From Giesbergeria sp. (GTDB lineage: Bacteria; Pseudomonadota; Gammaproteobacteria; Burkholderiales; Burkholderiaceae_C): DNA of 47,248 nt. Shown here piece after piece: positions 1 through 47,248 of the stretch. Numbering within the stretch: the stretch's first letter is position 1; each line of letters starts with the position of its first letter. Under the pieces are notes generated by a model. That model was not told the DNA's origin and made no database searches. It worked only from the letters and a program-made list of their open reading frames with translations. The translations under genes and the position numbers were made by a program. The stretch is taken from positions 1 to 47,248 of the forward strand of contig JAGNYI010000022.1 of NCBI GenBank assembly GCA_017985015.1, written 5' to 3'.

Positions 1-457
1 AGATGTCTTCGGGCCATGCAGGCTGGCCCATCTGGCGCGAAGCCAGTTGCGCTGCGCGGGCCAGCAAAGGCGGGTCGGTCAGCGAGCGCAGGGAAAAGCT
101 CAATGCGTCGCTGTCGGCGCCCGCGCCGAACGAGGCGCCCAAGTCGGCCCAGGCTTCGCCCAAGGCGTTCTCGTCGATGGCCGGGGCATCGCCCACAGCG
201 CGCACCCCCTTGGTGATCATGGTGGCCGCCGCGCTGGCCAGCCCGGCCTCGCGCGGCGGATCGCGCCGGCTGCCGGCGTCGAAATCAATCTGCACATCCA
301 CCATGGGCAGCGCCGGGCTTTGCACCAGCCAGACCTGCGCGCCGCTGGGCTCCGCCCAGTGCTCGATGGGCAGCAAGGCCCAGGCAGATTGTGAGTAAAA
401 AACCACTCCAGCGCTTATTACACAAGCGCGAGCAGCTACTTTTTTAATAGCGTTCAT
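1..457 (-). CDS. M16 family peptidase-like subunit lacking the zinc motif (partial, 3' end outside window)
   Basis: About 152 N-terminal residues are visible; the gene runs off the left edge. It starts MNAIKKVAARACVISAGVV, a signal peptide with an Ala-Trp-Ala end, followed by an M16 (pitrilysin/insulinase) N-terminal fold: a stretch reading PMVDVQIDFDAGSRRD and then EAGLASAAATMITKG. In active M16 enzymes the last segment carries HxxEH; here the aligned residues are SAAAT, so this chain should not bind zinc. It lies 27 bp downstream of a full M16 gene that does have HVLEH, which fits the common arrangement of an active and an inactive M16 subunit working together, probably in the periplasm. 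The signal peptide coincides with a dispersed 57-bp repeat (395-451). Family call is firm; substrate unknown. Confidence 0.85.
   Translation of the reverse strand, partial: MNAIKKVAARACVISAGVVFYSQSAWALLPIEHWAEPSGAQVWLVQSPALPMVDVQIDFDAGSRRDPPREAGLASAAATMITKGVRAVGDAPAIDENALGEAWADLGASFGAGADSDALSFSLRSLTDPPLLARAAQLASRQMGQPAWPEDI
395..451 (-). repeat. 57-bp two-stem dispersed repeat, copy 1 (inside signal peptide)
   Basis: Minus-strand copy of a 57-bp repeat seen seven times in this window. Shared blocks are GCTAT at position 1, TAGCT at about 14-18 and AAGCGCT at about 36-42. It aligns without gaps to the copy at 24012-24234 (with its insertion removed) at 42 of 57 positions by my count. Here it is translated as codons 3-21 of the partial M16 gene. 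Confidence 0.75.
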
Positions 458-484
458 AGAAACTGTCCTGAAGGAGCGGGTGGC

Positions 485-1912
485 TTAGTGGATGGCGCCG
501 CCGGCGTCAGCCGCCGGGCGCTTGCGCGTGCCGGCTGCCACCGGCTGGGGCAGCAGCGTGGCCACGGTCAGCTGGTCGTCGGCAAAATAACGCTGCGCCA
601 CGCTTTGCACCTCGCTGGGCTGCACGCCGCGCAACAGGGTCAGCAGCCGGTCTTCCGCGTCCAGCGGCAAGCCTTGCACCCAGTTGCTGCCCAGCTCGCT
701 CGCCTGGTTCTGCAGCGAATCGCGGTCGTACACACGGCTGGCGATCCACTGCGTTTTGACGCGGCTGAGTTCGGCCTGGCTCACGCCGTCCTTGGCGACG
801 CGCGCCACTTCTGCCCGCAGAGCCGCTTCCACCTGTGCCGCTGTCTTGCCCGTCGCCGGGACACCCGAAAGGAAGAACTGCGACGGCCCCCGGCCAAACA
901 CCGAGGCGCCGCTGCTGGCGGTATCGGCCACGCGGTTCGGCCCCTGCGCCAGGCCCCGCTCCAGGCGCGCGCCGTCGTAGCCCGAGAGCACGCCCGAGAG
1001 CAACAGCAGCGCCAGAGCGTCGCGGTCACTGGCAGTGGGTTCGGTGAGGGACTGGAGCGACGGCGCACGGTAGGCCAGCGCCACGTAGGCCTGGTCGGCT
1101 GGGGCTTTGACCTCGATGCGGCGCATGCCGATTTGCGGCGGCTCCGTGCGGGGCTTGCGCGTCGGCACGGCGCGCGCGGAAATAGCGCCATAGGTTTTCT
1201 GTGCCAGCGCCAGCACCTGTTGCGGGTCCACGTCGCCCGCCACGACGATGACGGCATTGCCCGGCACGTACCACTGGCGGTAGAAGGCGCGGGCGTCGTC
1301 CGGCGTCATCGCGTCGAGATCGCTCATCCAGCCGACGATGGGGCGGTGGTAGGGCGAAGCGATGAAGGCGGCCGCATTGAGTTGCTCGGACAGCAGCGCC
1401 CGCGGCTGGTCTTCGGTGCGCATGCGGCGCTCTTCCTTCACCACTTCCAGCTCGCGCTTGAATTCGTCGTCGGGCCACTGGTTGTGCGCAAAGCGGTCGG
1501 ATTCGAGGCGCATCACGTCCTCCAGCTTGTTCGCCGGAATCTGCTGGTAGTAGCCGGTGTAGTCGCGGCTGGTAAAGGCGTTTTCCTGCCCGCCCAAAGC
1601 CGCCACACGGCGCGAAAATTCGCCCGGAGCGAGCTTTTCGCTGCCTTTGAACATCATGTGTTCGAGCACATGGGCCACACCGCTCACGCCATCGATCTCG
1701 TCGATGGAGCCCACCCGCAGCCAGACCATGTGTACCGCCGTGGGCGCGCGCCGGTCGGGCTGCACGATGAGCTGCATGCCATTGGCCAGTGTGAATTGCG
1801 AGGGGGCCACTGCCTGCGCCACCACAGGGGCAGGCTCCGGGGTGGCCGCATGCGCGGGGAGGAAGCCAGCAGCGCAAAGCGCCAGGCCCAAAGCAGTGAT
1901 GATGCGTTTCAT
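485..1912 (-). CDS. M16 family zinc metallopeptidase, exported
   Basis: 475 residues. Start MKRIITALGLALCAAG gives a signal peptide ending at Ala-His-Ala near residue 22. The inverted zinc motif HVLEH is at residues 81-85, followed downstream by the acidic EVVKEERR segment that supplies the third ligand in M16 enzymes. A second, non-catalytic M16 half follows, as usual for about 450-residue bacterial family members. It is likely a periplasmic peptidase acting with the zinc-less M16 protein encoded 27 bp downstream. An open frame continues far upstream, but only antisense to ftsY, so the ATG with a signal peptide was chosen. Its start is 28 bp from that of the divergent ftsY. Family certain; substrate not predictable. 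Confidence 0.92.
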   Translation of the reverse strand: MKRIITALGLALCAAGFLPAHAATPEPAPVVAQAVAPSQFTLANGMQLIVQPDRRAPTAVHMVWLRVGSIDEIDGVSGVAHVLEHMMFKGSEKLAPGEFSRRVAALGGQENAFTSRDYTGYYQQIPANKLEDVMRLESDRFAHNQWPDDEFKRELEVVKEERRMRTEDQPRALLSEQLNAAAFIASPYHRPIVGWMSDLDAMTPDDARAFYRQWYVPGNAVIVVAGDVDPQQVLALAQKTYGAISARAVPTRKPRTEPPQIGMRRIEVKAPADQAYVALAYRAPSLQSLTEPTASDRDALALLLLSGVLSGYDGARLERGLAQGPNRVADTASSGASVFGRGPSQFFLSGVPATGKTAAQVEAALRAEVARVAKDGVSQAELSRVKTQWIASRVYDRDSLQNQASELGSNWVQGLPLDAEDRLLTLLRGVQPSEVQSVAQRYFADDQLTVATLLPQPVAAGTRKRPAADAGGAIH

Positions 1913-1940
1913 AGAATGACTGATTCTAAGAAGCGGCCAA

Positions 1941-3554
1941 ATGTTCAGTTTTTTCAAGAAAAAGCCGGCGTCGGCGGCGCCTGCACCCAAAGATGCCCCC
2001 CCAGACCGCCTGCGGGGCGCCGATTCCACTGGGGCGGCCGAGACCGGGAGCACGGCAGGCAGCGCTATGGCCTCGGCGACTGCGCCGATAGCGCCGACGG
2101 CCCCTCCAGCCATTTCACGCACCGACGTTCCGCCCATCGCTCCTGCTTGTGAGGCGGTGGCGCCTGTCGCCACCGTCGTTTCGCCGCCGGCGGCCGAGCG
2201 GACCAGGACACCCGAACCCGGGCCTGCACCTGCACCTGCACCTGCACCTGCACCTGCACCTGCACCTGCGCCTGCGCCTGCGCCGTCTGCAACGGAGCCT
2301 CCGCCAGTGCTGCACGCCACGCTCGCAGCAGGCCAGATCGCAGAACCCACCCCAGAGGCGCCTGCGACGGGCGCCCGTGCCTGGCTGCGCAATCCATTTG
2401 CGCGCCATGCGCCCGCGTCCGTGCCCTCGCAAGCGCCTGTACCGGCGCCCGAGCCGGCGCCCGCGCCGGAATCTGCGTCTGTGTCATCGGCAGCACCGGG
2501 CAGCCATGCGCCTGCGGTGACTCCGCCCTTGCCAGTCCGTCCCATGGCGGCAGCCATCAAGCCAGCGGCCATCGATGAACGTTCCAGCGCACAGGGGCCG
2601 GCTGCCGATGCGCCAGAAGTGCTTGCACCTGCTCGCAAGAACTGGATGGAACGCCTGCGCGGCGGCCTGCGCAAGACCAGCACCAGCATTGCCACCGTGT
2701 TCACCGGCACGCGCATCGACGACGCGCTGTACGAGGAACTCGAAGAAGCCCTGTTGATGGCGGACACCGGCGTCAAGGCCACACAGCATTTGCTGGCGGA
2801 TCTCAAGCGCCGAGTAAAAGACACCCGCACCACCGACCCGGCCGCGGTCAAGGGGCTGCTGGCCGATGCGCTGACCGATCTGCTGCGGCCGCTCGAAAAG
2901 GCGCTGGTGATCGGCGAATTCACGCCCACGGTCATCATGGTGGCCGGCGTCAACGGCGCGGGCAAGACCACCTCGATTGGCAAACTCACCCGCCACCTCG
3001 CGCAAGCCGGCGCCAGCGTGCTGCTGGCCGCGGCCGACACCTTTCGCGCCGCAGCGCGCGAGCAGCTGGGCGTCTGGGCCGACCGCAACACCGTGGAAAT
3101 TGTCAGCCAGGAGGGCGGTGACCCCGCTGCGGTGAGCTTTGACGCCGTTATGGCCGGACGGGCGCGCGGCAAGGACGTGGTGCTGGTCGACACCGCCGGC
3201 CGTCTCCACACCCAACTGCACCTGATGGAAGAGCTGCGCAAGATCAAGCGCACCATCGCCAAGGCAGGCAACACGCCCGGCGCCGCCGGCATCGGCCAGC
3301 CGCCGCACGAAATCCTGCTGGTGATTGACGGCAACACGGGCCAGAACGCCCTGACCCAGGTGCGCGCCTTTGACGACGCGCTGCAGCTCACTGGCCTCAT
3401 CGTGACCAAGCTCGACGGCACCGCCAAGGGCGGCGTGCTGGCCGCCATTGCCCAGGAGCGCCCGCTGCCGGTGTACTTCATCGGGGTGGGCGAAAAACTC
3501 GAAGACCTGGAGACCTTCAGCGCGCGCGAGTTTGCGTTGGCGCTCCTCACCTGA
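1941..3554 (+). CDS. ftsY: Signal recognition particle receptor FtsY
   Basis: 537 residues. GTPase receptor that docks SRP-ribosome complexes at the inner membrane for co-translational insertion. The C-terminal NG domain (about 235-537) has the P-loop GVNGAGKT at about 336-343, DTAGRLH at about 417 and TKLDG at about 489, all diagnostic of SRP GTPases. The N-terminal third is a low-complexity Pro/Ala/Glu A-domain beginning MFSFFKKKP; it includes a perfect Pro-Ala run encoded by ten hexamers (2223-2282). The gene is divergent from the M16 peptidase with only 28 bp between start codons, so its promoter must sit inside the neighbour or the pair must share a very compact control region. The ribosome-binding site is weak (AAGAAG). 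Confidence 0.97.
   Translation: MFSFFKKKPASAAPAPKDAPPDRLRGADSTGAAETGSTAGSAMASATAPIAPTAPPAISRTDVPPIAPACEAVAPVATVVSPPAAERTRTPEPGPAPAPAPAPAPAPAPAPAPAPSATEPPPVLHATLAAGQIAEPTPEAPATGARAWLRNPFARHAPASVPSQAPVPAPEPAPAPESASVSSAAPGSHAPAVTPPLPVRPMAAAIKPAAIDERSSAQGPAADAPEVLAPARKNWMERLRGGLRKTSTSIATVFTGTRIDDALYEELEEALLMADTGVKATQHLLADLKRRVKDTRTTDPAAVKGLLADALTDLLRPLEKALVIGEFTPTVIMVAGVNGAGKTTSIGKLTRHLAQAGASVLLAAADTFRAAAREQLGVWADRNTVEIVSQEGGDPAAVSFDAVMAGRARGKDVVLVDTAGRLHTQLHLMEELRKIKRTIAKAGNTPGAAGIGQPPHEILLVIDGNTGQNALTQVRAFDDALQLTGLIVTKLDGTAKGGVLAAIAQERPLPVYFIGVGEKLEDLETFSAREFALALLT
2223..2282 (+). repeat. In-frame hexanucleotide microsatellite in ftsY
   Basis: Seven CCTGCA units followed by three CCTGCG units, 60 bp without interruption, each unit encoding Pro-Ala. 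Unit-number changes would alter linker length by two residues without shifting the frame. Confidence 0.95.
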
Positions 3555-3638
3555 AACCGGTGCGCGCTTGCGGCGGCGGCGCGACGTTGTCAGACGGACG
3601 CCGTTTACGCTCCGCAAGGGATGCGGGCATGATGCGCC

Positions 3639-6284
3639 ATGCTCTTCGACCTGGCCGAAGCGACCGCTCTGCTGCTGGCGCTGTGCTTTTTGCACGGCGC
3701 CAACATACGCGCATGGAAAAAATGGCCCTGGCTCGGACAGATCCTTTCGGGCTTGCTGTTCGGCGGCGTTTGCGTGCTTGGCATGCTCAACCCGATAGCG
3801 CTGGCACCTGGGGTCTTCTTCGATGCGCGCTCCGTGATCTTGAGCATGGCCGGTTTGTTTGGCGGCCCGGTGGTGGCTGCCCTGTCGACACTGATCGCTG
3901 TTGCCTGGCGCCTTTCAGCCGGGGGCGTGGGGGCGCCTGTGGGCGTCATGGTCATCGCGCTCTCGACCGTGCTGGGCCTCGGGTATCGGATGGCCCGTGC
4001 GCGGGGTTGGGTGGATGTGCGGCTCTGGAACCTCGTGGCCTTTGGCCTGGTACTGCACCTCGGGGTGCTGGGGCTCCTTCAGTGGCTTCCATCCGACATG
4101 CTCCAGCGCATCAACACCACGCTGGCCTTGCCTATGCTGCTGGTTTTTACCCCCGCTACGGCCCTGCTGGGCGGCCTTTTGCGCGATGTGGAGAACCGCC
4201 AGGCCACCGAGCAGGCCTTGGCAGAAAGCGTCGCCCGCCTGCGCGCCATTGCGGCAGCCTTGCCCGACGTGCTGCTGGTTCTCGATGCCCAAGGCCGCTA
4301 CATCGACGTACTGTCTTCCAACGATGCCCCCCTGCTGGCACCAGCCTCCCAGTTGCTGGGCAAGCGGATGCACGATTTGCTGCCTGCAGCGCAAGCCGAC
4401 CCGTTCCTTGCACTGATCCGCAAAACCCTGCACAGCGGCCAGACGGAGAGCTTTGTCTACCAGTTGCAGACCCTGTCGGGCCTGCGCCATTTCGAGGGAC
4501 GCGCCCGCCCGCTGGGCACGGTGGTCAACGGGCAGGCCACAGTAGTTTTTCTGGCCCGCGACATCACCGAGCGCCTGGAAGCCGAGAGCGCACTGCGCGA
4601 ATCCGAACTGCGCTTTCGCTCGCTGCTGCGTGATATTCCGTCCATTTCGGTGCAGGGTTACCAGGAGGACGGCTCCACCACCTACTGGAACAAGGCATCC
4701 GAAGTGCTTTACGGCTACAGCGAGCAGGAAGCCCTGGGAAAAAACCTGCTGGAGCTGATCATCCCGTCGGAGATGCAGCAGCCAGTGCGAGGGAACATGC
4801 TGGCGATGTTCAGACATGGCACCCCCATCCCGCCAGGCGAACTGCGCCTGCGAAACAAGGATGGCGCGCCGGTAGACGTGTTCTCCAGCCACACCCGCAT
4901 TGAAGTGCCCGGCCAAGCACCGGAGCTGTTCTGCATCGATATCGACATCTCGGGCCGCAAGGCGGCCGAAGAAGAGGCGCGCTACCTGGCCTTTTACGAC
5001 GCCCTGACCCGCCTGCCCAACCGGCGCCTGCTGGTGGACCGCTTGGAGCAGGTCATGACCAGCAGCGCGCGCTCGGGCCTGAACGCCGCTGTGCTGTTCC
5101 TGGATCTGGACGACTTCAAGACCCTGAACGACAGCCGAGGCCATGAAGTAGGCGATCTGCTGTTGATCGAAGTGGCGGGGCGACTGCGCGACGCCGTGCG
5201 CGAACAGGACACTGTGGCCCGGCTGGGTGGCGACGAATTCGTGGTGGTGCTGCAAAACCTTGGCACCGATGCCGCCGACGCCGCCTCGCAGGTACGCACG
5301 GTGTGCGAACAGGTGCTGACGAGTCTGCGCCAGCCCTACCTGCTGCAGGGCCATGAACACCACATGACCGCCAGCATCGGCGCCACCTTGCTGCGCCTGC
5401 CGCACGCCACGGTCGATGAAGTGCTCAAGCGGGCCGACCTGGCCATGTACCGCGCCAAAGACGCGGGCCGCAATACCTTGCGCTTCTTCGATCCCGATAT
5501 GCAGGAGGCCGTCAACCAGCGCGCCATGCTGGAGACCCAAATGCACACGGGCCTGCGCCTTGCGCAGTTTTTGCTGCTGTATCAGTGCCAGGTGGACGAC
5601 CGTGGCCAAGTGACTGGCGCCGAAGTGCTTCTGCGCTGGCAGCACCCCGAGAAGGGCATGGTCTCCCCGGCCCTGTTCATCCCCCTCGCGGAGCAAACCG
5701 GGCTCATTCTGCCGCTGGGCCATTGGGTGCTGGAAACCGCACTGCGCCAGCAGGCACGCTGGCGCGATGACGCGCGCTTCGCCCATCTGAACTTGGCCAT
5801 CAACGTCAGTGCACGCCAATTTCGCCAAGAAGACTTTGTTCCGCAGCTCTTGCAGTTGCTGGCACAGACGGGGGCCAACCCGGCACGCATCAAGCTGGAG
5901 CTGACCGAAAGCCTGCTGCTGGAAAACGTGGACAGCGTGATCGCCACCATGCTGGCCTTGAAACAACACGGCCTGGGCTTCTCGCTGGACGACTTTGGCA
6001 CCGGCTATTCATCGCTGAGCTACCTCAAGCGCTTGCCGCTGGACCAGATCAAGATCGACCAGGGCTTTGTGCGAGACGTGCTGAACGACCCCAAGGACGC
6101 GGCCATTGCACACACCATCATTGTGCTGGCCGATCTGCTGGGCCTGGCCGTCATCGCCGAAGGCGTGGAAACCATCGAGCACCACCGCTTTTTGCAGGAG
6201 CAGGGCTGCCCCGCCTTTCAAGGCTATCTGTTTGGCCGCCCGGAACCGCTGGAGGCCTTCGAGCAGCGGGTGCTGAAGGGCTAA
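3639..6284 (+). CDS. Membrane-bound GGDEF/EAL cyclic-di-GMP enzyme with 5TM-LYT sensor and PAS domains
   Basis: 881 residues. The N-terminus (about 1-190) has five to six hydrophobic helices with the segment GVFFDARSVILSMAGLFGG, typical of 5TM-5TMR_LYT sensors. Two PAS-type segments follow (about 200-310 and 325-440). The diguanylate cyclase domain has an intact GGDEF at 530-534 and an RxxD inhibitory site (REQD) exactly five residues before it. The phosphodiesterase domain has EVLLRW in place of EALLRW near 662 but keeps DDFGTGYSSL and KIDQGFV, so activity is plausible. It probably makes and/or breaks cyclic-di-GMP in response to a membrane or cytosolic signal. It stands alone, with cutA convergent downstream. 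Start ATG has AAGG about 20 nt upstream. Confidence 0.92.
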   Translation: MLFDLAEATALLLALCFLHGANIRAWKKWPWLGQILSGLLFGGVCVLGMLNPIALAPGVFFDARSVILSMAGLFGGPVVAALSTLIAVAWRLSAGGVGAPVGVMVIALSTVLGLGYRMARARGWVDVRLWNLVAFGLVLHLGVLGLLQWLPSDMLQRINTTLALPMLLVFTPATALLGGLLRDVENRQATEQALAESVARLRAIAAALPDVLLVLDAQGRYIDVLSSNDAPLLAPASQLLGKRMHDLLPAAQADPFLALIRKTLHSGQTESFVYQLQTLSGLRHFEGRARPLGTVVNGQATVVFLARDITERLEAESALRESELRFRSLLRDIPSISVQGYQEDGSTTYWNKASEVLYGYSEQEALGKNLLELIIPSEMQQPVRGNMLAMFRHGTPIPPGELRLRNKDGAPVDVFSSHTRIEVPGQAPELFCIDIDISGRKAAEEEARYLAFYDALTRLPNRRLLVDRLEQVMTSSARSGLNAAVLFLDLDDFKTLNDSRGHEVGDLLLIEVAGRLRDAVREQDTVARLGGDEFVVVLQNLGTDAADAASQVRTVCEQVLTSLRQPYLLQGHEHHMTASIGATLLRLPHATVDEVLKRADLAMYRAKDAGRNTLRFFDPDMQEAVNQRAMLETQMHTGLRLAQFLLLYQCQVDDRGQVTGAEVLLRWQHPEKGMVSPALFIPLAEQTGLILPLGHWVLETALRQQARWRDDARFAHLNLAINVSARQFRQEDFVPQLLQLLAQTGANPARIKLELTESLLLENVDSVIATMLALKQHGLGFSLDDFGTGYSSLSYLKRLPLDQIKIDQGFVRDVLNDPKDAAIAHTIIVLADLLGLAVIAEGVETIEHHRFLQEQGCPAFQGYLFGRPEPLEAFEQRVLKG

Positions 6285-6342
6285 AAACCAGGCCGAAGTT
6301 CTGCCGCGATTTGTTGCTATTGCAGCAAAAACTGCCGGGCTC

Positions 6343-6681
6343 TCAAGCTTGCGCCACCGCCTCCTGGCGCACCCAGTCGGCGTACTCCTTGGTCGCCCGC
6401 AGCGGCTGCACCACCAGCTCGGGCAAGTCGTACGGGTGCAAAGTGCGCAGCAAGCCGAGCAGCGCAGACACTGCTGCAGGCAAGGTCTTGAACACCAGCC
6501 GGTGCTCGCCCTCTTCCTGCAACGCGCCGTCCCAGCGGTAGTGCGAGACCACCGCCTCCACCTGCGCGCACGCGGCCAGGCGCTGTTCCAGTACCGCCTG
6601 CGCCAATCGCCGAGCGTCTTCGGCGCTGGCAACGGTGGTGGTCACGGCAATCAACTCGGCGCTGGCATCGATTTGGTTCAT
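6343..6681 (-). CDS. cutA: Divalent-cation tolerance protein CutA
   Basis: 112 residues, the usual length of the trimeric ferredoxin-like CutA1 family. Recognisable segments are AVTTTVASAEDARRLA at the start, LAACAQVEAVVSHYRWDG in the middle and the C-terminal PLRATKEYADWVRQE. A role in copper tolerance is the historical name for the family; the biochemical function is still unclear. Monocistronic, convergent with the GGDEF/EAL gene. Its upstream region holds a 57-bp repeat and the rpoH control region. Confidence 0.95.
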   Translation of the reverse strand: MNQIDASAELIAVTTTVASAEDARRLAQAVLEQRLAACAQVEAVVSHYRWDGALQEEGEHRLVFKTLPAAVSALLGLLRTLHPYDLPELVVQPLRATKEYADWVRQEAVAQA

Positions 6682-6741
6682 TCCAGGCTCCTTGCGCAGG
6701 CCGCGGCTGGCACCGCGAGGCCATTGATTCGGGTCAACAAT

Positions 6742-6798
6742 ACTATTGTATTTATAGCTACTAGCCCAATACCATCAAGCGATAGCCCGTACTTTTAA
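6742..6798 (+). repeat. 57-bp dispersed repeat, copy 2 (cutA-rpoH intergenic)
   Basis: Diverged copy lying between the starts of cutA and rpoH. It keeps TATAGCT and AAGCG in register with the other copies, over 57 positions without gaps, but has lost much of the second stem. Confidence 0.5.
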
Positions 6799-6849
6799 CA
6801 AAATCATGACTGTCGGCTTGGTCCCACACCAACTCGGGGAACTTGCTGC

Positions 6850-6876
6850 TTAGCAGTCTCTCCAAGAGAGTGCTAA
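6850..6876. promoter_or_regulatory. CIRCE operator (HrcA site) upstream of rpoH
   Basis: Left arm TTAGCAGTC (6850-6858), exactly nine bases, right arm GAGTGCTAA (6868-6876). The known CIRCE consensus is TTAGCACTC-N9-GAGTGCTAA, so 17 of 18 arm positions match with the exact spacing. CIRCE is bound by the heat-shock repressor HrcA. The site ends 30 bp before the chosen rpoH start, placing sigma-32 synthesis under likely HrcA repression. Confidence 0.9.
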
Positions 6877-6879
6877 TAT
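6850..6879 (+). promoter_or_regulatory. Candidate rpoH promoter overlapping CIRCE
   Basis: A -10-like TAATAT (6874-6879) lies 18 nt after a -35-like TTAGCA (6850-6855, 4 of 6 matches to consensus). Transcription would start near 6886, leaving a short leader with AAAGGAA before the ATG at 6907. Both hexamers fall within or against the CIRCE element, so bound HrcA would block polymerase. Inferred by eye only. Confidence 0.45.
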
Positions 6880-6906
6880 TTACCCATGGACGAAAGGAAT
6901 TTTGGA

Positions 6907-7842
6907 ATGAAACTCCCCTCTGGATCCGCAACAACCGCGCTGGCCCCGGCCAACCCGTGGGCGCTGGTACCGCCACTGGGGAATCTGGACGCCTACATTT
7001 CCGCCGCCAACCGTCTGCCGTTGCTGACGCTCGAAGAGGAGCAGGCCGCTGCGCGCAGCCTGCGCGAGAACAACGACCTGGACGCCGCGGGTCGGTTGGT
7101 GTTGTCACATCTGCGTCTGGTGGTGTCGATCTCGCGCCAGTACCTGGGCTATGGCCTGCCGCACGGCGACCTGATCCAGGAAGGCAACGTGGGGCTGATG
7201 AAAGCCGTCAAGCGCTTCGACCCTGATCAGGGCGTGCGCTTGGTGAGCTACGCCATGCACTGGATCAAAGCCGAAATTCACGAGTACATCCTGAAGAACT
7301 GGCGCATGGTCAAGGTGGCGACCACCAAGGCGCAGCGCAAGTTGTTCTTCAATTTGCGCTCGATGAAGCAAGGTTTCAAGGCCGACGCACAAGACGCCGA
7401 CACGCACCGCAATACCTTGTCGGAGCGCGAGATCGACCAGATGGCGTCGCAGCTGAACGTGAAACGCGAAGAGGTGATGGAGATGGAAACCCGCATGTCG
7501 GGCGGCGACGTGCTGCTCGACCCGGCGCCATCGGACGATGGCGAGCAGGCTTTCGGTCCCATCGCCTACCTGGCGGACGCCGCGCACGAGCCCACCGCCA
7601 TGATCGAATCGCGCCAGCGCGACGCCCTGGCAAGCGATGGCATTGCCACTGCGCTTATCGGTCTGGACGACCGCAGCCGGCGCATCGTAGAAGAGCGCTG
7701 GCTGAACGTGAACGACGACGGCTCAGGCGGCATGACGCTGCACGAACTGGCGGCCGAATACGGCGTCAGCGCCGAGCGCATTCGCCAGATTGAAGTCGCG
7801 GCGATGAAGAAAATGAAGAAAAGCCTGGCCGAGTACGCCTGA
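6907..7842 (+). CDS. rpoH: RNA polymerase sigma-32 factor RpoH
   Basis: 311 residues from this start. Heat-shock sigma factor that directs polymerase to chaperone and protease promoters. Region 2 includes GDLIQEGNVGLMKAVKRFD and the aromatic/Trp stretch AMHWIKAEIHEYI. The RpoH box is present as QRKLFFNLRSMKQGF, which separates RpoH from other group 2-3 sigmas. Region 4 ends with a helix-turn-helix around LAAEYGVSAERIRQIE. An in-frame ATG at 6886 exists, but the one at 6907 has AAAGGAA (6893-6899) at good spacing, and the predicted transcript begins at about 6886. A strong terminator follows. Confidence 0.96.
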   Translation: MKLPSGSATTALAPANPWALVPPLGNLDAYISAANRLPLLTLEEEQAAARSLRENNDLDAAGRLVLSHLRLVVSISRQYLGYGLPHGDLIQEGNVGLMKAVKRFDPDQGVRLVSYAMHWIKAEIHEYILKNWRMVKVATTKAQRKLFFNLRSMKQGFKADAQDADTHRNTLSEREIDQMASQLNVKREEVMEMETRMSGGDVLLDPAPSDDGEQAFGPIAYLADAAHEPTAMIESRQRDALASDGIATALIGLDDRSRRIVEERWLNVNDDGSGGMTLHELAAEYGVSAERIRQIEVAAMKKMKKSLAEYA

Positions 7843-7862
7843 GCCCATTCGACTTGGGTCAG

Positions 7863-7897
7863 AAGGCGCGCAACCCTCACCGGTTGCGCGCCTTTTT
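7863..7897 (+). terminator. Rho-independent terminator of rpoH
   Basis: Perfect 13-bp stem (7863-7875 with 7882-7894), loop CTCACC, then a run of five T. It begins 21 bp after the rpoH stop. Confidence 0.92.
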
Positions 7898-7909
7898 GAT
7901 GCAGTGGGA

Positions 7910-8141
7910 GCTATTGATGTCTGCATGTTTTTCGCGCCACGCTCGCCTCTGGCACGGGAGCACTGCTCGCGGCCGTACGGCCCCTGACCCGCTCTGCGGA
8001 CACCAGCACCAACACCGCGCTGGGCTGGCCAGGCCAGGCCGCACGCTCCAACAAGCTGCTCCAGCAAGGCTGGCAAGCCGCCGGCGGATGCGCAGTTGCT
8101 CGGCAACGTGATTCGCACGCGCCACATCACCGCCCAGTAGC
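7910..8141 (+). pseudogene. Possible decayed coding remnant between rpoH and the Lrp-type gene
   Basis: This stretch has no convincing intact gene. One plus-strand frame reads plausibly across about 7935-8090 (including TRSADTSTNTALGWPGQAAR and SNKLLQQGWQAAG), and a second frame then reads PPADAQLLGNVIRTRHITAQ to a stop at 8141. That pattern would fit a small gene broken by a frameshift, but I recognise no family and find no start with a ribosome-binding site. It may simply be GC-rich non-coding sequence. Confidence 0.25.
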
Positions 8142-8166
8142 CGCTCGCCGCAGCGCCCCGCAGTAT

Positions 8167-8634
8167 TCAGCGGTCCATCGGCAGGACCTGGCTCTCCTTC
8201 ACCTCCTCCATCACCACATAGCTGTGGGACTGGGCGGTGACGGGGAGCTTTTTCAGCATATCACCGAGCAGATGGCGGTATTCGTTCATGCCGCCGAGCC
8301 GGGCCTTGACGAGGTAGTCAAAGCTGCCGGAGACCAAATGGCATTCCATCACTTCGGGCAGGTGCAAGAGCTCTTGGCGCACCTTGTCGAACACGTCACC
8401 CGACTTGGACGACAGCGTGATTTCCACAAACACCAGCAACGTTTTGCCGAGCGCAGCCGGATCCACGCGGGCGTGGTAGCCGGTGATGACCTTGTCGCGC
8501 TCCATACGCCGCACCCGCTCGGAACACGGCGACGTGGACAGGCCAATCTGCTCGGCCAGATCGGTCATGGAAATGCGCCCCTGGCGCTGCAGGATGTCGA
8601 GGATTTTCCGGTCAATGCGATCGAGTTCGGCCAT
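8167..8634 (-). CDS. Lrp/AsnC family transcriptional regulator (probable DadR-like)
   Basis: 155 residues, normal for the family. The N-terminal winged helix-turn-helix (about 1-60) has the signature RKILDILQRQGRISMTDLAE and GLSTSPCSERVRRME. The C-terminal RAM ligand-binding domain (about 70-150) includes VMECHLVSGSFDYLVKA. It is transcribed away from dadA, 130 bp apart, so by analogy with DadR it probably senses alanine or another amino acid and controls dadA and itself. A candidate operator lies in the shared region (8668-8687). Confidence 0.93.
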   Translation of the reverse strand: MAELDRIDRKILDILQRQGRISMTDLAEQIGLSTSPCSERVRRMERDKVITGYHARVDPAALGKTLLVFVEITLSSKSGDVFDKVRQELLHLPEVMECHLVSGSFDYLVKARLGGMNEYRHLLGDMLKKLPVTAQSHSYVVMEEVKESQVLPMDR

Positions 8635-8667
8635 TTGAAGCGTCCGGCAACAAAACAGCCCTCTATT

Positions 8668-8687
8668 TCAGCCGAAATTCTGGCTAA
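8668..8687. promoter_or_regulatory. Candidate Lrp-type operator in the dadA divergent promoter region
   Basis: Imperfect 20-bp palindrome TCAGCC-N8-GGCTAA with an AATT centre; 14 of 20 positions match its own reverse complement. Lrp-family sites are typically degenerate palindromes with AT-rich centres. It sits 34 bp upstream of the regulator start and 77 bp upstream of dadA. No footprint is implied. Confidence 0.4.
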
Positions 8688-8764
8688 CCGCACATTTTTT
8701 AGTGAAATTTATGGCGCTGCCATCCATAAACTTCCTATAAATCTTGTTCATCTTGGAGTGCGCG

Positions 8765-10066
8765 ATGAAAGTCATAGTTCTCGGTGGCGGCGTGATCGGC
8801 ACCACGACTGCGTATTACCTGGCCCGCTCGGGCGCCGAGGTGGTGGTGCTCGACCGCCAGAGCAGCGTGGCACAAGAAACCAGTTTCGCCAATGCTGGTC
8901 AGGTTTCGCCCGGCTATTCCACTCCTTGGGCTGCGCCTGGCATTCCGTTCAAGGCGATGAAGTGGATGTTCCAGAAGCACGCACCACTCTCCATTCGCCC
9001 AGACGGCAGCCTGTTCCAGCTGCGCTGGATGGCCGCCATGCTGAAGAATTGTTCTGCCGATCGCTACGCGGTCAACAAGGAGCGCATGATGCGCGTCGCC
9101 GAGTACAGCCGCACGTGCCTGCGCCAGCTGCGCGCGGACACCGGCATCGCCTACGAACACCGCAGCCAGGGCACGCTGCAGCTGTTTCGCACGCAGGCCC
9201 AACTCGATGCGGTGCAGCGCGACGTGGCGGTGCTGAAGGAATGCGGCGTGCCGTATGAGTTGCTGGACCGCGACCAGCTCATCACGGTTGAGCCTGCGTT
9301 GGCGCAAGCACGCGAGCGCCTGACCGGTGGGCTTCGGCTGCCCAATGACGAGACGGGCGACTGCCAGATGTTCACGCAGGCACTGGCCGAGCTGGCGCGC
9401 GGCCTGGGCGTGGATTTTCGCTTCGATCAAACGGTCGAGGGGCTGGTTACAGAAGGCGATCGCATCACTGGCGTGCGGGTCGGCGGCGAAGTGCTCACGG
9501 CCGACCGCTACGTGCTGGCCTTTGGCAGCTATTCACGCCGCTTCCTGCAGCCGCTGGGGCTCAAGCTGCCGGTGTACCCGGTGAAGGGCTATTCACTCAC
9601 GGTCCCGCTGCTGAACCCCGAGCTGGCACCGCAGTCCACCGTGCTGGACGAAACCTACAAGGTCGCAGTCACGCGCTTCGATAACCGCATCCGCGTCGGC
9701 GGGATGGCAGAGCTGGCGGGCTTTGACCTCTCGCTCAACCCGCGCCGGCGCGCCACGCTGGAGATGGTGGTGAGCGACCTGTTTCCGGGTGGCGATTTGC
9801 CCAAAGCTGAATTCTGGACTGGTCTGCGGCCCATGACCCCCGACAGCACCCCGATTGTCGGTGCCACGCCGTATTCCAACCTGCTGCTCAATAGCGGCCA
9901 CGGCACCCTCGGCTGGACCATGGCCTGCGGTTCGGGAAAACTGGTTGCAGACTTGACCATGGGGCATACGCCGGAAATCCGTACCGATGGCCTGGCCCTG
10001 TCGCGCTACCTGCCGCCAGCCCGCACCCGCGCAGCCCGCGCACACTCGGCCGGCGCTGCGGCCTGA
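8765..10066 (+). CDS. dadA: D-amino acid dehydrogenase, small FAD subunit DadA
   Basis: 433 residues, like E. coli DadA (about 432). Membrane-associated flavoenzyme oxidising D-alanine and other D-amino acids to 2-oxo acids and ammonia, passing electrons to the quinone pool. Starts [20 protein letters not shown], the FAD-binding GxGxxG Rossmann motif, then VVVLDRQ with the acidic ribose-binding residue, then [15 protein letters not shown], characteristic of DadA. The C-terminal part has [17 protein letters not shown] and [20 protein letters not shown] at 8755-8758 selects this start over an in-frame ATG seven codons upstream. Divergent from an Lrp-type regulator; convergent with the SCO gene. 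Confidence 0.96.
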
Positions 10067-10085
10067 AAATCCCTGGCGCGGCGTC

Positions 10086-10697
10086 TTATTTCGCCTCTTT
10101 CAGCAGACTGCGCACATCTGCCGCCACCGCCTCCGGGCCGCTGCCATAGCGGCTGTAGACGCGCAGTCGACCCGCAGGGTCAAAAATATAGCTGCCCGCC
10201 GAATGGTCCATGGTGTAGCTGGTGGGCGTCTGGCCGTCGACCTTCTTGAAGTAGATCTTGAAGTCTTTGGCAATGGCCGTGGTCTGCACGTCGTCGCCAC
10301 GCAGCGCGACGAAGCTGGGATCGAAATTGGCCATGTAGGCCTTGAGCAGCTCAGGCGTATCGCGCGCTGGATCGACGGTAACGAACACCGCTTGCAAGCG
10401 CTCGCCATCGGTGCCCAGCATCTGCTTGACCTGCGCGAGCTCCTGCATGGTGGTCGGGCAAACGTCCGGACACTGGGTATAACCAAAGAACACCACCACC
10501 ACCTTGCCAGCGAAATCCTTGAGACTGCGCAGCTTGCCATCCTGGTCGGGCAAAGCGAAGTCGCGCGCGTACTCAGCGCCAGTGATGTCCACGCCGCGAA
10601 ACTCTGGCGCAGACTTGGAACATGAAGCCAACAGGCCTCCAGCGCCTATGGATAAAGCGCTGACAGCTATCGATTGAAGAGCAGTTCTACGGAGCAT
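10086..10697 (-). CDS. SCO1/SenC family copper chaperone lipoprotein
   Basis: 203 residues. Thioredoxin-fold protein that helps deliver copper to the CuA site of cytochrome oxidase. The copper-binding CPDVC motif follows VVVVFFGYTQ, and the distal histidine lies in MDHSAGSYIFDP. The N-terminus MLRRTALQSIAVSALS ends in a lipobox LLASC, so it should be a membrane-anchored lipoprotein. Last gene of the minus-strand ctaA-ctaB series, 7 bp after the ctaB stop; a longer in-frame start would overlap ctaB. Codons 6-24, most of the signal peptide, coincide with a 57-bp dispersed repeat copy (10626-10682). Confidence 0.94.
   Translation of the reverse strand: MLRRTALQSIAVSALSIGAGGLLASCSKSAPEFRGVDITGAEYARDFALPDQDGKLRSLKDFAGKVVVVFFGYTQCPDVCPTTMQELAQVKQMLGTDGERLQAVFVTVDPARDTPELLKAYMANFDPSFVALRGDDVQTTAIAKDFKIYFKKVDGQTPTSYTMDHSAGSYIFDPAGRLRVYSRYGSGPEAVAADVRSLLKEAK
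10626..10682 (-). repeat. 57-bp dispersed repeat, copy 3 (inside SCO signal peptide)
   Basis: In register with the other copies over 57 positions with no gap. GATAGCT, CAGCGCTT, GCGCTGGAG and GGCCT are the retained blocks. It is translated in the same frame as copy 1, giving Ala-x-x-x-Ile-Ala-x-Ser-Ala in both signal peptides. Confidence 0.65.
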
Positions 10698-10704
10698 GGC
10701 GGAT

Positions 10705-11607
10705 TCACAAAACATAGTGATCCACCAACAGAGCAGCAAACACGCCACTCAGATGAATCAGTGAAAAACGAAAAGTACGTCGGGCCAACGCGTCGGAATA
10801 GTTCCGCCACAGCGCAAAACCGTAAGCGCAAAAGCCGATGCTGAATACTACGGCGGCGATCAAATAAATCCAGGAGCTCATGCCATAGATGAAAGGCATC
10901 AGGCAGCCGGCAAACAGGATCAAGGTGTACAGGAACACCTGCAGGCGCGTGAAGACGTTACCGTGCGTCACCGGCAGCATGGGCAGGCCCGCTTTGCGGT
11001 AGTCCTCGACGCGGTACAAAGCCAGCGCCCAGAAATGGGGCGGCGTCCACAGAAAAATAATGAGAAAGAGAATCAGCGCCTCGGGTCCCACGTCGCCGCG
11101 CATGGCCGCCCAGCCCAGCACAGGCGGCATGGCGCCCGAGGCGCCGCCGATGACGATGTTTTGTGGGGTAAGCGGTTTGAGCACCAGGGTGTAGATCACC
11201 GCATAGCCGACAAAGGTGGCAAAAGTAAGCCACATGGTCAGCGGGTTGACCCAGACGTACAAAATTACAGAGCCGGCGCTGACCAGCACGGCAGAGAACA
11301 TCAGCGCCTGTATATCGGACAGTTCGCCTTTGGCCGTGGGTCGCCACGCGGTGCGCTTCATGCGCGAATCGATCCCTTTCTCCACCAGGCAGTTGAATGC
11401 TGCGGCTGCACCGGCCACCAGCCAAATCCCCAGGCAGGCGATCGCCATGCGCAGAAGCTCAGCCGCCGTAGGCCAGCCGGGCACAGCCAGCACCATGCCG
11501 ATCAGGGCGCAGAAAACGATGAGCTGGATGACGCGCGGCTTGGCCAGCGCGTAGTACTGGGCCACGCGCGAACGAAAGCGCAGCTCTCCGGAGGTCAGTG
11601 TCGTCAT
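10705..11607 (-). CDS. ctaB: Protohaem IX farnesyltransferase (haem O synthase) CtaB
   Basis: 300 residues. UbiA-superfamily membrane prenyltransferase that attaches farnesyl to haem B to make haem O for the oxidase. Signature segments are [20 protein letters not shown] (the Asp-rich NxxxxxxxD motif) and a second acidic loop near [25 protein letters not shown] is also family-typical. About eight to nine membrane helices. The start ATG overlaps the ctaA stop as ATGA, so the two haem A genes are translationally coupled. Confidence 0.96.
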
Positions 11608-12797
11608 AGATGTGCCTCCACGACACGGGGTTGAACCATCGGCGCGGGAGCAGCCAGAGCGCGGGGGCGCTGCGCTTCGAGAATCCAGGTCAGCACCACC
11701 ACGAGCGCCGCTGCGCCGCCGGTATGGAGCACCGCCGCCAGCAAAGGCCAGTCGAGCACCACGTTGCTCAGCCCGGTGATGAATTGCAGCAACAGCAGAC
11801 CCGCCAGCCAGCGCGCTTGCCTGGGCCGTACGCCCACACCTGCGCGATGCAACCGCCAGGCCAGGAAGCCAAGAACGACAAACACTGCATAGGCAAACAA
11901 GCGGTGGGTGTAATGAATGGCGGTCAGCGCAGAAAAATCGATGGGACGGCCATCGGACAAAACACCCAGCGGGCGCCACAGCGAAAAGCCCTGGGCGAAG
12001 TTCATGTCCGGCCACCAACTCCCCTGACACGTCGGAAAGCTGCTGCAGGCCAGTACAGCGTAGTTGGTGCTCACCCAGCCACCGAGCAGCACCTGCAGGC
12101 TCAGCATGGCCAGCCCCAACCAGGCGAGCTTGCGCAGTCCGGCAGGCTGGGGCATTGCCCTGTCTTCGGCACCAACCGCCGTCTGGCGCACCGCTTGTAC
12201 GCACAACAGCGCCAGCAGCACAACGCCACCCGCCAGATGCAGGGTAACGATGGCGGGGAACAGCTTCATGGTGACGGTCAGCGCCCCAAACGCGCCCTGC
12301 ACGCAGACCCAGACCAGCGTCAGCGTCGCCCAGCCGGGGCTGGGGCCATCCAGCGCCCTACCCCCGGCTCGACGTGCGCGTCGCCGCCCCAGCCAGGCAG
12401 CCACAGCCAGGACGGTGATCAGCGCTCCGACGCTGGTAGCGAGGTAGCGATGCACCATTTCCACCCATGCCTTGCCGTGGGTGACGGGGCCACTGGGCAG
12501 TGCCGTTTGCGCTGCCGAAATATCGGCGTGCGCCCCCAGGGGGCTGGCATTGCCGTAGCACCCTGGCCAATCGGGACAACCCAGACCCGAATCGGTCAGG
12601 CGGGTGAAAGCACCAAACAGCACCAGGTCGAAGGTCAGGAACAAGGTCAGCACGGTGAGCGCCTGCCAACGCCGCGAGCGCTGGACCCCGCGATTGCGCC
12701 AGAGCACCCAGGCGAGCGGGACCAGCGCGATGAGTGCCCCCAACGCGAGCATGCGCAGCAGTGGGGCCAGATCGTAGAGGGGCTGCGCGCTGTTCAT
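11604..12797 (-). CDS. ctaA: Haem A synthase CtaA/COX15
   Basis: 397 residues, eight predicted membrane helices. Converts haem O to haem A. Conserved features: [21 protein letters not shown] after the first helix, EMVHRYLA with a haem-ligand His, [22 protein letters not shown] and HYTHRLFAY in the second half. The paired Cys in the external loop (GCPDWPGC) fits the COX15 type found in proteobacteria. ATGA overlaps join it to both its upstream neighbour (12794) and ctaB (11607). Confidence 0.95.
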
Positions 12798-13522
12798 GGC
12801 TCGCTCGGCCGCCCAGCCGTATCCCATCCGGCCGCCGCGCGCAACAGGCGCTCGATGTCGCGCTTGGCGCGCGCAGCAGCGGCCGCATCCATATTGGGTG
12901 GAAACCGCATCATCCAGTTGCCCATGGGATCAACGACATAAAGATGCTCCTGCAAGGCCTGCCCGGCTTCAGGCTGGAGCCAGCCAGCCAGCGCTTGGGG
13001 ATCCACACGCAGCACCCGCGCGGTGGAAACCCCTGCACGCAGCGCTTCGGGTACAGCCGCGTCATCGCTAAGCAGCCAGACCCAGTCCAGCCGATCCTTT
13101 TCCTTGCCCAGGCTCTCGCGCAGCTGGCGCTGCAGGTACAGCCGCTGCTGGCAATCGGCCGGGCAGGCAGCAGGCGCTACGCTGACCAGGAGCCACTGAT
13201 CTTTCAAGGCAGTCAGGTTTCCGGTTCGGCCTTGCAGATCCACGGTGGGCAATGAAGGCATCGGCCTCTGCGGTTCAATCAAACTGCCAAAGTTGCGATG
13301 CCCCTCCGGACGAATGACGTAGTAGGTGAAGTACGACGCCACCACCGGCGCAACGCAAACCAGTAACAGCGCCAACAGCTTCCAGCGCGCACCACGCCCG
13401 CTCTGGGCCGAGCGCACGGCATCGCCCACCGGGGGCTGACTGTGCACGGTCAAGCCCAAAGGTTGGACCGCAGCGCTGTCACGCAGCGTGGCGGCGAGGT
13501 CGGACGAATTGGAACCAGACAT
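12794..13522 (-). CDS. SCO-like membrane protein of the oxidase assembly cluster
   Basis: 242 residues with a single membrane helix at about 48-68 (KLLALLLVCVAPVVASYFTYY) and a soluble domain likely facing the periplasm. The domain has CPADC after WLLVSVAPAA, the spacing of the SCO copper motif CxxxC, and a later EHLYVVDPMGNWMMRF that resembles the SCO region containing the distal His, with a few residues missing. It is therefore probably a divergent thioredoxin-fold copper or thiol factor for oxidase assembly. Such a gene between SURF1 and ctaA is familiar from beta-proteobacteria but I know of no assigned role. It overlaps SURF1 by 44 nt and ctaA by 4 nt. Confidence 0.8.
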   Translation of the reverse strand: MSGSNSSDLAATLRDSAAVQPLGLTVHSQPPVGDAVRSAQSGRGARWKLLALLLVCVAPVVASYFTYYVIRPEGHRNFGSLIEPQRPMPSLPTVDLQGRTGNLTALKDQWLLVSVAPAACPADCQQRLYLQRQLRESLGKEKDRLDWVWLLSDDAAVPEALRAGVSTARVLRVDPQALAGWLQPEAGQALQEHLYVVDPMGNWMMRFPPNMDAAAAARAKRDIERLLRAAAGWDTAGRPSEP

Positions 13523-14246
13523 ATAAACCCGAAATCAGGCCGCAAAGCGCGAACCATTGGAAGACATAACCGTAATTTTTCTGCACACCGGTATCGGGCG
13601 GCGGCCAGTGGCGCAGCAGACCCTCAGACGGAGCGCCATCCTGTACCACCACCATGCTTGCAAGCGCCAAGCCAGTCTCGGCGCGAAAGGCATCCAGATG
13701 GAGATTTTGCCGGATGCGCAAAAACCCCTGTTCGCTCTGGCCACTTCCCAGGGCATAGATCTGCGTTGTTTCGGTCGCCAGGTGCCCAGCAACCTCAGCT
13801 TCCCCCTCGGGGGTGCCTACAGGCGGCAGAGCCGTCCGTTCCTGGAAATTGCGCGGCGCCCAGCCGCGTTGCACGAGGATCACTGTGCTCTTGCCGGCAA
13901 GCTGCAGCGGCGTGACCACCAAAAACCCCTGGTGTCCATCCATCTGGCGGTTGTCCAGGTACACCGTGTACTCCGGCAGCCACCGACCCTGCAGCTCCAC
14001 GCGTTGAAACAGAAACTTGTCTGGATCGGTGCCGGCCGGCGGGGCAGCCAGCGCCGCTTCCAGTTCCCGTCCGGCAAGCGGCGACTGCACGCTGCGCGCT
14101 GCCAGTTCCGCTGCCAGTGCGTTTTTCTCTGCCGCGCGCTCCAGCTGCCAGCGCCCGAGCGCAGCGGTACCCAAGATACCGGCACAAGCCGCCAGCGTGA
14201 TCAACCAAAAACGGACACCGCGGCGCAGCGAAAAAGAAGCGCTCAC
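13479..14246 (-). CDS. SURF1 family cytochrome oxidase assembly protein
   Basis: 255 residues with the SURF1 architecture: an N-terminal helix (FWLITLAACAGILGTAALG) followed by GRWQLERAAEKNAL, a periplasmic domain, and a C-terminal helix (YVFQWFALCGLISGLYVWF). Signature segments include VYLDNRQMDGHQGFLVVTPLQ and VQRGWAPRN. SURF1 proteins help insert haem A into subunit I. The start is GTG, only 6 bp from the ATG of the divergent DUF2909-type gene. Confidence 0.93.
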   Translation of the reverse strand: MSASFSLRRGVRFWLITLAACAGILGTAALGRWQLERAAEKNALAAELAARSVQSPLAGRELEAALAAPPAGTDPDKFLFQRVELQGRWLPEYTVYLDNRQMDGHQGFLVVTPLQLAGKSTVILVQRGWAPRNFQERTALPPVGTPEGEAEVAGHLATETTQIYALGSGQSEQGFLRIRQNLHLDAFRAETGLALASMVVVQDGAPSEGLLRHWPPPDTGVQKNYGYVFQWFALCGLISGLYVWFQFVRPRRHAA

Positions 14247-14252
14247 CAGATA

Positions 14253-14480
14253 ATGGCCTTCATGAAAATTCTTGTCACACTGGGCTTTCTCGCCATTCTC
14301 GCCAGCCTTGGCGCCGCGCTCTTCTTCATGATGCGTACCGGCAAAGACAACGAAAAGCGCGGACAGCGCATGGCCTGGACTCTGGCGCTGCGTGTGGGGC
14401 TATCCATTCTTCTGTTTGTCTGCATGCTGCTGGCCTGGAAGCTGGGGTATATCCAGCCCACCGGACTGCCATTGGAGTGA
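14253..14480 (+). CDS. DUF2909-type twin-transmembrane small protein
   Basis: 75 residues (72 if the ATG at 14262 is used) with two membrane helices joined by a short charged loop: MKILVTLGFLAILASLGAAL, then RTGKDNEKRGQRMAW, then ALRVGLSILLFVCMLLAWKL. This matches the small twin-TM family found beside SURF1 in many Burkholderiales oxidase clusters. It alone in the cluster is on the plus strand and shares a start region with SURF1, so promoters for each must lie within the other or be minimal. Role unknown; the location suggests oxidase assembly or stability. Confidence 0.8.
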   Translation: MAFMKILVTLGFLAILASLGAALFFMMRTGKDNEKRGQRMAWTLALRVGLSILLFVCMLLAWKLGYIQPTGLPLE

Positions 14481-14481
14481 A

Positions 14482-14504
14482 AAAGGCGCCCCCGGGGCGC
14501 CTTT
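14482..14504. terminator. Bidirectional terminator between ctaE and the DUF2909-type gene
   Basis: Stem AAAGGCGCC (14482-14490) pairing with GGCGCCTTT (14496-14504) around a 5-nt GC loop, with A and T runs on the two sides. It lies between the convergent stops at 14480 and 14524. Confidence 0.85.
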
Positions 14505-14523
14505 CTTCTGGCTGCCGAACCCT

Positions 14524-15405
14524 TTACATCCAGTAAACGAGCACATATAGACCCAGCCAGACCACGTCCACAAAGTGCCAGTACCAGGCCGCGCCTTCGA
14601 AACCGAAATGGCGTTCGGCGGTGAAATGCCCACTTTGCAAGCGCAGCGTAATGAAAAGCAGCATCAGCATGCCGAGAAACACGTGGAAACCGTGGAATCC
14701 CGTCAGCATGAAAAAGGTGGTTCCGTAGATTCCGGAGTTCAGTTTGAGGTTGAGTTCCGTGTACAGATGGTAGTACTCGTAGCCCTGCACACACAGGAAC
14801 GTGAAACCCAGCGCCACAGTGAGCCACATCAGCGCAATCGTGCGACCGCGCTGGTTGTCACGCAAAGCGTGGTGCGCGATGGTCAACGTCACCCCGGAAC
14901 TCAGCAGCAAAGCGGTATTGATGGTGGGCAGCCAAAACGGACCCACGGTCTGGAACGGCTCAACAATCCCTGCAGGCGAAGCAGTGGCACCGGCCGCCAC
15001 CGACGGCCATACCGCTTTGAAGTCGGGCCACAGCAAAGCGTTTTCCAGCCCACCCAGCGCTGGTACCGAGTGCGCCCGTGCCCACCACAAAGCGGTGAAA
15101 AAGGCACCGAAGAACATCACCTCTGAAAAAATGAACCAGCTCATGCTCCAGCGAAAAGAGAGATCCACCTTGTAGCCATACAGGCCGCGTTCGCTTTCGT
15201 GCGCTGCCTGCCGGAACCACTGAAACAGCACCACCAGCCACCACACCAGGCCGAAAATAAAAGCGTATTTCCCCCAGGCATGGCTGTTGATCCACTGGCT
15301 CGCGCCAAGGATCACAAAAAACAGCCCGATCGCCGCCATGATGGGATGGCGCGATTGCGCGGGGACAAAATAATACGGGGTTGCGCCCGAGGTCATTGCA
15401 CTCAT
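14524..15405 (-). CDS. ctaE: Cytochrome c oxidase subunit III CtaE
   Basis: 293 residues, seven predicted helices. Family motifs are GYKVDLSFRWSMSWFIFSEVMFFGAFFTALWW (quoted in two parts: the FSEVMFF Glu and the ALWWAR segment), GVTLTIAHHALR, YEYYHLY and the C-terminal GFHGFHVFLG followed by AAWYWHFVDVVW. It forms the third core membrane subunit of the haem-copper oxidase. Last gene of the ctaC-to-ctaE run, ending at a bidirectional terminator. Confidence 0.96.
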   Translation of the reverse strand: MSAMTSGATPYYFVPAQSRHPIMAAIGLFFVILGASQWINSHAWGKYAFIFGLVWWLVVLFQWFRQAAHESERGLYGYKVDLSFRWSMSWFIFSEVMFFGAFFTALWWARAHSVPALGGLENALLWPDFKAVWPSVAAGATASPAGIVEPFQTVGPFWLPTINTALLLSSGVTLTIAHHALRDNQRGRTIALMWLTVALGFTFLCVQGYEYYHLYTELNLKLNSGIYGTTFFMLTGFHGFHVFLGMLMLLFITLRLQSGHFTAERHFGFEGAAWYWHFVDVVWLGLYVLVYWM

Positions 15406-15460
15406 TTCAGCTCCTGCTCTCTATCTAATGTCTTTGCGTCGGTTTTCTGTCGAATGAAGC

Positions 15461-15682
15461 TCACACCACCCAATGCACCAGGGCAACCAGCGAAAGCACG
15501 AGCAGCAGAAAGCCCAGCAATCCGGCCGCAATGATGTGCAGCGGATGGATGCGCTCCAGATCTTGCTGGTACTCGCTGCGCTTGCGCAGGCCAAAAAATG
15601 CCCATGCCACCGCCTTCATGCTGCGGAAAAATGAGCTGCTGCCCGCCGAGACGCGGCGCTTGTCATTCGGCGCTTCGCTCAT
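15461..15682 (-). CDS. DUF2970 small membrane protein
   Basis: 73 residues with one C-terminal membrane helix (HIIAAGLLGFLLLVLSLVAL) and an amphipathic FFRSMKAVAWAFFGLRKRSEY segment typical of DUF2970. The start ATG overlaps the ctaG stop by 4 nt (ATGA) and ctaE follows after 55 bp. It is always seen, in my recollection, next to ctaG/ctaE in beta-proteobacteria, so a role in oxidase biogenesis is likely but not shown by sequence. Confidence 0.85.
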   Translation of the reverse strand: MSEAPNDKRRVSAGSSSFFRSMKAVAWAFFGLRKRSEYQQDLERIHPLHIIAAGLLGFLLLVLSLVALVHWVV

Positions 15683-16293
15683 GAACCCACCTTGGCACCG
15701 GCTTCGGGGGCCAAGGCCGCCGTGGGCGCTTGGGGAACGCCCGTGCCTACTTCAAAGAAGGTGTACGACAAAGTAATGGTCTTCACGTCCTTGGAGAGCT
15801 TCGGGTCAATGACGAAGGCCACGGGCCATTCTTTTCTTTCGCCCGGCTCCAGCGTGTATTGGTTAAAGCAGAAACACTCAACCTTGTTGAAGAAAGGCGC
15901 TGCCTGGCGTGGGGCGTAGCTCGGAATGGCTTGCGCCGACATGCGCCGGTTCTGCACGTTCTGAAACTCGTACATCACCGTGGTGAGTTCGCCAGGATGG
16001 ACTTCCAGCGAGCGCTTGGCAGGACGAAAACTCCAGGGGCCGCGCGAATTGGCATCGAATTCCACGGTGATGGTGCGGCTGCGGTCCACCTGCGTGTTGC
16101 CGGGAATGCGCACGTCGCTGCCGGCTTTGCCATTGCCCGGAACCTGGCGCTCGGACAGCGCCAGGATGTTGATGCCGGTCACTTCGCAAATGCGCTTGTA
16201 GACAGGAATCAAAGCGTAGCCAAAGGCAAACATGCCAAGCGCAACAATGGCAAGTTTGCCCACCATGCGGGCATTTTCGCGGCGCTCAGACAT
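15679..16293 (-). CDS. ctaG: Cytochrome c oxidase assembly factor CtaG (COX11)
   Basis: 204 residues. One N-terminal helix (KLAIVALGMFAFGYALIPVY) and a periplasmic Ig-like domain carrying the copper motif CFCF in KVECFCFNQYTLEPGE. COX11/CtaG delivers copper to the CuB site of subunit I. Also present are VTGIN after the helix and FFNKVE before the motif. The stop overlaps the DUF2970 start; a 38-aa gene ends 10 bp upstream. Confidence 0.96.
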   Translation of the reverse strand: MSERRENARMVGKLAIVALGMFAFGYALIPVYKRICEVTGINILALSERQVPGNGKAGSDVRIPGNTQVDRSRTITVEFDANSRGPWSFRPAKRSLEVHPGELTTVMYEFQNVQNRRMSAQAIPSYAPRQAAPFFNKVECFCFNQYTLEPGERKEWPVAFVIDPKLSKDVKTITLSYTFFEVGTGVPQAPTAALAPEAGAKVGS

Positions 16294-16303
16294 GGGCGGC
16301 CAT

Positions 16304-16420
16304 TCAGTGAGACAGGTAAATGATCTTCACCATAAACCCGATGAAAAACGTTGCAGCAATAGAGGCGAGCACCAGTCCAAGGCGCAGGTTGTTCTTTTTC
16401 TGCTCGGGCGTCTGGGACAT
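16304..16420 (-). CDS. 38-residue oxidase small assembly protein
   Basis: Begins MSQTPEQKKNNLRLGL, continues into a single helix VLASIAATFFIGFMVKIIYL and ends SH. It lies 2 bp after the ctaD stop and 10 bp before the ctaG start, on the same strand, so it is almost certainly translated with them. Small single-helix proteins in exactly this slot are annotated as cytochrome oxidase small assembly protein in related genomes, as I recall. Too short for most gene callers. Confidence 0.8.
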   Translation of the reverse strand: MSQTPEQKKNNLRLGLVLASIAATFFIGFMVKIIYLSH

Positions 16421-16422
16421 GG

Positions 16423-18057
16423 TCAACCAATCACGCGGGTGGCGGTTTCATCGAGCTTGGGCGGGTTTTCAAAGGTATGGAAGGGAGCGGGCGATGGCAC
16501 TTCCCACTCCAAACCTTCCGCACCATCCCACGGGCGCTGGGGCGCGGGCACACCGCGTCCGCGCATGGCAGGCAGCACCACAGCCAGGAAGAAATACACC
16601 TGGGCGAAACCAAAACCGAAGGCACCGATACTGACGATCATGTTGAAGTCGGCAAACTGCATCGGGTAGTCGGCGTAGCGTCGCGGCATGCCGGCAAGTC
16701 CCAGAAAGTGCATCGGGAAAAAGGTGATGTTGAAGGAAATCATCGACCACCAGAAGTGGATCTGGCCCCTGCGCTCGGAGTACATGAAACCGGTCCACTT
16801 CGGCAACCAGTAGTAGGCCCCGGCAAACATGGCAAACAGCGAACCGGCCACCAGCACGTAGTGAAAGTGCGCGACGATGTAATAGGTGTCCTGGATTTGC
16901 GTATCAATGGGGGCCACCGCCGGAATCAGCCCCGTGAAACCGCCAATGGCGAACACAAAAATGAAACCGATCGCGAACAACATGGGCGTCTCGAAAGTCA
17001 TCGAGCCGCGCCACATGGTGGCAATCCAGTTGAATATCTTCACTGCCGTGGGCACCGAGATCAGCATCGTGGCGTACATGAAGAACAGCTGCCCGGTCAC
17101 CGGCATGCCGGTGGTGAACATGTGGTGCGCCCAGACAATGAACGAGAGAATGGCGATCGACGAAGTGGCATACACCATCGATGCATAACCAAACAGCTTC
17201 TTGCGCGCAAATGCGGGAACCACCTGGCTGATGATGCCGAACGCCGGCAAGATCATGATGTAAACCTCAGGGTGGCCGAAGAACCAGAAGATGTGCTGGT
17301 ACATCACCGGGTCACCGCCGCCAGCGGGGTTGAAGAAGCTGGTGCCAAAGTGGCGATCGGTCAGCGTCATGGTGATGGCACCGGCAAAAACCGGCATCAC
17401 GGCAATCAGCAGGTAGGCCGTGATCAGCCAAGTCCAGCAAAACATGGGCATCTTCATCAGCGTCATACCGGGTGCGCGCATGTTCAGAATGGTGACGATG
17501 ATGTTGATCGCCCCCATGATGGACGAGGCGCCCATGATGTGCAGTGCGAAGATGCTTGAGTCCATCGACATGCCCATTTGCAGGGTCAACGGGGCATACA
17601 AGGTCCAACCCGCAGCGGGAGCACCACCGGGCATGAAGAAGCCGGCCACCAACATGATGGCGGCGGGCACCAGCAGCCAGAAACTGAAGTTGTTCATCCG
17701 CGCAAACGCCATATCAGAGGCGCCAATCTGCAGCGGAACCATCCAGTTCGCAAACCCCACGAAGGCCGGCATGATGGCACCGAACACCATGATCAGACCG
17801 TGCATGGTGGTGAGCTGATTGAACAGCTCGGGATTCACCAGTTGCAGACCGGGCTGAAACAGCTCGGCGCGAATCAGCAAGGCCAGTACGCCGCCCACCA
17901 TGAGCATGGTGAACGAGAACATCAGGTACAGCGTGCCAATGTCTTTGTGGTTGGTGGCATAGAGCCAGCGCCGCCACCCGGTCGGCCCGTGATGGTGGTC
18001 GTGGCTGTCTGCTGCGTGGCCGGCGGCATGCCCGGTGGGGTCGAGAACTGCGCTCAT
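16423..18057 (-). CDS. ctaD: Cytochrome c oxidase subunit I CtaD
   Basis: 544 residues, twelve membrane helices. Catalytic subunit of an aa3/caa3-type haem-copper oxidase that reduces oxygen and pumps protons. Segments seen: NHKDIGTLYLMFSF at the start; TMHGLIMVFGAIMPAFVG with a haem a His; FWFFGHPEVYIMILPAFGI with the CuB His and the Tyr cross-link partner; HHMF; and AHFHYVLVAGS with the haem ligands. The N-terminus carries a His-rich stretch (HAADSHDHHHGPTGW). ctaC ends 33 bp upstream and the 38-aa gene follows 2 bp downstream. Confidence 0.97.
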   Translation of the reverse strand: MSAVLDPTGHAAGHAADSHDHHHGPTGWRRWLYATNHKDIGTLYLMFSFTMLMVGGVLALLIRAELFQPGLQLVNPELFNQLTTMHGLIMVFGAIMPAFVGFANWMVPLQIGASDMAFARMNNFSFWLLVPAAIMLVAGFFMPGGAPAAGWTLYAPLTLQMGMSMDSSIFALHIMGASSIMGAINIIVTILNMRAPGMTLMKMPMFCWTWLITAYLLIAVMPVFAGAITMTLTDRHFGTSFFNPAGGGDPVMYQHIFWFFGHPEVYIMILPAFGIISQVVPAFARKKLFGYASMVYATSSIAILSFIVWAHHMFTTGMPVTGQLFFMYATMLISVPTAVKIFNWIATMWRGSMTFETPMLFAIGFIFVFAIGGFTGLIPAVAPIDTQIQDTYYIVAHFHYVLVAGSLFAMFAGAYYWLPKWTGFMYSERRGQIHFWWSMISFNITFFPMHFLGLAGMPRRYADYPMQFADFNMIVSIGAFGFGFAQVYFFLAVVLPAMRGRGVPAPQRPWDGAEGLEWEVPSPAPFHTFENPPKLDETATRVIG

Positions 18058-18090
18058 GGTGAATTCCTCAATACTCTTTGCGGGCGCGGC

Positions 18091-19260
18091 TTATTTGCTG
18101 CGCTGGGCGACGATTTCAGCCGGCTGCACGAGCTGACCCGTCTTGTTCGACCAGGCATTCTTGGTGTAGGTGATCACGGCAGCGAGATCGGTGTCGCTGA
18201 GTGCCTTCCACGAAGGCATGGCCCCATTGGCGACTCCGCGCAGGACGATTTGGATCTGGACGCCATGATCGGCATTGCGAACCACGGCCGAGCCATCCAG
18301 CGGCTTGATCGGGCCGGCGCCCTTGCCATTGGCCTGGTGGCAGGCCGCGCAGTTCGAGCCATAGACCTTCTCACCGCGCTTGAGGATGTCCTCCAGCGCC
18401 CAAACCTTGCCCGGGTCGTCCAACTTGGCGGCGACCTTCTTCATTTCGCCCCCTACCCAGGCCGTGTAGTCCGCTGCCGATACCACCTTGACGTGAATCG
18501 GCATGTAGGCGTGCTCCTTACCGCAGAGCTCGGCGCACTGGCCATAAAAATCGCCCACCGAATCGGCCCGGAACCAAGTGTCGCGCACGAAACCGGGGAT
18601 CGCGTCCTGCTTGATGCCAAAAGCTGGCACCATGAACGAGTGGATCACGTCGTTGGCGGTCGTGATGATGCGAATCTTTTTGCCCACAGGCACCACGAGC
18701 GGGTTGTCTACCTTGAACAGGTAGTTGTCGGGCGCCTGGGACACATCGCCGCTGCTCGACATGGCGCGCTGCGCGGTGTCGAGGGTCGAAATAAAACCGA
18801 TGCCTTCGCCTTCGCCTTTGATGTAGTCGTAACCCCACTTCCACTGGTAACCGGTGGTCTTGATGGTGAGGTCGGCGTTGGTCGTATCCTTCTGCGCCAC
18901 GAGCACCTTGGTGGCTGGAAGCGCCATACCCACGATGATCAGAAAAGGCACCACCGTCCAGACGATTTCCACCGTGACGGATTCATGAAAATTGGCGGCT
19001 TTGGCGCCCTGCGATCTGCGGTGTTTCCAGATCGAATAAAACATCACCGAGAACACCGCGACGAAGATCACCGTGCAGATGATGAGCATCATCCAGTGCA
19101 GATTGCTCTGCTCCTCAGCGATGCGTGTCACTCCGCGCGTCAGGTTCAACTGATGAACGCTCGGACCGCCCGGCAAATCATTGACTGCGTGGGCGGAACC
19201 TGCTGCCCAGGCGCCGGCCAGCATCAGAGCGTGGGCCAACCTCTTGAAAATGCTCTTCAT
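18091..19260 (-). CDS. ctaC: Cytochrome c oxidase subunit II with fused cytochrome c domain, CtaC
   Basis: 389 residues. Signal peptide, two membrane helices (about 60-80 and 105-125), a cupredoxin CuA domain with HSFMVPAFGIKQDAIPG and CAELCGKEHAYM, then a C-terminal class I cytochrome c with the haem motif CAACH and an axial Met in NGAMPSW. The fusion is the caa3-like arrangement, in which the attached haem takes electrons from cytochrome c. Chosen start is ATG; a GTG three codons upstream is in frame. First gene of the oxidase run, with 328 bp of non-coding DNA upstream. Confidence 0.96.
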   Translation of the reverse strand: MKSIFKRLAHALMLAGAWAAGSAHAVNDLPGGPSVHQLNLTRGVTRIAEEQSNLHWMMLIICTVIFVAVFSVMFYSIWKHRRSQGAKAANFHESVTVEIVWTVVPFLIIVGMALPATKVLVAQKDTTNADLTIKTTGYQWKWGYDYIKGEGEGIGFISTLDTAQRAMSSSGDVSQAPDNYLFKVDNPLVVPVGKKIRIITTANDVIHSFMVPAFGIKQDAIPGFVRDTWFRADSVGDFYGQCAELCGKEHAYMPIHVKVVSAADYTAWVGGEMKKVAAKLDDPGKVWALEDILKRGEKVYGSNCAACHQANGKGAGPIKPLDGSAVVRNADHGVQIQIVLRGVANGAMPSWKALSDTDLAAVITYTKNAWSNKTGQLVQPAEIVAQRSK

Positions 19261-19588
19261 AGTTCTCACTTGCTTCTAAGCCTCAGTTAACTCGCCCCAT
19301 CTCGATCGGCACCCATGGCGCCCATGCTGTGCAATGCAGCCGGCACGCCCCGCAAGGTAGCCGAAAAGATAGACGCGCCCCGCCCAGTCCACCACCCGCA
19401 CAAACCAGCACTTGCGCACTGCGACGCAGAACTGCATGCCTATGAAAAGGCGGGCATTGCACGCAAACGGCTTGCTCTAGTGGTGGGCGATTGTAGCGTG
19501 GCTTGTTTCAGATCAGAGAAACAAGGGAAACTCCCAAGATCGCCGCGCAAATTTGCTTTAAGTCAATGGAAACAACCACTATTTGCGC
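19261..19588. other. Non-coding upstream region of the cytochrome oxidase genes
   Basis: This 328-bp stretch lies between the ctaC start and the stop of the BioC-like gene, both on the minus strand. It should hold the ctaC promoter. I see no convincing gene, no clear paired -35/-10 hexamers and no terminator. The only motif of note is an FNR-like half-conserved palindrome at 19553-19566. Confidence 0.5.
19553..19566. promoter_or_regulatory. Weak FNR/CRP-like box upstream of ctaC
   Basis: TTGCT-TTAA-GTCAA; the FNR/ANR family consensus is roughly TTGAT-N4-(A/G)TCAA, so only one of ten key positions differs. It lies about 290 bp upstream of the ctaC start, far for direct control, and close to the end of the preceding gene. 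Oxygen control of a terminal oxidase would be sensible, but one such match can arise by chance. Confidence 0.25.
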
Positions 19589-20491
19589 TTATGTGCGTGG
19601 TGGCCTGCTTTTCAACAGGCTGCGCATTTCGTCCAGTGAGACCGCACTTTGTGCGGTCACTGGAACGCGCGGCACGGGCTTGAAGGCGTGCCCATAGACA
19701 ATTTCGAAGCTCAAGCTCAGTTGGCCCTCGGCATCTGGCGTGGTAAGCCCCGCTGCCAGCGCCTGGCACAAGGCACTGTGCCAGCGCCGCCCGCGCAGCG
19801 CCAGGTGCCGCCCCGGATGCAGGTTGCTGCCCAGCTCACGCAGCTCCTGCAGCAGTCGCTCAGGCGTGGCAAAGCTGAGTGTGATGCGCTCCATGTCCAC
19901 GATCGGTTCGGCAAACCCCGCGTCGATCAGCATGTCGCCCCAATCGTGCATGTCGGTGAACGCGTGGGCGGGCGCTGGCCAGCCCCGCGCCTGGTACACG
20001 GCGCGCAGCTCGCGCAGCGTATCGGGGCCAAAGCAGCTAAACATCAGGTAGCCATCGACATCCAGCGCGCGTTGCCAGGCGCCGATCAAGGCGCGCGGGT
20101 CGGCCGCGCTATGCAGCAGCATGTTGGCCCAGAGCATCTGCACCGAGCCCTTCTCCGGGGCGCCAAACGTGACCGCACCTCGGCCCCAGCGCTCTGTGCT
20201 CCACCAGCTTGGCGCCAGCGCCTCGCGCGCTACAGCCTGGCGATGCCCAGCCGTCTCGTTGACGGTGCAGCAGGCATCGGGGTAGCGCTCGCGCAGCAAG
20301 GCATGGGCCTCAAGGCCGCCGCGCACCGGATCCCAATGGCACCAGGCGCGCGGTGCGTCGCGGATCCAGCCCAGGCGCTGCTCCATGCGCCGCGCCACTT
20401 CTTCGTGCAACCAGGGCGAAAGGGCAGGGGCGCGCTCGTGCCAGCGCGCAGCGGCCACGGGGTCAATAGTGGGAGGTAGATCGGAAGCCAT
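19589..20491 (-). CDS. BioC-like SAM-dependent methyltransferase
   Basis: 300 residues. The pattern resembles the malonyl-ACP O-methyltransferase branch: HEEVARRMEQRLGWIRDAP near the start, a catalytic core with LWANMLLHSAADPRALI and ALDVDGYLMFSCFGPDTL, and the C-terminal TDMHDWGDMLIDAGFAEPIVDMERI. The usual glycine-rich SAM motif is weak (HWDPVRGGLEAHALL), so methyl transfer is inferred from family resemblance. BioC primes biotin synthesis, but no other bio gene is in view. Divergent from comF, 83 bp apart. Confidence 0.7.
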   Translation of the reverse strand: MASDLPPTIDPVAAARWHERAPALSPWLHEEVARRMEQRLGWIRDAPRAWCHWDPVRGGLEAHALLRERYPDACCTVNETAGHRQAVAREALAPSWWSTERWGRGAVTFGAPEKGSVQMLWANMLLHSAADPRALIGAWQRALDVDGYLMFSCFGPDTLRELRAVYQARGWPAPAHAFTDMHDWGDMLIDAGFAEPIVDMERITLSFATPERLLQELRELGSNLHPGRHLALRGRRWHSALCQALAAGLTTPDAEGQLSLSFEIVYGHAFKPVPRVPVTAQSAVSLDEMRSLLKSRPPRT

Positions 20492-20574
20492 GAGGGAGTG
20501 TTACAGATGGCGCAGCTTGAGCCCACCAACTGGGCACAAAGACCCCAGCGCCATGCCCTATATTGGACATCACC

Positions 20575-21315
20575 ATGGCACGCCGCAGCCTTCTTGCCCA
20601 ACCTTGGCGCCCTTGGCGCACGTTCAGCGCCTGGGCGGCGCGCCTGCCCAGCCAGTGTGCCGTGTGCGGTAGCTGGCCGGCGCAGCGTTTGTGCGAAGCC
20701 TGCATTGCACGTTTTGCGCAGCCGCGCGCGCGCTGCAGCACCTGCGCCCTGCCGCTGGCTGGGGGAGCCCTTCAGTGTGGCCAATGCCTGCGGCACCCTC
20801 CCTTGCTCGATGCCTGCATTGCGGCGCTTGACTATGCCTATCCCTGGGCTGGTGTGTTGGCGGAGTTCAAATTTCGCGGGGACCCGGCCTGGGCGGCGCC
20901 GCTTGCCAGCCTGATGCGGAGCACGCCCTGGGCAGAACCGGCCATCGATGCCGCCGACTGGCTGATTCCCGTGCCGCTTTCCCCGGCCCGCCTGGGCGAG
21001 CGAGGCTTCAACCAGGCGGAGCGCTTGGCACGAACACTCAGCGACCAAAAGAGTACGCACCGCCTATTGCTGCGCGTGCATTCCGGCGCAGTTCAGCACA
21101 CCCTGAACCGCGCGCAGCGCCTGCGCAACCTGCAAGGTGCTTTCGCGGTAGACCCGCTACTCGTCGAAACGCTGCGCGGTCGGCGCGTGGTGCTGGTGGA
21201 CGATGTCATGACGACTGGCGCGACCTTGCACGCCGCGGCCCAGGTGCTGCGCCAAGCCGGGGTCGCTCATCTGACGGCTTTGGTCCTCGCCCGGGCCCCG
21301 CAGCCGGCACAATAG
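20575..21315 (+). CDS. comF: ComF family amidophosphoribosyltransferase-like protein
   Basis: 246 residues. An N-terminal zinc-ribbon-like Cys set (CAVCGSWPAQRLCEAC and CSTCALPLAGGALQCGQC) precedes a type I phosphoribosyltransferase domain with the PRPP motif VVLVDDVMTTGAT. Also typical are FKFRGDPAWA and PVPLSPARLGERGFNQAE. ComF/GntX proteins are linked to DNA uptake; the enzymatic role is unknown. A TTG in frame lies four codons upstream, but the ATG was preferred. trmL follows after 77 bp. Confidence 0.93.
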   Translation: MARRSLLAQPWRPWRTFSAWAARLPSQCAVCGSWPAQRLCEACIARFAQPRARCSTCALPLAGGALQCGQCLRHPPLLDACIAALDYAYPWAGVLAEFKFRGDPAWAAPLASLMRSTPWAEPAIDAADWLIPVPLSPARLGERGFNQAERLARTLSDQKSTHRLLLRVHSGAVQHTLNRAQRLRNLQGAFAVDPLLVETLRGRRVVLVDDVMTTGATLHAAAQVLRQAGVAHLTALVLARAPQPAQ

Positions 21316-21392
21316 AAATACCTTGTAGCGCGGATACGCACTTTTACGCAGCGAGGGGGATGCTCACAGGAAAATGCCGACAAAATCCCGCC

Positions 21393-21893
21393 ATGTTTCA
21401 CATCGTCCTCGTCGAACCCGAGATTCCGCCGAATACGGGCAACATCATCCGCCTGGCGGCGAACACGGGCTGCACTCTGCACTTGATCGAGCCGCTCGGT
21501 TTTTCCATGGAAGACCGCATGCTGCGGCGTGCCGGGTTGGACTACCATGAATTCGCAAAAGTGCAACGGCATGCGGGCTGGACGGCCTTTCTGCGCGCCG
21601 TGCAGCCCGATTTGACCCGCATGTTTGCCTTGACTACGCACGCAACGCAAAGCGCATTCGATACCTGTTTTCTTCCGGGCGACTGGCTGGTGTTCGGCGC
21701 CGAGACACGCGGTCTGCCTCCCGAACTGCGCGAAAGCTTTGCTCCAGCACAGCAGGTTCGCCTGCCGATGATGGCGGGGCAACGCAGCCTCAACCTCTCC
21801 AACGCTGTGGCGGTCACGGTCTTTGAAGCCTGGCGGCAAAACAGCTTTGGGGCGGGCGCTGTCGACAGTGTGCCGGCCGAACTGCGCGCCTGA
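21393..21893 (+). CDS. trmL: tRNA (cytidine/uridine-34 2'-O)-methyltransferase TrmL
   Basis: 166 residues, the length of the minimal SPOUT enzyme TrmL (YibK), which methylates the wobble ribose of leucine tRNAs. Conserved parts: MFHIVLVEPEIPPNTGNIIR at the start with the catalytic Arg/Asn region, LVFGAETRGLP and the knot-forming RSLNLSNAVAVTVFEAWRQ. Its TGA is immediately followed by the stop of the convergent LysR gene, with no spacer. Confidence 0.96.
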   Translation: MFHIVLVEPEIPPNTGNIIRLAANTGCTLHLIEPLGFSMEDRMLRRAGLDYHEFAKVQRHAGWTAFLRAVQPDLTRMFALTTHATQSAFDTCFLPGDWLVFGAETRGLPPELRESFAPAQQVRLPMMAGQRSLNLSNAVAVTVFEAWRQNSFGAGAVDSVPAELRA

Positions 21894-22814
21894 TCAGATT
21901 TCCTGCGCGGCCAGCGCTTCGGGTGTTTGTTCGCTCACAAAATCAAGAAAGGCGCGCGTGCGTGCCGGCAGCATGCGCTGCGTGGGCAGCGCCGCATAGA
22001 TGGTGTAGCGCGAAAGAATCCACTCGGGCAGCACGTGCACCAAGGCCCCGGTGCTCAGGTGGCGCTGCGCCAGCAAGCGCGGAATGACTGCAACGCCTGT
22101 GCCATCGAGCACGGCCCGCAGCAGCACGTCGGTGCTGGTTGACTGCAGCACCACCGGCAGGCTCAGTTCGTGGCTTTCACCATCGCCCGACAGGGGCTTG
22201 AGGCAGAGTTTGCGCACCCCGCGCCGGCCGTTGCCGGTATCGCGCAGAAAGTCGTGCGATTCCAGATCCTGCGGCTGCTTCGGCGCACCGCGCCGCAGCA
22301 GGTAGCCGGGCGAGGCAACCACAATGGCTTCCCCCTGAAACAGCTTGCGCGCCACCACATTGCCGTCGAAATCGTCCGGCACGACGAGAAAAGTGACGTC
22401 AAACTCGTCCACCCGCCCTGCGGCGACGTTGTCGGTAGTGAGGTCGAGCACCAGCCGCGGATGGCGCTCGCGCCAGCGGGGAATCAGGGGCGCCAGAAAA
22501 TAGGTGGCGATCGCTGCGGGTGCCAGCACATGCACCGTGCCCTGCAGGTCGCGCGTGCTCGCTGTGGCGGCGGCTTCGGCGTCGTCGATGTCGCTCAAAA
22601 TGCTGCGCACCCGCTGCAGGTAAGCGTCCCCAGCCTCGGTGACCGCTACCTTGCGCGTCGTGCGGTGCAAAAGGCGGGTGTTGAGGTGCTGCTCCAGTTC
22701 GGCCACCACGCGCGTGACCACTGGGGGCGACATGTCGAGCGCGCGCGCCGCTGCGGCAAAACCGCCTTCGTCGGCGACGCGGGCAAACACCCTCATGGCT
22801 TGCAGGCGGTCCAT
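21894..22814 (-). CDS. LysR family transcriptional regulator
   Basis: 306 residues. Winged helix at about 1-60 (MRVFARVADEGGFAAAARAL and SPPVVTRVVAELEQHLNTRL), then the effector domain beginning with LQGTVHVLAPAA. Resembles the group often found as single regulators of oxidoreductase or efflux genes. A MaoC hydratase gene ends 36 bp upstream on the same strand; no divergent target is adjacent, so its regulon is not predictable from context. Confidence 0.93.
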   Translation of the reverse strand: MDRLQAMRVFARVADEGGFAAAARALDMSPPVVTRVVAELEQHLNTRLLHRTTRKVAVTEAGDAYLQRVRSILSDIDDAEAAATASTRDLQGTVHVLAPAAIATYFLAPLIPRWRERHPRLVLDLTTDNVAAGRVDEFDVTFLVVPDDFDGNVVARKLFQGEAIVVASPGYLLRRGAPKQPQDLESHDFLRDTGNGRRGVRKLCLKPLSGDGESHELSLPVVLQSTSTDVLLRAVLDGTGVAVIPRLLAQRHLSTGALVHVLPEWILSRYTIYAALPTQRMLPARTRAFLDFVSEQTPEALAAQEI

Positions 22815-22849
22815 GGCTCAGTCTGCCCAAACCATGGCGTCGGTCGGCG

Positions 22850-23314
22850 TCAGGCCGGTGCGCCGTAATTGCGCGACAGCGATTCGGCCACGCAGACCGG
22901 TTTGTCGCTGCCCTCGCGCTCGACCGTCACCAGCCAGGCCATCTGCAGTCCATCGGGCGCCAGCGGTTCGGTCGATTGCAGCTGCAGGCGCGCGCGCAGC
23001 CGGCTGCCCACCGGCACCGGCGCCGTGAAGCGCACGCGGTTGAGGCCGTAGTTCACCCCCATGCGTGCGCCTTCGATGGCAATGCCCGTTTCGAAGAAAC
23101 GCGGAATCAGCGACAAGGTGAGAAAGCCATGCGCAATCGGCGCGCCAAACGGGCCCTGGCGCGCGCGCTCGGGGTCCACATGGATCCACTGGTGGTCGCC
23201 GGTGGCCTCGGCAAACTGGTTCACCTGTTGCTGCGTGATGGTGATCCAGTCGGTCACGCTGACTTCCTGGCCAACGCAGGCTGCGACTTCGGAGTAGGAA
23301 TGAAAGGTTTTCAT
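22850..23314 (-). CDS. MaoC family (R)-specific enoyl-CoA hydratase-like protein
   Basis: 154 residues with a hot-dog fold. The catalytic Asp and His are visible in FAEATGDHQWIHVDPERA, followed by APIAHGFLTLSLIPRF, the standard MaoC/PhaJ pattern. Likely hydrates a trans-2-enoyl-CoA to the (R)-3-hydroxyacyl-CoA, linking beta-oxidation to other pathways. Lies just upstream of the LysR gene on the same strand; possibly co-transcribed. Confidence 0.9.
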   Translation of the reverse strand: MKTFHSYSEVAACVGQEVSVTDWITITQQQVNQFAEATGDHQWIHVDPERARQGPFGAPIAHGFLTLSLIPRFFETGIAIEGARMGVNYGLNRVRFTAPVPVGSRLRARLQLQSTEPLAPDGLQMAWLVTVEREGSDKPVCVAESLSRNYGAPA

Positions 23315-23371
23315 GGCGCCAATGTAGCGCCCGCCCCCACGCCACGGTGTCGGCCATGGGACAGCGGCGGA

Positions 23372-23992
23372 TCACGCCGCGTCCAGCCACTGGCAAATAC
23401 CCTGCCACTGCTCCAGATCGCGCGCCACGCGGGCCGGGGCCACGTCGAACAGCGTGAGCCCGTGCGCGGCCAGGTGCAGGTAGTTTTGCGTCGTACGCAA
23501 AGTGCCCAGCACCGGAATATCCAGGCTGTCCACGAAATGCGCCAGTTGCTCGGCGGCGCGCGTGCGCGGGTCGACGCGCATGCCGACAATGCCCACGGGC
23601 GTCTGGGCACTGGCCCTGTGCGCGGTCAGCTGGTCAAGAAATTCGCGCGTGGCAAAAATGTCGAACACGCTGGGCTGCAGCGGCACCACGATGCGGTCGG
23701 CCAGCTTGAGCACATCCCCCAGGCGCCAGCCCGCCAGCCCGGCCGGCGTGTCGAGCACCACGTGGCTGGCGCCACGCGGTGGGCGGGCGATGACGTCGGC
23801 GCTCACGTCCCAACTGCCTATGGGCCGCGCCGCCGCCGGGCGCAGGCCCAGCCACAACCTGGCCGACTGCTGGCGGTCGGCATCGCCCAGCAGCACCGGA
23901 TGGCCCTGGCTGGCCAGGTAGCCGGCGATGTTGGTGGCCAGCGTTGACTTGCCGACGCCGCCCTTGGGGTTGGCAACCACGATCACAGACAT
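23372..23992 (-). CDS. ParA/MinD-type ATPase (orphan)
   Basis: 206 residues. Deviant Walker A motif KGGVGKST near the N-terminus (MSVIVVANPKGGVGKSTLAT), Walker A' as ASHVVLDTPAGL and the PLQPSVFDIFATREF segment identify a small ParA family member. There is no adjacent parB or parS-like cluster, so this is probably one of the orphan ParA proteins that position cellular cargo rather than chromosome. Its upstream DNA is occupied from 20 bp before the start by a repeat and an inserted element, so any promoter lies in or beyond them. Confidence 0.9.
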   Translation of the reverse strand: MSVIVVANPKGGVGKSTLATNIAGYLASQGHPVLLGDADRQQSARLWLGLRPAAARPIGSWDVSADVIARPPRGASHVVLDTPAGLAGWRLGDVLKLADRIVVPLQPSVFDIFATREFLDQLTAHRASAQTPVGIVGMRVDPRTRAAEQLAHFVDSLDIPVLGTLRTTQNYLHLAAHGLTLFDVAPARVARDLEQWQGICQWLDAA

Positions 23993-24011
23993 GGAAGACT
24001 CCAGATTTCAG

Positions 24012-24234
24012 GTAAAAAAGGCCTCTAGGGATGGCCTGCATAACTCCCTGCGGTCTGTGATAGCGCGGCCTCGGGCGGTCTACTGCGTTGCTTTTTTTGC
24101 CAATAGCTGGGCTATTGGCTGCAAAAAGACGCCTTGTAGCCCATCCCGATCCGCACTATCACCGCCTCGCGAGGGTTATGCAGGACATCCCTAGCGCTTA
24201 CTACATAAGCATAATAAGCTATCTTTTATATAGC
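24012..24234 (-). repeat. 57-bp dispersed repeat, copy 4, interrupted by the 170-bp element
   Basis: Left part is 24012-24028, right part 24195-24234; joining them with a single CTAG restores a complete 57-bp repeat that aligns without gaps to copy 1 at 42 of 57 positions. Both stems are intact in the restored sequence (GCTATATAAAAGATAGC and CGCTTACTACATAAGC). Confidence 0.8.
24025..24194. mobile_element. 170-bp palindromic MITE-like element, copy A
   Basis: Bounded by CTAG at 24025-24028 and 24191-24194. The first 20 bases and the reverse complement of the last 20 agree at 19 positions (GGATGGCCTGCATAAC against GGATGTCCTGCATAAC inside the CTAGs). The centre is a perfect GCCAATAGC-TGG-GCTATTGGC hairpin at 24099-24119, exactly mid-element, so nearly the whole unit can pair as one long stem. 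It contains no coding capacity. It splits a 57-bp repeat precisely at CTAG, which identifies CTAG as a duplicated 4-bp target. A four-base CTAG target suits IS5-family transposases, which is inference. Confidence 0.85.
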
Positions 24235-24245
24235 AACTGCACACA

Positions 24246-24884
24246 TCAGGTGGACTGCGTACCCCGGCGAACAAAAAACAGGCCCGCGCCCACCGCCATC
24301 AACACGCCGCCAAACACGCGGTTCTGATTGCGCTGCGCGCGCGGGCTTTGCATCAGGCGGCGCAGGCTGCTGGCGCCCAGAGCGTAGCCGTGCATCACGG
24401 TCAGATCAATGACCATAGAGGTTGCCGCCATCACCAGCAGCTGCAGCCACAGCGGCCGCGCGTCGGTCAGAAACTGGGGCAGCACGGCCACCATGAAGAC
24501 GATGCCCTTGGGGTTGGTGGCGTTGGTCAGAAAACCGGTGGCGAAACGGCGCTGCCAGCGGCCTGCCGGTTCCACGGTGGCGCCCACCAGCGAACCACTG
24601 GCACCCGAGCGCCACTGGCTCCAGCCCACGTAGATCAAATAGCAGGCCCCCGCCACCTTGACCACACCAAACGCCAGTTCCGACGCCAGCAGCAGCGAGC
24701 CCACGCCCGCCCCCGCCACCAGCAACAGCAGTACCAGGCCCAATTGCAGCCCGAAGATGGTGGCCGTCGTCTTGCGCACCCCGTAGGACAGGCCATGGCT
24801 CATGGCCAGCACGGCGCCGGAGCCTGGCGAAAGAGCGATGAGGCAGGTGGCGGCAACGAAAGCAAGCCAGGTAGACAAGTCCAT
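24246..24884 (-). CDS. LysE/RhtB family amino acid exporter
   Basis: 212 residues with six hydrophobic helices. The N-terminal LIALSPGSGAVLAMSHGLSYG is the RhtB/LysE signature, and GFLTNATNPKGIVFMVAVLPQF is the second conserved loop. Exports amino acids or homoserine-like compounds across the inner membrane; substrate not predictable. Divergent from the antiporter gene downstream in coordinates; no linked regulator. Confidence 0.93.
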   Translation of the reverse strand: MDLSTWLAFVAATCLIALSPGSGAVLAMSHGLSYGVRKTTATIFGLQLGLVLLLLVAGAGVGSLLLASELAFGVVKVAGACYLIYVGWSQWRSGASGSLVGATVEPAGRWQRRFATGFLTNATNPKGIVFMVAVLPQFLTDARPLWLQLLVMAATSMVIDLTVMHGYALGASSLRRLMQSPRAQRNQNRVFGGVLMAVGAGLFFVRRGTQST

Positions 24885-24999
24885 GGTGGGAATCGGAAAG
24901 AAGGAGTGACAACAGGGAAACGGGCTGGCATCTTAGAGCGGGATGGGCCCGCGCGCATCGCCGAAGTGCAAGAATCTGGGCTCTTGCTTTCCCCTGCCC

Positions 25000-26895
25000 A
25001 TGTCACACGCCCCTGCCTGGCTTAGTTACGCCTTTCTCTACCTTGCTGCGGCCGTGCTCACCGTGCCGGTGGCGCGCGCTTTGGGGCTGGGCGCCATCAT
25101 TGGCTACCTGGCGGCCGGCATTGCCATCGGGCCCTGGGGTTTTGGCTGGGTGAGCAATGTGCAGGACATCCTGCATTTCGCCGAATTTGGCGTGGTGCTG
25201 ATGCTGTTTCTCGTCGGCCTGGAGCTGCAGCCCACACGCTTGTGGAGCCTGCGTCGGCCGATCTTTGGACTGGGGAGTGCGCAGGTCCTGGGCTGCGCCC
25301 TGCTGCTGTGCGCCGCCGCCTTGTTGGCCGGATTTTCCTGGCGCGTGGCGCTGGTGGGCAGCCTGGGGCTGGCGCTGTCGTCCACCGCCATTGCGCTGCA
25401 GTCGCTGGGCGAACGCAACCTGCTGCGTACCAGCAGTGGCGAATCAGCGTTTTCCATCTTGCTCTACCAGGACATTGCCGCCATCCCCATCCTGGCGCTC
25501 GTGGCGGTGCTGGGCACGGCCAGTGCAACGGGGGCGGCCCACACACCGGGCGCCGCGGCATTCGAAGCCCTCAAGATCGTCGGCGTGATCGCCGCCATCA
25601 TCCTCGGTGGTCGCTTGCTGCTGCGCCCGTTGCTGCGCTGGATTGCGCGCAGCCGCACCCCCGAGATCTTTACCGCAGCAGCGCTGCTGCTGGTGGTCGG
25701 CATTGCCTACCTGATGGTGCTGGTCGGCCTGTCGATGGCGCTGGGGGCTTTTTTGGCCGGTGTGCTGCTGGCCGAGAGCGAGTTCCGGCGCGAGCTGGAG
25801 ACCGATATCGAGCCTTTCAAGGGCCTGCTGCTGGGCCTGTTCTTCATTGCCGTGGGCATGAGCATCGACTTTGGCGCCATGCTGCGCGCGCCGCTCATGG
25901 TGGCCTTGCTGCTCACCGGCTTTGTGGCGATCAAGAGCGTGGTGATTTATGCACTGGCGCGGGCCGTGAAAATTCCGTACCAGGAGCGCCCGGTGTTCAC
26001 GCTGCTGCTGGCGCAGGGCGGGGAATTTGCCTTTGTGGTGTTCCAGGCCGCAGCGGGTGCAGGTGCGCTGCCGGGCGAGATGGCCTCGCTGCTGATCGGC
26101 GCCGTCGCACTGTCGATGCTGTGCACGCCGCTGCTCCTGCTGCTGATCGATCGCTTCGTGCTGCCGCGCTTTGCCGCCACGCTGCGCGCGCCTCCCGAAG
26201 GCGAGATCTCCGAGCCGCAAACGGCGCCGGTGCTGATTGCCGGGTTTGGCCGCTACGGGCAAATCGTGGCGCGCGTGCTGCTGGCCCAGGGCATTCCGGC
26301 CACGGTGCTGGACCACAGCGTGGACATCCTGGAAGTAGCGCGCACCTTTGGCTACCGCGTGTTCTATGGCGACGCTACGCGCCTGGACCTGCTGCGCATG
26401 GCGGGCGCCGCGCAGGCGCGGGTGCTGGTGCTGGCGGTCGATGCGCCCGGTCCCTCGCTCAAGATCGCAGCGCTGGCGCGCGAACACTTCCCGCACCTGA
26501 AAATCGTCGCACGCGCCCGGGACCTCACGCACTGGAACGATTTGCGCGACCTGGGCGTCACCCAGGTGCAGCGCGAACTGTTCGAATCCAGCCTGCTGAG
26601 CGCGCGCAGCGTGCTGGAACACATGGGCCTGCAAGAGAGCGAGACCGAGGCGCTGCTGGCGCGCTTTCGCCAGCACAACATTGCGCTGGCCGACCGCATG
26701 TACCCGCACCACAAGGACCAGGCCCGCATGATCGCCGTGGCCCGCGAAGGCCGCAGCCAGCTGGCTGAGCAGCTGGCCAAGGAACGGGAAGAGCGCACCC
26801 TGCGCAGCGCGGCGGGCATGGGCTACCCGGGCTACGGGGAGAACGAGCAAGCCCCTGGCCGGGAAGACGCTTACGAACTGAAAAATACAAGATAA
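25000..26895 (+). CDS. KefB/KefC-type monovalent cation:proton antiporter (CPA2)
   Basis: 631 residues. About twelve membrane helices with CPA2 features: GYLAAGIAIGPWGFG, FAEFGVVLMLFLVGLELQP, LALSSTAIALQSLGERN and LYQDIAAIP. The cytosolic RCK_N domain begins PVLIAGFGRYGQIVARVLL and includes FYGDATRLDLLRMAGAAQA. Likely an electrophile- or redox-gated potassium efflux system. No KefF/KefG ancillary gene is next to it. The chosen ATG aligns with KefC; an in-frame ATG 19 codons upstream would add a non-membrane extension. The C-terminal stop codon lies in a 57-bp repeat. Confidence 0.92.
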   Translation: MSHAPAWLSYAFLYLAAAVLTVPVARALGLGAIIGYLAAGIAIGPWGFGWVSNVQDILHFAEFGVVLMLFLVGLELQPTRLWSLRRPIFGLGSAQVLGCALLLCAAALLAGFSWRVALVGSLGLALSSTAIALQSLGERNLLRTSSGESAFSILLYQDIAAIPILALVAVLGTASATGAAHTPGAAAFEALKIVGVIAAIILGGRLLLRPLLRWIARSRTPEIFTAAALLLVVGIAYLMVLVGLSMALGAFLAGVLLAESEFRRELETDIEPFKGLLLGLFFIAVGMSIDFGAMLRAPLMVALLLTGFVAIKSVVIYALARAVKIPYQERPVFTLLLAQGGEFAFVVFQAAAGAGALPGEMASLLIGAVALSMLCTPLLLLLIDRFVLPRFAATLRAPPEGEISEPQTAPVLIAGFGRYGQIVARVLLAQGIPATVLDHSVDILEVARTFGYRVFYGDATRLDLLRMAGAAQARVLVLAVDAPGPSLKIAALAREHFPHLKIVARARDLTHWNDLRDLGVTQVQRELFESSLLSARSVLEHMGLQESETEALLARFRQHNIALADRMYPHHKDQARMIAVAREGRSQLAEQLAKEREERTLRSAAGMGYPGYGENEQAPGREDAYELKNTR

Positions 26896-26947
26896 AACCG
26901 GCTCTAGCGCTTTATCTATAAGCCTATATAGCTACTTTTTCAATAGC
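26891..26947 (-). repeat. 57-bp dispersed repeat, copy 5
   Basis: Minus-strand copy that covers the antiporter stop codon (26893-26895) and continues into the convergent intergenic space. GCTATTGAAAAAGTAGC and AAAGCGCTAGAG blocks are in register. Confidence 0.75.
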
Positions 26948-27000
26948 ATCTACTGAACCAAGGAAAGAGGGCGGGTGCCCGCGCGGCTTGGCGCTGCCGC

Positions 27001-28146
27001 TCAAGGCTTCGCGTTCCCATCGTCCCAGGGGTGCAGTACGCAGGTGCCCGGCGCCTGCGAGTGCCAGGTGGCGAGCATGGCCTCACGGAAATCCGCCAGG
27101 GGATAGGTGTTTGCAATTCGGGGCCGAATGCGGCCTGTTGCAGCCCACTGCATCAGCTGTTCAAGGCGTGGCGGGCGCAGGGCGGGGTTGTTTTCGGTAG
27201 AGATGACCGTCGGGCAGCCCAGCACGTTCAGGCCCTTCATCATCATGAGATTGGTCGGCAGTTGGTTGGCGCGCGGCGAACCGCGCTGGCCATGGCCGTT
27301 GGCCACATCGGGGGTGGAAGTCCACGCGACAATGAGAAAGCGCGCACCAAAACGCACGCAGCGCATGCTTTCGATGGAGGTCTCACCGCCCACGCCGTCA
27401 TACACAACGTGTACGCCCTTGCCATCGGTCAGCGCCTTCACCTCGTCGCGAAAGCGACGCACGCCGGTTTCACCCGCTGGCGCCGTGGTGTTGAGCACAT
27501 GGTCGGCACCCTGGGCCTTGACGATGGCGAGCTTTTCATCCGAGCGCCCGGTGGCAATCACCGTGGCGCCCAGAAGTTTCGCCACTTGCACGGCGGCCAA
27601 GCCAATGGACCCCGACGCGCCATGGATCAGTACCGTCTCTCCCGCTTGTAGACGGGCGCGCTGCACCAGAGAGTAGTAAGCGGTTTCGAAGTTGCCCAGC
27701 AGGCAGCAAGCCTCGTCAAACGACAGCCCCTTGGGGATGCGGCGCAGGGCACTTTCTGGCAGCACTGCGTAAGGAGCGTAGCCGCCCTGTGTCTGGTAGT
27801 TGCCCCCCGAGCGGGCACCTGCCTGCATGCCGTCCACCAGCACCGCATCGCCCACCGAAACGCGCGAAACCGCGCTGCCCGTGGCGACTACCCGACCGCT
27901 GTATTCCAGGCCCGGCGTGTAAGGCGGGCTGGGCATTTTCTGGTACTGCCCGCTGGTCATCAGCAGATCCACCCGGTTCACGGAGGCACTTTGGATGCGC
28001 AGGACGATTTCGTGGGGCTTGAGCGCTGCGGGGTCGGGCGCGCGCACCTGCGCGATGCGCATGTTGTGCCCGATAGCCTCCAGCGGATTTTCGCCAAATG
28101 AATCAACGAAAACCTGCTGTCCGTCAGGGAGCGGCGTGGGGTGCAT
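27001..28146 (-). CDS. Zinc-less medium-chain quinone oxidoreductase-like protein
   Basis: 381 residues. NADPH:quinone reductase/zeta-crystallin type: ASVNRVDLLMTSGQYQKMP, PPYTPGLEYSGRVVATG and the nucleotide-binding HGASGSIGLAAVQVAKLLGA, then DEVKALTDGKGVHVVYDGVGG. The catalytic-zinc Cys/His set of alcohol dehydrogenases is absent. Probably reduces a quinone or enone using NADPH. A Bug binding protein and a bicupin gene lie upstream on the same strand (34 bp to the nearer), suggesting a small catabolic operon. The ATG at 28146 is preferred to a longer antisense-overlapping extension. Confidence 0.9.
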   Translation of the reverse strand: MHPTPLPDGQQVFVDSFGENPLEAIGHNMRIAQVRAPDPAALKPHEIVLRIQSASVNRVDLLMTSGQYQKMPSPPYTPGLEYSGRVVATGSAVSRVSVGDAVLVDGMQAGARSGGNYQTQGGYAPYAVLPESALRRIPKGLSFDEACCLLGNFETAYYSLVQRARLQAGETVLIHGASGSIGLAAVQVAKLLGATVIATGRSDEKLAIVKAQGADHVLNTTAPAGETGVRRFRDEVKALTDGKGVHVVYDGVGGETSIESMRCVRFGARFLIVAWTSTPDVANGHGQRGSPRANQLPTNLMMMKGLNVLGCPTVISTENNPALRPPRLEQLMQWAATGRIRPRIANTYPLADFREAMLATWHSQAPGTCVLHPWDDGNAKP

Positions 28147-28180
28147 GGGAATCCTTCTTCGAGTTGCAGCAACAAGACAC

Positions 28181-29179
28181 TTACTGCGGCTCAATCCCAG
28201 CGGCCTTGATTTTGTTTCGCCAGCTCTCGATCGACGCCCTGCTGTAGGCGCCAAGTTCCTCAGGCGAGGAGTTCTTGAGATCGCTCGACAAATTCTTGAT
28301 CCGCTCCGCAAACTCTGGCGATGTCGTCGTCTGGTGGATCGCCGTCTTGAGCCTGCCAATGATTTCGGTCGGCGTGCCTGCAGGCGCGTACACCGCCAAC
28401 CAGGACACCAGGTCCAGCCCCTCGACGCCAGTCGCTTCATGCAAAGTGGGAACATCGGGGGCCAGCGAACTGCGCGCGGCCGAGGTGATGGCCAGCGGGC
28501 GCATTGGCCCGCCAGGGCCAATGAAGGCTTGTGCGGCAGCGGTGTCGATGAACATGAACGCCAGGCGCCCGCCGATCACGTCGGACGCGGCTGCCGGCGT
28601 GCCCTTGTAGGGCACCGCAATGGCATTCACCCCCACCGCCTTCATCACGGCCGCGCCAGATACCTGGCCAGTGCTGTTCCCGTAGCCATAGGATGCCTGC
28701 GCCGGATTGGCCTTGAGCCAGGCCACAAGCTCCTTGACGTCCTTGACCGGCATGTCTCTGCGCACCAAGAGCAGGAACGGCGTCTCGCTGATCAGGGTGA
28801 TGGGGGCAAAATCCTTGATGGGGTCGTAAGGGAGCGATTTGAACAGCGAGACGTTGGCCGCCTGCGTGGTGTTGGTGGTAAAGAAAATGGTGTAGCCATC
28901 GGGCTTGGCTTTTGCTGCGGCAGATGCCGCGATCTGGCCCGATGCGCCGGGCAAGTTCTCCACCACCACGCTGGTTTTGAGACTGTCTTGCAAACCGGCC
29001 GAGATCACCCGGGCGATGATGTCAGTGCCGCTGCCGGCAGTGAAAGGCACGATGAGCTTGATCGGCTTGGAGGGGTAATCCGCCGCCTGAACACCGCCAA
29101 AGCCCATGGCTGCGGCCGAGATGGCCGCCAATACGAACGTTCTGCGCGCTGCGCGCATGGTCGAAAATGGGGTGCTCAT
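28181..29179 (-). CDS. Bug/TctC family periplasmic solute-binding protein
   Basis: 332 residues. A signal peptide ends near residue 32 (FGGVQAADYPSKP). The Bug fold follows: KPIKLIVPFTAGSGTDIIAR, then VVENLPGASGQIAA and KPDGYTIFFTTNT. These bind carboxylates or amides for tripartite tricarboxylate transporters, or act as stand-alone sensors in Burkholderiales. No tctA/tctB gene is adjacent. Starts 3 bp after the bicupin gene ends, so both are probably co-transcribed and concern the same compound. Confidence 0.94.
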   Translation of the reverse strand: MSTPFSTMRAARRTFVLAAISAAAMGFGGVQAADYPSKPIKLIVPFTAGSGTDIIARVISAGLQDSLKTSVVVENLPGASGQIAASAAAKAKPDGYTIFFTTNTTQAANVSLFKSLPYDPIKDFAPITLISETPFLLLVRRDMPVKDVKELVAWLKANPAQASYGYGNSTGQVSGAAVMKAVGVNAIAVPYKGTPAAASDVIGGRLAFMFIDTAAAQAFIGPGGPMRPLAITSAARSSLAPDVPTLHEATGVEGLDLVSWLAVYAPAGTPTEIIGRLKTAIHQTTTSPEFAERIKNLSSDLKNSSPEELGAYSRASIESWRNKIKAAGIEPQ

Positions 29180-29182
29180 TTT

Positions 29183-29953
29183 TTATACCTTGTGGTTTGG
29201 GGAAAATGCGTGAATAACAAAAGCCGCGGCCTCCTGGTCCGGCTTGGCCGAATACTCATGGGTTGCACCATCGGGAAAGAATATCCAATCCCCCTCAGTG
29301 GCCTCAAAATAATGGCCATTAATATGCCCGGTCACGGCACCCTTCTGGACGAATATCACCTGCTCCATGCCATTGAGTGCATGGCTGGTTTTCTTGCCGC
29401 CGGGTTCAAGCCGTGCTTCATATATCGCCATGTGCCGGGGAGAGCCTTGCGGCACATCCAGCGCCCAGGCAAACCGCACGCCGCTGTGGTGCTCAGGCAC
29501 AAATGCGGTTGACGCCACCGCAGCGACTTCACCGCCTGAGGGCATCCGCTTGCCAGCAGTGGCGGGCGCATCTTCGCAATTGACTGCGGCCATGGGGTTC
29601 TCTGCATAGGGCGGGGCGTAGACCACCAGCACCTTCACCGGGGTATCGCTGGTCACGCCAAAACGATGCGGTGTTCCCTCCGGCGTGAACATCCAGTGGC
29701 CAGGCCTGGTGATCTGCTCCCCGCCATTGAGTTCACCAAGGCCCTCCCCTTGAAGCAGATATGAGGCTTGCTCCAGATTTGGATGCATATGCCTGAGCGC
29801 ACCATGGCCTTTTTCAATGGTGCCAATGAGCACTTCGAGGTATTTGGCGCCCACCGTTTCGCGACTGATCACCCGCTGGTTTGTGGTACCGCTGTGGTTG
29901 GCCGGAGAATAAGGATTGGCTCCATCCGAGGAAACGACATAACGAGATTCCAT
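29183..29953 (-). CDS. Bicupin protein, possible dioxygenase or isomerase
   Basis: 256 residues made of two cupin domains. Domain 1 (about 30-115) retains a metal-binding pattern: GALRHMHPNLEQASYLLQGEG and PEGTPHRF. Domain 2 (about 165-250) has SHALNGMEQVIFVQKG and PDGATHEY, so it lacks one of the usual paired His. Bicupins include ureidoglycine aminohydrolase-like, gentisate- and oxalate-type enzymes; which applies cannot be decided by eye. First gene of the bicupin-Bug-oxidoreductase set. Confidence 0.85.
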   Translation of the reverse strand: MESRYVVSSDGANPYSPANHSGTTNQRVISRETVGAKYLEVLIGTIEKGHGALRHMHPNLEQASYLLQGEGLGELNGGEQITRPGHWMFTPEGTPHRFGVTSDTPVKVLVVYAPPYAENPMAAVNCEDAPATAGKRMPSGGEVAAVASTAFVPEHHSGVRFAWALDVPQGSPRHMAIYEARLEPGGKKTSHALNGMEQVIFVQKGAVTGHINGHYFEATEGDWIFFPDGATHEYSAKPDQEAAAFVIHAFSPNHKV

Positions 29954-30266
29954 GGAGACTCCACTTGAAAATACTGATTGCCGTTTCCGGGTTATTTAGA
30001 ATTTGAATCTGACTTGGCTCTCCCGGAACGGGAAATTCATGTTACGTGAACGGATCGTGGTTTCCCAATGATCTTCGCGCATGCCCCGTCGTGAACAGGA
30101 TTCATGCGGAATACGGATTAACCCTGATATTGGTGCGCTGCAGCAAACAGCTGCGCCACCTTAGCGTCCAAGCTGGCCCCGAATTTCTTGAAATCCCCCA
30201 TGCCAAGAATTCGGCAGCACGAGAGCGTGCAGCGGCCCTCCCGGCGCCTGGCACAGATGGCCTGCG
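29954..30266. other. Non-coding region upstream of the bicupin operon
   Basis: This 313-bp stretch separates the bicupin start from the thiolase stop, both minus strand. It should contain the bicupin operon promoter and the thiolase 3' end. Base composition is less GC-rich near 29970-30050. One short palindrome at 30036-30050 stands out; no gene, RNA or terminator was recognised. Confidence 0.5.
30036..30050. promoter_or_regulatory. Candidate operator palindrome upstream of the bicupin gene
   Basis: TTCATGT-T-ACGTGAA, 7-bp arms with one mismatch about a single central base, 83 bp before the bicupin start. No regulator gene is adjacent, so the cognate protein is unknown and the match may be chance. 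Confidence 0.3.
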
Positions 30267-31469
<1,203 letters not shown>

Positions 31470-31550
31470 GGTCAGGCGTTCCAGCAAAGTCAATGCGCCA
31501 CTCTAACCAGTGCGGCTGCGCAGCCATGCTGCCTGCGGGACAATGCAGGC

Positions 31551-31985
31551 ATGTTCAACCCGACCCAAGCCGACGTGCGCCGCTTTCTGTGCGCAGTGCA
31601 TGCCAAAACCGCTGCGCAGGCGCCCATGGAAGCCATCGAAACCCTGGCCAGCCTGTGGATTGCGGAGCACCCCGAATACCACGCCGATCTGCAGGACGCA
31701 GACGCAGCCGTAGCGCGCAACTACGACGAGACGCCCGAGCGCAGCAACCCGTTTCTGCATCTGTCCATGCACCTGTCGGTGAGCGAGCAGTGCAGCATCG
31801 ACCAGCCGCGCGGCATCCGCCAGGCGGTGGAGTTGCTCGCGCACCGGCTCGATTCGCTGCACGACGCGCACCATGTGGCGATGGAGTGCCTGGGCGAAAT
31901 GCTGTGGGAAAGCCAGCGCTCAGGCCGCCCACCCGATGGCGAAGCCTATGTGGCGCGCGTCCAGCGCAAGGCCACGAAGGATTGA
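31551..31985 (+). CDS. DUF1841 family protein
   Basis: 144 residues. Begins MFNPTQADVRRFLCAVHAK and contains NPFLHLSMHLSVSEQCSIDQPRG and HHVAMECLGEMLWESQRSGR, matching the DUF1841 family common in beta- and gamma-proteobacteria. It is cytosolic by composition; function unknown. A 57-bp repeat starts one base after its stop, then a strong bidirectional terminator. Confidence 0.9.
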   Translation: MFNPTQADVRRFLCAVHAKTAAQAPMEAIETLASLWIAEHPEYHADLQDADAAVARNYDETPERSNPFLHLSMHLSVSEQCSIDQPRGIRQAVELLAHRLDSLHDAHHVAMECLGEMLWESQRSGRPPDGEAYVARVQRKATKD

Positions 31986-31986
31986 T

Positions 31987-32043
31987 GCTCTGTTTTTGAT
32001 AGCTTACAACGCTTTATAGATAAGCGATGGAGGCATATTTGAC
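31987..32043 (+). repeat. 57-bp dispersed repeat, copy 6
   Basis: Plus-strand copy beginning one base after the DUF1841 stop. GATAGCT, CGCTTTA, ATAAGCG and GGAGGC are retained in register. Confidence 0.7.
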
Positions 32044-32080
32044 CAATAAAAAACCCGCCTGCAGGCGGGTTTTTTATTGG
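32043..32080. terminator. Bidirectional terminator, perfect 38-bp palindrome
   Basis: Each half reads CCAATAAAAAACCCGCCTG; the two halves are exact reverse complements with no loop spacer. GC-rich core and flanking A/T runs make it a terminator for both the DUF1841 gene and the convergent cytochrome c gene. Confidence 0.95.
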
Positions 32081-32095
32081 GTGGAGGGCGGCCGC

Positions 32096-32761
32096 TCAGC
32101 GAAAGCGCGACTCGGGCACCGTCTTCAGTTCGCCGTCGAGCGAACCGATGTAGCTCGCCAGTGCCTTGAGTTCGACGTGGGTGAATTGCTTGGCCACGCC
32201 GCCCATGATGGCGTTCGAGCGGCCCACGTAGCGGCCTTTGTCTGCCTTGTAAGCCTTGAGGGCCACAAACAGGTAATCAGGGTGCTGACCGGCCAGCAAG
32301 GGGTACGAGGGATCGATGGGCTTGGCGAAATTGTCGCCGTGGCAGGAAACGCAGGCGCCTTTCTGCAGGAGCGATGCGACCTCGGTGGAAGGCTCGCGCG
32401 AGGGTTTGGCCGGCGTGGCAGCAGTGCCGCCCTGGCCCAACTGGGCGTAATAAGCCGAAATGTCGGCGATATCCTGATCGGACAGCGACTGCGCTACCGC
32501 GTGCATGGTGGGAAAGCGCCGATCGCCTTTGGCATAACCATGCAGCGCCGAAGCAATATAGGCCTCGCCCTGACCGGCAATCTTGGGAACCTTGTAGACC
32601 TCAGGAAAGCTCGACTGGTAGCCTACGATGCCGTGGCAACCGACGCACATGGGAATTTTTCCCTCGCCCGCTTTCGCATCACCCTTGATCTGCTGGGCCT
32701 GCACCGAAACCGTCCCGAAAGCGACAGCCAGAGCGAATATCGACATCATCGTTTTGTTCAT
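32096..32761 (-). CDS. Dihaem periplasmic cytochrome c (c4-like)
   Basis: 221 residues. Signal peptide ends at VQAQ near residue 23. Two haem motifs, CVGCH (about 39-43) and CVSCH (about 137-141), and two Met-containing axial segments (FPTMHAVAQSLSD and SNAIMGGVAKQFTHVE) give a tandem c-type architecture like cytochrome c4. Likely an electron carrier to the terminal oxidase. Divergent from the MoxR gene with 98 bp between starts. Confidence 0.92.
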   Translation of the reverse strand: MNKTMMSIFALAVAFGTVSVQAQQIKGDAKAGEGKIPMCVGCHGIVGYQSSFPEVYKVPKIAGQGEAYIASALHGYAKGDRRFPTMHAVAQSLSDQDIADISAYYAQLGQGGTAATPAKPSREPSTEVASLLQKGACVSCHGDNFAKPIDPSYPLLAGQHPDYLFVALKAYKADKGRYVGRSNAIMGGVAKQFTHVELKALASYIGSLDGELKTVPESRFR

Positions 32762-32859
32762 TTTGCGCGCACAATCGTAGGAAAGTTCCGCCCCCAGGGC
32801 CTCAATTTACGGGCGATTATAGCCAGCGCTGTCAAGCCCGATAGTCAACTCTTTTTCAC

Positions 32860-33720
32860 ATGTCTACGAAATTTCAAGGCTCCAAGAACTACGTCGCCAC
32901 CCAGGACTTGATGCTTGCCGTCAACGCCGCCGCTACGCTGCAGCGCCCGCTGCTGGTCAAGGGCGAGCCGGGCACCGGCAAGACCATGTTGGCCGAAGAA
33001 GTGGCACAGGCGCTCGGCATGCCGCTCTTGCAGTGGCACATCAAGTCCACCACCAAGGCGCAGCAAGGTCTGTATGAGTACGACGCGGTAAGCCGCCTGC
33101 GCGACAGCCAGCTCGGGGGCGCCGAAAACGGCGACAAAGTGAAGGACATCCGCAACTACATCATCCAGGGCGTGCTGTGGCAGGCCTTCACGGCAGACGA
33201 GCCGGTGGCGCTGCTCATCGACGAGATCGACAAGGCCGATATCGAATTCCCGAACGACCTGCTGCGCGAGATCGACCGCATGGAGTTCTATTGCTACGAG
33301 ACGCGCGAGCTCGTCAAGGCCAAGCACCGCCCGCTCGTCTTCATCACCTCAAACAACGAAAAGGAACTGCCCGACGCCTTCCTGCGCCGCTGCTTCTTCC
33401 ACTACATCAAGTTCCCCGAAGCCGACACCATGCGCCAGATCGTGGCCGTGCACTTCCCCACGCTCAAGAGCGAGCTGCTCTCGGCAGCGATGAAAACGTT
33501 CTACGACGTGCGCAACTTGCCGGGCCTGAAGAAGAAGCCCTCAACCAGCGAACTGCTCGACTGGCTCAAGCTGCTGGTGGCCGAGGACATCCCGCTCGAA
33601 GCCCTGCAAAGCCAGGACAACAAGGTGGCCGTTCCGCCGCTGGTCGGCGCGCTGCTGAAGAACGAGCAGGACGTGAGCCTGTTCGAGAAGCTGGTTTTCA
33701 TGAACCAGCGCAACCGCTGA
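32860..33720 (+). CDS. MoxR-type AAA+ ATPase
   Basis: 286 residues. Walker A GEPGTGKTMLAEEVA, Walker B VALLIDEIDKADIEFPND, sensor 1 FITSNNEKELPDAFLRRC. MoxR ATPases act with VWA-domain partners to remodel or insert cofactors into protein complexes; the partner here is almost certainly the VWA protein encoded four genes on (34614). First of a plus-strand run with 9-28-bp gaps. Confidence 0.94.
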   Translation: MSTKFQGSKNYVATQDLMLAVNAAATLQRPLLVKGEPGTGKTMLAEEVAQALGMPLLQWHIKSTTKAQQGLYEYDAVSRLRDSQLGGAENGDKVKDIRNYIIQGVLWQAFTADEPVALLIDEIDKADIEFPNDLLREIDRMEFYCYETRELVKAKHRPLVFITSNNEKELPDAFLRRCFFHYIKFPEADTMRQIVAVHFPTLKSELLSAAMKTFYDVRNLPGLKKKPSTSELLDWLKLLVAEDIPLEALQSQDNKVAVPPLVGALLKNEQDVSLFEKLVFMNQRNR

Positions 33721-33729
33721 AGCCGAGCG

Positions 33730-33966
33730 ATGAGCACACCCACCCATCCTTCCCTGGCTGACGGCATTGCCGACGCCGTCGGCTTTGTCGGCGGTGCCCT
33801 CGGCGGTTTCTGGCTGGGCCAGTGGCTGGGCATGGACATCTTTGCACCGGGTTACGGCAACCAGTCCCTGGTGGGCATTGTCCTGGTCGGTCTGGGGGGC
33901 GGCCTGGGCCTGCATGCCGCGAGGCGCTGGCAGAGCAGCCGCCGCAGCAACCCCTCCAAGGACTGA
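33730..33966 (+). CDS. Small glycine-rich membrane protein, unknown
   Basis: 78 residues with two hydrophobic stretches, about 11-33 (GIADAVGFVGGALGGFWLGQ) and 45-62 (SLVGIVLVGLGGGLGLHAAR), rich in glycine zippers, and a basic C-terminal tail. Nine bp after the MoxR stop and 16 bp before the acetyltransferase. I do not recognise the family. It may be a small membrane partner of the MoxR/VWA pair or just a passenger. Confidence 0.7.
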   Translation: MSTPTHPSLADGIADAVGFVGGALGGFWLGQWLGMDIFAPGYGNQSLVGIVLVGLGGGLGLHAARRWQSSRRSNPSKD

Positions 33967-33982
33967 CGCAGAGCGAATATCT

Positions 33983-34585
33983 ATGGCTTTTGTAGAACCG
34001 GTCACTTTGCGAGAACGCGGCGTGCGCCTGGAGCCCCTGGCCCTGGCGCACGAAGATGGCTTGCGCGCGGCCGCCGCCGACGGTGAATTGTGGAAGCTGC
34101 GCGTCACCTCGGTGCCCGAGCCGCAGGACACCCGCGCCTACATCGAAACCGCGCTGACGATGCGCGCCGACGGCAACCGCTTTGCCTTTGCCATATTCGA
34201 CGACGCTACCGGCCAGGTGCTGGGCAGCACCAGCTACCACGACATCCTCCCGGCGGTGAAACGCGTCGAGATTGGCTACACCTGGTACCGCAAGAGCGTG
34301 CAGCGCAGCCACGTCAACACCACCTGCAAACTGCTGATGATGGGCCACGCGTTTGACGGCCTGGGCTGCCACGTGGTGGGCTGGCGCACCGACAACTTCA
34401 ACTTCGCCTCGCAGCGCGCCATCGAGCGCCTGGGCGCGAGGAAGGACGGCGTCATCCGCGGCAACGCACTGCGCCGCGACGGCACCATCCGCGACACCGT
34501 GATGTACAGCCTGCGCGCCGGTGAATGGCCCGAAGCGCGCGCTCAATTGCTATACCTTTTAGAGCTGCATGCGCATACTGCATAA
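33983..34585 (+). CDS. GNAT acetyltransferase, RimJ/RimL-like
   Basis: 200 residues. Typical of the RimJ/RimL group: VRLEPLALAHEDGLRAA, GSTSYHDILPAVKRVEIGYTWY and the cofactor region RSHVNTTCKLLMMGHAFDGLG followed by NFASQRAIERLGARKDGV. Likely acetylates a protein N-terminus or small molecule. The last dozen residues (LLYLLELHAHTA and stop) are encoded by a 57-bp repeat copy, so the natural C-terminus has been replaced or extended. Confidence 0.88.
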   Translation: MAFVEPVTLRERGVRLEPLALAHEDGLRAAAADGELWKLRVTSVPEPQDTRAYIETALTMRADGNRFAFAIFDDATGQVLGSTSYHDILPAVKRVEIGYTWYRKSVQRSHVNTTCKLLMMGHAFDGLGCHVVGWRTDNFNFASQRAIERLGARKDGVIRGNALRRDGTIRDTVMYSLRAGEWPEARAQLLYLLELHAHTA

Positions 34586-34605
34586 GCGCTAGCAGCCAAA
34601 AACAT
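34549..34605 (+). repeat. 57-bp dispersed repeat, copy 7 (acetyltransferase C-terminus)
   Basis: Plus-strand copy overlapping the end of the acetyltransferase gene; GCTAT, GAGCTGC, CATAAGCGCTAGC blocks align in register. It supplies the final twelve codons and the stop. Confidence 0.7.
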
Positions 34606-34613
34606 ACTGAACT

Positions 34614-35801
34614 ATGCTGATTGACTTCTTCTACACGCTGCGCTCCGCCAAGCTGCCGGTTTCGGTCAAGGAATACCTGAGCCTGCTCGAAGCACTGGAA
34701 GCCGGCGTGGTGGGACCGAAGTCCGAGAGCGCCTGGAGTCTGGACGACTTCTATTTCCTCTCGCGCCTGACGCTGGTGAAGGACGAAAAGCACTACGACA
34801 AGTTCGACCGCGCTTTCGCCGCTTACTTCAAGGGCGTCGAGATGGTGGCCGATTTCACCAAGGAAGTGCCCGCCGACTGGCTGCGCAAAATTCTGGAGAA
34901 CGAACTCACGCCCGAGCAAAAGGCCGCCATCGAAAAGATGGGCTGGGACGAGCTCATGGAGACGCTCAAGAAACGCCTCGAAGAGCAGAAGGAACGCCAC
35001 GAAGGCGGCAGCAAGTGGATCGGCACCGGCGGCACCAGCCCTTTCGGCCACGGCGGCTACAACCCGCAGGGCATTCGCATTGGCGGCGCTGGCAAGAACA
35101 AAAGCGCCGTGAAAGTGTGGGAGCAGCGCGCTTACAAGGATTACGACGACCAGCAGGAACTCGGCACGCGCAACATCAAGGTGGCGCTGCGCCGCCTGCG
35201 CAAGTTTGCCCGCGAGGGGCATGAGATGGAACTCGATCTGCCCGACACCATCCGCAGCACGGCGGCCAATGCGGGGTACCTGGACATCAAAATGGTGCCC
35301 GAGCGGCACAACAACGTGAAGGTGCTGCTGCTGATGGACGTGGGCGGCACCATGGACGAGCACATTCAGCGTGTCGAAGAGCTGTTTTCCGCCGTCAAGA
35401 CCGAGTTCAAGCACCTGGAGTTTTATTACTTCCACAACTGCGTCTACGACTTCATGTGGAAGAACAACCGGCGCCGCTTTGCGGAGAAATTCCCCACCTG
35501 GGACATCATTCGCAAGTACAACAAGGACTACAAGCTGATTTTCGTAGGCGACGCCACCATGAGCCCCTACGAGATTTTGCAGCCCGGCGGCAGCGTGGAG
35601 TACAACAACGAGGAAGCTGGCGCCGAGTGGCTGCAGCGCCTCACGCACGCCTTCCCCAAGTTTGCCTGGATCAACCCCGAGCCACAAGGCGTGTGGCAGT
35701 ACCGCCAGAGCATCAGCATCATCCAGCAGCTCATCGGCAATCGCATGTACCCTTTGTCACTCAAAGGCCTGGAGGAGACGATGCGGCTGCTGTCAAAATA
35801 G
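34614..35801 (+). CDS. VWA domain protein, CoxE-like, partner of the MoxR ATPase
   Basis: 395 residues. N-terminal helical part (MLIDFFYTLRSAKLPVSVKEY) and a basic/acidic middle, then a C-terminal von Willebrand A domain: VKVLLLMDVGGTMDEHIQR, where the MIDAS would normally be DxSxS. Here the first Ser position is Gly, so metal binding may be altered. Other parts: FYYFHNCVYDFMW and LIFVGDATMSPYEI. The gene lies four positions after moxR, the usual pairing. Confidence 0.9.
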   Translation: MLIDFFYTLRSAKLPVSVKEYLSLLEALEAGVVGPKSESAWSLDDFYFLSRLTLVKDEKHYDKFDRAFAAYFKGVEMVADFTKEVPADWLRKILENELTPEQKAAIEKMGWDELMETLKKRLEEQKERHEGGSKWIGTGGTSPFGHGGYNPQGIRIGGAGKNKSAVKVWEQRAYKDYDDQQELGTRNIKVALRRLRKFAREGHEMELDLPDTIRSTAANAGYLDIKMVPERHNNVKVLLLMDVGGTMDEHIQRVEELFSAVKTEFKHLEFYYFHNCVYDFMWKNNRRRFAEKFPTWDIIRKYNKDYKLIFVGDATMSPYEILQPGGSVEYNNEEAGAEWLQRLTHAFPKFAWINPEPQGVWQYRQSISIIQQLIGNRMYPLSLKGLEETMRLLSK

Positions 35802-35805
35802 GCGC

Positions 35806-37671
35806 ATGCCCCACTCTCGCGCGGTGCGCGCCGGGCAACTGGCCCTGCTCCTTTTTTTTGCCATTTCAGGTGCGCTGACCGGCTGCAGTGCCCTGACCCC
35901 CACGGCCAGCGAACGCAGCAGCGAAGCCGCAGCCTCAGGCGCCGCCGCGTTCACGCTGCAGGTGCGCGCGCCCAAGGAAGTGCGCGACTACCTGGAAAAG
36001 CACCTCGAACTGCAGCGCTTTCGCGCCTTTCCCGATCTGCAGGAACGCGAGCTCTCGCGCCTGCTGGGCGCGGCCGATGCCAATGCGCGCGAACTGCTCG
36101 CCACGCTGGGCTACTTCAGCCCGGACATCCAGATTGATCTGACCAAGACGCCCGACGACCGCCGCGCGCCGCGCGCCATCGTGGTCACCGTCGATCCGGG
36201 CGAACGCACCACCATCAAGGCGCTGGACTTGAGGTTTCAGGGCGACATCGAGACGGGCCCCACCACCAGCCGCCCTGAGGCGCGCGCACGCGCCGCGTGG
36301 TCGCTCAACCCTGGCGAACCGTTTACCCAGGAAGCCTGGGACGACGCCAAGAAAAATTCGCTGCGCGCGCTGCAAAAGCGCCGCTACCCGACCGCCAGCC
36401 TCGCCAACAGCCGTGCGGACATCGACGCGGATACGCACCAGGCGGCGCTGTCGGCCACCTTCGATTCGGGCCCAGCCTACCGTTTCGGTCCGCTGCACCT
36501 CAAGGGCATGAAGCGCTACGACGCCGAAGGCATCAAGAACATCGCGCGCCTGCCCACTGGGGCCGTATACGACGAGACCGAATTGCTCGATGCCCAGCAG
36601 CGCCTGGCCAGCAGTGGTTATTTCGATGCTGTGTTCCTCACGCTGGACCCCGATGCGCAGCAACCGGGCGCCGCCCCGGTCACCGCGCAGGTGCGCGAGG
36701 CACCGCTGCAAAAAGCCATCTTCGGCATCGGCGTTTCCACCGACAGCGGCATGCGCCTGTCGCTGGACCACACCTACAACCAGCTTCCCTGGCTGGGCTG
36801 GCGGGCGCTGACCAAGCTCTCGTTCGATCGCGAAGCCAAGGTTCTCGGCACCGAGTGGACGGCACTGCCCGGCGCCAACGGCTGGCGCTGGGTGGCCGGC
36901 GCGCAATTGCAGCGCGAAGCTACCGGCGACTACCAAGTCAACAGCACACAGTGGCGGTTTGGCCGCAGCCAGAGCACCGACCACATCGACCGCAACTACG
37001 CCTTGCAATACGACAGCGCAGTCAGCCAAGGCCCCATGGCACCGCCTGAGAGCACAGCCCTGAGCCTGAACACTGGCTGGACGGGCCGCTATTTCGATAG
37101 CAAAACGGCGCCGGCCAGCGGTTGGGGCCTGGCCGCTGAATTCGGCGTGGGCACCACGCTGCGCCCTGAACGCGACCCCTTCGTGCGCGCACTGGCCCGC
37201 GGCTTGTATTTCCAGCCCCTCGCCAAGGTGACAGCGCCCGACGGCAGCAGCCGACGTGCCCGCATCGCGCTGCGCACCGAAGTCGGCGCAGTGCTTGCCC
37301 GGCCCGGCGCGCAGATTCCGGTGACGCAGCTGTTTCTGACCGGCGGCGACACCACCGTGCGTGGCTACAGCCTGCGCTCCATTGGCGCACGCACCGAAAG
37401 CGACCAGCTCTTTGGCGGGCGGTACCTCGCCGTAGCCAGCGCCGAATGGCAGCGCCCCCTCGTGTTTGGCGGCACGGTAAGCGACTTTGAGAGCGCCTTG
37501 TTTGTGGACGTGGGCGCCGTTGCCGACCGCCTGGCCGACTTGCACGCGCGTGTCGGCGTGGGCGCGGGGCTGCGCTGGCGCAGCCCGGTCGGGCCTTTGC
37601 AGACCGATCTGGCTTACGGGGTGCAAGCCAAACAACTGCGCCTGCATCTGCGCCTGGGCTTCACGTTCTGA
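35806..37671 (+). CDS. tamA: Outer membrane assembly factor TamA (BamA family)
   Basis: 621 residues. POTRA-like N-terminal repeats (about 50-280, including YRFGPLHLKGMKRYDAEGI) and a C-terminal Omp85 beta-barrel with the lid-loop motif GGDTTVRGYSLRSIG and an aromatic last residue. With TamB it helps insert autotransporters and other barrel proteins. The signal sequence MPHSRAVRAGQLALLLFFAI continues SGALTGCSAL, so LTGC could serve as a lipobox. Starts 4 bp after the VWA gene; tamB follows 2 bp later. Confidence 0.93.
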   Translation: MPHSRAVRAGQLALLLFFAISGALTGCSALTPTASERSSEAAASGAAAFTLQVRAPKEVRDYLEKHLELQRFRAFPDLQERELSRLLGAADANARELLATLGYFSPDIQIDLTKTPDDRRAPRAIVVTVDPGERTTIKALDLRFQGDIETGPTTSRPEARARAAWSLNPGEPFTQEAWDDAKKNSLRALQKRRYPTASLANSRADIDADTHQAALSATFDSGPAYRFGPLHLKGMKRYDAEGIKNIARLPTGAVYDETELLDAQQRLASSGYFDAVFLTLDPDAQQPGAAPVTAQVREAPLQKAIFGIGVSTDSGMRLSLDHTYNQLPWLGWRALTKLSFDREAKVLGTEWTALPGANGWRWVAGAQLQREATGDYQVNSTQWRFGRSQSTDHIDRNYALQYDSAVSQGPMAPPESTALSLNTGWTGRYFDSKTAPASGWGLAAEFGVGTTLRPERDPFVRALARGLYFQPLAKVTAPDGSSRRARIALRTEVGAVLARPGAQIPVTQLFLTGGDTTVRGYSLRSIGARTESDQLFGGRYLAVASAEWQRPLVFGGTVSDFESALFVDVGAVADRLADLHARVGVGAGLRWRSPVGPLQTDLAYGVQAKQLRLHLRLGFTF

Positions 37672-37673
37672 CG

Positions 37674-40600
37674 ATGGCAAGCCGCCCCACCACGCCCCCA
37701 GACGCCGGCCCTGAGGTCTTTGCTGCCGGCGCCACCCACCGCGCCGGCCCTAACGCTTACGCGGCCGCCTCGGGCAACCACCCCCCACCTGCGCCTCGGC
37801 GCAAGCGCTTGCTGCGCCCCTTCCTGCTCGCCTTTGCCGCCTTGCTGGCGGTGCTGCTGCTGGCCGCCTTGCTGGCCTGGCAATGGCTGGGACGTGACGA
37901 TTCGCTCGCCTATGTGCTGCAACGTGCGTCACAAAGCCTGCCCGCAGACCAGCAGTTGACAACCGAAGGCGTCCGTGGCTCCCTGCGGCGCGGCGGCCAC
38001 ATTGAGCACCTGCGCTGGCAAAGCAGCACACTCAGCGTGGACGCGCAGGACATCGACCTTGGCTGGAGCCTCACACCCCTGCTCAACAAGACCCTGCACC
38101 TGGGCAAGCTTGACGCAGCCCGCGTGGTCATCACGCCCCTGGCGCAGCCTGAAGTGGCAACACCGCTGCCGACGCCTTTGCAGCAACTGAACTGGCCGCT
38201 GCGCATCGACATCCCCTTTGCGGTGCGCGAACTGGTCTGGGCTGCCGACAAACCCTTCGACGCCAAAGCCCTCTCCGGCCGCTACCGCTACGACGGCGCC
38301 GTGCACCACCTCGAAGTTGCGGGCGTGGATCTGCCGCAGGGCCACCTCAGCGCCGATGTGCGCGTGGACGGCAATGCGCCCATGGCAGTGGACGCCACGC
38401 TGCAAGCGCAGTTGCAGGCCCAGCTTCCTCACAGCGCCGCAGAGGCCGACCGTACGCTGGGCGCCCAAGTCGAGGCCCAGGCCAAGGGCACCCTGGCCGG
38501 CCAGGCGGCCCGCATCGAGCTGACGGCAAAACTGCGCGCAGCGCCGCAAGAGGCATCGGCAACAAAAGACTCGGCGCCCATGCAAGCCGACGCCAGCGCC
38601 AGCATCGCGCCCTGGGCAGCCCAACCGCTGCTCACAGCGCAAGCCGATCTGCAAGGCGTTGACCTGGCAGTGCTATCGCCCCAAGCCCCCACCACCTTGC
38701 TCAGCGGCCACGTCACAGCCGGGCCAACGCCCGAAGGTTGGGACGTGGAAGCGACCCTCACCAATGCCCGCCCGGCCCCCTGGGACAAAAAGGGCTTGCC
38801 GGTGGACGCCATTGCAGCGCACGCGCACTTTGACGGAACACAATGGAGCACCGAGGACGCCCACATCGATATCGGCAAGGGCACGCTGGCCTTGCAAGGC
38901 CGTTTCGCACCAGCGTCACAATCCATCGCACTCAAGGCGCAGGTCGAACGCGTCGACCCGGCGCAACTGCACACGGCGCTTGCCGCGGCACCGCTGAGCG
39001 GCCGCGCCACGATGGAAGGAAGCGCGCAAGACCTCCAATTCGAACTGCAATTGGCCGCCAGCGGCGCGCGCAGCGCACGCAAGAGTGCGCCAGCAACCCT
39101 GCGCATCGACCGCGTGGCAGCGCGCGGCACCTGGAAAGAAGGCGTGCTCCGTCTGCCGCAAGCCGATATCGAGGCGCTGCAGGCACAGGTCAAGGCGACC
39201 GACGTGCAGGTCGCCACCCTTCCTGCGCTCGCCATCAGCGGCAAGGTTCAGGCCAAGTTGCCTGGCACGAGTGCGCGTGCAAACGGCAAGCTTGCCGCGC
39301 GCCTTGGCGCAGGTACGCTGCAAGTACAGGCTGCGTCTGCAGAGCAGACGCTGGCGTGGCTGCGAACCCTGCCTGGTCTCACCCAGCTCGCGCCCGGCTT
39401 TGCGGCGCGCGGCAGCGCGTCCCTCAATGCCCAATGGCGTGGAGGCTGGGAAAGCTTCACCACCTTGCCCAAGGCGACTACCGAATCCGACAGCAAGAGT
39501 GCCAATGCCTCGCAGCTGCAGGCCACGTTTGACACTGCAAAGCTGCAGCTCGACCTGCCTACAGCGAAAGGCGCCGCGCCCACTCAGGTGGAGCTGCGCG
39601 GTGTGCGCCTGCATGCCAACGGCAGCGCCGCTCGCGCCGAAATTTCGCTGCAAGGCGAGCTGCGCCGCAACAAGCAAAGCGCCACCGTGCAAAGCAACGT
39701 CGTCGCCCGCCTGCTGGAATCCACCGACAAGAGCGCTGTTGCCGCGAATGCGCAGGTGCAAAGTCTGAGCATGACGCTGCAAGACGGCCTGCACAAAGGC
39801 CAATGGGCCTTGCAGGCAGGCCTCCCTTTTGCCATCGAGGCGCGCCGCAACGCAGAGGGGGCGCTCAGCGCCAAGGTCGGGGCGGGCAGCGCTGCGCTCA
39901 CCGCACCCGTGCCTGGCAAAGTCGCGCTGCGCTGGGAGCCGCTCGCGTTCACCCGTTCTGCAGGTGGCGCAGTGGCCGTGCAGACGCACGGCGCCGTCAC
40001 CGGCATTCCGCTCGCCTGGGCCGATCTGGTCGGCGCGCAGGACCCACCGCTGCTGAAAAAATTCGGCCTCGACACCAATCTCATCTTCGGCGGGCAGTGG
40101 GCCGTGGATGCGGACGACAAGCTCAGCGCCAGCGTGCGCCTGCAGCGCAGCAGTGGCGACTTGCGCATTGCCGTGGAAGACGCGCCACCCGCCACCAGCG
40201 TGCAGAGCAAGGGCGACGGCACCAAGGTCGACGCGGCACTGCGCGAGCGCACCGACACCATCGCCGCAGGGCTGCGCAACATCGCCCTCACCGTAGAGGC
40301 TGAGGGCGATGCCCTGCGCGCCGCCTTTACCTGGGACAGCGCCCAAGCGGGCGAGGTACGCGCTGAGGTATCCACACGCCTGCAGCACCAGGACGGCGGC
40401 TGGGTTTGGCCAGACAACGCAGCACTGGCCGGCACCGTGCGCGCCAAGCTGCCACAGGTAGGCGTGTGGTCGGTGCTGGCGCCGCCCGGCTGGCGCGTCA
40501 GCGGCACACTCGAAGCCGATGCGGCACTCTCGGGCACACGCAGCAACCCCCAGTGGAGCGGGCAACTCAGCGCCGACAAGCTCACCGTGCGCTCGCTGCT

Positions 40601-41798
40601 CGATGGCGTAGACCTTCAAGACGGCCAGCTGCGCGCCACGCTGGCCGGCAACCGCGTCAACATCACCGAGTTCAGCCTCAAAGGCGGGCGCGGCAGCAGC
40701 GCACGCATCGCAGGCTTCAGCGGCAACCGCACGCCCCCACCGGTGGACGGCGGCAGCCTTCAGGGCAGCGGCAGCGTGCAATGGGGCAGCAGCGCAGCAG
40801 ACCTGCGCATGGACTTCAAGGCCCGAGCCAGCCAACTGCAGGTGCTGGTGCGCGCGGACCGTCAGGCCAGCATCTCGGGCACGCTGGACGCCACCTTGCG
40901 GGAGCGCCAGTTCAAGCTGCGCGGCGACTTGCGTATCGACCGCGCCAGCATCCTGTTGCCCGACGCCAGCGCCCCCAGCCTGGGCGCTGATGTGGTGGTG
41001 CACTCCAAGGCGCGCGACGCAGCAGCGCAAAAAAATGCCCAGCAAGCGGCCAGCGCCGCGCAGCGCGCAGACACCGTGCTGCCGCCCGACGTGGCCGTCA
41101 CCCTGGACCTGGGCGACGATTTCGCCTTCCAGGGCCAGGGCATCACTACGCGCCTGGAAGGCAAGCTCGACGTCCGCAGCAGCACAGTGCCCCACGCGCC
41201 GCCGCGCGTCTTTGGCGAGGTGCGCACCGTTGCCGGCCGCTACCGCGCCTGGGGACAGATGCTGGACGTCGAAACCGGCCTGATGCGCTTCAACGGCCCG
41301 TACAACGACCCCTCGCTCGACATTCTCGCCCTGCGCCCCAATATCGAAGTGCGCGCCGGCGTGCAGGTCAGCGGCAACGCGCTCGCCCCACGTGTGCGCC
41401 TGTACGCCGAGCCCGATTTGCCCGATGCAGAAAAGCTCTCGTGGGTGGTATTGGGCCGCAGCGCAGCCTCCGGCGGCGCCGAAGCCGCGGTGCTGCAGCA
41501 GGCTGCGCTGGCGCTGCTGGGCGGCAAAGGCGGCGGCGCAGGCGAGAAGGTCGCCAGCCGCCTGGGTTTGGACGAAGTCGGCTTCAAGGGCCCCGGTGCA
41601 GGCGCGGACGCCACGGGAGCCGCCCTCACCTTCGGCAAACGTCTGTCCAAGGACCTGTACGTCACCTATGAGCGCAGCCTCTCGGGCACATTGGGCACGC
41701 TCTACATCTTCTACGACCTATCAAAACGCCTGCGCCTGCGCGGGCAGACCGGCGCCAGCACGGGGTTGGACCTCATCTACACCGTGCACTACGAGTGA
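37674..41798 (+). CDS. tamB: Translocation and assembly module subunit TamB
   Basis: 1374 residues. An N-terminal signal anchor (KRLLRPFLLAFAALLAVLLL) holds it in the inner membrane; most of the rest is long AsmA-like/beta-taco repeats spanning the periplasm, and the C-terminal TamB/DUF490 domain (about 1050-1374) contains GEVRTVAGRYRAWGQMLDVE and GKRLSKDLYVTYERSLSGT. Tight 2-bp spacing after tamA supports a TAM operon. Long length and Ala/Gln-rich composition are normal. A 170-bp palindromic element lies 32 bp after its stop. Confidence 0.94.
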   Translation: MASRPTTPPDAGPEVFAAGATHRAGPNAYAAASGNHPPPAPRRKRLLRPFLLAFAALLAVLLLAALLAWQWLGRDDSLAYVLQRASQSLPADQQLTTEGVRGSLRRGGHIEHLRWQSSTLSVDAQDIDLGWSLTPLLNKTLHLGKLDAARVVITPLAQPEVATPLPTPLQQLNWPLRIDIPFAVRELVWAADKPFDAKALSGRYRYDGAVHHLEVAGVDLPQGHLSADVRVDGNAPMAVDATLQAQLQAQLPHSAAEADRTLGAQVEAQAKGTLAGQAARIELTAKLRAAPQEASATKDSAPMQADASASIAPWAAQPLLTAQADLQGVDLAVLSPQAPTTLLSGHVTAGPTPEGWDVEATLTNARPAPWDKKGLPVDAIAAHAHFDGTQWSTEDAHIDIGKGTLALQGRFAPASQSIALKAQVERVDPAQLHTALAAAPLSGRATMEGSAQDLQFELQLAASGARSARKSAPATLRIDRVAARGTWKEGVLRLPQADIEALQAQVKATDVQVATLPALAISGKVQAKLPGTSARANGKLAARLGAGTLQVQAASAEQTLAWLRTLPGLTQLAPGFAARGSASLNAQWRGGWESFTTLPKATTESDSKSANASQLQATFDTAKLQLDLPTAKGAAPTQVELRGVRLHANGSAARAEISLQGELRRNKQSATVQSNVVARLLESTDKSAVAANAQVQSLSMTLQDGLHKGQWALQAGLPFAIEARRNAEGALSAKVGAGSAALTAPVPGKVALRWEPLAFTRSAGGAVAVQTHGAVTGIPLAWADLVGAQDPPLLKKFGLDTNLIFGGQWAVDADDKLSASVRLQRSSGDLRIAVEDAPPATSVQSKGDGTKVDAALRERTDTIAAGLRNIALTVEAEGDALRAAFTWDSAQAGEVRAEVSTRLQHQDGGWVWPDNAALAGTVRAKLPQVGVWSVLAPPGWRVSGTLEADAALSGTRSNPQWSGQLSADKLTVRSLLDGVDLQDGQLRATLAGNRVNITEFSLKGGRGSSARIAGFSGNRTPPPVDGGSLQGSGSVQWGSSAADLRMDFKARASQLQVLVRADRQASISGTLDATLRERQFKLRGDLRIDRASILLPDASAPSLGADVVVHSKARDAAAQKNAQQAASAAQRADTVLPPDVAVTLDLGDDFAFQGQGITTRLEGKLDVRSSTVPHAPPRVFGEVRTVAGRYRAWGQMLDVETGLMRFNGPYNDPSLDILALRPNIEVRAGVQVSGNALAPRVRLYAEPDLPDAEKLSWVVLGRSAASGGAEAAVLQQAALALLGGKGGGAGEKVASRLGLDEVGFKGPGAGADATGAALTFGKRLSKDLYVTYERSLSGTLGTLYIFYDLSKRLRLRGQTGASTGLDLIYTVHYE

Positions 41799-41830
41799 AA
41801 ATCCGTCCGAACCTTCCTTGAACACAACCT

Positions 41831-42000
41831 CTAGGGATGGCCTGCATAACTCCCTGCGGTCTGTGATAGCTCGGCCTCGGGCGGTCTACTGCGTTGCTCT
41901 TTTTGCCAATAGCTGGGCTATTGGCTGCAAAAAGACGCCTTGTAGTCCATCCCGATCCGCACCATCACCGCCTCGCGAGGGTGATGCAGGACATCCCTAG
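41831..42000. mobile_element. 170-bp palindromic MITE-like element, copy B
   Basis: Aligns with copy A over all 170 bases with five substitutions and no indel. CTAG at each end (41831-41834 and 41997-42000). Four of the five differences fall on positions that pair in copy A's long stem and none is compensated, so copy B has a weaker hairpin. It lies between the stops of tamB and the convergent DUF1330 gene. Confidence 0.85.
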
Positions 42001-42009
42001 GGGAGGCGA

Positions 42010-42297
42010 TCAGATCTCATAGGAAATCAGGGTCACCTCTGCCGCCTGGGTCCGAATCGGGATGAGGGCCTGGTACGCGGGTGACGCAAACCAGCCTTCG
42101 GCAGCGGCCCCCGTTGGAAAACGAAGCACGACGATGTCGGGATGCGGGCACTCGCCTGCGAAGGCCGCCACCTGCTTGCCACGAAATACCAGTTCTCCTT
42201 TCCATGGCGCCAGGGTCTGGGGCACCTTGCTGCGGTACTGCTCCCACATCGGGGCATTCGTGACGGTGATATGACCCACCACATACGCTTCGGGCAT
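42010..42297 (-). CDS. DUF1330 family protein
   Basis: 95 residues. MPEAYVVGHITVTNAPMWEQ and AFAGECPHPDIVVLRFPTGA, with FASPAYQALIPIR, are DUF1330 (dimeric alpha-beta barrel) signatures. Function unknown; possibly a small-molecule binding or oxygenase-like protein. Monocistronic between the 170-bp element and the liv operon. Confidence 0.9.
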   Translation of the reverse strand: MPEAYVVGHITVTNAPMWEQYRSKVPQTLAPWKGELVFRGKQVAAFAGECPHPDIVVLRFPTGAAAEGWFASPAYQALIPIRTQAAEVTLISYEI

Positions 42298-42345
42298 GCA
42301 TGACTCCAAAGAGGGGAACTCAGACCAGTGCAGAGACAACCGATG

Positions 42346-42378
42346 GAGGGCAGCGCCCTTTCAGGCGCGGCCGCCCTC
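42346..42378 (-). terminator. Weak candidate terminator after livF
   Basis: GAGGGC (42346-42351) pairs with GCCCTC (42373-42378), with a second GCGCC/GGCGC helix inside and an asymmetric bulge. No clear T-run follows on the minus strand, so Rho-independent function is doubtful. Confidence 0.3.
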
Positions 42379-42389
42379 GAAGAGGTCTT

Positions 42390-43088
42390 CTACACACCCA
42401 GATAGCGCTGCACAATTTCTGGCTGGCCCTTGAGTTCTTTCGCCGTGCTTTCGTGGGCGATATGTCCGTTGTTCAAGATATAGACGCGGTTGGCCAAGGC
42501 CAGCGTGGCTGCCAGGTTCTGCTCGATCAGGAAAATGGTCTGGCCAGCCTGCGCCAACTCACGGCAGATGCGCATGAGGTCCTGCACAATTACCGGTGCC
42601 AGTCCTTCAAACGGTTCGTCGAGCAAAATGATCTTGGGGTCGCGCACCAATGCCCGGGCAATTGCCAGCATTTGCTGTTCACCGCCTGACAGGTCCGTTC
42701 CTCGGCTGAGGCACCGCTCCTTGAGACGCGGAAACATTTCGTAGATGCGCTCAATCGGCCATTTGTTCTGGGCCGTCAACCCGGCCAGAACGATGTTCTC
42801 CTCCACCGTGAGGCTGCCGAAAATGCGCCTCTCTTCATGAACGAGCTGCATCCCCAACTGGGCAATGGAATGCGCCTTTTTCCCGGCCAGCTCCACGCCG
42901 TCCATCTTGACACTTCCGGTGCGAGGCTTGACCACGCCCATCAAGCTTTTGAAGGTGGTGGATTTGCCTGCGCCATTGCGGCCCAGCAAGGCCACGACCT
43001 CGTTCTTTTCCACGCGCAGAGAAACATCGAACAGGATATGGCTGTCGCCGTAATAGCTGTTGAGACCGTTGACTTCGAGCAGGCTCAT
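42390..43088 (-). CDS. livF: Branched-chain amino acid-type ABC transporter ATPase LivF
   Basis: 232 residues. Walker A LLGRNGAGKST, signature LSGGEQQMLAIARAL, Walker B KIILLDEPFEGLAP, H-loop FLIEQN. LivF-type (short, no insertion). It should pair with the LivG half of the neighbouring fusion in the importer. Overlaps the LivM-LivG gene by 4 nt (ATGA). Confidence 0.95.
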   Translation of the reverse strand: MSLLEVNGLNSYYGDSHILFDVSLRVEKNEVVALLGRNGAGKSTTFKSLMGVVKPRTGSVKMDGVELAGKKAHSIAQLGMQLVHEERRIFGSLTVEENIVLAGLTAQNKWPIERIYEMFPRLKERCLSRGTDLSGGEQQMLAIARALVRDPKIILLDEPFEGLAPVIVQDLMRICRELAQAGQTIFLIEQNLAATLALANRVYILNNGHIAHESTAKELKGQPEIVQRYLGV

Positions 43089-44920
43089 ACCATCTCCTCG
43101 TGAACACCACCCAGATAGGCTTCCTGAACCAGGGGGTTGTTCTTGATTTCCTCAGGCGTGCCCTCTACCAGCACACGCCCCTCCTGCAACACGGTGACCT
43201 TGCCGGCCAGCTCAAACAGCGAATCCATGTCGTGATCGATGACGATGAGCGTGCGCCCCTCAGCAATCGCCTTGAGGAGTGCCACAGTTTCGACACGCTC
43301 CTGCGTACTCATACCGGCCAGGGGCTCGTCGAGCAGCAGCAGGCTGGGGGAAGTCGCCAACGCCAATCCGATCTCCAGTCGGCGCTTTTCACCATAGGCA
43401 AGCTCCGATACGGGAGCATCCAGACGGTCGGATAAGTGGACCAGAGCGGCCGTGCCCTCTACGTGGTGGTCCAAATTTCGCACCTTGTGCAGTGTCTTGA
43501 ACATGTCCAGCCTGAACTTTCCGCGAACCACGCCCAAGACGGCGATCTCCAAGTTCTGGCGCACCGTGAGCTTCTCGAACAACTGGTTGATCTGGTAGCT
43601 CTTGGTCAAGCCCATCTGGCAGGCATCGATGACGCCCATTTTGGTGATGTCGCGTCCGTCGAAGATGATTTGTCCAGCGGTTGGCTCGACCTCGCAGGTC
43701 AGCATTTTGAAGAACGTGCTCTTTCCTGCGCCGTTGGGACCGATGATGCCGCGTATCTCGCCATGGTCGACGCTGAAATTGATGTCGCTGTTGGCTGCTA
43801 ACCCACCATAGTGCTTGGTGAGACCGCTGGCCGAGAGCAGGACGCCCTGCTTGCTCTTGGTCGCCTTGTGTCCCATCCTTGCATGGTTGGCATCCAACGG
43901 CTTGCGTGCACCGACAGGAGCAACCGATTGCGAAGGTGTCCCTGGCCTTCCTCGGCGCATCCAACGATAGAGGTCGGAAATCGCGCCGGCCAGACCGTGC
44001 CGCAAAAACACCACCAGCAGCACGAAGACAATGCCAAGAATCAGTCGCCAGGTTGCACCCAGATTCAGTACGGTCTGGAAGAAGTCACTCAAGTAGAGCC
44101 ACACTGCCGCGCCCAACAAGGGGCCAAACAAGGTGCCCGCGCCGCCGATGGCCGTCTGCATGACGATCTCGCCCGAAGTGGCGAACATAAAGGCGTCAGG
44201 CGGCATGAAACCTTGCATCAATCCAAGCAAACCACCAGCGAAGCCCGCGTACATGGCGGCCACGACGAACACGGCCAACTTGTAGCGCTGGATGTTGTGG
44301 CCCAGTGCCTGGGCCCGCAGCGGATTTTCCCGAATGGCGCGCAGCACCAGTCCAAAGGGCGACCGCACGAGGCGCAGCGCAATCACCAGTCCGACGAAAT
44401 ACCAGAACGCCAGAAAAGCGTACATGGACATGTTGCTGCTGAAGTCAATGGTCGTGAAGCCCAGGTTCAAGGTCGGCGTTGGCACGCCGGGCAAACCATT
44501 TTCTCCACCGGTGAAGTCTGACAGCGGATTGAACTCCACGAAGAAGAAAACCTCGGCAATCGCCACGGTGATCATCGCGAAATAAATACCGGTGCGCCGC
44601 AAGGCAATCAGTCCGATGAAAAACCCGATGACGCCCGCAGCCACGGTGCCGATCAGCAAAGCACCGATGGTGCTTTGCATGGAGGTTTGCGTCAGGAGAT
44701 AGGCGGCAAACATGCCGCCACTGCCAAAGAAAGCCGACTGCCCAAACGACAGCAGACCGGTATAGCCAAAGAGCAGGTCAAAGCCTATGCCCACCAATCC
44801 CCACACAAGTATGCGGTTGATGGTGGTCGGCGTAAAACCCAAGTGTGGCAGCACGAAGGGTGCTGCAATGAGGCCCAGAATTGTCAGTGCCTCGACCAAG
44901 AAAGGAATTTGTCTGCGCAT
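43085..44920 (-). CDS. Fused LivM permease and LivG ATPase of a branched-chain-type ABC importer
   Basis: 611 residues. Residues about 1-310 are a LivM-type permease (GFDLLFGYTGLLSFGQSAFF, RAIRENPLRAQALGHNI, GGAGTLFGPLLGAAVW). A basic linker (about 312-360) connects to a LivG-type ATPase with Walker A GPNGAGKST near 393, LAYGEKRRLEIGLALA as signature and LLLLDEPLAGMS as Walker B. Translation is continuous with no frame break, so the fusion is real. LivM-LivG fusions are known in this transporter family. Overlaps livF by 4 nt and follows livH by 15 bp. Confidence 0.93.
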   Translation of the reverse strand: MRRQIPFLVEALTILGLIAAPFVLPHLGFTPTTINRILVWGLVGIGFDLLFGYTGLLSFGQSAFFGSGGMFAAYLLTQTSMQSTIGALLIGTVAAGVIGFFIGLIALRRTGIYFAMITVAIAEVFFFVEFNPLSDFTGGENGLPGVPTPTLNLGFTTIDFSSNMSMYAFLAFWYFVGLVIALRLVRSPFGLVLRAIRENPLRAQALGHNIQRYKLAVFVVAAMYAGFAGGLLGLMQGFMPPDAFMFATSGEIVMQTAIGGAGTLFGPLLGAAVWLYLSDFFQTVLNLGATWRLILGIVFVLLVVFLRHGLAGAISDLYRWMRRGRPGTPSQSVAPVGARKPLDANHARMGHKATKSKQGVLLSASGLTKHYGGLAANSDINFSVDHGEIRGIIGPNGAGKSTFFKMLTCEVEPTAGQIIFDGRDITKMGVIDACQMGLTKSYQINQLFEKLTVRQNLEIAVLGVVRGKFRLDMFKTLHKVRNLDHHVEGTAALVHLSDRLDAPVSELAYGEKRRLEIGLALATSPSLLLLDEPLAGMSTQERVETVALLKAIAEGRTLIVIDHDMDSLFELAGKVTVLQEGRVLVEGTPEEIKNNPLVQEAYLGGVHEEMV

Positions 44921-44935
44921 TACTGGAGATCCTGT

Positions 44936-45811
44936 TTATTCGCGGCCTACGGCGCCAAGCAATCCGCGGGGGCGGAACACCAGCACGAGCGTCATCACGA
45001 CGAAGAGCATTACGTAGGAATAAGCGGGATTGACCATGGATGTGAGGCTGATGAGTTCGCCTGCGATCAAGCCACCAAGCACCGCCCCGGGGAAAGACCC
45101 CACCCCTCCAATGACCACCACCACAAAGGTCTGCACCAGAATGGCTTCCCCCACGTCCGGGGCGATGGACACCACCGGCGCGTTGACGATGCCCGCAAAG
45201 CCCGCCGCCATGGCGCCAATACCAAACACCAGCATGAAGATTTTGTAGACGTTGATGCCGAGAGAATCGACCATCACCGAATCTTCGATACCGGCGCGCA
45301 CGATCATGCCGATACGGGTGCGATACAGCACGAAGTAAAGTGCGAGCAACGCCACGGTGATGATGCCCAGCAACGCCAGGCGATAGGTCGGATAGACCAT
45401 GAAGCCCAGGTTCGCGATGCCCATCAGCGGCGCTGGTGGTGGCACCGACTTGGAGAGACTGCCAAAGCCAAAGCGCACCAACTCGACAAAAACAATGCCA
45501 AGGCCGAACGTGACCAGGAGCTGGTCCTCATGAGGTCGGGTGTAGAAATGGCGAATGATCAACCGCTCCATCACGATGCCAACCAGCGCCACGAAGAGCG
45601 ATCCGGCGAGCACGGCAACCAGAAAGGAACCGGTATAGGTGAAGGCCACCCAGCCCGCATACCCCCCCAGCATGAACATCGCGCCATGCGCAAGATTGAG
45701 CACGCCCAGCGTGCCATAAATGATCGTCAGACCAGAGGAGATCAGCGCCAGGAGCGCCCCCAACACCAGTCCGTTGAACAACTGCGAGATGAAATTAGCC
45801 CAATTAATCAC
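44936..45811 (-). CDS. livH: Branched-chain amino acid-type ABC transporter permease LivH
   Basis: 291 residues, eight or so helices. LivH segments are ALLALISSGLTIIYGTLGVLNLAHGAMFMLGGYAG (quoted in part: NLAHGAMFMLGGYAG), GGVGSFPGAVLGGLIAGE and the C-terminal RPRGLLGAVGRE. Together with LivM-LivG and LivF it forms the membrane part of an importer whose binding protein is encoded 168 bp upstream. Substrate could be branched-chain amino acid, amide or urea; context does not decide. Confidence 0.94.
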   Translation of the reverse strand: MINWANFISQLFNGLVLGALLALISSGLTIIYGTLGVLNLAHGAMFMLGGYAGWVAFTYTGSFLVAVLAGSLFVALVGIVMERLIIRHFYTRPHEDQLLVTFGLGIVFVELVRFGFGSLSKSVPPPAPLMGIANLGFMVYPTYRLALLGIITVALLALYFVLYRTRIGMIVRAGIEDSVMVDSLGINVYKIFMLVFGIGAMAAGFAGIVNAPVVSIAPDVGEAILVQTFVVVVIGGVGSFPGAVLGGLIAGELISLTSMVNPAYSYVMLFVVMTLVLVFRPRGLLGAVGRE

Positions 45812-45979
45812 GCTGACCTGCCCTCATCGCAAATGGATTCAAAGATTGAGACACCTACAACCACCCACCGCTAACCCAAACAGGGAATTCGACCCCTTGC
45901 CAAGCCCCTATTCAGACAGGCAAACGTGCCGCTGGCGCCCCCACAGCCCCATGGCTGCAAGGGCAAACCAGCCCCTCTG

Positions 45980-47248
45980 TCAGGTGTAGTCGCCGAGCTT
46001 GCAACCAAAGGCGTTCGCCGGCTGGATGACCTTGGCGCCATCCACGACCTCGATCACTTCCCAGAAGTCCTCGGGGTTCTTCATGTCCTTCTTGGCCTTG
46101 CCACGAACGATGACCACGGGATGCAGATACTGGTGGTCCTCCGGCCGGTAGGCGAAATCGCCCAACAGGGAAGGAATGACTTCACCCTTTTCCCACTGCT
46201 TGATGACATCGGGCGGATAGAAGGTCCCTGCTTCGGTCACCATGCGTGCCCAGTGGGCGAAGCTGACGTAGGCGTTTTCTGCGCCCCATTCTGGGCGATA
46301 GCCAAATTTCTTCTGGAAGGCTTCAACGAACATCTTGGCCAGGGGGTATTTGTCTTCCAGCGTCCACCAGAAGTCGGTCGCTGCAAAAACCCCTTCACTA
46401 ATCTCCACACCAGCTTCTTTGGCAAAGAATGGAATCTGATAGGGCAGGACCAGGGTCATCTTGGGCAAGAGACCAAACTGCTTGGCCTGCTGGCTCGACA
46501 AGACGGCATCCCGCCCCCAATTGACATTGACCAGGAATTCGGCACCTGAATTGGCGATATTGGTCAGATATTGGCTGAAATCCTGCGTACCCAATGGCGA
46601 CACTTGATTGGTCACCACCGTCCATCCGGCTTCTTTGGTCAGATAATCCGCGACCGACTGGGTCGTGGTATGACCATAGGTATAGTCCGGCGTCATGAAC
46701 GCGGCTTTGCGGTTCTTTCCGAAATTCTTCACCAATACCGGGCCGATGGCGTTGGCCGCCATTTCCCCGAAGTACCCATGCCGGAATCCATAACGCACAC
46801 AATCCTTGCCGGTGGTGTCGTTGGAGCCGGAAATTCCGGGCATATAGAGGATTTTTTCGCGCTGGGCAAACTTGTTCATTGCCACCGCCACTGCCGACGA
46901 GGTGGAACCCGTCATCAACACCACCTTGTTTTTGGTGATGAAGGTCTGCTCCGACTGCAGCGCCTGATTGGGCTTGGCAGCAGAATCGGCAGACACGAGC
47001 GCCACCTTCTTGCCCAGCACACCGTTATTCACCTTGGGCGCCAGCTTCTTCATCAGCGGGTGGTTGGTGTTCATGTGCTCAATGGCAAGCTCCCAGCCCT
47101 TGAGTTCGTCCGCACCCTGCACGGCATAGGTGCCAGTCAAGGGAACAGCCGCGCCCACATACACCGTATCGCCCTTGGACCCTTCGGGCCAGGTACCAAT
47201 GGCCGGCTGATCGGCTGCATAGGCCCATTGCAATCCACCGAAAGTAGT
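45980..47248 (-). CDS. ABC transporter substrate-binding protein of the HAAT family (partial, 5' end outside window)
   Basis: 423 codons in view; the signal peptide start lies beyond the right edge and the frame is open to the last base (TTFGGLQWAYAADQPAIG). Type I periplasmic fold: YVGAAVPLTGTYAVQGADE, then KKVALVSADSAAKPNQAL, SAVAVAMNKFAQREKILYM and YTYGHTTTQSVADYL. Binds the ligand for the LivH/LivMG/LivF importer. Ends 168 bp before livH; that gap has no obvious terminator. Confidence 0.93.
   Translation of the reverse strand, partial: TTFGGLQWAYAADQPAIGTWPEGSKGDTVYVGAAVPLTGTYAVQGADELKGWELAIEHMNTNHPLMKKLAPKVNNGVLGKKVALVSADSAAKPNQALQSEQTFITKNKVVLMTGSTSSAVAVAMNKFAQREKILYMPGISGSNDTTGKDCVRYGFRHGYFGEMAANAIGPVLVKNFGKNRKAAFMTPDYTYGHTTTQSVADYLTKEAGWTVVTNQVSPLGTQDFSQYLTNIANSGAEFLVNVNWGRDAVLSSQQAKQFGLLPKMTLVLPYQIPFFAKEAGVEISEGVFAATDFWWTLEDKYPLAKMFVEAFQKKFGYRPEWGAENAYVSFAHWARMVTEAGTFYPPDVIKQWEKGEVIPSLLGDFAYRPEDHQYLHPVVIVRGKAKKDMKNPEDFWEVIEVVDGAKVIQPANAFGCKLGDYT

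What the first reader, a model, noticed from the sequence alone, without database searches (positions are those of the whole stretch)
10626..10682. Second, independent signal peptide built from the same repeat in the same frame (SCO lipoprotein)
Codons 6-24 of the SCO gene align without gaps to the repeat, and the reading frame is the same as in the M16 gene (Ala-x-x-x-Ile/Val-Ala-x-x-Ala in both). Two unrelated exported proteins sharing this in one 47-kb window suggests the repeat is a recurrent source of signal sequences.
Basis: partly seen in the sequence, partly recalled or inferred. Interest (0 to 1): 0.75.

Follow-up and report, generated by a model that had tools for sequence, protein, structure and literature searches.

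The report
DNA element written over signal-peptide codons
The start of this copper-chaperone gene is a genuine copy of a 54-base DNA element found hundreds of times in related bacteria, apparently written over an existing signal peptide and kept at the DNA level, so it did not simply create the peptide.

Summary
A profile built from 29 copies elsewhere in the genome, none from the window, hits the SCO signal peptide ungapped at E=1.4e-7. None of 5000 synonymous recodings of the same peptide reaches its score. A third in-frame case exists, the GspD secretin, but only 3 of 250 signal-peptide-like genes match. Outside the window the excess is not significant, so "recurrent source of signal peptides" is weak.

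The evidence points elsewhere. The element has about 100 copies per Mb, mostly just after stop codons and spaced more evenly than chance. It also lies inside conserved enzymes without insertion (TrpF, LpxB, PurK). SCO orthologues lacking it mostly have a signal peptide of the same length, so it seems to overlay an existing one. At SCO, M16, GspD and TrpF its presence tracks genome-wide copy number. A repeat-free clade nested inside the genus lacks it at all three sites tested. This suggests a DNA motif maintained in trans, resembling DNA uptake sequences, but long, palindromic and with its factor unknown.

The parts
10629..10682 (-). 54-bp element copy, codons 6-23 of the SCO gene (signal peptide)
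   Evidence: independent profile E=1.4e-7, ungapped; same codons in many orthologues
10086..10697 (-). SCO1/SenC lipoprotein gene, 203 aa, lipobox Cys at residue 26
   Evidence: PF02630 E=4.2e-46; translation
398..451 (-). element copy in the signal peptide of the M16-like gene
   Evidence: E=2.9e-10; 21 of 30 orthologues examined match at E<1e-6
2..457 (-). 5' part of the M16-like gene (cut by the contig end); the full orthologue L182 matches only the M16 C-terminal (inactive) domain at E<=0.001
   Evidence: PF05193 in L182; the 152-aa window part alone gave no Pfam match
24181..24234 (-). intergenic element copy
   Evidence: E=1.1e-6; syntenic in G012 and G004
26894..26947 (-). element copy at and after a stop codon
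   Evidence: E=9.7e-6; syntenic in G007 and G004
31987..32040 (+). intergenic element copy just after a stop codon
   Evidence: E=1.3e-5; syntenic in G012
34549..34602 (+). element copy across the 3' end of a gene and the gap to the next gene
   Evidence: E=1.2e-7; syntenic in G012, G007 and G004
6743..6796 (+). weak, probably decayed seventh copy
   Evidence: E=0.014 over 6743-6765; syntenic 31-bit copy in G004

Best explanation
The SCO signal-peptide DNA is one coding copy of an ancient dispersed DNA element of Comamonadaceae: 54 bp, with a core GCGCTTA-n4/5-TAAGCGC and blocks ATAGCT and AGAGGCC. Shown here: copies sit mainly just behind stop codons, are evenly spaced, occur inside several genes without length change, are kept at nucleotide level against codon usage, and follow the genome-wide family in presence and absence. 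Inferred: a sequence-recognising factor acting in trans biases replacement of homologous alleles toward element-bearing ones (molecular drive, as proposed for DNA uptake sequences), so the element was written over a pre-existing signal peptide, a permissive stretch, and decays to ordinary GC-rich codons when the factor is lost. The frame used there encodes an Ala/Ile-rich peptide (Ile-Ala-x-x-Ala-x-x-Ile-Ser-Ala-Gly), which a signal peptide tolerates. The factor and the process (uptake, conversion or other) are not identified.
For: 1. Real copy. 2. In place, no insertion: SCO Cys at residue 26 in 30 of 32 orthologues with the element (15 bits or more) and 14 of 21 without; TrpF, LpxB and PurK copies align without gaps to solved homologues. 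3. Kept as DNA: at the conserved Ile codon, ATA in 50 of 51 orthologues with full or weak matches and 1 of 9 without, while ATA is 2.3% of Ile codons in the own sample. GC3 of SCO codons 6-25 is 0.15-0.65 in the 32 genomes at 4 copies/Mb or more and 0.60-0.90 in the 12 without a match; the rest of the gene is 0.68-0.99 in both. 4. Tracks the family: Spearman of element density with site score 0.75 SCO (48 genomes), 0.70 M16, 0.87 TrpF, 0.71 GspD (30 each). For M16, TrpF and GspD all 15 genome-site pairs below 2.5/Mb give no match and all 75 from 3.1/Mb up score above 0, lowest 0.2 bits. 5. Absent together: the repeat-free clade G002/G005/G008 has none at M16, TrpF and GspD and is nested among repeat-bearing genomes. 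6. Even spacing: CV 0.70 versus 0.88 for random non-divergent intergenic sites, P=0.001. 7. Nearly confined to chromosomes: 2 of 72,556 plasmids, 0 of 50,697 phages.
Against: No trans factor was found. ComEC is present in 30 of 32 genomes including repeat-free G002 and G005 (absent in G008, 84% complete, and G041), so loss of the element is not loss of that competence gene. Site scores in genes are bimodal and the palindrome half is not enriched by itself (GCGCTTAT 12 versus 9.2 expected after masking), though the left block is modestly (ATAGCT 109 versus 76); a stepwise drive should leave more intermediates. Tracking is not perfect: 4 of the 16 genomes at or below 3.2/Mb keep an SCO match of 5.8-17.9 bits. 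The correlations are not phylogenetically independent; only one nested loss was shown on a tree. AroE (+5 aa) and LeuRS (+6 aa) have small extra length near the site, the LpxB copy is weak (19.9 bits), and some copies seem to lie in linkers, so not all need be in place. Natural uptake cannot be tested here.
Confidence: 0.45

Rival explanations
1. The element is a chromosomal binding site for a DNA-organising or regulatory protein; individual copies, coding ones included, are kept by ordinary selection for even spacing, not by recombination-driven spread. The palindromic core would bind a symmetric dimer.
For: Palindromic core conserved as sequence without a clear excess of compensatory changes; even spacing; no orientation bias relative to GC skew, 65 of 123; concerted absence.
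Against: Conserved positions spread over 54 bp, more than a typical dimer site; placement hugs stop codons (77 of 82 tandem copies from 20 nt before to 60 nt after), which a spacing role does not require; selection strong enough to hold rare codons at many sites is demanding.
Confidence: 0.27
2. A REP/MITE-type mobile element inserted long ago into these genes and was domesticated as signal peptide; later deletions restored length.
For: Dispersed 54-bp palindrome near stop codons; full-length copies rather than a continuum; a precedent for a signal peptide partly formed by a MITE in Yersinia YPO1552 (PMC2229807, passages).
Against: No length change at SCO, TrpF, LpxB, PurK; the Y1 transposase family PF01797 is in 47 of 49 genomes including repeat-free ones, and the own copy lies over 4 kb from the nearest element listed on that contig; several window copies are positionally conserved in the genus; nucleotide-level upkeep is not explained.
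Confidence: 0.2
3. AT-rich rare codons at gene starts (generic 5'-end codon bias) plus Ala/Ile-rich signal peptides mimic the repeat by chance.
For: Signal-peptide 5' ends can be AT-rich in GC-rich genomes (general knowledge).
Against: 0 of 5000 recodings reach the score; the 12 genomes without an SCO match have GC3 0.60-0.90 there; of the other 247 signal-peptide-like genes 2 have an opposite-strand match and the next best scores are below -16 bits.
Confidence: 0.02
4. The element is a transcribed RNA hairpin (3'-end stabiliser or terminator), and coding copies are by-products.
For: Most copies lie just after stop codons; convergent gaps over-represented, 41, and divergent under-represented, 8. 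One of five covariation measures (pairs changed on both sides, 9 versus 6.3) is reached by only 16 of 500 shuffles.
Against: The other four measures are reached by 68-123 of 500 shuffles and sliding the partners gives up to 10 such pairs; the left hairpin shows none; no Rfam match at gathering score in the window; orientation relative to flanking tandem genes 46 to 36; nucleotide upkeep inside TrpF or signal peptides is not explained.
Confidence: 0.06

Closest known systems
DNA uptake sequences (Neisseria DUS, Pasteurellaceae USS)
   Same: Many chromosomal copies, partly inside genes with one orientation favoured, in Pasteurellaceae biased to gene ends (PMC2346458, abstract and passages); conserved as DNA and located in permissive parts of the core genome (PMC2397512, abstract and passages). 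Here also evenly spaced.
   Different: 54 bp with palindromic core instead of 10-12 bp; about 100 per Mb against almost 1,500 per Neisseria genome; palindrome half not enriched by itself; uptake function unknown.
REP elements / REPINs with RAYT (TnpA-REP) transposases
   Same: Short palindromic dispersed repeat, mostly extragenic, downstream of genes, many copies.
   Different: Own Y1_Tnp gene is not flanked by the element and the family is present in repeat-free genomes; copies inside conserved coding sequence without insertion; positional conservation of several copies.
Rickettsia palindromic elements (RPE) and other bacterial MITEs fused to ORFs
   Same: Palindromic repeat translated within host proteins; a MITE partly forming a signal peptide is reported for Yersinia YPO1552 (PMC2229807 passages).
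   Different: RPEs are described as insertions in host genes; here SCO, TrpF, LpxB and PurK show no length change, and the SCO, M16, GspD and TrpF copies are shared at the same codons by many species.

Membership tests
DNA uptake sequence (DUS/USS) | raises uptake or transformation efficiency of DNA that carries it | not testable with these tools
   needs an experiment
DNA uptake sequence (DUS/USS) | many chromosomal copies, rare in mobile DNA | tested here: met
   161 copies in 1.59 Mb; 2 of 72,556 plasmids, 0 of 50,697 phages, 0 exact hits in viral contigs
DNA uptake sequence (DUS/USS) | short (about 10-12 bp) motif, over-represented on its own | tested here: not met
   54-bp unit; with full copies masked GCGCTTAT 12 versus 9.2 expected; ATAGCT modestly high, 109 versus 76
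DNA uptake sequence (DUS/USS) | spacing more regular than random | tested here: met
   CV 0.70 versus 0.88-0.93, P<=0.001; that this holds for DUS/USS is recalled
REP/RAYT | associated RAYT gene flanked by the repeat | tested here: not met
   own Y1_Tnp at C55:45276-45605, nearest element listed on that contig at C55:50003
REP/RAYT | 20-40 bp palindrome tagged GTAG or CGTC (title and abstract start of PMC3733652, search listing only) | tested here: inconclusive
   consensus by eye shows no GTAG or CGTC at the end of the palindrome; tags were not searched for formally
RPE / MITE insertion in ORFs | copy present as an insertion lengthening the protein | tested here: not met
   ungapped in TrpF, LpxB, PurK and same SCO signal-peptide length; AroE +5 and LeuRS +6 aa near the site
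lipoprotein signal peptide (SCO) | basic n-region, hydrophobic core, lipobox with Cys | tested here: met
   MLRRTALQSIAVSALSIGAGGLLASC, Cys 26; recognised by pattern, no dedicated predictor run

The most novel reading that the evidence does not exclude
Comamonadaceae carry a new class of trans-maintained genomic DNA signal: a long palindromic element, evenly spaced along the chromosome, that is copied in place onto existing sequence, including signal peptides and conserved enzymes, without insertion, and whose whole population collapses at once when an unknown recognition factor is lost.
Probability: 0.25. Interest if true: 0.92.

Novelty: new variant of a known kind. Interest (0 to 1): 0.72.

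Why it matters
If right, a DNA-level signal shapes the amino-acid sequence of exported proteins and core enzymes across a bacterial family, against codon usage. The nested repeat-free clade makes the trans factor findable by comparing gene content, and would allow a direct test of drive versus selection, a long-standing question for uptake sequences.

Tried and rejected
RNA element: no Rfam hit at gathering score in the window; RNAalifold predicts only 3 pairs; palindrome arms show no clear compensatory excess (one of five measures is high, reached by 16 of 500 shuffles). RAYT as mobiliser: PF01797 is in 47 of 49 genomes regardless of copy number. Loss of competence as the cause of loss: ComEC in 30 of 32, repeat-free G002 and G005 included. 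Short uptake-like half-site: palindrome half not enriched after masking, left block modestly. Replication-strand polarity: 65 of 123 copies on the G-rich strand; the listing of places in G012 was truncated and was not used. "Same frame is forced by stops" was my first idea (note): the consensus has stops in the other frames of that strand, but real coding copies use another frame as often (8 and 8 of 17), so I dropped it. Paper searches for the element's letters and for repeats in the family listed no paper whose title or abstract start suggested it; the library holds open-licence papers only.

Limits: gene calls and signal-peptide calls are my own crude scripts; the profile's training copies were the best pattern matches and some lie in the sampled contigs. 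Density by pattern, (forward+reverse)/2 per Mb, underestimates copies (58 versus about 101 per Mb in the own genome). SCO: the tool kept the best 80 of 282 relatives; the 48 genomes come from 50 loci given to, 2 of which were not held. M16, TrpF and GspD: only the 30 best loci were examined, of 73, 55 and 46 genomes with a match, so close relatives are over-represented. Of 83 copies at E<=1e-3 in the first sample, 81 were gapless and 80 lay within one locus; 70 were given, leaving out SCO, M16, six copies inside genes and two others. The tree was rooted on G031 alone and includes the repeat-bearing part of TrpF. UvrA, CysN, ABC ATPase, MetG, ArgF, AcnA and XseA as names for genes with copies are recalled from sequence, not tested; likewise the identity of L152 (Giesbergeria anulus) with G002 is only suggested by equal size and counts.

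Full report
Observation. The SCO1/SenC gene lies on the minus strand at 10086-10697 (PF02630). Its first codons read MLRRTALQSIAVSALSIGAGGLLASC. I built a 54-column profile from 29 copies of the repeat found elsewhere in the same genome, none from the window. It matches 10682-10633 without a gap at E=1.4e-7 (26.6 bits) and the M16-like signal peptide at E=2.9e-10; four more window copies reach E<=1e-4 and a seventh is weak (E=0.014). Three dinucleotide shuffles of 819 kb give no hit at E<=1. When the SCO, M16-like and GspD N-termini are recoded 5000 times each with the genome's codon usage, none reaches the real score.

The element. In the own genome (3.37 Mb, 110 contigs) all 150 candidates that the model search scored match, at E<=7.4e-9. 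In 1.59 Mb taken as stretches plus the window I count 161 copies at E<=1e-3, 101 per Mb: 82 between tandem genes, of which 77 lie from 20 nt before to 60 nt after the upstream stop codon (median 9.5), 41 between convergent genes, 8 between divergent genes, 27 inside called genes, 3 at contig edges. Copies are spaced more evenly than random: CV 0.70 versus 0.93 for uniform and 0.88 for random non-divergent intergenic sites (P 0 and 0.001 of 2000 draws). Several window copies are found at syntenic places in relatives. The palindrome shows no clear excess of compensatory changes: of five measures one (pairs changed on both sides, 9 versus 6.3) is reached by 16 of 500 shuffles, the others by 68-123, and the left hairpin shows none. 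It looks more like conserved DNA sequence than an RNA stem. It is nearly absent from plasmids (2 of 72,556) and absent from phages (0 of 50,697) and, as an exact pattern, from viral contigs.

Signal peptides. Of 1341 genes (1340 called plus the cut M16-like gene), 250 look signal-peptide-like by my crude rule. Three carry the element in the same frame and orientation: M16-like, SCO and a third, on contig C29, identified as GspD secretin (PF00263, PF03958, PF21305). Two others carry an opposite-strand match; the next best score is below -16 bits. At the rate inside genes (27 per 1.37 Mb) 0.37 would be expected in signal peptides, P=0.006 for three, but P=0.31 for the one outside the window. So an excess is suggested, not shown.

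In place, not inserted. TrpF, LpxB and PurK copies align without gaps to solved homologues (the LpxB copy is weak, 19.9 bits). AroE and LeuRS show 5 and 6 extra residues near the site, not 18. In SCO the lipobox Cys is residue 26 in 30 of 32 orthologues with at least 15 bits, 19 of 27 with 5-15 bits and 14 of 21 with less than 5 (start and Cys chosen by script). The signal peptide therefore seems to predate the element there.

Kept as DNA and in trans. I examined the 80 best SCO orthologues from named genomes (best 80 of 282). Where the element is present it sits at the same codons. At the conserved Ile codon ATA is used in 30 of 30, 20 of 21 and 1 of 9 of the three classes, although ATA is 2.3% of Ile codons in the own sample. 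Across 48 genomes the SCO score follows genome-wide density (Spearman 0.75; 0.75 after removing GC3 of the rest of the gene). Of the 16 genomes at or below 3.2/Mb, 12 have no match and 4 keep one of 5.8-17.9 bits; all 32 at 4/Mb or more score at least 3. The same tracking holds for M16 (0.70), TrpF (0.87) and GspD (0.71) in 30 genomes each. There all 15 genome-site pairs below 2.5 copies/Mb give no match and all 75 from 3.1/Mb up score above zero, the lowest 0.2 bits. In a tree of 30 genomes (M16, TrpF, GspD; 1246 columns; rooted on G031) the repeat-free G002, G005, G008 form a clade beside G010 (7/Mb) and G001 (22/Mb), inside repeat-bearing genomes, with supports 0.96-1.0 near it. That clade lacks the element at all three sites in all three genomes. 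These points are correlated by descent; I showed one nested loss.

Mechanism. Simple insertion does not fit the missing length change. Generic 5'-end codon bias does not fit the orthologues without a match, which use GC-rich codons there (GC3 0.60-0.90). [quoted passage not shown] PMC2346458 reports orientation bias in genes and, in Pasteurellaceae, location bias to gene ends (abstract and passages). Against: scores in genes are bimodal, 41 sites at 25 bits or more versus 0.25 in synonymous shuffles with little in between (profile includes some of these copies), the palindrome half is not enriched alone, and no factor was found: PF01797 and ComEC do not discriminate. A binding site kept by selection is the main rival.

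Earlier work. A signal peptide partly formed by a MITE is reported for Yersinia YPO1552 (PMC2229807, passages). I found no paper that appeared to describe this element (listings only). The genus is probably Simplicispira: relative G007, of the same genus, has a contig of the same length, 980,535, as Simplicispira hankyongi NZ_QXJC01000003; this is inference.

Noticed in passing
24022-24194 and 41828-42000: A 173-bp direct repeat, 97% identical, in the window; its first copy overlaps 14 bases of the element copy at 24181.
   Followed up: no
2209-2286: Run of CACCTG hexamers (microsatellite-like array) inside long open reading frames.
   Followed up: no
L061:11640-11841: The called TrpF begins with two identical 28-residue proline/glycine-rich repeats before the normal start of the fold; possibly a wrong start or an unrelated repeat.
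   Followed up: no
L293 and L294 (contig C71 37746 and 41174): One 2122-aa gene carries two strong element copies (37.0 and 38.7 bits), both in the frame seen in the signal peptides, in what look like linkers.
   Followed up: partly
G000:C55:45276-45605: A Y1 transposase-family gene (PF01797) occurs in 47 of 49 genomes tested, mostly one copy each, whether or not they carry the element.
   Followed up: partly
NZ_CP049911.1:107821-107874: A full-length element (83% identical) lies under the annotated cobN on a Diaphorobacter plasmid, one of only two plasmid records with a match.
   Followed up: no
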